Below are positions 1-33,476 of a stretch of DNA of 33,476 bases, one piece after another (within the stretch, counting starts at the first letter, position 1; every line of letters begins with the position of its first letter). The position numbers and the translations under genes are program-made. Source of the stretch: Ignavibacteriota bacterium (lineage in GTDB: Bacteria > Bacteroidota > Ignavibacteria > UBA10030 > SZUA-254); NCBI GenBank assembly GCA_016209795.1, contig JACQVI010000020.1, positions 1-33,476 on the forward strand, in the 5' to 3' direction. The notes under the pieces are model-generated. The model did no database searches and had not been told where the DNA came from. It was given only the letters and a program-made list of their open reading frames with translations.

Positions 1-162
1 AAATGGTTGAAGGATCGGAAAGGAAGAACACTCTCGGCAGAAGATGTTGCGCACTATTGCAAAGTTGTAACGGCGCTTGCCGAGACAATCAAGATACAAG
101 AAACACTGGATGAGTTGTTTGAGGAAGTAGAAAAATCAATATTATCTTTTGTTGAATCATGA
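1..162 (+). CDS. C-terminal end of a restriction-modification type DNA methyltransferase (partial)
   Basis: Only the last 53 codons of this gene are inside the window; the frame is open from base 1 to a TGA at 160-162. The tail starts with KWLKDRKGRTLS, followed by a helix with HYCKVVTALAETI and an acidic end. From memory this WLKDRKGR-(LS)-hY-ETI pattern is typical of the extreme C-terminus of large single-chain type ISP or type IIG/Eco57I-like R-M proteins, which combine an N6-adenine methyltransferase with a target-recognition region. No catalytic motif lies in the visible part, so the activity is inferred from this tail alone. It ends 18 bp before tcmP on the same strand, which suggests one transcription unit. 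Confidence 0.6.
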   Translation, partial: KWLKDRKGRTLSAEDVAHYCKVVTALAETIKIQETLDELFEEVEKSILSFVES

Positions 163-180
163 TACCCTTGGAAGCCAGAG

Positions 181-1296
181 ATGTCAAGAGATCTTCACAG
201 TGAACCCTTTGATGAAGGCACAAAAGCGAAACTTCTGATATTTGAAGACTACGTTAAATCATGGCTGCCTGTTTTCCTAGCTTCAGGGGTGGTAAGATGG
301 AATAAGATTAACCTCTTTGATTTTTTTGCAGGTCCGGGTGCCGATGTAGCTGGTTTCAAAGGAACACCACTTATTATCATATATGAGTTGTTCCCTTATC
401 ATAATCACATCAAGGAAAAAGGTCTGCATGTATCTCTTTATTTCAACGAGTTTGATCAGAAAAAGTGTTCAACACTGAAGAAAAAAGTTGAAGAACTTCA
501 GAAAAAGTATGAGCTTCCTTATCAAATGCGAATTGAAGAAGAAGATTTCAAAAATGCTTTTGATAAGAACTATCAATTGATGAGTGATCAGGATTCGGCA
601 AATTTGATTTTGCTAGATCAAAGCGGAATCAAGCATATCACGCCAGAAGTATTCCAGAAAATTGTTAATCTTAAGGCTACTGATTTCCTCTTCTTTATTT
701 CATCGTCTACTATTAGAAGATTTTCTGAGCTACCAACAATTAGACAATATATAAATGTTAATAAGGCAAACGTTGAAGCAACTGAGTATTACAAAGTTCA
801 TAGAGTAGTGTTAGACTACTATCGAAGTCTTCTTCCAAGTAATCGGCGATACTATTTAGCGCCCTTTTCGATCAAGAAGGGTCCCAATATTTATGGATTG
901 ATTTTTGGAAGTGGGCACATCCTTGGAATACAGAAATTTCTTACTACTTGTTGGAAAGCAGATCCGGAGAGGGGTGAGGCAAATTTTGATATTGACAAAG
1001 AAAAAATTATTCCTGGTCAATTTGGGTTGTTCACGGGTCGTGTCGAACAAACAAAAAAGGTAGATTATTTTGAAAATGAATTGAGAAGTAGCATCTTACA
1101 AGCGCAACTCGTAACTGATGAGGATGTTTATATATTTAGCATAACTAATGGTTTTTTACCCAAAAATGCACGTAAGGTAGTCAAAGAGCTTATCATAGAG
1201 GGTAAGCTGAAAAAAGCCAGTTACCACCTTGACTATAAGGTTACAAAGCCGAATGTTCCCAAAACTAAATTAGAGCTGATTGGAAATGCCAACTAA
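181..1296 (+). CDS. tcmP: Three-Cys-motif partner protein TcmP
   Basis: A 371-residue protein matching the TcmP family, named for its almost invariable adjacency to a three-cysteine (Gp37/Gp68) protein; that neighbour overlaps its 3' end here. The N-terminus FDEGTKAKL...IFEDYVKSWLPVF and the glycine-rich INLFDFFAGPG stretch (residues 43-53) are family hallmarks. FDFFAGPG resembles motif I of class I SAM-dependent methyltransferases, and LLDQSG around D146 sits where a DPPY-like motif IV would fall. A methyltransferase-like fold is therefore plausible but unproven. The C-terminal third looks like a winged-helix-type region (KNARKVVKELIIEGKLKKA). The gene is visibly more AT-rich than the housekeeping genes downstream, which fits horizontal acquisition. 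The ATG start follows GAAGCCAGAG. Confidence 0.9.
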   Translation: MSRDLHSEPFDEGTKAKLLIFEDYVKSWLPVFLASGVVRWNKINLFDFFAGPGADVAGFKGTPLIIIYELFPYHNHIKEKGLHVSLYFNEFDQKKCSTLKKKVEELQKKYELPYQMRIEEEDFKNAFDKNYQLMSDQDSANLILLDQSGIKHITPEVFQKIVNLKATDFLFFISSSTIRRFSELPTIRQYINVNKANVEATEYYKVHRVVLDYYRSLLPSNRRYYLAPFSIKKGPNIYGLIFGSGHILGIQKFLTTCWKADPERGEANFDIDKEKIIPGQFGLFTGRVEQTKKVDYFENELRSSILQAQLVTDEDVYIFSITNGFLPKNARKVVKELIIEGKLKKASYHLDYKVTKPNVPKTKLELIGNAN

Positions 1297-2041
1297 GTCT
1301 CATATCGAATGGACAGAAATGACCTGGAACCCCGTCACTGGCTGCTCAAAAGTCAGCGCGGGATGCAAACATTGCTATGCTGAGACGATGGCAAAACGGC
1401 TGAAGGCGATGGGAGTGTACCGATATAGGAACGGTTTCAAAGTAACCTTGCAACCTGATTTACTTGACGCTCCATTAAAATGGAAGCAACCGAGAATAGT
1501 GTTTGTCAATTCAATGAGCGATTTATTCCACGAAGATATTCCAATCGATTACGTCAAGAAAGTTTTTGACACGATGGTTCAATGTCCGCAACATACATTT
1601 CAAATTCTCACCAAGCGAAGTAAGCGGCTTCGTGAAGTAGCGGAAGAACTCCCGTGGTCTCCCAATATTTGGATGGGGGTAAGCATCGAGGATAATCGAG
1701 TTTTGTATCGTATCGATGATCTTCAGGCTGTCCCTGCCGTTGTTCGCTTTCTATCGTGCGAGCCGCTCATTGGTCCGCTCGATAACTTACCGCTTGAGGA
1801 TATTCACTGGGTAATCGTTGGAGGGGAGTCAGGTCCGGGTGCGAGACCAATGAAGCCTGAGTGGGTCAAATCCATTTTTAGACAATGTAGAAATATGAAC
1901 ATACCATTTTTCTTTAAGCAATGGGGCGGTATCCGAAAGGATTTGTCAGGGCGCAAACTGTTCGGTCGCACGTATGATGATATGCCGCAAATTTTATCAA
2001 TGCATTTGCCTGCCAGTGAGTTTCAGTTTGCTAACGCTTGA
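1286..2041 (+). CDS. Phage Gp37/Gp68-family three-cysteine (DUF5131-like) protein
   Basis: About 251 residues of the Gp37/Gp68 family (PF07505), originally named from mycobacteriophage proteins. The defining motif is near the N-terminus: W-N-P-V-T-G-C, then C-x6-C-x2-C followed by YAE (Cys 20, 27 and 30 from this ATG). That spacing suggests a bound Fe-S cluster, with radical-SAM-like chemistry as the usual guess; no substrate is known to me. Repeating strand-end motifs (VFVNSMSDLFH, FQILTKR, WMGVSIED, FLSCEP, VIVGGESG, FFFKQWGG) look like a complete TIM-barrel-type core, so the gene appears intact. A TTG at 1280 is also in frame, but the ATG at 1286 gives the usual N-terminus. It overlaps the tcmP stop by 11 bp, implying translational coupling. 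Confidence 0.88.
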   Translation: MPTKSHIEWTEMTWNPVTGCSKVSAGCKHCYAETMAKRLKAMGVYRYRNGFKVTLQPDLLDAPLKWKQPRIVFVNSMSDLFHEDIPIDYVKKVFDTMVQCPQHTFQILTKRSKRLREVAEELPWSPNIWMGVSIEDNRVLYRIDDLQAVPAVVRFLSCEPLIGPLDNLPLEDIHWVIVGGESGPGARPMKPEWVKSIFRQCRNMNIPFFFKQWGGIRKDLSGRKLFGRTYDDMPQILSMHLPASEFQFANA

Positions 2042-2145
2042 CTATCTTACACATCAATACTTGCCTGCGCAATCAGGTGCGGGAGAGATTGGAGAAAGAA
2101 TTAAAAGAGATTGATGAGATTGTGAAGGGGATTATGAAACGATAA
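2038..2145 (+). pseudogene. Possible coding remnant: charged helix tail after the Gp37/Gp68 gene
   Basis: A 35-codon frame beginning with TTG inside the previous stop region encodes a strongly amphipathic, charged end (RNQVRERLEKELKEIDEIV, then KGIMKR and TAA). Such a segment resembles the coiled C-terminal tails of restriction-enzyme or methylase subunits, so it may be the leftover 3' end of a deleted gene from the same accessory island. There is no convincing ribosome-binding site and no upstream coding continuation, because the frame runs into the Gp37/Gp68 gene. It could be chance coding in AG-rich DNA. Confidence 0.3.
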
Positions 2146-2153
2146 ATAAACCT

Positions 2154-2222
2154 GGTAGCCGCACCCTTCACGGGTGCGTAATTATGGTGACGCGGTACGC
2201 AGACGTAAAGTCTGCGGCTACC
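2154..2222. repeat. REP unit 1, left of the RAYT
   Basis: This unit contains two palindromes. The first pairs GCACCC (2161-2166) with GGGTGC (2172-2177) around a TTCAC loop. The second pairs CGCAGAC (2198-2204) with GTCTGCG (2210-2216) around GTAAA. The unit opens with GGTAGCCGC and closes with GCGGCTACC, perfect 9-bp inverted ends. The second palindrome (2194-2222) recurs base for base at 2879-2907. Confidence 0.8.
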
Positions 2223-2234
2223 GAAAACCATCTT

Positions 2235-2330
2235 GGTAGGCGCAACCTTCATGGTTGCGTTTATCGACGACACACAGGCATAAAGTGAGCGCAAAGCGCC
2301 ATCACGATAAAAGCGTGACCTGCGGCTACC
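2235..2330. repeat. REP unit 2, directly upstream of the RAYT
   Basis: It opens with GGTAGGCGCAACC; CGCAACC (2241-2247) pairs with GGTTGCG (2253-2259) around a TTCAT loop, a variant of the first palindrome of unit 1. A second stem pairs TCACG (2302-2306) with CGTGA (2314-2318). The unit ends in TGCGGCTACC at 2321-2330, 15 bp before the RAYT start codon. The middle part has drifted relative to unit 1. Confidence 0.65.
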
Positions 2331-2345
2331 ATTTGATGATGCAAT

Positions 2346-2840
2346 ATGATTCGAGAAAAGAAACACAGACTGTCTCCCGAAACCTATCATGGCTATCAAA
2401 TTGTTGCTTTCACGCTATGCCTGAAAAACCGGACCTCTTTCTTCACAACGCAAGAACGTTTTGAAATCTTTGAAAAAATGTTGCTCTTGAACGCACAAAA
2501 GTTTTACTGTGATGTTCTTGTGTATCTCTTCATGCCGAATCATTGCCATATTATCCTTTCGGGAAACAATGAACGCTCTGATCCGCTTGCGGTCATGAAA
2601 ACATTCAAACAACAGACTGGCTACTGGTTCTATAAAAACGCACTAAATGTACATTGGCAAAAAGATTTCTACGATCACATCATCCGAAAGGAGGAAGACA
2701 TTACAAAGCAAGTTCATTATGTCTTAAACAACCCAGTCCGCAAGAATCTTGTAAAAAATTGGCATGATTACCCATTCAAAGGATCAACAGTGTATGATTT
2801 TAAGGAAATGGGATTGAACTGGTGCCGCAACCCTGCCTGA
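2346..2840 (+). CDS. REP-associated tyrosine transposase (RAYT, IS200/IS605 Y1-HUH family)
   Basis: A 164-residue single-strand-specific HUH transposase. The HUH motif is H66-C-H68 within FMPNHCHIIL, and the typical RAYT signature follows: FYDHIIRKEEDITKQVHYVLNNPV, where Y125 is the likely nucleophile. The length fits the family (150-180 residues). RAYTs nick and join DNA at REP palindromes rather than moving as full insertion sequences, and palindromes of that type flank this gene on both sides. The stop codon lies inside a 20-bp palindromic insertion in the downstream REP. Without that insertion the frame would run on through the REP to a TGA about 10 codons later. The start is the ATG at 2346; no strong Shine-Dalgarno sequence precedes it. 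Confidence 0.9.
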   Translation: MIREKKHRLSPETYHGYQIVAFTLCLKNRTSFFTTQERFEIFEKMLLLNAQKFYCDVLVYLFMPNHCHIILSGNNERSDPLAVMKTFKQQTGYWFYKNALNVHWQKDFYDHIIRKEEDITKQVHYVLNNPVRKNLVKNWHDYPFKGSTVYDFKEMGLNWCRNPA

Positions 2841-2907
2841 CGGCAGGCAGGCTTCATGGTTGCGCATATTGACGGTACGGTACGCAGACGTAAAGTCTGC
2901 GGCTACC
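2821..2907. repeat. REP unit 3, right of the RAYT
   Basis: It opens with GGTGCCGCAACC. CGCAACC (2826-2832) pairs with GGTTGCG (2858-2864), but the loop is enlarged by a 20-bp palindromic insertion. The second palindrome, 2879-2907, is identical over 29 bases to 2194-2222 in unit 1. The unit ends with GCGGCTACC. Confidence 0.8.
2833..2852. repeat. 20-bp palindromic insertion inside REP unit 3
   Basis: Compared with unit 2 at 2241-2259, unit 3 has an extra 20 bases precisely between CGCAACC and TTCATGGTTGCG. With its flanking C, the insertion forms an 8-bp stem, CCTGCCTG (2832-2839) with CAGGCAGG (2844-2851), around an ACGG loop. It supplies the RAYT stop codon (TGA, 2838-2840). Confidence 0.65.
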
Positions 2908-2941
2908 ATAAAATAATCAATAAAACATCAAAGGTAAGCAC

Positions 2942-3460
2942 ATGACTACTGAACAATTAAAAAAACAACCTACATCATCCAACATCGGCGCGGCGTACAT
3001 TACTTACTGCCACCAGCGATTGCTGAAGGAATATTTTCCCAAAATCGTCCGATGCCTCGATGAGCTTTCAGAAGACGACGTCTGGTGGCGGGCGCACGAG
3101 ACGAATAACAGCATTGGCAACCTTATTCTGCACCTCTGCGGCAATGTTCGCCAGTGGATTATCTCGGGCATCGGTGGTAAACAGGACGTGCGTAATCGTC
3201 CTAAAGAATTTTCTGAACGTGAACAGATTCCCAAGTCCGAACTCCTTACAATATTGGAGTCAACCCTCCGCGAAGCAGATCGCGCGCTTGAACAGTTCGA
3301 TCTTAGCAAACTTCTCGAAGTTCGACATATCCAAGTGTACGACGTTAGCTGTCTATATGCAATCTCACAAGTTGTTGAGCATTTTTCACACCATCTCGGA
3401 CAGATTATTTACATCACTAAGCTGAGAACAGGGAAGGATTTGAAATTTTACAACTTGTAG
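2942..3460 (+). CDS. DinB-like metal-binding protein (DUF1572 type)
   Basis: A 172-residue protein with the four-helix DinB/YfiT-like layout. The N-terminal helix has YCHQRLLKEYFPKIVRCLDEL, the second has NSIGNLILHLCGNVRQWI, and the C-terminal helix has QVVEHFSHHLGQIIYI. The His in LILHL and the histidines in EHFSHHLGQ match the conserved metal-site triad of the superfamily. Members include thiol- or metal-dependent hydrolase- and transferase-like enzymes and many stress-induced proteins of unknown role, so no reaction is assigned. The gene ends one base before the converging rluE-like gene, so the two share their terminator region. Confidence 0.85.
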   Translation: MTTEQLKKQPTSSNIGAAYITYCHQRLLKEYFPKIVRCLDELSEDDVWWRAHETNNSIGNLILHLCGNVRQWIISGIGGKQDVRNRPKEFSEREQIPKSELLTILESTLREADRALEQFDLSKLLEVRHIQVYDVSCLYAISQVVEHFSHHLGQIIYITKLRTGKDLKFYNL

Positions 3461-3461
3461 C

Positions 3462-4067
3462 TTATTGTACATGGATAAATTGCCTGAGCTTCTCAACCTC
3501 TTTTTCAGAAAGCTCTCTGCTTTCACCCGGTTTCAGAGCCCCAAGTGTTAATGGTCCAATTGCAATACGCACCAGGCGGAGTGTTGGATGTCCAACGGCG
3601 GATGTCATTTTCTTCACCTGTCGGTTACGACCCTCTCGCAAGGTAATCTTCAGCCAGGCTGTTGGTACGGTTTTCCTGGAACGAATTGGGACCGATCGTG
3701 GCGGAAGAATTGGCTCTTGACTGAGCAACTGCACTTCAGCAGGAAGTGTTTTTCGACGTTCAATTATTACTCCAGCGCGCAGGCAATTGATAACTTCCCC
3801 AGTCGGACTATGTTCAACCTGAACAAGGTACGTGCGAGGATGTTGGTATCGTGGCTCAATCAAGAAGTGCTTTAATAAGCCGTCGTTTGTAAGTAATACA
3901 AGCCCTTCGCTATCAGCGTCTAAGCGGCCGGCAGGATACACATCGTTTGGGAATGGTCTGTAATCTCCAAGTGTTTTTGTTCCTTCTTTATCGGTAAATT
4001 GGCAGAGAACCCCATACGGTTTATTAAAGAGAATGTAGCGCAATTTCTTAGGAGAACTTTTCTTCAT
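3462..4067 (-). CDS. rluE: RsuA/RluE-family 23S rRNA pseudouridine synthase
   Basis: A 201-residue enzyme isomerising a specific rRNA uridine to pseudouridine. The sequence follows the RluE subgroup: YILFNKPYGVLCQFTD near the N-terminus, AGRLDADSEGLVLLTNDG with the catalytic Asp of the GRLD motif, RTYLVQVE, and the C-terminal LREGRNRQVKKMTSAVGHPTLRLVRIAIG. There is no S4 domain, which fits RluE (compact) rather than RsuA or RluB. The frame stays open upstream to 4136, but the extra residues are unlike the family, so the Met at 4067 (MKKSSPKKLRY) is chosen. RluE modifies U2457 in E. coli; the exact site here is inferred. It is divergent from the CPXCG gene, 55 bp away. Confidence 0.88.
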   Translation of the reverse strand: MKKSSPKKLRYILFNKPYGVLCQFTDKEGTKTLGDYRPFPNDVYPAGRLDADSEGLVLLTNDGLLKHFLIEPRYQHPRTYLVQVEHSPTGEVINCLRAGVIIERRKTLPAEVQLLSQEPILPPRSVPIRSRKTVPTAWLKITLREGRNRQVKKMTSAVGHPTLRLVRIAIGPLTLGALKPGESRELSEKEVEKLRQFIHVQ

Positions 4068-4122
4068 CGGATTCAGCAATGAAAAATTAGTTGTACCACA
4101 ACTGCATTTCAAAACCCTTACA

Positions 4123-4314
4123 ATGGACGACCTCATGAGTGCAACATACCAATGCGCTTACTGCGGCGAAGGCAATGAAGCTCTCGTCGATCCATCCGGA
4201 GGCGATGAGCAAACCTACACCGAAGACTGTGCCGTCTGCTGCCGACCAAATGTCCTTCATATTTCTATTTCTTCCGAAGGTTCGGTCACGTTAACAGCAG
4301 AATTGGAAGGATAA
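4123..4314 (+). CDS. CPXCG-motif cysteine-rich small protein
   Basis: A 63-residue protein of the Cys-rich CPXCG family (PF14255). Two cysteine knuckles are visible, C11-x2-C14-G and C36-x2-C39-C40-R-P, separated by the conserved VDPSGG-(D)EQ-Y-EDC segment. Together they look like a small zinc ribbon. The first knuckle reads CAYCG rather than CPYCG, a mild departure from the family name. The function of the family is unknown. The start may be the ATG at 4123 or the one at 4135; neither has a clear Shine-Dalgarno sequence. Confidence 0.85.
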   Translation: MDDLMSATYQCAYCGEGNEALVDPSGGDEQTYTEDCAVCCRPNVLHISISSEGSVTLTAELEG

Positions 4315-4344
4315 CACTACACAATAAGATTTCTCCGATCTTGG

Positions 4345-4376
4345 GGTAGCCCGAGGCAAAGCCGTATCCGGGTGAC
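4345..4376. repeat. Possible REP-like imperfect palindrome
   Basis: GGTAGCCCGAGGC is followed by AAA and GCC-GTAT-CCGGG. The arms CCCG/CGGG and GGC/GCC pair with a bulge. The GGTAGCC opening resembles the REP units around the RAYT at 2154-2907. It lies in the 148-bp gap between the CPXCG gene and the small ORF at 4463, where nothing else was recognised. Confidence 0.3.
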
Positions 4377-4462
4377 TTAACCCACCAACCGTGACAAACG
4401 CCACAGTTTACCCATCGCATTCTTTTTTAATTGGCTCTAGAGATTAGAAGGAGAAAAACCGA

Positions 4463-4612
4463 ATGAGACGAAAATACGTATTACCTGAACTCACACGCGA
4501 ACAACGTATTGTTCATGAATATCTTCTCCTCGATGAAATCGATAAGCAACAGTGGTATGCCATCGTCTATCTTACAATCTGGAAAACAGAAGGACTCATC
4601 TGCATCCAATAA
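4463..4612 (+). CDS. Small hypothetical protein (49 residues)
   Basis: Not recognised. The frame has a good ribosome-binding site (GAAGGAG about nine bases before the ATG). It encodes a basic, then amphipathic peptide: MRRKYVLPELTREQRIVHEY, an acidic turn, then WYAIVYLTIWKTEG. The only support is the Shine-Dalgarno spacing and plausible composition. It is followed 16 bp later by another small ORF, so the two may be co-transcribed. A longer frame starting at 4509 overlaps it in another phase but gives a serine-rich, unlikely N-terminus. Confidence 0.45.
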   Translation: MRRKYVLPELTREQRIVHEYLLLDEIDKQQWYAIVYLTIWKTEGLICIQ

Positions 4613-4628
4613 CCGGAAAGGACACACT

Positions 4629-4778
4629 GTGAAAACCTGGACAATTGCCGCATTTGTTACAGGACTGGTTCTCATACCATGGATCGTGAAAAAGTTCAGG
4701 CGTGGACCACTACCGATTCAAACCGATCCGAATAAGCGCTACGACATCGAGGAATTCATCACCGATCAAGAACTGTAA
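4629..4778 (+). CDS. Small single-pass membrane protein, hypothetical (49 residues)
   Basis: Not recognised. A GTG start preceded by GGAAAGGA gives a protein with one transmembrane helix (TIAAFVTGLVLIPWIV), a basic KKFRRG stop-transfer patch, and a short acidic cytoplasmic tail ending EEFITDQEL. The positive-inside pattern supports a C-terminal-in orientation. An in-frame extension to an ATG at 4509 exists but would overlap the preceding small ORF and add low-complexity sequence, so the GTG start is preferred. It converges on the SPFH gene. Confidence 0.55.
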   Translation: MKTWTIAAFVTGLVLIPWIVKKFRRGPLPIQTDPNKRYDIEEFITDQEL

Positions 4779-4792
4779 CCGTTAATCTCCGC

Positions 4793-4810
4793 ATCACAAT
4801 AAATTGTGGT
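4793..4810. terminator. Possible weak bidirectional terminator hairpin
   Basis: ATCACAAT and ATTGTGGT form an AT-rich inverted repeat, followed on the plus strand by GTTATTTTG. It lies in the 33 bp between two converging genes (small membrane protein and SPFH protein). The stem is weak and the loop minimal. Confidence 0.35.
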
Positions 4811-4811
4811 G

Positions 4812-5705
4812 TTATTTTGTATCCAAAATAATTGGAAGCCCATCTTTACCACTTCCGATGATCACCACCTTTGAGTTATTCGATTCAGCAATCTTCAAGG
4901 TTGCTTCGATCCCTTTCCACCGCAACAACTGCTCGCTTATTCCAGCCGCGACAATCCTCTGAAAATCAGCTATCCCCTGAGCCTCAATACGCTTCCGATC
5001 TGCTTCCTGCTTCTCTTTCGTTAAAACAAACTCCATGCGTTGACTTTCTTGGTCAGCTCTCTGTTTTTGTTCAATCGCTTCGGTGAGCTGCGTTGGCAAT
5101 GCAACATTGCGGATTGGGGTATTCTCAATAGTGACACCCCGAGGTGCGACTGTCTTGGCAAGCTCTTCCTGAATCGATGCACCGAGCCGCTCCCGTTCGG
5201 TTGAATACAGCGCGCTTGCCTGAAAGCTTGCCGTGACTGCGCGGCAGATGGAGCGGAATTGTGGGATGAGGATGATAGTTTCGTAGTCGCCACCGGCAAC
5301 AGTCTTGTAGACGCGAGCCGCAGAGTCGGGGTTGAGCCTGTAGAGCGCGCTGACCTCCAATCCAATGGTGAGTCCTTCGCGTGAAAGCACTTGCATTGTT
5401 TCCTTATGCTCTTGAGTCTGGATAGAATATTTGACCACTCTCGCCAGAGGATTTACCGGATTGATGCCTGCTGACAATGGTCTTTCTGAAACCATACCGA
5501 AGAAATCTACCACACCGACATGACCCGCAGGAATCACCGTGAAGCATTGTGAAAGAGCAACAATAGCAGCAAACGCAGCAACAACTCCGCTGACAACCAT
5601 CGCAGTGCGATACGTCAGGTTACGCTGGAGAACAACTTTCTTCCGCGCATTTCTCATTGCAACGAATGCCGCAACAGCTACAAGAAAGAAAAATATGAAC
5701 GTCAT
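4812..5705 (-). CDS. Prohibitin/SPFH-domain membrane protein
   Basis: A 297-residue SPFH (stomatin/prohibitin/flotillin/HflK) protein. Two hydrophobic segments lie near the N-terminus (about residues 2-16 and 37-57). They are followed by the prohibitin-type core FTVIPAGHVGVVDFFG, LSAGINPVNPLARVVKYSIQTQEH, EGLTIGLEVSALYRLNP and a coiled-coil helix EAIEQKQRADQESQRMEF. Prohibitins form large ring assemblies at the inner membrane and influence membrane proteases such as FtsH; the partner here is unknown. The frame extends upstream to 5831, but the Met at 5705 follows AAAGGAGATCGTT, an excellent ribosome-binding site, and starts directly before a membrane helix. It is divergent from ldcA across 128 bp, where I see no confident promoter. 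Confidence 0.88.
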   Translation of the reverse strand: MTFIFFFLVAVAAFVAMRNARKKVVLQRNLTYRTAMVVSGVVAAFAAIVALSQCFTVIPAGHVGVVDFFGMVSERPLSAGINPVNPLARVVKYSIQTQEHKETMQVLSREGLTIGLEVSALYRLNPDSAARVYKTVAGGDYETIILIPQFRSICRAVTASFQASALYSTERERLGASIQEELAKTVAPRGVTIENTPIRNVALPTQLTEAIEQKQRADQESQRMEFVLTKEKQEADRKRIEAQGIADFQRIVAAGISEQLLRWKGIEATLKIAESNNSKVVIIGSGKDGLPIILDTK

Positions 5706-5833
5706 AACGATCTCCTTTTGATTGTGCTGAGAAAGTGAACTATAACTAAAAGTACAAAACTTGAGCTGTAATTGCAAACCAGCATGAGGCGCTTTGAAAT
5801 TCATACAGATTCTGAGTATCTTGCCAACCAATT

Positions 5834-6772
5834 ATGCATGGTGTGAAACCAAAAGCACTGCGTCGCGGAGACGTCATAGGCATCTGTGCACCGGGAAGTC
5901 CACCAAGTTCTGCAGAAAAAATTGACAGGGGAATTGCGTACCTTGAACGGCTGGGCTATCACGTTGAACTCGGGCGTAATCTCTATCGCAAGCGTGGGTA
6001 TCTTGCTGGTTCGGATACTCAACGCACTGAAGACCTCCATGAATTGTTCGCTAACCGGAACGTGAAAGCTATGTTCACTGTGCGCGGCGGGTATGGCTCG
6101 CATCGCATTCTAAACTTGCTGAACTATAATCTCATCAAGCGCAATCCAAAAATCTTTGTCGGCTATAGCGACGTTACTGCATTGCAACTAACACTTTTTA
6201 GAAAAACAGGTTTGGTCTCATTTTCCGGTCCAATGGTAGCCGTTGAAATGGCGGCGGGCTTGAGGGGTGAGGCAGAAGAACATTTTTGGAGAATCCTCAC
6301 TTCGACGAAACCGCTTCCGCCGTTAAAAGGTAAAACAAATGAAAGGCTCAGCAGAAGAAAACCAAAAAGTGTAACCGGACGTTTAATAGGAGGAAACCTG
6401 TCTATCGTTGCAGCTCTTCTTGGCACGCGATATTTTCCAACCATAAACAATCTCATCCTGTTGTTGGAAGAAATTGATGAACGTCCATACCGCATTGATC
6501 GGATGTTGCAGCAAATCCAATTATCTGATCTTTTTCAAAGACTGAGTGGCATTGTGCTCGGAAAGTTCAAGGATTGCGTGCCTGAGCGGGGGAAACCTTC
6601 GCTTACATTACAGCAGGTCTTCAGAGATTCCTTCAAGGACTTTAACTGTCCTATCCTTTCTGACATTCGATATGGGCATATAAATAATTCCCTGACCATA
6701 CCATTAGGTGTTCGAGTACGTATCAATGCTCAAACTCGCAAGTTAGAATTTCTCGAAGCTGGTGTTTCGTGA
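5834..6772 (+). CDS. ldcA: LD-carboxypeptidase (muramoyltetrapeptide carboxypeptidase, peptidase S66)
   Basis: A 312-residue S66 serine peptidase. The family enzyme removes the terminal D-Ala from tetrapeptide murein stems during peptidoglycan recycling. The N-terminal ALRRGDVIGICAPGSPP and the FTVRGGYGSHRIL signature are present. The Ser-Glu-His triad is S112 in VGYSDVTAL, E212 in LLLEEIDERPYRIDRML and H282 in DIRYGHINNS, closely spaced as in Pseudomonas LdcA (115/217/285). No signal peptide is seen, in line with a cytoplasmic recycling enzyme. It is the first gene of the long plus-strand run, 84 bp before purN. Confidence 0.92.
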   Translation: MHGVKPKALRRGDVIGICAPGSPPSSAEKIDRGIAYLERLGYHVELGRNLYRKRGYLAGSDTQRTEDLHELFANRNVKAMFTVRGGYGSHRILNLLNYNLIKRNPKIFVGYSDVTALQLTLFRKTGLVSFSGPMVAVEMAAGLRGEAEEHFWRILTSTKPLPPLKGKTNERLSRRKPKSVTGRLIGGNLSIVAALLGTRYFPTINNLILLLEEIDERPYRIDRMLQQIQLSDLFQRLSGIVLGKFKDCVPERGKPSLTLQQVFRDSFKDFNCPILSDIRYGHINNSLTIPLGVRVRINAQTRKLEFLEAGVS

Positions 6773-6856
6773 CCGAGATGTGATCGGTGACGAACTTTTG
6801 TTGCTTCTTCCTCAAATTATCCTTAAATTTCAAGCGAAATTTTACTGCATTGTCTT

Positions 6857-7489
6857 GTGGTGGAGAAACTGAATATCGCTGTCTTTGCATCAGGGAAAGG
6901 ATCAAACTTCAAGGCTTTACTTGATGCAATCACGGCTGGAAAAATTGGGAATGCTGAGATAGTTCTTCTTATCAGCAATAATTCCTATGCTGGAGCACTC
7001 GTCATAGCACGTGAACATAATATTCCAGCAATACATTTGAACAGAAAGCAGTTTGAGACGGATGAAACGTGGAATAAAGCACTTCTCAAAACATTGAATA
7101 CACATGGCGTAAATTTTATTGCTCTTTCAGGTTACATGAAGAAACTTGATTCTGCCATTGTCAAGGCTTTTAAGAGCAGAATAGTGAATATTCATCCGGC
7201 GTTGCTGCCGGCATTTGGAGGACGCGGAATGTACGGCATCCATGTCCACGAAGCTGTTCTTGCAAGCAAAGCAAAAGTTTCAGGGGCAACAGTTCATATT
7301 GTTGACGAAGAGTACGATCATGGTCCGATCGTCCTCCAGCGAACAGTTGAGGTTAACCCCAACGATACACCCGAATCGCTCTCAGCAAAAGTGCTAGAAA
7401 TCGAGCACCAATTGTACCCAGAAGCAATTCGTCTTTTTGCAGAAGGGAAAGTGAAAGTAAATGGTCAAAGAGTTATGATTCTGAATTAA
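6857..7489 (+). CDS. purN: Phosphoribosylglycinamide formyltransferase
   Basis: A 210-residue folate-dependent GAR transformylase, catalysing step three of de novo purine synthesis with 10-formyl-THF. The N-terminus [19 protein letters not shown] is the phosphate-binding loop. Catalytic residues are N111 and H113 (VNIHPALLP) and D154 ([12 protein letters not shown]), matching E. coli N106/H108/D144. The [16 protein letters not shown] loop is the form usual in Bacteroidota. The start is a GTG; a second GTG follows immediately, so the first codon is uncertain by one residue. It is two bases upstream of purH, clearly an operon. Confidence 0.95.
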
Positions 7490-7491
7490 CG

Positions 7492-9045
7492 ATGAATCCG
7501 ATTCCCATCAAACGAGCATTGATTAGCGTTTCCGATAAAACAGGCATCCTTGCATTTGCTCGACAACTCCAACGATGGAACATAGAGATTATCTCAACGG
7601 GTGGGACATTGAAGACACTCCAGGAAGCTGGAATAAAAGCAACATCGATTTCCGATGTTACAGGTTTTCCGGAAATCCTCGATGGCAGAGTGAAAACGCT
7701 CCACCCAAAAATCCATGCAGGCTTGCTTGCAGTAAGCGACAATCCATCTCATCAGAAGCAGCTCACCGAGCTGGGCATCATACCAATCGATATGGTGGTT
7801 GTAAACCTGTACCCTTTCGAACAAACGGTATCAAAGAATGGTATATCCCTCGATGAAGCGATTGAGCAAATTGACATCGGCGGGCCAACGATGCTCCGCT
7901 CGGCAGCAAAAAATTTCAAATACAAAACTGTCGTTGTTAATCCAGTTCGGTATGAGTCAATTATCAGGGAAATAGAGAAGAACAATGGTTCTATTTCAGA
8001 AGAGACCCGCTTTGAGCTTGCCAAAGAAGTATTCCAGCACACTGCACGATACGATACGGTGATTTCTCATTATCTTACGAAGAAGAATGGGAAAACTGAG
8101 GTGCCCGAATTACCAAGCGTTTTCTCTGTAAGTTTGCCAAAAACAGAAGACTTGCGTTACGGTGAAAATCCCCACCAGCACGCTGCACTGTACGGCAACT
8201 TTCATCAGTTTTTCATGAAGCTCCATGGCAAGGAACTTTCTTACAACAATATTGTCGATATACAAGCTGCTGCAGAGTTAGTAGAAGAATTCACTGAGCC
8301 TACGGTAGTCATCATCAAACATACAAATCCCTGTGGTGTCGGCTCCGCTTCCACACTTGCAGAGGCATACAGCAAAGCATTTGCAACTGACACGAAATCT
8401 GCATTCGGTGGAATCGTTGCAATGAATCGATCAATCGATAATGAAGTCGCTCATTTGATTGATAAGATGTTTACTGAAGTTATCGTCGCGTCGAAATTTC
8501 CAGTTGACGTTTTGGAATATCTGAAAAAGAAAAAAGATCGCAGGCTCATTCAGCAGAGTAGAGCTTTGCACAATAACAAAGAACTACTCCTCAAGAATGT
8601 TGCGGGTGGTGTGCTTGTGCAAACGCCTGACTCGATTGACATCATCTCTGAACAGCTCAAAGTCGTAACGAAACGACAGCCAACCGACGAAGAACGGGCA
8701 GCCATGATGTTTGCGTGGCGAGTCGCAAAGCATGTGAAGTCAAATGCCATTGTGTATGCACGAGCTGATCGAACGATTGGTATCGGTGCCGGACAAATGT
8801 CTCGCCTTGATTCTTCTCGCATCGCTGCTATGAAAGCTCAAGAAGCTGGACATGATCTCAAAGGAACAGCCGTTGCCTCTGACGCGTTCTTTCCCTTCGC
8901 CGATGGATTGCTTGAAGTGATCAAGGCAGGAGCGACTGCTGTTATTCAGCCAGGCGGCTCGGTTCGTGACCAGGAAGTCATTAAAGCAGCAGATGAGAAC
9001 AATATTGCAATGGTGTTTACTAGTATAAGACATTTTAAGCATTGA
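7492..9045 (+). CDS. purH: Bifunctional AICAR formyltransferase / IMP cyclohydrolase
   Basis: A 517-residue enzyme for the last two steps of purine synthesis. The N-terminal cyclohydrolase (MGS-like) domain, about residues 1-190, carries [46 protein letters not shown] and [13 protein letters not shown]. The C-terminal transformylase domain carries [59 protein letters not shown] and [10 protein letters not shown]. The protein ends in the family-typical FTSIRHFKH. The length is normal. It is translated directly after purN. Confidence 0.97.
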
Positions 9046-9080
9046 AAACACTCTACAACATCTATCGAAACTAATCATAC

Positions 9081-10106
9081 ATGGGCTTCTTCTCCTTCTT
9101 CTCCGCAGACTTAGCAATTGACCTTGGCACTGCCAATACGCTGATTTACATGAAAGGCAAGGGCATCGTCCTGAACGAGCCTTCCATTGTTGCGTTCGAC
9201 CGTAACACGAAGAAAATCGTTGCCATCGGCAACGAAGCTCGTGAGATGCTCGGCAGAACGCACCGCGAAATCCGAACCATACGACCGATGAAAGACGGTG
9301 TTATCGCCGATTTTGAAATCGCTGAAGGCATGCTGCGAGAATTCATTAAGAAAATATCTTCAAACTGGCTTCCGAGTAAGCGCATTGTCGTCTGTGTTCC
9401 GAGCGGCGTTACAGAAGTAGAAAAACGTGCTGTTCGGGATTCGGCTGAACATGCTGGGGCTAAGGAAGTTCACCTTATCGCCGAGCCAATGGCAGCAGCA
9501 ATCGGCATAGACTTAGACGTTGACGCACCAGCAGGAAATATGATTGTCGATATAGGAGGCGGCACAACCGAGATTGCTGTCATTGCACTCTCCGGCATAG
9601 TCAATGAAGAATCAATCCGTGTCGCAGGCGATGAAATGGATAACGCCATCGTCCAGTTTTTCAAAAAAAATCACAACATTTTAATCGGTGAACGGACCGC
9701 TGAAGCAATTAAATGTGAAGTAGGCTCGGCGATGCCTCTGAAAGATGAGATTACGATCCAGGTCAAAGGACGAGATCTTGTCAATGGAATTCCGAAGACA
9801 ACAGAGGCAAGCTCAGTCGAGATCCGTGAATCACTTAACGAGTCTGTACAACAAATTGTCGATGCTGTCAAGTTAACGCTGGAACGCACCCCACCCGAAC
9901 TTTCGGCAGATATTCTCGATCGTGGCATCATGCTTTCAGGTGGTGGTGCATTACTCAAGGGAATCGACGAGCGCCTTCGACTCGAAACAAGCCTGCCAGT
10001 CCACGTCGCAGAAGATCCTCTGACGGCAGTCGTACGTGGAACGGGAAAGGTGTTAGAGCATTTGAACCATTATTCAAAAGTGCTGTTGAAGAGTAAGAGA
10101 TATTGA
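9081..10106 (+). CDS. mreB: Rod shape-determining actin homologue MreB
   Basis: A 341-residue bacterial actin that polymerises under the inner membrane and positions the elongasome. The actin-fold signatures are present: AIDLGTANTLIY (phosphate 1), IVDIGGGTTEIAVIAL (phosphate 2) and IMLSGGGALLKGIDERL (adenosine motif). The N-terminal MGFFSFFSAD is the usual short membrane-binding amphipathic stretch. It opens the mreB-mreC-mreD-mrdA-rodA cluster, 35 bp after purH, so purine and shape genes could share readthrough. Confidence 0.97.
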   Translation: MGFFSFFSADLAIDLGTANTLIYMKGKGIVLNEPSIVAFDRNTKKIVAIGNEAREMLGRTHREIRTIRPMKDGVIADFEIAEGMLREFIKKISSNWLPSKRIVVCVPSGVTEVEKRAVRDSAEHAGAKEVHLIAEPMAAAIGIDLDVDAPAGNMIVDIGGGTTEIAVIALSGIVNEESIRVAGDEMDNAIVQFFKKNHNILIGERTAEAIKCEVGSAMPLKDEITIQVKGRDLVNGIPKTTEASSVEIRESLNESVQQIVDAVKLTLERTPPELSADILDRGIMLSGGGALLKGIDERLRLETSLPVHVAEDPLTAVVRGTGKVLEHLNHYSKVLLKSKRY

Positions 10107-10176
10107 GAGATGAAGTGTTGTTAACACAGCGCTCCTCGAAAATCCGTCCACCTTCGATTGATACCCTGAATCAAAG

Positions 10177-11010
10177 ATGCATAGATTGTTAAATATACTT
10201 GCGCAGTTTAAAGAGTATGGAGTTGTTACACTTCTGATCATTATTTCCCTCGTCCTGCTTAGCAACAACGATAACAAACAAATTCGTGCAATACGATCTT
10301 ACACTGTCGGATTCATTGGTGTTGTACAAGATGTTCTCTCCGTTATCCCAAATGTCATCGAGCTGAAACGTGAAAATGCTGTCTTGCGCCAACTCGCCGT
10401 GAACTTATCTGATGAAGTCAATCGATTGCGTGATGCTCGACTTGAAAACCTGCGGTTGCGGGCAACGCTCGGCTTAAAAGAGCAAAGCCGTTTTAAACTT
10501 GTTGCCGCTGATGTTATTGGCAAAAGTTTACACCTCCTCCGTAACACTATGACCGTGAACGTTGGTGAGCGCGATGGGATAGAGATTGACATGCCGATTA
10601 TTTCAGAATCAGGATTAGTTGGGAAAGTCATCGCTACGAGTCCAAAGTATGCTGTCGGGCAACTAATGCTTAATAAAGATTTCCGCGCCAGCGCGAAAGT
10701 TCAGCGCAGCCGTGTTGATGGTATCATCGTATGGGATGGCGGTGACTATGTCAAGCTAAAAAATGTTGCAAAAACACTCGAGACCAAAGAAGGCGATGTC
10801 GTGGTTACATCTGAATACAGCAGCGTGTTTCCTCGCGACATTAAGATTGGAATCATTACACAGATTACAGAAAAGCCAGGAAGTTTATTCAAAGAGATTA
10901 CAATCAAGCCAAGCGTTGATTTTGCCGCCCTCGAACAGGTTTTTATCATCTTGGCTGTTCAGGACTCAGAAAGAATTGCCCTAGAAAAGAAAGTTCTTGC
11001 CACGTACTGA
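10177..11010 (+). CDS. mreC: Rod shape-determining protein MreC
   Basis: A 277-residue bitopic membrane protein of the elongasome that activates PBP2 from the periplasm. It has a transmembrane helix at about residues 13-31 (YGVVTLLIIISLVLLS). A coiled coil follows around residues 55-92 (ELKRENAVLRQLAVNLSDEVNRLR, ENLRLRATLGL). The beta-barrel MreC domain then shows RNTMTVNVGERDGIEIDMPI, GLVGKVIATSP and GDVVVTSEYSSVFPRDIKIGII. Its stop overlaps the mreD start by one base (TGATG). Confidence 0.95.
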   Translation: MHRLLNILAQFKEYGVVTLLIIISLVLLSNNDNKQIRAIRSYTVGFIGVVQDVLSVIPNVIELKRENAVLRQLAVNLSDEVNRLRDARLENLRLRATLGLKEQSRFKLVAADVIGKSLHLLRNTMTVNVGERDGIEIDMPIISESGLVGKVIATSPKYAVGQLMLNKDFRASAKVQRSRVDGIIVWDGGDYVKLKNVAKTLETKEGDVVVTSEYSSVFPRDIKIGIITQITEKPGSLFKEITIKPSVDFAALEQVFIILAVQDSERIALEKKVLATY

Positions 11011-11495
11011 TGCTTCACGTTGTAAAGTACATCATCGTCTTGTTTCTTCTCATTGTTATCCAGACACAAATAGTACGGCTTGTCTCCTTGCATGGAATAA
11101 CTCCAGATTTGTTGATAATTTGGATTGTCTATATAGGATTGAAGGAGGGACAAATAAAAGCAACCCTCTGGGGGTTTGGCATCGGTTTGGCTACCGATCT
11201 TGTAACGGGAAACTTTATTGGTCTTACCGCTTTGACAAAAACAGCATCTGGATTTGTCGCGGGCTACTTTTACAACGAAAATAAAGTACAGCTCACGCTA
11301 AGCAGTTATCGGTTTATCCTTATCGTGTTGATTGTCTCGTTAGTACATAACACACTTTACTTTATCATTTTCACGCGTGGAAGCGAAATCGGCTTATTTC
11401 AAGCGGTGTTTACAGTGGGGCTTGCAGCCACTCTGTACACTGCAATGATTTCACTCCTGCCCATGGTTGCGTTCTCAAGAAAGTATCGCAGGTAA
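11010..11495 (+). CDS. mreD: Rod shape-determining protein MreD
   Basis: A 161-residue polytopic inner-membrane protein with about five hydrophobic helices (for example YIIVLFLLIVIQTQIV, LLIIWIVYIGLKEGQ, FILIVLIVSLVHNTLYFIIF). The TPDLLIIWIVYIGLKEG and FGIGLATDLVTGNFIGL segments are typical for MreD. Its start is coupled to the mreC stop, and mrdA starts six bases after it ends. The assignment relies on hydropathy, these motifs and position. Confidence 0.92.
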   Translation: MLHVVKYIIVLFLLIVIQTQIVRLVSLHGITPDLLIIWIVYIGLKEGQIKATLWGFGIGLATDLVTGNFIGLTALTKTASGFVAGYFYNENKVQLTLSSYRFILIVLIVSLVHNTLYFIIFTRGSEIGLFQAVFTVGLAATLYTAMISLLPMVAFSRKYRR

Positions 11496-11500
11496 GTAAG

Positions 11501-13321
11501 ATGGAAGAACACTACCAGCCCACATCAAGGAAAATCTTTTTCTACACTTTCTTCAGTGCTCTGTTTCTCGTTTTCCTGTTTCGTTTAGCACAACTTCAAA
11601 TTCTCTATCAGGATGAATACGGAAAAAAATCTGAGGAAAACAGTATTCGAGCTTTGACACGAGATCCGATACGCGGTCTGGTCTTTGATCGTCACGGTAT
11701 CTTGCTGGTCGATAATCGTCCATCGTACACTGTCACAATGACCCCAGCAGAATTTGATACGAGCAGGATCGCTCATCTCTCTGAGGTCCTACACCTCGAT
11801 GTGGAATTCATCAATGATCGATTGAACAAAGGTGTTGCATATAATCGTTTGGCTCCTGTCAAGATAAAACGAGATATTGATTTTCGAACTCTTTCTATGA
11901 TCGAGGAAAACAGAGATAAGTTCCCTGGTGTCCATTATCAAGTGGAATTGAAACGGTACTATCCAACTAAAGCACGGGCTAGTCACCTCTTTGGATACAC
12001 GAAGGAAGTATCGGATGTTCAAGTCTCGACCATGCCGGACGAATATCGCCCTGGTGACATCATCGGGGCGAGCGGCTTGGAAGCTCGCTACGAGCGTGCA
12101 CTGCGCGGAGTGAAAGGATTTGAGTTCATTACCGTCAACGCAAGGGGTCAGCTCGTCAGTCCATATAACGATGGGAGAAACGATATCTCCGCAAAAGAGG
12201 GAGACGATCTTTCTCTAGCACTTGATGGTTCGCTGCAGGCATTTGCCGAATCTCTCCTTGCAAACAGGCGGGGCGCCATTGTTGCATTAGACCCAAATGA
12301 CGGCGGTGTACTCGCACTCGTCAGCAAGCCTGATTTTGATCTCACAGCATTTGGAAGCATAACACCTACCGAGGTCTGGAACGCATTGAATTACGATTCT
12401 ACAAAACCTCTGTTTAATCGTGCTACACTCACAAGGTATCCGCCTGGGTCAACATTCAAAATGGTTCTGGCTGCAGCTGCATTACAAGATGGCGTCATTA
12501 GCCCTCAGTGGGGTGTCAATTGCACCGGCGCATTTCAGTTCGGTTCGAGAGTCTTTAAAGATCTCCACGTCCATGGGCCAACAAATCTCATTGAATCAAT
12601 TCAACGTTCGTGCAATGTTTTCTACTATCAACTGATGTTGAAGACTGGCTTTGATCGATGGACACGCTACGGAAGGGAATTTGGTTTTGGATCACCTACT
12701 AACATTGATATCTTTGAGGAAAACTCCGGTCTGCTTCCATCTGAGGAATATTTTAATCGTGTCTATGGCGAAGGAAAATGGACACAGGGTTATTTAATCA
12801 GTCTAGCGATCGGTCAGGGAGAGCTTGGTGTTTCACCCGTTCAAATGGCATGTTATGCAATGGTGCTCGCAAATAAAGGTCACTTTCATACACCACATGT
12901 TGTTCAAAGAATTCGGAGCAACCAAACCGGAGAGCTGCAACAAATACCTTTCGATACCCGACAGCTCAATATTTCAAACTTTGTATGGGATCTGATACGC
13001 GAAGGATTGTACCGATGTGTGAATGCACCAGGCGGAACCGCACCTCTTGCGAAAGTTGAAGGTGTAAACGTGGCAGGCAAAACGGGTACGGCGCAAAATC
13101 CTCATGGGAAGGATCATGCGTGGTTCATCGGTTTTGCACCGTTCGAACAGCCAAAGATTGCAATTTGTGTGCTCGTGGAGAATGCAGGATTCGGTGGTGT
13201 TGCAGCCGCACCTATCGCTGGTCTGTGCATTGAACAATATCTGTATCGTGAGCTTATCAGGAACAAGCCCATAGCACCAATTGCTGTGAAAGCAAATGAG
13301 CATGGGGCGAGAACAAATTAA
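11501..13321 (+). CDS. mrdA: Penicillin-binding protein 2 (elongasome transpeptidase)
   Basis: A 606-residue class B PBP with one N-terminal transmembrane helix (FFYTFFSALFLVFLFRLAQLQ). The dimerisation or pedestal domain starts at TRDPIRGLVFDRHGILLVDN, followed by the transpeptidase domain. The active-site motifs are S317-T-F-K320 (YPPGSTFK), S370-C-N372 (QRSCNVFYYQ) and K527-T-G (AGKTGTAQNP). It crosslinks lateral-wall peptidoglycan with RodA as glycosyltransferase partner. RodA follows in a one-base TAATG overlap, so the pair is translationally coupled. Confidence 0.96.
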   Translation: MEEHYQPTSRKIFFYTFFSALFLVFLFRLAQLQILYQDEYGKKSEENSIRALTRDPIRGLVFDRHGILLVDNRPSYTVTMTPAEFDTSRIAHLSEVLHLDVEFINDRLNKGVAYNRLAPVKIKRDIDFRTLSMIEENRDKFPGVHYQVELKRYYPTKARASHLFGYTKEVSDVQVSTMPDEYRPGDIIGASGLEARYERALRGVKGFEFITVNARGQLVSPYNDGRNDISAKEGDDLSLALDGSLQAFAESLLANRRGAIVALDPNDGGVLALVSKPDFDLTAFGSITPTEVWNALNYDSTKPLFNRATLTRYPPGSTFKMVLAAAALQDGVISPQWGVNCTGAFQFGSRVFKDLHVHGPTNLIESIQRSCNVFYYQLMLKTGFDRWTRYGREFGFGSPTNIDIFEENSGLLPSEEYFNRVYGEGKWTQGYLISLAIGQGELGVSPVQMACYAMVLANKGHFHTPHVVQRIRSNQTGELQQIPFDTRQLNISNFVWDLIREGLYRCVNAPGGTAPLAKVEGVNVAGKTGTAQNPHGKDHAWFIGFAPFEQPKIAICVLVENAGFGGVAAAPIAGLCIEQYLYRELIRNKPIAPIAVKANEHGARTN

Positions 13322-14538
13322 TGGACAATTGGTTCAAAGAACACGTTGATTTTCCGCTGATCGGTATCGTTGTGCTTCTTACACTGATAGGAATTGCATC
13401 AGTGTACAGTGCTACGTATGATGCTGGCGCTTCCATATTTTTCGAAAAACAACTCCTCTGGGCAGGTGCTGGTCTTTTGCTCATGATTATGGTCACTATG
13501 GTACCCCTTCGAACGTTACAGCTATTGTCCTATCCACTCTACAGTGTATCGATTATGTTTCTCACTATTGTCTTGATCACAGGAAAAACCGTGGCTGGAT
13601 CAAAGAGTTGGTTGGGATTTCAAGGGCTTGGCTTACAACCATCGGAAATTGCCAAGGTTACTACGATTTTAGCGCTTGCGTATTACCTTTCTCATCGTCA
13701 TGTCCAGCTTTATCGAGCAAAAAATATTTTCATAACAGTAAGCATTGTCCTTTTGCCTGTTCTGTTCATCATTCTACAACCGGATATGGGTACCGCAATC
13801 ATTTATCTCGGAATGCTACTTGTCGTGTTGTACTGGGCTGGGGCGTCAAATTTTCTCATGCTTACGTTTCTTGCACCAGTTGCTGCTGCTGTGGCATCAC
13901 TCTTTGGAATAACACCATTTGTTATTGTCGTTGCTTTAACACTTGCTATCCTCTTTCTCCTTCATGAAAATCGCTTCTTCTCAGCAATTGTCTTTTCTTT
14001 AACCGTGCTTGTTGGGGTCTCGGTACAATTTATTTTTGGCAAACTACCATTGCATCAACAAAAAAGAATCTTGACATTTCTTAATCCCGATGTGGATCCT
14101 CTTGGTGCAGGATACAATGTTATTCAATCAAAAATCGCCATTGGTTCCGGGGGTGTGTTCGGCAAAGGATTCCTAAAAGGTACACAAACGCAGTTAAACT
14201 TTATTCCAGCACAATGGACCGATTTTATTTACTGCGTCCCCAGTGAGGAATTCGGTTTCCTTGGTGCTTTTGCGATTCTTGTTCTTCTCACTATTGTTCT
14301 CTTTAAGGGGATTTACATTTCATCCATTGTAAAGAGTCGCTTTGCCAGTATCGTTGCAATCGGAATTGTTGCAACATTTGCAGTACACATGATGATTAAT
14401 ATTGGCATGGCGACGGGAATCATGCCGGTGATTGGAGTTCCTCTACCATTGCTCAGTTATGGGGGGTCGAACCTCCTGACAAACATGATTATGGTAGGAT
14501 TGTTGTTGAATATGTATGCTAATAGAAAGGAGTATTAA
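13321..14538 (+). CDS. rodA: SEDS-family peptidoglycan glycosyltransferase RodA
   Basis: A 405-residue polytopic SEDS protein that polymerises lipid II with PBP2. Family motifs are clear: VYSATYDAGASIFFEKQLLWAG, GSKSWLGFQGLGLQPSEIAK, ILQPDMGTAIIYLGMLLV, HQQKRILTFLNPDVDPLGAGYNVIQSKIAIGSGG, GKGFLKGTQTQLNFIP, TDFIYCVPSEEFGFLGA and PVIGVPLPLLSYGGSNLLTNM. The ELSL-type core DPLGAGYN...IAIGSGG and the conserved Asp/Glu loops are intact. Length and about ten membrane segments are normal. It closes the mre cluster. Confidence 0.96.
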   Translation: MDNWFKEHVDFPLIGIVVLLTLIGIASVYSATYDAGASIFFEKQLLWAGAGLLLMIMVTMVPLRTLQLLSYPLYSVSIMFLTIVLITGKTVAGSKSWLGFQGLGLQPSEIAKVTTILALAYYLSHRHVQLYRAKNIFITVSIVLLPVLFIILQPDMGTAIIYLGMLLVVLYWAGASNFLMLTFLAPVAAAVASLFGITPFVIVVALTLAILFLLHENRFFSAIVFSLTVLVGVSVQFIFGKLPLHQQKRILTFLNPDVDPLGAGYNVIQSKIAIGSGGVFGKGFLKGTQTQLNFIPAQWTDFIYCVPSEEFGFLGAFAILVLLTIVLFKGIYISSIVKSRFASIVAIGIVATFAVHMMINIGMATGIMPVIGVPLPLLSYGGSNLLTNMIMVGLLLNMYANRKEY

Positions 14539-14569
14539 GAACAACATGGATTGTGAAGGGTAACCCTGT

Positions 14570-17005
14570 ATGAAATCACGGTCAAAAATATTGTCAGCAT
14601 TACCAGCTCATCAACTCCGATGGCGATGTAATCCTAAACGCCTCGGTGTGAAGTCCACCGACGAAGTAAAACCATCCGAGGAAATTATTGGACAGGAGCG
14701 AGCTTTGCGGGCGCTGAGATTAGGGCTTGAGATGAAACATCCCGGTTATAACGTCTTTGTCACCGGATTCTCTGGTACGGGTCGAATGACAACCATAAAA
14801 CGCCTGCTCTTAGAATTCAAGAACAAAGTTGTTCCACTGAAAGATCGATGTTATGTCCACAATTTCAAAAATCCCGATCAACCCCTGTTAATTACCTTGC
14901 CCTCAGGGCAGGGTAGGCAATTCCGAGATGATATGGAAATGCTCGTGCAAGAGTTGATTAAAAACATTCCAGCAGCATTCGAGCGTAAACGCTTTAAAGA
15001 AGAGCGAAAACGGTTGATGGAACACTTTCAAGAGCGACAGCACAGTGTGCTAAAGGACTTTGAAGGTAAAGTGAAAGAAAAAGGCTTTGAAGTTATCCAA
15101 GTTCAAGCTGGCACAGGTATGCGCCCAGATATTACGCCTGTTGTTAACAACCAACCGGTTAGTTTTGATCAGCTCGAGAATCTCTTGAAACAAGGACAGC
15201 TGACGAAAGACCAAATAGAACAACTGACAAAAGACCGTGCGATGCTTGAAGACCAGATGGACTTGGTTTTTCGTGAGCTCCGCAATATCGAGCGCAAAGC
15301 CAAGGAGTCGCTGGATGAGCTTTCCGAGCGCTTTATTCTTCCCGTTGTAAAAGAAAGTATCGATGAGATTCGTACGAAGTACGAGCATGAAAAACTTCAT
15401 CGCTACCTTGACGACGTTCAACAAAATATTCTGGAGAACCTGCATCGCTTCCGACCGCAAGAGGATCAACCTCAACCCATGCCATTTCCACCAGGGGTGC
15501 AGCACGAGGACACTACATTTCTTGAATACAAAGTCAACGTTGTGGTTGACAATTCAGAAACAAAAGGTGTTCCGATTATCATTGAGACTAATCCGCGGTT
15601 CAAAAACATTTTTGGAACAGTCGAACGTGAGGTTGACCGCAATGGTATCTGGCGGACAGATTTTACCCTGATTAAACCAGGCTCACTGCTTCAAGCTGAT
15701 GGAGGGTATCTTGTGGTCAACTCTCTTGATGCACTTATCGAGCCGGGGGTCTGGCATAACCTCAAACGAACACTCCGCAACGGTCTCTTAGAGATACAGC
15801 CAGTCGAAACAGGTCTCTTCGGTGCTACGTCTGCCTTCAAACCTGAGCCAATCGAAATCGATGTGAAGGTCGTCATGCTGGGCGATGCCTTTATTTACTT
15901 TCTCCTGTATGAACAGGATGATGATTTCAAGAAAATCTTTAAAGTCCGCGCTGATTTCGATACCGAGATGCCCAAGGCTGCGGAATCCATCGAAAAGTAT
16001 GTCTCCTTTACGAAGATGATCTGCCAAGATGAAAAACTCTTGCCATTCGATGCAACGGGCATTGCAGCAGTTATTGAATACGGTGTACGACTTGCTGGTG
16101 AACAGAGTAAACTTTCGACGCGCTTCAACATCGTTGCTGATATTCTTCGTGAGGCAAACTACTGGGCAACAAAAAATGGCAGCAGCCATGTTACACATAA
16201 ACACGTCTGGAAGGCAATTGAGGAGCGCCTCGAACGCTCGAAGCTTGCAGAAGATAAGATGAAGGAGATGATTCTTAACGGAAGTGTGATGATCGATACC
16301 GATGGCGCCGTTGTAGGACAACTCAACGGTTTGACAATCTATGATATGAGGGAATACTTATTTGGATTACCGGTACGCATTACTGCACGAACATCGTTAG
16401 GAAATAAAGGAGTCATTAATATAGAACGCGAAAGTGAATTGAGCGGTCCCCTGTACAATAAAGGTGTGTTGATCATCAGTGGGTACTTATCGAGCATGTA
16501 TGCCCAGAACAAACCTCTTGCAATGAATGCAAGTCTCACCTTCGAACAATCTTACGGCAGCATCGATGGCGACAGCGCATCATCAACAGAAATTTATGCA
16601 ATCCTCTCAAGCCTCGCCAACATATCGTTGAGACAGGATATAGCAGTAACTGGTTCAGTCAATCAGAAAGGCGAGATCCAGCCGATAGGCGGTATCAACC
16701 AGAAAATTGAGGGCTTCTTCAATATCTGCAAAGAACGTGGTCTAACAGGAAGGCAGGGAGTTCTCATCCCATATCAAAATAAGAAAGATCTTATGTTACG
16801 ACACGACGTCATTGACGCCGTGCGTCGTAGAAAATTCCATATCTATGCTATTAGAACAGTCAATGAAGGGTTGGAAATTCTCACCGGCAAGAAAGCCGGC
16901 AAACGCTTGAAGAATAACACGTTTGAAAAAGATTCCATCCATAGCCTTGTCGATCTCAAATTAACTGAGTACGCCAAACGCTGGAAAGACTTGTCAACAC
17001 TGTAA
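14570..17005 (+). CDS. ATP-dependent Lon-type protease, AAA_32/YcbZ (LonH-like) class
   Basis: An 811-residue Lon-related protease, shorter than classical Lon and lacking its N-terminal LAN domain. The ATPase domain has the family's Arg-type Walker A, GFSGTGRMTT (about residues 66-75); the Arg in place of Lys is normal for this class. A long helical insertion (about 125-300) is rich in Glu/Lys/Gln, with a strong coiled-coil pattern. The C-terminal Lon protease domain has the Ser-Lys dyad S669 (GDSASS) and K712 (GGINQKIEGF), 43 residues apart exactly as in E. coli Lon (679/722). The role is presumably quality control of unknown clients. It follows rodA by 31 bp. Confidence 0.92.
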   Translation: MKSRSKILSALPAHQLRWRCNPKRLGVKSTDEVKPSEEIIGQERALRALRLGLEMKHPGYNVFVTGFSGTGRMTTIKRLLLEFKNKVVPLKDRCYVHNFKNPDQPLLITLPSGQGRQFRDDMEMLVQELIKNIPAAFERKRFKEERKRLMEHFQERQHSVLKDFEGKVKEKGFEVIQVQAGTGMRPDITPVVNNQPVSFDQLENLLKQGQLTKDQIEQLTKDRAMLEDQMDLVFRELRNIERKAKESLDELSERFILPVVKESIDEIRTKYEHEKLHRYLDDVQQNILENLHRFRPQEDQPQPMPFPPGVQHEDTTFLEYKVNVVVDNSETKGVPIIIETNPRFKNIFGTVEREVDRNGIWRTDFTLIKPGSLLQADGGYLVVNSLDALIEPGVWHNLKRTLRNGLLEIQPVETGLFGATSAFKPEPIEIDVKVVMLGDAFIYFLLYEQDDDFKKIFKVRADFDTEMPKAAESIEKYVSFTKMICQDEKLLPFDATGIAAVIEYGVRLAGEQSKLSTRFNIVADILREANYWATKNGSSHVTHKHVWKAIEERLERSKLAEDKMKEMILNGSVMIDTDGAVVGQLNGLTIYDMREYLFGLPVRITARTSLGNKGVINIERESELSGPLYNKGVLIISGYLSSMYAQNKPLAMNASLTFEQSYGSIDGDSASSTEIYAILSSLANISLRQDIAVTGSVNQKGEIQPIGGINQKIEGFFNICKERGLTGRQGVLIPYQNKKDLMLRHDVIDAVRRRKFHIYAIRTVNEGLEILTGKKAGKRLKNNTFEKDSIHSLVDLKLTEYAKRWKDLSTL

Positions 17006-17018
17006 TACGAGAAATCCA

Positions 17019-18152
17019 ATGAGAGGATTTGTATTTACTGGAGTTGTAGTAATTGTCTCGGTGTTGATCATCGTGGCAATAGCGTATGCATGGGGATTCA
17101 CCGCCCATAAATTTATTAATCGAAAAGCAGCTCAGCATCTGCCCGGCGAGATGAACTCATTCAAAGCAGACAGTCTCTTTTACGAATCACACTCCGTTGA
17201 TGCTGATATCCGACGCGATAACACTGATACATCATTTTACGCAGAACGCTGGCGGCATTTTCTCGACATCGATGATTACCCTAACTATCACAACCTTCCA
17301 CGCGATCTCAACGTTCTCATTACACTCTATGGATGGGAGCGAGTGAAACAAAATGGATTGAATCCCTGGGTCACTCAGCGGCTTGTCGATTCGCTCACTG
17401 CTCAGTTGATGCGAAGTGATCTTACAACTGCAAAATATACCATGAGCGATCTTGGTCATTACATTGCCGACGCTCATCAACCCCTTCACTGCACGGAAAA
17501 TTACGACGGGCAGTTCACTGGCAATAATGGCATTCATTCCCGCTACGAGACGTCAATGATTAACACATATCAATCGCAGCTGAGAGTGTTTCCAGACTCT
17601 ACCCAGTATATTTCTTCACCACTTGACTATGCTTTTGAGTATATTTATCATTCCAATTCACTTGTCGATTCTGTCCTTGCCGCCGATGATTACGCTAAAG
17701 CAATTTCAGGTTGGAATGGCAGTGGCACTCCACCATCAAGTTACTACTCTGCACTCTGGCAAAAGACCCAAAGTTTTACTTTAGATCAGTTCCAACATGC
17801 CACCGTAGCGATTGCAAGCCTTTGGTACACAGCGTGGTTTAACGCCGGGTTGAGCACTGATGTTAAAGAAAGCATGGAATTATTTAAGACGGGATTCAGT
17901 CTTTTGCAGAATTATCCAAATCCATTCAACCCAGTAACCCATTTTAGATTTGAAATTGGAGATTTAAGTTTGGTGTCATTTAAAGTTTTTAACTTTCTCG
18001 GACAGGAAATAGAAACCATTGTGAATAGTCAACTCCCTGCTGGCAGTTATGAAGTGGTATGGAATGCCGAGCATCTACCGAGCGGTGTTTACTTCTACCG
18101 ACTCGAAGTTGGTGCTCATTCCAAAACACGGAAGATGATCCTGGTGCAGTAA
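17019..18152 (+). CDS. Secreted S1/P1-type nuclease (phospholipase C fold) with T9SS type A sorting domain
   Basis: A 377-residue exported protein. A signal peptide (VFTGVVVIVSVLIIVAIAYA) is cut before W25, and an N-terminal Trp is itself a zinc ligand in the S1/P1 nuclease and PLC superfamily. Further predicted ligands are H30 (WGFTAHK), the RWRHFLDIDD motif, and DLGHYIADAHQPLH followed by GNNGIHSRYE. The C-terminal 80 residues are a T9SS type A sorting domain: LLQNYPNPFNPVTHFRFE, a VFNFLGQEIETIV strand pair, and SGVYFYRLE ending in KMILVQ. The substrate is probably single-stranded DNA or RNA or its 3'-nucleotides, for nutrient scavenging; this is inferred. The sorting domain implies a type IX secretion system elsewhere in the genome. 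Confidence 0.93.
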   Translation: MRGFVFTGVVVIVSVLIIVAIAYAWGFTAHKFINRKAAQHLPGEMNSFKADSLFYESHSVDADIRRDNTDTSFYAERWRHFLDIDDYPNYHNLPRDLNVLITLYGWERVKQNGLNPWVTQRLVDSLTAQLMRSDLTTAKYTMSDLGHYIADAHQPLHCTENYDGQFTGNNGIHSRYETSMINTYQSQLRVFPDSTQYISSPLDYAFEYIYHSNSLVDSVLAADDYAKAISGWNGSGTPPSSYYSALWQKTQSFTLDQFQHATVAIASLWYTAWFNAGLSTDVKESMELFKTGFSLLQNYPNPFNPVTHFRFEIGDLSLVSFKVFNFLGQEIETIVNSQLPAGSYEVVWNAEHLPSGVYFYRLEVGAHSKTRKMILVQ

Positions 18153-18249
18153 GCAATCGTTTTCAAGTCTTATTTATATCTTTGCTTCTCACCTAAATTT
18201 TGCTAAATTGTTTTGTTCTCCACTTGACTATCCATAATCTTGTGCTATA

Positions 18250-18786
18250 ATGATCTTGTCCGATAAACAAATCCTCACTGAAATGAGGAAAAGAACAATT
18301 GTCATCAAGCCATTCAATCGTAAGTACCTCGGCTCGAACAGTTATGATGTTCATCTCGGCGAGTGGCTTGCAATGTACAAAGATGAAATCCTCGATGCTA
18401 AACGACACAACGAAGTCCATTACTTTCGCATTCCCAAAGAAGGATTGATCCTCGTTCCGAGCAAGCTGTACCTTGGCGTCACAAAAGAGTATACAGAAAC
18501 ACACAGGCACGTTCCCTTTCTTGAAGGAAAAAGCAGCATCGGTCGGCTTGGGATTGATATTCACGCAACAGCAGGAAAAGGCGACATTGGGTTTTGCAAC
18601 ACGTGGACATTAGAAATCTCCGTGCGTCAGCCTGCGCGTATTTATGCAGGCATGCCGATAGGCCAGCTGATTTACTTTGAAGTCAATGGTGAAGTTGAAA
18701 TCCCATACTACAAGAAGCGAACCGCCAAGTATACAAAGCGTTCGATTAAACCAGTCGAATCAATGATGTGGAAAAATTTTCAATAA
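18250..18786 (+). CDS. dcd: dCTP deaminase (possibly bifunctional dCTP deaminase/dUTPase)
   Basis: A 178-residue trimeric dUTPase-fold enzyme, starting with the family-typical MILSDKQI and showing LGSNSYDVHLGEWL. The catalytic Glu is E122 in TLEISV, preceded by the substrate loop EGKSSIGRLGIDIHATAGKGDIGF and followed by MPIGQLIYFEV. E. coli Dcd has TAH-RIDPG in the loop; this protein has TAG-KGDIG, nearer the TAG-WIDAG of the bifunctional Methanocaldococcus enzyme. It may therefore go directly from dCTP to dUMP, which is an inference from the loop only. A sigma70-like TTGACT-16-TATAAT overlaps the start codon and cannot drive this ATG. Confidence 0.85.
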   Translation: MILSDKQILTEMRKRTIVIKPFNRKYLGSNSYDVHLGEWLAMYKDEILDAKRHNEVHYFRIPKEGLILVPSKLYLGVTKEYTETHRHVPFLEGKSSIGRLGIDIHATAGKGDIGFCNTWTLEISVRQPARIYAGMPIGQLIYFEVNGEVEIPYYKKRTAKYTKRSIKPVESMMWKNFQ

Positions 18787-18808
18787 CAAACAAAAAGGGA
18801 AATTAAAA

Positions 18809-20944
18809 ATGAGAAAAACAAACTCCAGCTTCTGCAATGCTCACTGCTCAATGCTCATAGCTCTCTGCCCTCTGCTCTTCACTCTCACCTTGCTGCTCAG
18901 TGCTCAGTGCTCAGTGCTGAATGCCCAAACTCAGAGACCCATGGAACTTGAAGACCTCTTCCGAATCAAACGTGTGAGTGATCCTCAACTGTCACCAGAT
19001 GGCAAATGGGTCGCATTCATGATCACTGAAGTTGATAAACCAAATAACAAGACCAATAGTGACATCTGGCTCATTCCATCGAGTGGCGGCGAACCTAAAC
19101 AACTCACTAATTCCCCGAAGCATGATCGTCACCCTCGCTGGTCGCCGGACGGAAAATGGATTGCGTTCGAATCCAACCGTGATGGGTCTTTTCAGATTTA
19201 TCTTGTGAACTCGAGCGGTGGAGAAGCAAAGCAATTGACAACGATTTCCACCGAGGCAATTCAGCCAGTGTGGTCTCCTGATGGCAAAAACATTGCCTTT
19301 GTGTCTGCTGTGTTCCCGGAATTTTCGGAGAAACCCTTTAAGGAAAGTGATGCCCTCAACAAGAAGAAGCAGGAAGATCGTGACAACAGTAAAGTGAAAG
19401 CTCGCATCATTACAAAACTGCTCTATCGTCATTGGGATAGCTGGGTTGACGATAAACGGCAGCACATTTTTGTAGTTCCAGCCGATGGTGGGGATCCTCG
19501 CAATGTCACCCCTGGTGATCGGGATGCGGTGCCAACGTCATCAACCTTTTCAGTAGGAGACGATTTAGATTTCTCACCCGATGGCAAAGAGCTTGCGTAT
19601 ACGGCAACGCCTACACCGACTCGCGAAGAAGCCTGGAGTACGAATCACGATATTTACACGGTCAATCTTGTTACTGGCGAGCGTAAACAGATCACTACAA
19701 ACGCCGCCGCAGACGTCTTCCCTCGATACGCTCCTGATGGTAAGTATCTTGCTTATCGCGCACAAGTCCGCCCCGGCTTTGAATCAGATCGCTGGCAGTT
19801 AATGCTCTATGAGCCTTCCTCAGGAAAAGTCAGAAGTCTTTCAGAGAATTTCGACTCTAATATCGAGGCAATAGTTTGGTCCAAAAATAGCAAAATTCTT
19901 TACTTCGATGCTGAGGATAAAGGAAACAAGCCCATCTGGTCTGTCTCAACAAAGGGTAATGATGTGAAAAAAGTTGTCGACAATGCCGTCAATGGTGATG
20001 TGAACATTTCTTCAAACGGGAAGATGTTTGTGTTCTCCCATCAAACATTGTCGCGACCGGTCGAGATTTACACTGTATCCTCAGATGGTAAAAACCTCAG
20101 GCAGCTAACACACGTGAATGACTCGCTATTTTCACAGATCATGTTTACAGAACCTGAATATGTGTGGTACACTGGTGAAGAGAATGCAAATGTTCAAACG
20201 TGGATCCTGAGACCACCGATGTTTGATGCGACAAAGAAATACCCGCTTGTCTTTTGGGTACATGGTGGACCGCAGGGTGCGTTCATGAACTCGTGGTCGT
20301 ATCGATGGAATGCTCAACTCTGGGCAGCACAGGGCTACGTGCTTGCACTTCCGAACCCAAGAGGCAGCACAGGCTTCGGACAAAAATTTGTTGATGAGAT
20401 CAGCCACGATTGGGGCGGGAAAGTCTTTGAAGATCTGATGAAAGGTCTCGAGTATATGGAGAAACTTCCGTATATCGATACAAGTCGCATGGCAGCAGCA
20501 GGTGCATCGTACGGCGGATACATGATGAACTGGTTTCAAGGGCACACAGATAAATTCAAGACGCTGGTGACACACTGTGGAGTGTATAACTTTTACAGCA
20601 TGTATGGCACAACGGAAGAAACATGGTTCGACGAGTGGGAACATGGAATTCCATGGGAAACTCCCGACTTTGATAAACACTCTCCGCACAAGTATGCAGC
20701 GAATTTCAAGACACCTAACCTGATCATTCATAACGAGCTTGATTACCGCGTTCCGTTCAGCGAAGGGATGCAATTGTTTACAACATTACAGCGTAAAGGC
20801 ATCCCCTCGAAACTCTTATACTTCCCCGATGAAGGACATTGGGTTTTGAAACCACAAAACAGTGAGCTGTGGCATAAGACAGTGTTTGAGTGGTTGGCAA
20901 AGTATTTAAAACCTGAAAGCACAACAACAGGTGGTTTACGGTAG
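18809..20944 (+). CDS. Secreted S9 family (prolyl oligopeptidase-type) peptidase
   Basis: A 711-residue serine peptidase. The N-terminus is a signal peptide, followed by MELEDLFRIKRVSDPQ and an N-terminal beta-propeller with TolB/PD40-like blades (SPDGKWVAFM, SPDGKWIAFES, SPDGKNIAFVS, SPDGKELAYT, APDGKYLAYR). The C-terminal alpha/beta hydrolase domain has a Ser-Asp-His triad: S567 in GASYGGYM, D645 in HNELDYRVPF and H677 in DEGHWVL. It likely trims peptides in the periplasm or outside the cell. The signal peptide (about residues 10-42) is encoded almost entirely by a heptanucleotide tandem array. An internal Met at residue 45 (ATG 18941) would give a leaderless form. Confidence 0.93.
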   Translation: MRKTNSSFCNAHCSMLIALCPLLFTLTLLLSAQCSVLNAQTQRPMELEDLFRIKRVSDPQLSPDGKWVAFMITEVDKPNNKTNSDIWLIPSSGGEPKQLTNSPKHDRHPRWSPDGKWIAFESNRDGSFQIYLVNSSGGEAKQLTTISTEAIQPVWSPDGKNIAFVSAVFPEFSEKPFKESDALNKKKQEDRDNSKVKARIITKLLYRHWDSWVDDKRQHIFVVPADGGDPRNVTPGDRDAVPTSSTFSVGDDLDFSPDGKELAYTATPTPTREEAWSTNHDIYTVNLVTGERKQITTNAAADVFPRYAPDGKYLAYRAQVRPGFESDRWQLMLYEPSSGKVRSLSENFDSNIEAIVWSKNSKILYFDAEDKGNKPIWSVSTKGNDVKKVVDNAVNGDVNISSNGKMFVFSHQTLSRPVEIYTVSSDGKNLRQLTHVNDSLFSQIMFTEPEYVWYTGEENANVQTWILRPPMFDATKKYPLVFWVHGGPQGAFMNSWSYRWNAQLWAAQGYVLALPNPRGSTGFGQKFVDEISHDWGGKVFEDLMKGLEYMEKLPYIDTSRMAAAGASYGGYMMNWFQGHTDKFKTLVTHCGVYNFYSMYGTTEETWFDEWEHGIPWETPDFDKHSPHKYAANFKTPNLIIHNELDYRVPFSEGMQLFTTLQRKGIPSKLLYFPDEGHWVLKPQNSELWHKTVFEWLAKYLKPESTTTGGLR
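18838..18935 (+). repeat. Heptanucleotide array encoding a signal peptide (14 units)
   Basis: Fourteen consecutive 7-bp units with consensus TGCTCAN lie inside the S9 peptidase gene. Units 9-11 are identical TGCTCAG copies (18894-18914), and units 1-3 differ only in the last base. Because seven is not a multiple of three, the array is read in all three phases and still produces a hydrophobic Leu/Ala/Cys-rich leader. The register is unbroken over the 98 bp. Confidence 0.85.
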
Positions 20945-21009
20945 CAAATAAAAGATAATAAAAAATTAGTTGGAGGCATCGAATAACCTGCTTTATATTA
21001 ATCGTAGCA

Positions 21010-21372
21010 GTGACTATTACTTCAACTGGATGCACTCACACACAGACATTTAATCCTGAGCATCTTTACCATGATAGTAATAAAACTATAATTGTTCATC
21101 TGAAAGATGCAAGAAAAATTCAGTTCAATAGAGGGGATTACCAAATCATCCAGTTAGGAACAGGCATCGTGAAGGGCAGGGGAAAATTTCTCTCCAATGA
21201 ATCTGGGAGTGAGCGTAAGAGTTTCGAAGGTACAATCGAATTCGATGAGATTGAGAGAATCACAGTGACGGAAATAACACCATTAGGACAAGTTGTAGGA
21301 TTAGTAGCAATCGGTGTTGGAACACTTATCTTACTAGTAATTCTTTTCCCTCCAAAAGTACATCACATATAG
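21010..21372 (+). CDS. Lipoprotein-like membrane-anchored hypothetical protein
   Basis: Not recognised. A GTG at 21010 gives 120 residues beginning VTITSTGCTHTQ, with a lipobox-like Cys. The body is polar with YQIIQLGTGIVKGRGKFLS and EFDEIERITVTEI, and a C-terminal transmembrane helix (VVGLVAIGVGTLILLVILF) precedes PPKVHHI. In the same frame, upstream of the GTG, the sequence encodes RHRITCFILIVAV. This would complete a hydrophobic lipoprotein leader, yet the frame has no ATG, GTG or TTG between the stop at 20959-20961 and 21010. Either a rare start (ATT or ATA) is used, or the 5' end is mutated. It sits between the S9 peptidase and pyrF. Confidence 0.6.
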   Translation: MTITSTGCTHTQTFNPEHLYHDSNKTIIVHLKDARKIQFNRGDYQIIQLGTGIVKGRGKFLSNESGSERKSFEGTIEFDEIERITVTEITPLGQVVGLVAIGVGTLILLVILFPPKVHHI

Positions 21373-21387
21373 AATCTATCGAACAAC

Positions 21388-22215
21388 ATGAACTTCCTCC
21401 AAAAACTCAAATACATTCAGCGCAAAAACAACTCGCTGCTTTGCATCGGTCTTGATACGGATGTAAGTAAAGTGCCGGAGTTCCTCTATGCTTATGGCGA
21501 CCCACAGTACGAGTTCAACCGTCGCATCATCGACGCAACGAAAGACATCGTCTGCGCATACAAGCTGAACATCGCCTTCTACGAGTCCGTCGGGGAACAT
21601 GGGTGGTACACAGTGCATCAAACACTTGCACGCATCCCTGAAGAGATTATCACCATCGGAGATGGAAAGCGCGGAGACATTCCAAGCTCGGCAGAGCGAC
21701 AGGCACTTCTCTTTTGCGAGGACTGGGAGTTCTCAGGTACAACGGTGAATCCCTATATGGGCAAAGACGCCATCGAGCCGTTTATGCGCCGGAACGATCA
21801 ATGTGCATTTATTCTTGCGGTAACCTCAAACAACGGGGCAAAGGATTTCCAGCATCTCAAACTCAAAGGAAAACCACTCTATGAGCATGTTGTCAAGACA
21901 GCAAAGAAGTGGAACACCAAGAAAAACATCGGTCTGGTTGTCGGTGCAACACGACCCGCTGAATTGAAACGCGTCCGTTCACTTGCACCAGAGTTGCCAT
22001 TTCTGATACCTGGCGTTGGTACACAGAAGGGAGATCTTGAATACGCTGTACGGTACGGCTGTGACGCCAAAGGTGAGATTGCAATTATCAATGTCGGTCG
22101 AAGCATCATCTATGCGTCAAATGGGGAAGACTTTACCGAAAAGGCTCGAGAAGTTGCATTGAAGTACAGAGACCAAATCAACAGGTATCGAGAGAAATAC
22201 TTTCGCAGTAGGTGA
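21388..22215 (+). CDS. pyrF: Orotidine 5'-phosphate decarboxylase (type 2)
   Basis: A 275-residue type 2 (long) OMP decarboxylase, giving UMP in the last de novo pyrimidine step. CIGLDTDVSKVPEFL and CAYKLNIAFYE place the phosphate and orotate contacts. The catalytic cluster is D92-G-K94-R-G-D97 in IGDGKRGDIPSSAERQA. Later motifs are GTTVNPYMGKDAIEPF, GLVVGATRPAELKRVR, FLIPGVGTQKGD and NVGRSIIYAS. The stop codon coincides with the first unit of the heptanucleotide array that fills the gap to the next gene. Confidence 0.95.
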   Translation: MNFLQKLKYIQRKNNSLLCIGLDTDVSKVPEFLYAYGDPQYEFNRRIIDATKDIVCAYKLNIAFYESVGEHGWYTVHQTLARIPEEIITIGDGKRGDIPSSAERQALLFCEDWEFSGTTVNPYMGKDAIEPFMRRNDQCAFILAVTSNNGAKDFQHLKLKGKPLYEHVVKTAKKWNTKKNIGLVVGATRPAELKRVRSLAPELPFLIPGVGTQKGDLEYAVRYGCDAKGEIAIINVGRSIIYASNGEDFTEKAREVALKYRDQINRYREKYFRSR

Positions 22216-22275
22216 GTAGCTGAGTATGTGAGTATCATGTATCCAGCATCCAGTATCGAGTATCCGATAGGGTAT
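22213..22275 (+). repeat. Heptanucleotide array filling the pyrF-DUF2851 junction (9 units)
   Basis: Nine 7-bp units run from the pyrF stop codon (TGA, 22213-22215) to the DUF2851 start (ATG at 22274). The middle units follow ATCNNGT/ATCCAGN (ATCATGT, ATCCAGC, ATCCAGT, ATCGAGT, ATCCGAT); the first units are GAGTA-rich. The array makes up the whole intergenic space, including the place where a ribosome-binding site should be (only AGGG is seen). Confidence 0.7.
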
Positions 22276-23797
22276 GGCACAATATAAGCCCTCACACCAT
22301 ATTCCAGAGCGGTTCTTGCGTCAGCTCTGGAAGCATCAGCACTTTGCAACGGCACAACTACGTACAACTGATGAAAGGTCAGTAGAGGTAGTTTCCCCCG
22401 GTAAACTCAATCGCGACGGCGGGCCGGATTTTCGGGATGCTCAGATCCGCATCGGTGGCATTCTGTATCGAGGTGATGTTGAGCTTCATCAAACCTATGA
22501 GGAATGGACTGAACATACTCACCAAGAAGATCCAAAATATAACTCGGTAATTCTTCATGTAGTCTTACGCGGAAAAGTTGGCGAAGCATCTCCGACAACA
22601 CGAAGTAAGCGAACCATTCCAGTCCTCGCCCTTGATCAATACCTCACAGCACCGTTCCGGTCAACGTGGGAATCGATGATCCTGAGCGAGCGTGCAGAAC
22701 GACTGTCAACAATTAAGTGCTTCTCTCTCAATGATGATGTTGAAGCTGCTCTCATCCAAAGATGGTTGAAGAAAGTTGCCATTGAACGCATCGAGCTGAA
22801 AGTCAGACGCTTTGAAGAGCGATTGAAAGAATTGGTCGAAGAACAACGTCTGACAGTGAAAGAGCCGCCTGCACGCTATGATGAAATCCCCTTTGGTCTG
22901 AATCCCGAGGACTTGCCTCCCCCAACTCCAACATATACCCAACACGATTTCTCCAAACGACAGCTCTGGGAGCAATTGCTTTACGAAGGAATCATGGAAG
23001 CTCTTGGATACTCAAAGAATCAACACCCGTTTCTCAAGCTTGCCCGCAATCTACGACTACAATTCCTTTCCGATACTGTTACAGCAACCGAAGACAAAAC
23101 CTCTCATTATGAAGCCATCTTCTTCGGTGTTGCTGGCTTACCGCCTTCTGGAAATCTATTACACTCTGATGGTAAACAGTATGCGGCACAGTTGAAAAAG
23201 GTATGGAAAACTTATCGGCAATACTATCGTGCAGAAGTACTCAATGAAGCCGAGTGGCAGTTCTTCCGACTGCGTCCTGAGAACTTTCCCACAGTGCGGC
23301 TTGCCGGCGCTGCCCGATTGATCGATAAACTCCTGCAGAAAAACTCCTTTAAATCGATTATTCAAACTGTAAAGGATCAGAACAAGAAGAACAGAGAGAA
23401 ATTTCAAACCCTTGAGTCATACTTCATAATATCGGCAGACAGGTTTTGGGCAACACACTACAACTTTGGTGAGCAAGCGAAGATAAAACTCACAACTCTG
23501 ATTGGTAAAGCGCGTGCACATGATATTATTGTGAATGTTATAATCCCCATTTGCTTCCTCTACGCCCGGATTTTCAAAGATAAAGAAGTCCGACAAGGAA
23601 CACTTAAAATATTTGAGCAGTGTCCATCCTTGAGCGACAATGTAGTAACACGTACCATTGATAAACAGCTTATCAAAGGAAAGTTCAAGTTTGAGTCTGC
23701 AATCTTACAGCAGGGTGCTCTGCAATTATACAAGTTCTATTGTGTAGAGGAAAGATGTTCCGAGTGTGCAGTGGGCAGAGTGGTGTTTAGTGTCTAA
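22274..23797 (+). CDS. DUF2851 family protein
   Basis: A 507-residue protein of the DUF2851 family, common in Bacteroidota and with no established role. The conserved N-terminal block reads SPGKLNRDGGPDFRDAQIRI, then YRGDVELHQTYEEW and HTHQEDPKYNSVILHVV. The spacing of D52, E70-x-H72 and the H81/H83/H95 histidines is reminiscent of a metal-dependent nuclease site (PD-(D/E)xK-like), but this is only a pattern impression. The middle is helical and basic. The C-terminus has the family Cys cluster (FYCVEERCSECAVG), probably a metal knuckle. The last codons and stop run into heptamer-like sequence. It converges on the DUF4175 gene. Confidence 0.85.
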   Translation: MAQYKPSHHIPERFLRQLWKHQHFATAQLRTTDERSVEVVSPGKLNRDGGPDFRDAQIRIGGILYRGDVELHQTYEEWTEHTHQEDPKYNSVILHVVLRGKVGEASPTTRSKRTIPVLALDQYLTAPFRSTWESMILSERAERLSTIKCFSLNDDVEAALIQRWLKKVAIERIELKVRRFEERLKELVEEQRLTVKEPPARYDEIPFGLNPEDLPPPTPTYTQHDFSKRQLWEQLLYEGIMEALGYSKNQHPFLKLARNLRLQFLSDTVTATEDKTSHYEAIFFGVAGLPPSGNLLHSDGKQYAAQLKKVWKTYRQYYRAEVLNEAEWQFFRLRPENFPTVRLAGAARLIDKLLQKNSFKSIIQTVKDQNKKNREKFQTLESYFIISADRFWATHYNFGEQAKIKLTTLIGKARAHDIIVNVIIPICFLYARIFKDKEVRQGTLKIFEQCPSLSDNVVTRTIDKQLIKGKFKFESAILQQGALQLYKFYCVEERCSECAVGRVVFSV

Positions 23798-23804
23798 TCT
23801 TTCA

Positions 23805-23862
23805 TGTCAGATGTTGGATTGATGGACTGTGAAACTTGTCGAGCAAGATCCAACATCGGACA
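23805..23862. terminator. Inverted repeat between converging genes; possible bidirectional terminator
   Basis: Two 15-base arms (23805-23819 and 23848-23862) are reverse complements with one mismatch, around a 28-nt loop. They lie in the 71 bp between the converging DUF2851 and DUF4175 genes. There is no T-run, so a classical intrinsic terminator is doubtful. The left arm continues a 7-bp-periodic stretch (about 23763-23819) with TGT starts. Confidence 0.45.
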
Positions 23863-23868
23863 CCAATT

Positions 23869-26800
23869 CTATTGCTCTACCTCTTCCTTCTCCAACTGCT
23901 CAAAATACTTCCGTATTAGTTCTTCGTAATCTTTTGAATATTTTGCATCGCGGAGTTTGAGTAACTCTTCTCGCAGCCTATTTCTTCCCTCCTGCGTGGT
24001 GAGATCAATCTTGGCAGGACTGAGCCGCTGGATGTTTTTCCCCGATTCAGCACGGCGGCGCTTCTCGTAGTCACGTTCACGCAAAGAGCGCTGCGAGTCA
24101 AGTAATCGAGAAAGGATACGCTCCTGCTTCTTGATCGTTTCAGGATTTACACCGCCCTGCTCGAGGTCAGTCTGGACTTCAATCATTTCCTCGGCAATGC
24201 GGTCGAGGTCGCCAAGTAATTTGCTGAACTCACCTGCATTCTTGGCTTCCTCCGACAGCTCTTGAAGAGACTTTTGCACAGCAGCTTGCTGCCCAGCAAG
24301 CCTTTGATAAGCAGCTTGTTGTGCGGCGCTCATACCTTGACCCTGCATTGTCTGCTGCGTACCTGCATTGATCTCGCCTTGACCTTTGCCAATCTGTCCC
24401 AAGCGTCCCATCAAACCCGCCATCCCAAAACCACTTTGCCCTTCTTGCATCAATCCCTTCAGCGCGTTCTGCATCATCATCGCCGCTCGGTTGAGCGAAC
24501 CCATTGCATCGCCCTGCTTGTCCGATGAACCCCCAGGATTTCTGTTCTCCATGTTTTCGAGTGCTTCATCCATCTGCTTCATGGCATTGCCGATCTCTCT
24601 CCCCATCTCCGGGCTAATGGCAAATGTTTTCTTCGCAAGCTCTCCTATGGAATTTGCAACATTGCCAAGATCGTCCTTCAACTCACTCTGTTGCTGTGCC
24701 CCCTCTCGGAATAGTTGGGAATTTGGATCAAGACCTTTCGTTTCATCCTTCAACGATTCTTGTCGCTTTGAAAGCTCTAATACATTTTGAAGCTGCTTCC
24801 GCATCTCGTTCACAATCTGCTGCATTTGCTGATCGAGAAGGGATTGCTGAACCTGCCTTAGTTGTTCGGCAAACTTACTGAGATCTTGCTCTGTTTGTTT
24901 TTGATTCTCCTGTGCCCCCTGCATGTTACCCGCTTGCACTTGCTGAGCGGATTGCTGCATCTTTTGCGGAAGCTGTTTTTGTGCTAACTGCTCTTGTGCT
25001 TTAGACATCTGTTCGACCGGCATTTCCTTCGGGAACTCTTCCATTTTCTTTGTTAAATCTGCCGTTTCGTTCTCTAACGACTTCGTTTGTTGCTGCAGAT
25101 CTCCCTGTTTTTGGGCAAGTTCATCGCGCCGTTGTCTGTCAGAGGGCTTCGTTTGTGCCGTTTGTTCCCGGAGCGCTTCTTGCTGTTTTTTCAATTCTTC
25201 TGTTCTCTTAATGAGTTCATCAAGTTTTTGCTCGATATGGATGCGTTTCAGAAGCTCAATCGTGCGCTCGAGGTTCTGACGGAACTGTTCCTCCGTTAAC
25301 TTCAATTGCTCCATTGCCTGTTTCAACTGTTCTGGCGAAAGCTGCTTCATCATCATCTCTTGTAGTTTCTTGAGTGCTTCCCGAAGCTCAGGGGAATTGA
25401 GTTTTTCTAACAGCTTTTGCAGCTCAAGGTATTTTTCCAACGTTTTTTCAGACAGCAGCTTGTTATCTTCCATCTTCTGCATTATCTCGTCCATCTTTTG
25501 TGTTGTCTCTTCCAATTTCTTCTTCATTGCTTCGTAGCGCTGGAGCATTTCTTCTGCTTTCTTTTGCTGTTGCCAGTCAGTTTTGTCTCGATTTTTCCTC
25601 ATCTCACGATTGAGATCCTCAATGTCTTTCTTTAACTGCTGGACTTCCTTCGCCACGCTCTGCATGGATTCCAGTGATTGCTGATGAGCCTGTGAGACAT
25701 CTGTGAAAACTTCTTCCAAAGAAGGAAGTCGCACAATGTACATTTCGCTTTTTCCAGACTTTGGGCCACTGACATTGTCATTATCGAACACCTCTACGTA
25801 ATACGCAACTGCATCCTCGGGAACAAGATGGAGAGAAGAAAAATCCCATGTATACCACACATCTACCGTTGTTTGATCCTTTTTAGGCAATGGAACCTCG
25901 ATAAAAGAAAATTCCTCTGCCGGTTGTTCGTACCGTGATTGTACCAAGCGGTATGCCAGTCGCAGCTTTGTAAACCCGAAGTCGTCCTTGTTACGGATAA
26001 AGAGATCAAGTTTCATTTCCTCCGTGAGATCGAGATTTTTTGCTGGAGAGATTATCTCTGTTGTCGGGTACTCATCGGGAATGAGTCTGATTGCATATTC
26101 GATAGGATCAACATTGGGGAGACCATCGATGTCTTTAAGAAGAATATGGTATGTCAGATTATTCTTCACGGTGAATGAACCCTCCGCATCTTTTCCAGAA
26201 ATGACAAGTGGAAAGGTAACATCATTATTAAAAATGATCCTTGCCGATGAAAGATCTTTGCTCGAAGTAAGAACAAGGTTGATCAGCGAGCCGGGATACG
26301 CGCTGATATCTCCCATATTCTCATCGAGCATCTTCGGGGAAATCCGAGTATATGCTGGTGGCGTTATTTTGACTTGAAGCGACCTCATCAACGGTCGGTC
26401 GAGCACAGTGATATTGAACTTCTCACTCTTAATGTCTTCTACGGTTGCATAGTATTCCGTTGAAGCTTTGATGTTATTAATCTCTGTTTGGAACACACCA
26501 TTGTTGTTAGACCTCAAATTTATCTCATCAAAATCAATCTGACCGTGCTGACGCGTCAAGAGTGAAAGTGATTGAATAGGTTTTCCCTGTACCCGGATGA
26601 TAATGGGAACATTCTGACCACGGATGACTTCTGTATTTCCCGGCTCAACAAATAATTGGATTGGTAATGGCGATGCAAACGATTGATTGAAATGCACAAC
26701 ACGATACATTGAACCGAAAAAGCCCGAGGGTGAGATCACAAAGACTAACAACAATACGCCAAGTCCGGATGCTAAAAACTTTCTCATCTTGTTTATACGG

Positions 26801-27276
26801 TAATCGCTGACTGCCTCCGTAAAATCCAACGGTTGAATCTGCTTATACAGATTAATAAAGGATGCATCAATGAGTGAGAGCGAATAGTGCTGCTTGAGAG
26901 CGTTTTTGCTCTCGTAAATCTGCATAGCATCCAGAAGGCGATCATGAATACCAGGAAAATGTTTGCCAACCTTGAGTGCAAGAGACGTATTGTGGGAAGA
27001 TTTCAGGATTCTTAATATTCGCAGCAGCGGTCGACCAACACACCAACTTACAGAGCAAAGTACACCCAGAGTTCCAATGGAGAAAAGAACCGTTCTCCCG
27101 ACACTATCGAACGTGAAAGTCTGCTCGAGAAGGATGATGAACAGTACAAGGGTGAGTGTTAGTAAGGATGCAACTAACACCCCATAGAGTAAGGATAAAT
27201 GATTTTCCTTCCTTCGTACTCCATTGAGTCGGCTAAGAATTTCTGAATAAAACGTTGATGTTTTAATATTTTCCAT
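23869..27276 (-). CDS. DUF4175 family large membrane-anchored coiled-coil protein
   Basis: An 1135-residue protein of the DUF4175 family. Two N-terminal transmembrane helices (about residues 27-50 and 62-82) and a third near 168-185 (FLASGLGVLLLVFVISPSG) are followed by Ig-like beta-rich domains (about 190-515; PIQLFVEPGNTEVIRGQNVPIIIRVQG, ITPPAYT, DDFGFTKLRLAYR). A very long Gln/Glu/Lys-rich coiled coil follows (about 525-900). Next come a Gly/Gln/Met-rich stretch (about 935-995) and a charged C-terminus. The family often sits with MoxR ATPase, DUF58/BatA-like and DUF4159 genes in envelope-stress or Bat-type loci; its molecular role is unknown. The start follows GGAGGG and is 58 bp downstream of the DUF4159 gene, so the two form an operon. 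Confidence 0.88.
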   Translation of the reverse strand: MENIKTSTFYSEILSRLNGVRRKENHLSLLYGVLVASLLTLTLVLFIILLEQTFTFDSVGRTVLFSIGTLGVLCSVSWCVGRPLLRILRILKSSHNTSLALKVGKHFPGIHDRLLDAMQIYESKNALKQHYSLSLIDASFINLYKQIQPLDFTEAVSDYRINKMRKFLASGLGVLLLVFVISPSGFFGSMYRVVHFNQSFASPLPIQLFVEPGNTEVIRGQNVPIIIRVQGKPIQSLSLLTRQHGQIDFDEINLRSNNNGVFQTEINNIKASTEYYATVEDIKSEKFNITVLDRPLMRSLQVKITPPAYTRISPKMLDENMGDISAYPGSLINLVLTSSKDLSSARIIFNNDVTFPLVISGKDAEGSFTVKNNLTYHILLKDIDGLPNVDPIEYAIRLIPDEYPTTEIISPAKNLDLTEEMKLDLFIRNKDDFGFTKLRLAYRLVQSRYEQPAEEFSFIEVPLPKKDQTTVDVWYTWDFSSLHLVPEDAVAYYVEVFDNDNVSGPKSGKSEMYIVRLPSLEEVFTDVSQAHQQSLESMQSVAKEVQQLKKDIEDLNREMRKNRDKTDWQQQKKAEEMLQRYEAMKKKLEETTQKMDEIMQKMEDNKLLSEKTLEKYLELQKLLEKLNSPELREALKKLQEMMMKQLSPEQLKQAMEQLKLTEEQFRQNLERTIELLKRIHIEQKLDELIKRTEELKKQQEALREQTAQTKPSDRQRRDELAQKQGDLQQQTKSLENETADLTKKMEEFPKEMPVEQMSKAQEQLAQKQLPQKMQQSAQQVQAGNMQGAQENQKQTEQDLSKFAEQLRQVQQSLLDQQMQQIVNEMRKQLQNVLELSKRQESLKDETKGLDPNSQLFREGAQQQSELKDDLGNVANSIGELAKKTFAISPEMGREIGNAMKQMDEALENMENRNPGGSSDKQGDAMGSLNRAAMMMQNALKGLMQEGQSGFGMAGLMGRLGQIGKGQGEINAGTQQTMQGQGMSAAQQAAYQRLAGQQAAVQKSLQELSEEAKNAGEFSKLLGDLDRIAEEMIEVQTDLEQGGVNPETIKKQERILSRLLDSQRSLRERDYEKRRRAESGKNIQRLSPAKIDLTTQEGRNRLREELLKLRDAKYSKDYEELIRKYFEQLEKEEVEQ

Positions 27277-27334
27277 TGTTAATATCCCTCCTCTCTTGAG
27301 TTATTTTTAGCTTACTGGGTTGTCAATCTAAAAT

Positions 27335-28009
27335 CTAATGAGTCAACGCCCATACTATGATATTAGTTCCAAACCGGAGTGCTTCTTCCCGCTTTTCAGG
27401 TGGATCTCCATGTACATCGGAATCGTTCCACCCATCACTGGGATTTGATTCATAGGTGTAGTAGAGCACAAGTCTTCCATTATGGAACAGTCCAAATCCC
27501 TGCGGAGACTTGCCATCATGCTCGTGAGTCTTTGGTGGTCCATTTGGAAAATCAAAATGGCAATGATATAAGCCAAACGAAAACGGAAGCTCGACTAATT
27601 CCTGTTCCGGAAATACTTTTTTAATCTCTCTCCGAAATGCCTTGTCCATCCCATAGTCATCATCGGCATAGATGAACCCGCCATTTTCCAAGTATGTTCT
27701 TAGCCGCTTGACTTCGATGTCGGAAAACGAGATGTTGCCATGACCTGTCAAGAACACAAAAGGATATGTGAAAAACTTGTCATCCATGATTTCCGCAAAC
27801 TCATAGTTGGGCTGGACATCAATCAATGTTTTTTCTTTGACAAATTTCAGCATGTTGACATCGCCCTGTGGATCGTTGTACCAGTCGCCTCCACCGTTGT
27901 ATTTCAACCGTGCAATCTTGAATGCACTGTTAGCTTTCTCACCCTGAGCAATTACCTGAGCTTGAACAAGAAAACTGACCAGTACCAGAATCCTTATGAA
28001 CGATTTCAT
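27335..28009 (-). CDS. DUF4159 domain-containing secreted protein
   Basis: A 224-residue protein with a signal peptide (FIRILVLVSFLVQAQVIAQG) and a single DUF4159 domain. Visible signatures are ARLKYNGGGDWYNDPQGDVNML, YPFVFLTGHGNISFSDIEVKRL, YLENGGFIYADDDYGMDKAFRREI and LVELPFSFGLYHCHFDFPNG. The domain resembles a glutamine-amidotransferase/ThuA-like fold in which a receptor or scaffold role is usually assumed. It normally travels with DUF4175 genes, as here. Just upstream lies a truncated transposase gene, so the original promoter and any preceding genes of the cluster (MoxR/DUF58 types in relatives) appear to be lost or moved. Confidence 0.88.
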   Translation of the reverse strand: MKSFIRILVLVSFLVQAQVIAQGEKANSAFKIARLKYNGGGDWYNDPQGDVNMLKFVKEKTLIDVQPNYEFAEIMDDKFFTYPFVFLTGHGNISFSDIEVKRLRTYLENGGFIYADDDYGMDKAFRREIKKVFPEQELVELPFSFGLYHCHFDFPNGPPKTHEHDGKSPQGFGLFHNGRLVLYYTYESNPSDGWNDSDVHGDPPEKREEALRFGTNIIVWALTH

Positions 28010-28060
28010 ACACTAACAAGGTATAAAATCGGGAGGGAAGATGCAAGCTGTGCAAACCTT

Positions 28061-28882
28061 GCGAAGGTTTCCTGTCTCTTGGTTGCTATTGACGATGCTT
28101 CAGGACGGGTCTTCATGCGCTTTGCCCGCTCACAGAGAACGCACACGATGTCCTCCTCACCGCTCAGGCGTTATACCGAGCGCTATGGCATTCCTCGTCA
28201 AATCTACACCGATAAAGCCAATGTGTACCATCCTCCGAGTAAGGGAGAACGACTGACCGATGTCGGCAGGGCACTCACTCACTTAGGTGTTAGCATGATC
28301 GTTGCTCATTCGCCACAAGCCAAAGGACGTGTCGAAAGATCCAATCGTACTCATCAAGACCGACTTGTCAAAGCGCTTCGCCGACATACCATCAGCACCA
28401 TCGAGGCTGCCAATCACTTTCTTGAACACGTCTATCTCAACGAACACAACAGCCGCTTTGCTCGCTCGAACGGACTCAGAGACATCCATCGACCGTCTGA
28501 CGGTCTTGACTTTAACAACATCTTCTGCTTTGAAACCACCAGGCGTGTCTACAACGATTACACCATTACGCTCGACGCTCAGTTCATTCAACTGGAAAAG
28601 TCCAACACGCCACTGCCTCCTCCGGGTCGCTCGGTCATCGTTCGTCGTTGGCTCGATAACTCCTTGCACATCTTTTTCAACAACGAAGAACTCGCCTTTT
28701 CCATGATCACGATCAAACGACAATCTCACACTTCCTCAAGGATTCTACCGTTAGTTCCTGGACCTCATCACCCCTGGAGACACAAGAACCCTATTGGCAA
28801 AGCACGCTATCTCAACACAACATCAATAACAAAAAGCAAAACACAAAAAAATGTCGTACCTTTAACTCCACCTCCTACATGA
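28061..28882 (+). pseudogene. ISNCY-type transposase, C-terminal fragment
   Basis: The C-terminal two-thirds of a DDE transposase of the ISNCY/IS1202-like group. All three catalytic positions remain: Asp in LLVAIDDASGRVFMRF, Asp in GIPRQIYTDKANVY, and Glu in SPQAKGRVERSNRTHQDRLVKALRR. The N-terminal helix-turn-helix region is missing. Upstream of about 28061 the same frame stays open only by running antisense through the DUF4159 gene, so it is not a real extension. The right end is preserved, with the stop codon in the terminal repeat. The fragment is presumably inactive. Confidence 0.8.
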
Positions 28883-28924
28883 CATTTCTACTGAGTTAAT
28901 TTACCTGACATTTCTAAGGAGTTA
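28880..28924. repeat. Tandem terminal repeat of the truncated insertion sequence
   Basis: Two near-identical 19-bp copies (28880-28898 and 28906-28924) of TGACATTTCT-(A)-GAGTTA are spaced 26 bp apart directly after the transposase stop. Such subterminal direct repeats are normal transposase-binding sites. No inverted counterpart was found left of the fragment, in line with a deleted left end. Confidence 0.6.
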
Positions 28925-29015
28925 CTACACTCCGATTTTTTTACTTCGGAAAACCTTCTCCGACATCAAAAATTAGGGAAATAGCGGATGTTGAAAGATA
29001 TGCTAAAAATAACAC

Positions 29016-29048
29016 AGGATAGCGTGCAGGCGCTTTGCACGCTATCCT
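29016..29048 (-). terminator. Strong hairpin downstream of ftsZ, probable intrinsic terminator
   Basis: A perfect 13-bp stem, AGGATAGCGTGCA with TGCACGCTATCCT, has a 7-nt loop. Read on the minus strand, downstream of ftsZ, it is followed after a few bases by TTATTTTT. The plus-strand side has no T-run, so it should act on transcripts from the murB-ftsQ-ftsA-ftsZ direction. It lies 81 bp after the ftsZ stop codon. Confidence 0.65.
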
Positions 29049-29093
29049 CAGGGAGTGAACGATAGTATCTACCTACTTACAGAAATCGCACAG

Positions 29094-29129
29094 CACTCTA
29101 CGCTCTAAAGCTCTCTGCTCTCCGCTTAC
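29094..29129 (-). repeat. Degenerate heptanucleotide array at the ftsZ 3' end
   Basis: Five 7-bp units of NGCTCTN type (CACTCTA, CGCTCTA, AGCTCTC, TGCTCTC, CGCTTAC on the plus strand) have one inserted base between units 2 and 3. The last unit touches the ftsZ stop codon at 29129-29131. The heptamers match those of the array at the ftsA 3' end. Confidence 0.6.
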
Positions 29130-30304
29130 TAATCCATAATCTTTCTCAGAAACGCAGGCTTTTCAGTATCAACGGCGGTATCCACTCTTGGCTGATCTGG
29201 CTCGTCCTGTCGAAAGGGATTAATTGAGATGTCAATGCCCTTCCGCAAAAACGCAGGCTCATCGAGCTTCTGCAAATCGTGGAGACCGGCTGGAATCCTA
29301 TCAATCACTTTTGCAGTTGTCTTTGCAACACGCACCGCACCCATTCCCCGCTTGTTAAAGCCGGTTGCGATTACCGTTACCATCATCTCTTCACCCAAGC
29401 TCTCATCGATGACAGCACCCATGATGACGTTCGCTTCTTCACCGGCGGCTTCATGAATGACGCTGACTGACTCATCCACTTCGACAAGCGACATTGTAGG
29501 ACCGCCAGTAACGTTTACCAGCACACCGAGTGCACCATTAATGGAAACGCCTTCCAGCAGAGGACTGGAAATAGCGGCGTGTGCAGCTTCGATTGCCCTG
29601 TTCTCTCCGGTAGCAACACCAGAACCCATGAGTGCATCGCCCATCTCGCGCATGATCGTTCGGACATCAGCAAAGTCAACATTGATCAATCCTGGTGTTG
29701 TGATGAGTTCAGAGATCCCTCGTGTCGCGTTGTAGAGAACTTCGTTTGCCTTATCAAACGCTTCCTGAAGCGGCGTGTTCCGCTCCACAATGGCAAGGAG
29801 CTTTTGATTCGGGATCACTATGAGCGTATCAACTTGCTTCTTCATTTCCTCAATACCCATTTCTGCCTGCGCCATCCGTTTCTTGCCCTCACATGTAAAC
29901 GGCTTCGTCACGATACCGACAACTAATGCCCCAATGCTCTTCGCAGTGTTAGCAACAACAGGTCCACCACCGGTCCCTGTCCCGCCGCCCATGCCAGCGG
30001 TGATGAACACCATATCGCTTCCAGCAAGCGCGCGAGCAATCTCATCGCGATCTTCCTCTACTGCCCGCTGTCCAATAGACGGGTCAGCCCCAGCGCCAAG
30101 CCCTCGCGTGAGGTTTTTTCCTATCTGTACTTTGTTTGGCGCCTTATTGCGTTCCAGCGCCTGCATGTCGCAGTTGATCGCAAAGAAGTCAACTCCCTGC
30201 AATCGCTTGTCGATCATGCTTGTTACGGCGTTTCCACCACCGCCGCCTACCCCTACCACACGGATCTTCGCCCCTTGGTCGAAGTAATTATCGAGTTCTA
30301 TCAC
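29129..30304 (-). CDS. ftsZ: Cell division protein FtsZ
   Basis: A 391-residue tubulin homologue forming the division ring. GTP-binding signatures: IRVVGVGGGGGNAVTSMI, FITAGMGGGTGTGGGPVVA (tubulin T4 loop), NVDFADVRTIMREMGDALMGSG (T7 catalytic loop) and NVTGGPTMSLVEVDE. The C-terminal linker is short. Unusually it carries two PAFLRK peptides, at residues 350-355 and at the extreme C-terminus (383-388), each like the FtsA/ZipA-binding tail of E. coli FtsZ (IPAFLRKQAD). The start is GTG with AAGGAG seven bases upstream. A heptanucleotide array precedes it, and another follows its stop codon. Confidence 0.97.
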   Translation of the reverse strand: MIELDNYFDQGAKIRVVGVGGGGGNAVTSMIDKRLQGVDFFAINCDMQALERNKAPNKVQIGKNLTRGLGAGADPSIGQRAVEEDRDEIARALAGSDMVFITAGMGGGTGTGGGPVVANTAKSIGALVVGIVTKPFTCEGKKRMAQAEMGIEEMKKQVDTLIVIPNQKLLAIVERNTPLQEAFDKANEVLYNATRGISELITTPGLINVDFADVRTIMREMGDALMGSGVATGENRAIEAAHAAISSPLLEGVSINGALGVLVNVTGGPTMSLVEVDESVSVIHEAAGEEANVIMGAVIDESLGEEMMVTVIATGFNKRGMGAVRVAKTTAKVIDRIPAGLHDLQKLDEPAFLRKGIDISINPFRQDEPDQPRVDTAVDTEKPAFLRKIMD

Positions 30305-30324
30305 TATCGTTTCTCCTTATGTTG

Positions 30325-30366
30325 TGGTTAATGGTTATTAGTTATTTGTTATTGTTAATAGTAACT
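30325..30366 (-). repeat. Heptanucleotide array upstream of ftsZ (6 units, TGGTTAT type)
   Basis: Six 7-bp units, TGGTTAA, TGGTTAT, TAGTTAT, TTGTTAT, TGTTAAT and AGTAACT, lie in the ftsA-ftsZ intergenic region, 20 bp before the ftsZ GTG. The heptamer differs completely from the GCTC-type arrays nearby, but the 7-bp period is the same. Confidence 0.65.
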
Positions 30367-30430
30367 TTATTTTTCAGGTTACAGACTGAATCACTGTTCC
30401 ATTATTACATCTTCATTTCTCATCACACCA

Positions 30431-30486
30431 AGCTCTCCGCTCTACTCTCTTTGCTCAGCGCTCACTGCTCGGTGCTCATAGCTCGT
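30431..30486 (-). repeat. Heptanucleotide array across the ftsA stop codon (8 units)
   Basis: Eight uninterrupted 7-bp units of NGCTCNN type span 30431-30486. The ftsA stop (TGA on the minus strand, 30476-30478) and its last two to three codons lie inside the array. TGCTCAT-AGCTC here also occurs in the S9 signal-peptide array, and GCTCTC units also occur at the ftsZ 3' end. Confidence 0.75.
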
Positions 30487-31714
30487 CAAACCAGCTTTTC
30501 ATCTTGGTGAATATCTTTTTGAGTGAGCCATCGCCTTTTCCATTACCGAATGTCACGGGTATCGTCTCTTTATTTCGCAATCCGTGTAACACCAAACCAA
30601 CACACGTTGCATAAATGGGATTTTCAATTTCTCGTACAAGTCCTGCATTGAACCCGCCTGGAATACCAATCTTCACTGGCATACCGAGAACCTCACGTGC
30701 AAGCTCGGCAGCACCTTTGATCAACGACCCACCGCCAGTGAGTACGACACCTGCAGAGAGATGTCTTGAATATCCTGAACGCTTAATTTCCATCGCAGCA
30801 ATTTCAAAAATTTCCTCCATCCGCGGCTGAATAATCTGTGCAAGTAGTCGCTTATCGATTTCCAGCGGAGGACGTCCGCCAATACCCGGAAGCGTTATTG
30901 GCTCGTCATTAACAACACTCTGAAGATAGGCAAAACCGTGCTGGCACTTGAGCCTTTCGGCTTGTTCGGTCAGAACTCCTAAACCTTTACGTATATCGTT
31001 TGTAACCTGATTTCCAGCAACCGGAATGACCGCCGTGTGTCGTATCGTCCGATCTTCAAACACTGCAAGATCCGTTGTCCCGCCGCCAACATCAAGCAGT
31101 GCTATGCCAACCTCCTTCTCTTCTTCTTCGAGCACGGCATAACTGGATGCCAGTGGTTCGAGAACCATATCACGGATATGGAGTTCGGCACGCTGGACAC
31201 ATTTACAAATATTTTGTGCTGCAGTAACCAGCCCGGTGATAATATGCACGTTCGCTTCAAGACGAACACCAGACATCCCAACAGGATCGTAGACGCCATC
31301 TTGACCATCAATAATGAATTCTTGAGGAATAACATGAATGATCTTACGGTCCGATGGAAGTGCTACGCGTTTCGTGTCTTCAATCAAACGATTAACATCT
31401 GCTTGAGAAATTTCATTTTCTGGACCACTGATGGCAATAACACCGCGACTTTGGAAACTCTGAATATGATCACCGGCAATGCCAACGATCACCGATTGTA
31501 TTTTAATGCCCGAACGAGTTTCCGCCTCAGCAATCGCACTTTGAATTGATCTCACAGTTTTGTCAATATTGGTGACGACACCACGCGTCAAGCCATCGGA
31601 TAGGCTTCGTCCAACACCGAGCACATTAAAGCGCCCGCCTTCATCGACAGCAGCGACAACTGCACAGACTTTGGTTGTCCCTATATCTAATCCTACAATG
31701 ATTTCGTTTTCCAT
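30476..31714 (-). CDS. ftsA: Cell division protein FtsA
   Basis: A 412-residue actin-like protein that tethers FtsZ to the membrane. VGLDIGTTKVCAVVA is phosphate 1, VGIALLDVGGGTTDLAVFED is phosphate 2 and GVVLTGGGSLIKGAAELA is the adenosine motif. The FtsA-specific 1C region follows IGRSLSDGLTRGVVTNIDKT. The protein ends in an amphipathic membrane-targeting helix, LKKIFTKMKSWFDEL. The frame opens at 31768, but the Met at 31714 (MENEIIVGLDIG) has GGAAAGGA upstream and the correct N-terminus. Its last codons and stop lie within a heptanucleotide array. Confidence 0.96.
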   Translation of the reverse strand: MENEIIVGLDIGTTKVCAVVAAVDEGGRFNVLGVGRSLSDGLTRGVVTNIDKTVRSIQSAIAEAETRSGIKIQSVIVGIAGDHIQSFQSRGVIAISGPENEISQADVNRLIEDTKRVALPSDRKIIHVIPQEFIIDGQDGVYDPVGMSGVRLEANVHIITGLVTAAQNICKCVQRAELHIRDMVLEPLASSYAVLEEEEKEVGIALLDVGGGTTDLAVFEDRTIRHTAVIPVAGNQVTNDIRKGLGVLTEQAERLKCQHGFAYLQSVVNDEPITLPGIGGRPPLEIDKRLLAQIIQPRMEEIFEIAAMEIKRSGYSRHLSAGVVLTGGGSLIKGAAELAREVLGMPVKIGIPGGFNAGLVREIENPIYATCVGLVLHGLRNKETIPVTFGNGKGDGSLKKIFTKMKSWFDEL

Positions 31715-31739
31715 TGATGAATTCCTTTCCGGCATATCC

Positions 31740-32549
31740 TTATAATTCCACCTTAGTTGTTTGACCATCCGTCTGATCCCATTTTGCTACAACCTGTCCT
31801 TCAAAGCGCAGATCGATGTAGCGAACGTTTTCTGAGGTAGCGGAGGTAATATAGTTCTTCCAGAATTCATACAGTGTTAATAGTTTCTTCTCAGTATGAC
31901 CACGTCCAAAAAAGATTGGATTTCCGCTGTCACCGGCGTAAAGGATGATATCACCGCCATCATTCATGTTCACTTCAGAGATCAGATGATACAACGATGA
32001 ATCAATGGCTTGTGCAATCGTTAACAGTTCAATTGCCTCGAAAATATCTTTGTTGATCAGCAGAGCCCCCACTTCAGCCGATTCAATTCTATGCACACCG
32101 CTAACTAATGGGAGATCAAACTTCGCCTGTGATGGGCTGTGGGGAAGCAACACGCCCTTACCATCAACATACTGCAGCTCACCGGTGTTGATGGCGGCAA
32201 TGGGATTTCGCTCGGTGATTTTTACACACAACGCGTCGGGATACCGTCGATTCAACGCTACTGAATTGATAAATGGCTGTTTACGAATGTGCTGCCGAAT
32301 AGCAAAAAGATCAAGATTATCCATTGATGCCTGTGGCTTCACGTTTGCCAGTTTAACGATCTCGTGTGTGGGTATAATGCTTGATCCCTCAACGATGACG
32401 CGCTGAACCTTGAGGGTATGACTCCACTCCAGCGAAAGAACAAACAAAACAATGTATGATGCAGCAAGTGGAATCAACAGCCGAAGTCCAAATCGCCTTG
32501 TTGACTGTTTTTCTTTGATAGGTTTATTTCCCAGATGCTCTTCCATCAT
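31740..32549 (-). CDS. ftsQ: Cell division protein FtsQ/DivIB
   Basis: A 269-residue bitopic divisome protein. A cytoplasmic basic tail (KPIKEKQSTRRFGLR) precedes one membrane helix (LLIPLAASYIVLFVLSL). The POTRA domain begins at LKVQRVIVEGSSIIPTHEIVKLANV and includes RKQPFINSVALNRRYPDALCVKITERNPIAAI. The beta domain carries ELQYVDGKGVLLPHS and LPLVSGV, and the C-terminus ends YIDLRFEGQVVAKW. Its first ATG overlaps the murB stop as ATGA, which decides this start over the Met directly after it. ftsA begins 25 bp downstream. Confidence 0.9.
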   Translation of the reverse strand: MMEEHLGNKPIKEKQSTRRFGLRLLIPLAASYIVLFVLSLEWSHTLKVQRVIVEGSSIIPTHEIVKLANVKPQASMDNLDLFAIRQHIRKQPFINSVALNRRYPDALCVKITERNPIAAINTGELQYVDGKGVLLPHSPSQAKFDLPLVSGVHRIESAEVGALLINKDIFEAIELLTIAQAIDSSLYHLISEVNMNDGGDIILYAGDSGNPIFFGRGHTEKKLLTLYEFWKNYITSATSENVRYIDLRFEGQVVAKWDQTDGQTTKVEL

Positions 32550-33466
32550 GAATACACTTCCTTATACACTTGCTCGGAAAAACCGAGCAGTTTCACTTCC
32601 AATTCTAAGCTGATGTCAAACTTTTCAAGGACAGTATTTCGAGCCATCTCAATCAGTTGCACAACATCATTCGCTGTCGCACCGCCAACGTTAACAATGA
32701 AGTTCGCATGCCGCTCGGAGATTTGTGCATTACCGCGACGCAAGCCTTTGAGGCCAGCTTTTTCAATCAGCTTTGCAGCGTACGTTCCTGGCGGATTTTT
32801 GAACATGCTCCCAGAGTTCGGAAAATTCACTGGTTGCGCACGGTTCCGTTTGATCAAAAGTTCACGACGCATCTTCATAATTTCAGCTTTGTCGCCAAGT
32901 GGAAATCTAAAACTTGCGCCAAGGATAATATCTCCTTGAAACCCTGAGCGTCGATATCCAAATCCAGCATCTTCTTTTCGAACTTTGATGACATTGCTAT
33001 TTCTGAGAACTTCAACCTCAACAAGGCAATCAGAAATTTCTCCGCCATAAGCGCCGGCATTCATCATGATCGCACCACCAACTGTCCCGGGAATTCCAGG
33101 AAGCATCTCAACACCTCGAAACCCACGTTGAATACAGAAGTCAACGAAACGAGACATGCTCATCCCAGCGTCAACAACAACAAGCCCTCCGTCAACACGA
33201 ATATTGTTGAGCCCAGTTTCCAGAGTAATCACTGCACCACGGATTCCATCATCGCTGATGAGAACGTTACTTCCCTTCCCAAGAATGATGAAGAAGATCT
33301 GTTGCTGCCTACAATATCGCACAATGTTAACAACATCTTCCTTATCTGCTGGCTCAAGATAGTAATCTGCCGGTCCGCCGATCTGAAAGGACGTGTATTT
33401 GCTCAATGGCTCATTCAGCAGAATCTTACCACGAAATACTTTTCTAATGTCTTCTATATTGACCAC
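32546..33466 (-). CDS. murB: UDP-N-acetylenolpyruvoylglucosamine reductase
   Basis: A 306-residue flavoenzyme reducing the enolpyruvyl group to give UDP-MurNAc, with FAD and NADPH. FAD-binding segments are NEPLSKYTSFQIGGPADYYLEP, FFIILGKGSNVLISDDGIRG and EMLPGIPGTVGGAIMMNAGAYGGEI. Active-site residues are the Arg of GYRRSGF (about residue 170), the Ser of NSGSMFKNP (about 220) and the Glu of LELEVKLLG near the end. The start is GTG. A TAA appears just upstream at the window edge, possibly the stop of a preceding dcw gene such as murC. It overlaps ftsQ by four bases. Confidence 0.96.
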   Translation of the reverse strand: MVNIEDIRKVFRGKILLNEPLSKYTSFQIGGPADYYLEPADKEDVVNIVRYCRQQQIFFIILGKGSNVLISDDGIRGAVITLETGLNNIRVDGGLVVVDAGMSMSRFVDFCIQRGFRGVEMLPGIPGTVGGAIMMNAGAYGGEISDCLVEVEVLRNSNVIKVRKEDAGFGYRRSGFQGDIILGASFRFPLGDKAEIMKMRRELLIKRNRAQPVNFPNSGSMFKNPPGTYAAKLIEKAGLKGLRRGNAQISERHANFIVNVGGATANDVVQLIEMARNTVLEKFDISLELEVKLLGFSEQVYKEVYS

Positions 33467-33476
33467 AGAACAGTTA

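Follow-up and report, generated by a model that had tools for sequence, protein, structure and literature searches.

The window that we analysed, a 33,476-nucleotide stretch of DNA from an Ignavibacteriota bacterium, holds a 20-bp hairpin inside a REP that adjoins a RAYT gene. (RAYT is short for REP-associated tyrosine transposase.) Copies of this 20-mer are dispersed across genomes and phyla, match exact empty sites, keep a common fold, favour particular target dinucleotides, and nest within one another. As to how it moves, our leading reading is that the 20-mer is a non-autonomous hairpin that was captured at bonds opened by the nucleases of other selfish elements, with the RAYT as its host site. 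We propose this tentatively, from sequence comparison, and rate it just short of probable.

A filled and an empty REP arm beside a RAYT gene

The RAYT gene is surrounded by REP units, which are inverted pairs of GTAG-tagged hairpins (Table 1). In the left hairpin of unit 3, the insert reads CCTGCCTGACGGCAGGCAGG; sliding it by one base, to 2833-2852, gives an equivalent placement with the target C^C. Once the 20-mer is removed, the left arm of unit 3 becomes CGCAACCTTCATGGTTGCG, identical to unit 2, which confirms the precise 20-bp insertion described in the initial annotation. The exact REP arm occurs twice in the organism's own genome (3.39 Mb), once empty and once filled. Across 100 shuffled versions of the window (a chance control), the arrangement of the insert never recurred, and Rfam gave no match across window positions 2050-3000. 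Within the 260-base flanks of the RAYT relatives, the REP arm was seen filled in locus L240 only.

Table 1. Features around the RAYT gene, in window coordinates. The strand of the 20-bp hairpin was set by its perfect 6-bp stem on the - strand.
Feature	Position	Strand	Details
REP unit 1	2153..2224	no strand	inverted pair of GTAG-tagged hairpins
REP arm in unit 2	2241..2259	+	same REP arm as unit 3 but empty, CGCAACCTTCATGGTTGCG
RAYT gene	2346..2840	+	164 aa; PF01797; NF047646 82.5 bits, cut-off 80
REP tag minus A	2820..2825	+	TGGTGC versus TGGTAGC in REP copies; in-frame TAG stop gone
REP unit 3, left hairpin	2826..2864	+	CGCAAC^CTTCATGGTTGCG; split at C^C by the insert, a single base away from the loop
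20-bp mobile hairpin	2832..2851	-	CCTG-CCTGCC-GTCA-GGCAGG: tag CCTG, 6-bp stem, loop GTCA; fold from covariation
TGA stop of the RAYT frame	2838..2840	+	from the insert (sequence)
REP unit 3, second hairpin	2881..2908	-	inverted, GTAG-tagged

The insert supplies the stop codon of the RAYT, as had been noted, and this had been taken to mean that a slightly longer ancestral RAYT was cut short by it. We rejected such a truncation after comparing where the relatives end. Among the RAYT relatives (12 loci, window included), most stop soon after "..(D/E)W", and the REP tag itself is the stop in L249 (TTG TAG) and apparently in L246 (TGG TAG). In the window, the tag reads TGGTGCC, versus TGGTAGCC in the REP copies: one A is missing and the in-frame TAG with it. 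Because this A of the GTAG tag is lost, the frame continues for five last codons, through REP and insert, to the insert's TGA. Judged by these ends, the RAYT of the window probably once had its stop in the TAG of the REP itself. The NCBIfam RAYT model matches only up to residue 144 of 164, so neither the loss of the tag nor the insert touches the conserved enzyme.

The nearest RAYT relative (L240, from genome G034; 72% identical) has its downstream REP loop filled at the same spot as in the window, so the window-type insertion may be old, or this spot in the REP may be a repeated target. The REP-loop copy in L240 is interrupted by another short insert, and other REPs in that locus also look filled. 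Upstream of the RAYT in the window are a TcmP (three-Cys-motif partner protein) gene and a DUF5131 gene (181-1296 and 1280-2041).

Fold, dispersal and targets of the 20-mer

The 8-bp stem that was first seen in the insert is present, but the structure that covariation indicates as kept across genomes is a 6-bp stem with a 4-base tag. In a direct covariation test, we considered copies with a base other than G at position 16 (150 matches from 22 of 33 genomes). Bases 9 and 16 form Watson-Crick pairs in 133 of these, of both the T-A and A-T kinds; 2 have G-T and 15 are unpaired (tallied by hand, and copies within one burst are not independent). Double changes that keep a pair agreed in their position sums with the tag fold seven times, with the 8-bp fold once, and with neither six times. 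This covariation indicates that the kept unit is CCTG + CCTGNC-GGCA-GN'CAGG, which is a REP-like layout with another tag, and that the perfect 8-bp palindrome is misleading. The composition of the flanks is flat up to the 20-base boundary, save for the two adjoining bases: the base before the insert is rarely T and the base after it is rarely A (6% each of 236).

The initial annotation suggested that the insert was a second, smaller mobile palindrome, to be sought elsewhere in the genome and in relatives, and our searches strongly support this. The 20-mer is neither unique nor a normal part of every REP copy (unit 2 is empty). Allowing two mismatches, the organism's own genome has it in 5 places (0 for the reversed control). 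Among 60 genomes of the order, 27 have it with at most one mismatch, and two of these show bursts, with 58 forward matches in one and 45 in the other (89 and 53 if two mismatches are allowed); two congeners of the genome with 58 matches have 1 and 0. The reversed pattern had no match in 57 of the 60 genomes, and it matched in the other three (9 times in G017, twice in G044, twice in G059).

A scan of the species collection found at least 116 stretches with the 20-mer, from many phyla as judged by the names of the sequence records. Among the matches listed were Bacteroidota, Patescibacteria, Omnitrophota, WOR-3, Stahlbacteria, Neomarinimicrobiota, Nitrospirae, Schekmanbacteria, Planctomycetales, Treponema, Akkermansia, Proteobacteria and others, as well as the isolates Dokdonia sinensis, Flavobacterium orientale and Mesorhizobium sp. 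WSM3862. In 33 genomes from this wider collection, there were 1 to 105 forward matches each, while the control had 0 in all 33; the highest load, about 105 copies, is in a genome of 1.3 Mb, and that of Dokdonia sinensis SH27 (G077) has 18 matches. Another 35 stretches with the 20-mer are on viral contigs. Two of the viral contigs, which have different sample numbers (L174 and L202), have three hairpin copies in common at equal spacing. Copies also lie within tRNAs, genes and other repeats.

Of 295 distinct copies, 57 have flanks that, once joined, correspond exactly to uninterrupted sequence elsewhere in the DNA analysed, with no gap near the junction, although these matches are partly non-independent or weak (E up to 1e-3, repetitive sequence, amplified composites, self-nests). 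Removing random 20-mers instead gave 0 precise matches in 1475 trials. Five further copies match an empty site only with a gap near the junction. In L027, one repeat has a filled and an empty paralogue, TGTAGAGTC^CGACACTC. In L031 (1291-1573), an intact tRNA-Arg(ccg) is followed about 115 bp on by a second copy that is interrupted in the D-arm at GGATA^GAGC and, if its 20 extra bases are ignored, matches the first without a difference over 76 bases. The genome with L031 has 89 hairpin matches with up to two mismatches, and the best matching locus in each of two congeners is without the hairpin. The insert in L003 puts a short gene, which we take to be DUF4160, out of frame; a variant copy in L004 apparently extends what is presumably a repeat protein gene by about seven in-frame codons. 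ARAGORN found a tRNA across the joined flanks for just 2 of 244 copies (control 0 of 2440).

We found no target-site duplication of 2-6 bases, with counts at or below expectation, so the 20-mer lacks the duplication expected of a DDE-type MITE. Identity of one base between the left and right flanks is in excess (92 versus 50.6 expected), which we ascribe to targets of the C^C and G^G kinds, as both bases are retained in the empty sites. There is also an excess at 7 bases (7 versus 0.04 expected) and one case at 8, which we tentatively put down to tandem or nested copies.

Among the 207 junctions left after similar ones were removed, insertion favours CC/GG, AC/GT and AT and avoids TA, GA/TC and CA/TG. 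For example, CC/GG occurs 57 times versus 24.6 expected, and TA 0 times versus 11.2 expected. Copies with a GACGG centre prefer C^C over G^G (38 versus 9 of 119).

The 20-mer also enters itself. Ten of the 295 copies (a tally that has no control count) are nested in another copy. The offset is 9 or 11 in every case, the same loop bond as seen from the two strands; none of them lies at any other of the 19 offsets. In a smaller set, 5 of 244 copies are self-nested, versus a control mean of 1.04. The 20-mer appears to be triply nested in L279, around position 667. In genome G055, other dispersed hairpin repeats carry the hairpin at a constant position (L164, L166, L168 and L298, and again L160, L291, L292 and L297), so these composites were apparently copied as units.

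A general preference for hairpin loops was rejected in the form in which it first appeared. It is strong against shuffled flanks (stems of at least 5 in 28 of 236 copies versus about 8 expected) but weak with local controls and similar junctions removed: stems of at least 5 in 15 of 207 (7.2%) versus 4.2% (p = 0.03), p = 0.38 for stems of at least 6, and 29% versus 25% in a fold-based loop test (p = 0.11). We therefore limit the rule of entry at loops to the structured targets that we saw, where it holds: the hairpin's own loop, tRNA arms, and the REP of the window.

GIY-YIG nucleases and interrupted tRNA copies

Free-standing GIY-YIG homing endonuclease genes are small and lie beside the gene that they may invade. 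Clustering the reading frames near hairpins led to a small family of GIY-YIG nucleases (Pfam PF01541), in whose loci, unlike those of the known free-standing genes, the flanking tRNA pieces hold hairpin plugs. In loci chosen for the hairpin, 10 of 11 strong GIY-YIG domains are within 130 bp of it, versus 9.5% expected (p = 6e-10), for a family that was picked after viewing many clusters of reading frames. A weak match in L003 is 450 bp from the hairpin, and a remnant in L031 is at 27. Of ten layouts viewed, five (L033, L034, L080, L098 and L157) have a partial tRNA copy with the hairpin, then the GIY-YIG gene, then an intact tRNA, and L056 mirrors this order; tRNA-like pieces are present in L204 and L150, with no intact tRNA found, and L059 and L149 have no tRNA in the locus. 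Across 60 relatives, the number of GIY-YIG genes tracks the number of hairpins (rho = 0.50, p = 5e-5; rho = 0.46 once RAYT count and size are removed; both uncorrected for relatedness), and both counts may follow the general mobile load.

We also chose 30 loci by their GIY-YIG profile score (L348-L377), using a profile that was built from hairpin-adjacent domains, L348 and L349 being members. A tRNA gene is present in 29 of the 30. A partial copy of that tRNA is also present in 29, compared to 6 to 8 when the wrong tRNA is used. In 21 loci, which include a few doubtful joins (such as L354 and L373), the tRNA copy is interrupted and then resumes; wrong-tRNA controls gave 0, 0 and 1. With a stricter test, 12 of the 30 loci are interrupted, versus 0 in five control rounds, and in loci without GIY-YIG, 2 of 47 tRNA genes pass, both from hairpin-chosen loci.

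The inserts in these tRNA copies are mostly hairpins of many sequences (mean z of -3.9, range -1.4 to -7.5, for 11 inserts), and 14 of 21 have a stem of at least 6, versus 8% of random windows. The breaks are in the D-loop, anticodon and T-loop; 14 of 18 are in or at the edge of a loop, versus 48% expected (p = 0.01), and seven are exactly at the edge of loop and stem, six of these by the CCTG hairpin. One bond, A^GAGC, is shared by unrelated hairpins: one of 46 to 51 bases in L353 and L366, and the CCTG 20-mer in L031 and L094.

Most copies of the 20-mer are not close to such genes: about 11 of 295 are within 130 bp of a GIY-YIG domain. Conversely, the CCTG hairpin is in 4 of the 30 GIY-YIG-chosen loci (two with 2 and 4 mismatches, and two from the earlier set). 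In L073 and L094, a tRNA copy is interrupted by the CCTG hairpin in a locus without a GIY-YIG gene. The window's own genome has 6 GIY-YIG matches, and among the 3 matches listed, none is on the contig of the window, C204. We found no GIY-YIG gene in the window, so the window copy is not itself a plug beside such a homing gene, as in 21 of the 30 chosen loci.

From these patterns we infer either capture at bonds opened by nucleases or selection of plugs in leftover tRNA copies. The CCTG hairpin inserts cleanly and leaves its target unduplicated; it favours C^C, A^C/G^T or A^T and, among the structured targets that we saw, mostly lands at a loop or beside one. In the capture reading, which is the one that we favour, it would be taken up, probably in the form of a single-stranded hairpin, where the nucleases of others have opened a bond, with the small GIY-YIG nucleases beside tRNA genes as the foremost candidate enzymes. 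Depending on the genome, one and the same tRNA bond is filled by the CCTG hairpin or by an unrelated one. In the window, the 20-mer landed at the loop of a RAYT-linked REP, which another enzyme, the RAYT included, may have opened.

A closer partnership between GIY-YIG nucleases and short hairpins is conceivable, and we think it doubtful. The nuclease would open a fixed loop bond in the left-behind piece of tRNA, and a hairpin from a pool would be captured there as a plug, so that the copy becomes uncuttable; the CCTG 20-mer would be a member of this pool that escaped across genomes and phyla and into REP loops.

Other explanations and known palindromic elements

Instead of capture at bonds opened by other nucleases, the 20-mer might be a third kind of tagged REP (CCTG, not GTAG or CGTC) that is moved in trans by a single-strand transposase of the Y1/RAYT type. 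GTAG- and CGTC-tagged REPs are described as 20-40 bp, with an unpaired tetranucleotide tag and a short hairpin, dispersed, and sometimes inside genes (PMC3733652, in part). The 20-mer is like them in having a tag and a hairpin, a layout supported by covariation, in being dispersed, with many copies in some genomes, and sometimes in lying in genes, and it likewise makes no target duplication. Some gene with PF01797 was present in all 16 genomes searched, the window's own included, and in genome G024 a Y1 gene is beside the hairpin copy in L027. Also, tag changes alter the cleavage sites of one studied REPtron, and REP insertions are in print within RAYT genes of one subclass (PMC8266576 and PMC6006769, each in part). 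However, the tag of the 20-mer is CCTG, which does not appear in the main text of PMC3733652; we saw no RAYT flanked by the 20-mer; the exact 20-mer is in many phyla; and some copies are in tRNA pieces beside GIY-YIG genes. Of the 69 (of 91 matching) Y1 loci scanned, 5 have the CCTG hairpin within about 1.5 kb (3 of 39 with the window included, and 2 of 30), which by a rough estimate is near chance at such copy numbers, and none has it on both sides. In a REPtron, the RAYT is flanked by the same REP, and the RAYT of the window is flanked by GTAG REPs. The number of RAYT genes follows the number of hairpins weakly (rho = 0.23, p = 0.08). Finally, the hairpin's flanks have no conserved cleavage tetranucleotide: there is a bias at the two flanking bases and not the fixed left-end target tetranucleotide of IS200/IS605 elements. 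In all, we found no link between RAYT and the mobility of the hairpin, and we consider movement by RAYT unlikely.

We consider it slightly less likely again that the hairpin spread by being selected as a plug. By breaking the second copy of a repeat (a tRNA piece or a REP), it would protect against nuclease cutting, tRNA misprocessing or deletion of the element; any hairpin would serve, and the other insertions would be a by-product. As this predicts, hairpins of many sequences interrupt the tRNA pieces next to GIY-YIG genes (21 of 30 loci versus 0, 0 and 1 for the controls), but this reading leaves unexplained the roughly 100 copies of one 20-mer, few of which have a tRNA gene close by (25 of 295 within 400 bp, in the loci analysed).

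Replication error seems improbable. Template switching at palindromes, with no dedicated enzyme, could copy short hairpins and would fit the self-nesting and the local duplicates beside filled copies, but the unit is exactly 20 bp, the empty sites are exact, the same 20-mer is in many phyla, and the reversed pattern is absent from 33 of 33 and 57 of 60 genomes. Last, the 20-mer is almost certainly not a normal loop variant of this class of REPs: the site could be old, given that it is filled in L240 beside a RAYT that is 72% identical, but no insert is present in unit 2 or in the REP arms seen beside the other RAYT relatives, and copies outside REPs (in tRNAs, genes and other repeats) refute this.

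To our knowledge, the 20-mer is among the smallest mobile DNA units. The very small mobile repeats (SDRs) of cyanobacteria, reportedly described by Elhai and colleagues in 2008, are said to be mobile elements of about 20 bp that are nested in other repeats and in RNA genes. By this description, the 20-mer is alike in its size, in its clean empty sites and in being nested in repeats; the sequences and hosts reportedly differ.

Other small palindromes are more distant. A few REP families sit within other palindromes, and Rickettsia palindromic elements are longer repeats, ending in CGTC, that are perhaps inserted in frame in genes (both from part of PMC3733652); the in-frame insert in L004 looks similar to the latter. 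In yeast mitochondria, GC clusters are tiny GC-rich palindromes that spread and merge, such as GC42 (42 nt, with a putative AG target duplication), and intron-encoded endonucleases have been proposed to aid their spread (PMC4478555, in part, citing Lang et al. 2014). The 20-mer is likewise a tiny GC-rich palindrome, but it is 20 bp, makes no duplication and is bacterial. In the CC-licensed literature (titles and starts of abstracts), neither CCTG-tagged palindromes nor hairpin-plugged tRNA copies were among the matches listed; GCCTGCCGGCAGGC as a literal string had no match there, and the matches to other literal sequence strings were unrelated by title.

The same exact 20-mer occurs across many phyla, and its empty sites are exact and testable. 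The link between GIY-YIG nucleases and plugged tRNA copies provides a concrete candidate for how tiny palindromic repeats could move without a gene of their own. Furthermore, short protein tails and in-frame inserts in such genomes may be read-through of mobile hairpins.

What the first reader, a model, noticed from the sequence alone, without database searches (positions are those of the whole stretch)
18838..18935. Signal peptide of an S9 peptidase encoded by 14 heptamers
The leader (residues about 10-42) is translated across a heptamer array read in all three phases, with three perfect consecutive TGCTCAG copies. Loss or gain of one unit shifts the frame, so the locus could switch export on and off (phase variation). 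A Met at residue 45 would then allow a leaderless product. Alternatively the repeat was recruited as a new signal peptide. Degeneracy outside units 9-11 limits slippage.
Basis: partly seen in the sequence, partly recalled or inferred. Interest (0 to 1): 0.65.

Follow-up and report, generated by a model that had tools for sequence, protein, structure and literature searches.

The report
Signal peptides built from DNA heptamers
In this Ignavibacteria-type bacterium a degenerate 7-base tandem repeat of a kind scattered through the genome encodes the export signal of a peptidase, and in it and its relatives the same repeat has become the export signal of many unrelated proteins, so it looks like recycled repeat DNA rather than an on/off switch.

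Summary
The array is real. Bases 18835-18924 have a 7-base period far beyond chance (lag-7 score 35; maximum 13 in 100 shuffles) and encode the hydrophobic core and the Ala|Gln cleavage site of the leader of a typical S9 peptidase. It is not isolated. In a 432-kb sample of the same genome only period 7 (with its multiple 14, and weakly 8 and 21) gave arrays. Arrays of the TGCTCNN unit occur at about 17 places in this genome and 46 in relatives. By hand, 26 of these are signal peptides or lipoprotein leaders (BatD, NamZ, LptC, Vps10-like, SPOR, AhpC and others). An automatic test found 14 of 46 against 3% expected (p = 1e-10). All 26 are in sense; arrays inside other genes are 11 of 12 antisense. 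Orthologues of this peptidase carry ordinary signal peptides at the same place, and heptamers were gained or lost at least four times. Two sister species differ by exactly 21 bp (three units), keeping frame. Phase variation is not supported: the longest perfect run is 3.6 units, and I recognised no frame-shifted leader. Heptamer arrays are known; I found no report of their recurrent use as signal peptides.

The parts
18809..20944 (+). 711-aa S9 (prolyl oligopeptidase family) peptidase with PD40/DPPIV-N propeller and a heptamer-encoded leader
   Evidence: Pfam PF00326 E 8e-63, PF07676, PF00930; orthologues in 55 of 60 relatives
18809..18834 (+). start codon and n-region MRKTNSSFC (Arg2, Lys3); AAAGGG about 10 bases upstream
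   Evidence: sequence
18835..18924 (+). degenerate heptamer array (consensus TGCTCAN), encoding the h- and c-regions
   Evidence: lag-7 score 35, shuffle maximum 13
18894..18918 (+). perfect core, 3.6 copies of TGCTCAG (encodes LLSAQCSVL)
18922..18928 (+). unit TGCCCAA: GCC CAA = Ala39-Gln40, the likely signal-peptidase I site (A|Q, Q-rule type)
   Evidence: sequence; A|Q at the same place in orthologues; Q-rule, PMC5837995
18941..18943 (+). Met45, proposed internal start; not conserved in orthologues
30432..30485 (+). second TGCTCNN array, antisense to the - strand gene 30476-31768, at its 3' end
22207..22265 (+). intergenic 7-periodic array of another unit (AGTATCC)
30325..30362 (+). intergenic 7-periodic array of another unit (GTTATTN)

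Best explanation
Exaptation of heptamer repeat DNA as a signal peptide. This lineage carries many degenerate heptamer arrays of several unit families, scattered through the genome. A heptamer array encodes the same seven-residue repeat in all three frames. TGCTCNN in sense always reads as a Leu/Ala/Cys/Ser-rich, stop-free peptide (CSLLTAH, CSVLSAQ, CSLLFAL) that contains Ala-Gln when the unit is GCTCAR. It therefore supplies a hydrophobic core and an A|Q signal-peptidase site in any frame. In secreted-protein genes, where the leader is constrained only in hydrophobicity and length, such arrays have repeatedly replaced the ordinary leader and are kept in frame. Here the array forms the core and cleavage site of the leader of an S9 peptidase, which is presumably exported constitutively. 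Shown: the array, its genome-wide class, enrichment and sense orientation in leaders, recurrent gain or loss among orthologues, and one 21-bp (three-unit) change. Inferred: that the leader works, that it is cut at A39|Q40, and that selection on the protein explains the sense orientation. Not known: how the arrays form and spread.
For: Array far beyond chance. Only period 7 (plus 14, weakly 8 and 21) enriched in 432 kb of the same genome. TGCTCA arrays: 45 hits against 2 for the reversed pattern. Seven of about 17 such places in the own genome and 19 of 46 in relatives are leaders of exported proteins, confirmed by Pfam as BatD, LptC, NamZ, Sortilin-Vps10, TPR, GH3, M28, OstA, AhpC-TSA, SPOR and SBP. 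Automatic classification: 14 of 46 against a null of 3.0-3.3%, p = 1.5e-10. Orientation: leaders 26 sense / 0 antisense, other coding places 1 / 11, Fisher p = 1e-8 (enzymes). 20 of 26 leaders end in [AGST]Q and 4 in a lipobox Cys. Q-value of Ignavibacterium album 77% (PMC5837995). Orthologues: ordinary leader in most; 6 label changes on the tree, 4 forced by supported branches. S9 leader of G003 against G011: exactly 21 bp. Prediction test: another hydrophobic stop-free unit, GGTCATT (GHWSLVI), is also found in leaders, while AAATCTA, whose ideal translation has a stop in every frame of both strands, was not found as a sense leader core.
Against: No signal-peptide predictor and no proteomics were available; leaders were called by a simple hydrophobicity rule and by eye. 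Arrays in the same gene family in several genomes (BatD, Vps10, NamZ, LptC) may share ancestry, so the counts are not all independent events. In the 96 signal-peptide genes of the own sample only one, or two with a weaker case, carries an array, so the phenomenon is a minority route. The leader's ordinary-peptide ancestor was not reconstructed.
Confidence: 0.86

Rival explanations
1. Phase-variable switch: slipped-strand loss or gain of one heptamer turns export of the peptidase on and off, with Met45 giving a leaderless product in the off state.
For: Unit length is not a multiple of three. Changing the count by one or two units gives 34-49 aa products, and three units restores the frame. Heptamer tracts are phase-variable elsewhere (hmw1A/2A promoters of Haemophilus influenzae, PMC2651432, PMC8262952).
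Against: Longest perfect run 3.6 units, against 13-38 copies cited for hmw tracts (PMC2651432). No frame-shifted leader recognised in the arrays examined. The observed unit change between sister species is a multiple of three. Met45 is not conserved. A cytosolic leaderless form has no supporting feature.
Confidence: 0.05
2. Born in place: the period arose inside an existing Leu/Ala-rich leader by local slippage, unrelated to the arrays elsewhere.
For: Leaders are low-complexity and weakly constrained. Orthologous leaders have different units and lengths.
Against: Identical units occur as intergenic and antisense intragenic arrays in the same genomes. Codon-shuffled leaders and internal membrane segments show no such period. 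Some leaders join two unit families (GGTCATT then TGCTCTN in L228 and L237), as the intergenic arrays do.
Confidence: 0.2
3. Chance or composition artefact: a Leu/Ser/Ala leader with CTC-rich codons happens to look periodic.
For: The array is degenerate outside its 25-bp core.
Against: Shuffle and codon-shuffle controls, and the genome-wide excess of period 7 over most other periods.
Confidence: 0.01

Closest known systems
Short tandemly repeated repetitive (STRR) heptamers of cyanobacteria (Calothrix, Nostoc) and other dispersed heptamer arrays (GGGAATC of Xanthomonas, TAACTGA of Beggiatoaceae; PMC4692102, PMC4679880)
   Same: Seven-base tandem units, dispersed over the genome, several unit families, mostly intergenic, also reported in Bacteroidetes.
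   Different: Here the units are more degenerate, and many arrays lie in coding sequence and form leaders. The G4 repeats were reported as under-represented in coding regions.
Phase-variable simple sequence repeats (for example hmw1A/2A heptamers, PMC8262952, PMC2651432)
   Same: Unit length not divisible by three, at the 5' end of a gene for an exported protein.
   Different: hmw tracts are long perfect promoter tracts that vary between isolates; this is a degenerate coding array that encodes the leader itself.
Bacteroidetes Q-rule signal peptides (PMC5837995, PMC10653852)
   Same: Leader ends in A|Q with Gln as the new N-terminus; high Q-value in Ignavibacterium album.
   Different: The Q-rule concerns the cleavage site only; here Ala-Gln is encoded by the repeat unit GCTCAR.
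Tandem repeats of archaeal Borg elements that create new protein segments (PMC9879509)
   Same: Repeat DNA creates new protein segments in many genes.
   Different: Borg repeats make disordered regions (by title and abstract); here period 7 makes hydrophobic leaders.

Membership tests
Heptameric dispersed tandem repeat (STRR-like) | Seven-base tandem unit | tested here: met
Heptameric dispersed tandem repeat (STRR-like) | Same unit repeated as arrays at many places in the genome | tested here: met
   45 hits against 2 control hits; other unit families
Heptameric dispersed tandem repeat (STRR-like) | Mostly intergenic | tested here: inconclusive
   All arrays in the own sample: 15 of 24 intergenic where 77% is coding; the TGCTCNN family is often coding
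Phase-variable SSR (contingency locus) | Long uninterrupted tract | tested here: not met
   Longest perfect run 25 bp, 3.6 units
Phase-variable SSR (contingency locus) | Unit number varies within a population or species | not testable with these tools
   No reads and no same-genus genome held; relatives are other genera
Phase-variable SSR (contingency locus) | On and off states both seen among homologous loci | tested here: not met
   No off state recognised; 21-bp change keeps frame
Sec/SPase I signal peptide with Q-rule site | Positive n-region, hydrophobic core, A|Q at the end | tested here: met
   MRK...; SMLIALCPLLFTLTLLLSAQCSVLNA|Q; same place in orthologues
Sec/SPase I signal peptide with Q-rule site | Export and cleavage shown | not testable with these tools
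   needs an experiment
Peptidase family S9 | S9 catalytic domain and N-terminal propeller | tested here: met
   PF00326 E 8e-63; PD40, DPPIV_N

The most novel reading that the evidence does not exclude
A standing route from repeat DNA to protein targeting: heptamer arrays, whose 7-residue reading is the same in every frame, act as ready-made cassettes that repeatedly become leaders of exported proteins (and strands of the T9SS sorting domain). Which unit lands where is set by the chemistry of its seven-residue translation, and the arrays evolve by unit changes filtered for multiples of three.
Probability: 0.5. Interest if true: 0.78.

Novelty: new variant of a known kind. Interest (0 to 1): 0.62.

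Why it matters
It gives a concrete, repeated case of noncoding-type repeat DNA turned into a working targeting signal, with controls available in the same genomes (antisense arrays, other units, intergenic arrays) and sister species for timing. How signal peptides arise and turn over is otherwise hard to follow. It also warns that such arrays near start codons need not be phase-variation switches, and that start calling and pseudogene calling in these genomes must allow for them.

Tried and rejected
A lag-7 excess averaged over all signal peptides of the own sample is absent (0.264 against 0.260-0.266 at neighbouring lags that are not multiples of three), so most leaders are ordinary. The phylum-wide search found mostly non-coding arrays outside the order, with one clear leader (L276, same class), so the use in leaders appears concentrated in the order. 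Literature searches found heptamer arrays and N-terminal repeat enrichment but no description of heptamer-encoded signal peptides; subscription papers are not held. Population variation could not be tested.

Full report
Observation. The window is contig C204 of a 3.39-Mb, 263-contig draft genome. The nearest orthologue of the peptidase in named records is 81% identical and comes from a groundwater Ignavibacteria MAG; the lineage is therefore Ignavibacteria/Bacteroidota-like, by this one protein. Bases 18835-18924 are 7-periodic with score 35, against at most 13 in 100 shuffles of the whole window. The perfect core is TGCTCAG x 3.6, 18894-18918. The array lies in the 711-aa ORF 18809-20944, a typical S9 peptidase (PF00326 E 8e-63, with PD40 and DPPIV_N). 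The leader reads MRKTNSSFCNAHCSMLIALCPLLFTLTLLLSAQCSVLNA|QTQRPMELEDLF. The last readable unit, TGCCCAA, encodes Ala39-Gln40.

Why a heptamer can be a leader. Because 7 = 1 mod 3, an ideal heptamer array has one and the same 7-residue translation in all three frames. TGCTCAG gives CSVLSAQ, TGCTCAC gives CSLLTAH and TGCTCTT gives CSLLFAL; the reverse strand gives hydrophilic peptides, often with a stop. GCTCAR encodes Ala-Gln, the signal-peptidase I site favoured in Bacteroidetes and in Ignavibacterium album (Q-value 77%, PMC5837995).

Not an isolated case. In 432 kb of the own genome, period 7 gave 22 segments with score 14 or more. Periods 5, 6 and 9-13 gave none; period 8 gave 4, 14 gave 8 and 21 gave 2. 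The units differ: TGCTCAN, AAATCNN, GTTATNN, AACCTNN, GTATCNN. In the whole own genome TGCTCA arrays give 45 hits against 2 for the reversed pattern, at about 17 places, of which two (C250, C257) were not examined. Seven are leaders of exported proteins: this S9 peptidase, LptC, BatD, Vps10-like, NamZ, a TPR protein, and a family without a Pfam match. In 60 relatives, four-unit TGCTCNN arrays occur at 46 further places in 11 genomes; I fetched all of them and judged 19 to be leaders (Pfam). A fixed automatic rule gives 14 of 46, against 3.0% for random positions in the same loci and 3.3% in the own sample (binomial p = 1.5e-10); it found no antisense case.

Orientation. All 26 leaders read the unit in sense. 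Arrays elsewhere in coding sequence are 11 antisense and 1 sense (Fisher p = 1e-8). They lie within or at the ends of PolA, Pgm/Pmm, PNP, UbiD, PurL, TrpE, CysS, an amidohydrolase, MoeA and others; the sense exception is a GlyS-like synthetase (L238). Intergenic arrays between co-directional genes are also mostly antisense (11 against 2). The leader set thus runs against the strand preference seen elsewhere, as expected if the hydrophobic reading is what is kept. These counts rest on hand classification, and some loci are orthologous between genomes.

Prediction test. If the translation decides, another stop-free hydrophobic unit should also be found in leaders, and a stop-containing one should not. 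GGTCATT (GHWSLVI) is found in leaders (L286, L287, L291, L295, L297, L298) and in T9SS sorting domains (L293, L294, L309). AAATCTA, whose ideal translation has a stop in every frame of both strands, instead abuts start codons in many of the 30 loci read; no sense leader core was seen, and one antisense case (L335) lies just before a leader core.

Orthologues of the S9 peptidase. The place holds an ordinary leader in most orthologues, including the more distant ones in Verrucomicrobia and Planctomycetes, and heptamers in a minority. On a maximum-likelihood tree of the mature protein (29 rows) the heptamer label needs 6 changes, 4 of them forced by well-supported branches. Sister species G003 and G011 differ in this leader by exactly 21 bp, i.e. 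three heptamers, with the frame kept. The Vps10-like leader aligns in register, without gaps in the array, between the own genome and another family, so some of these leaders may be old.

Phase variation. One or two units more or fewer close the frame after 34-49 residues, and three restore it. But the perfect tract is 3.6 units, against 13-38 copies cited for the hmw tracts (PMC2651432). I recognised no array with a long secreted-protein frame left out of frame downstream. Met45 is Leu or Val in many orthologues. Reads were not available, so slow variation remains untested. I give the switch about 5%.

Status. Heptamer arrays are known (PMC4692102, PMC4679880). I found no account of their recurrent use as signal peptides in the library searched, which lacks most subscription papers. 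Main gaps: leaders were called by a simple rule, export is not shown, and the mechanism that makes and homogenises the arrays is unknown.

Noticed in passing
L293, L294, L309, L333; own L147 7103-7141, L162 4729-4761, L168 2678-2708: Heptamer arrays encode a strand of T9SS C-terminal sorting domains (NPFNPTTTLSLVIGNSSFVTLKVYDVLGRE), at about the same place in several proteins and with different units.
   Followed up: partly
L346 against L347 (G003, G011), leader of the QKVLIPMDLKQ gene: Same-length, in-register arrays with different units in sister species (GGGCATT against GGTACTT): about two of seven bases are changed in every unit, which looks like concerted unit replacement.
   Followed up: no
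L317, L319, L323-L326, L328, L340, L343: AAATCTA arrays end within a few bases of start codons of many genes, perhaps acting as A-rich leaders of the mRNA.
   Followed up: no
L037 (own C247) and L218, L222, L226, L227, L230, L232, L234: Antisense heptamer arrays inside housekeeping enzymes (PolA, Pgm/Pmm, PNP, UbiD, PurL, TrpE, amidohydrolase, CysS) encode hydrophilic EQRAESxEHRA stretches between or beside domains.
   Followed up: partly
30432-30485: A second TGCTCNN array in the window, antisense to the gene 30476-31768 at its 3' end.
   Followed up: partly
22207-22265 and 30325-30362: Two further intergenic heptamer arrays of other units, AGTATCC and GTTATTN.
   Followed up: no
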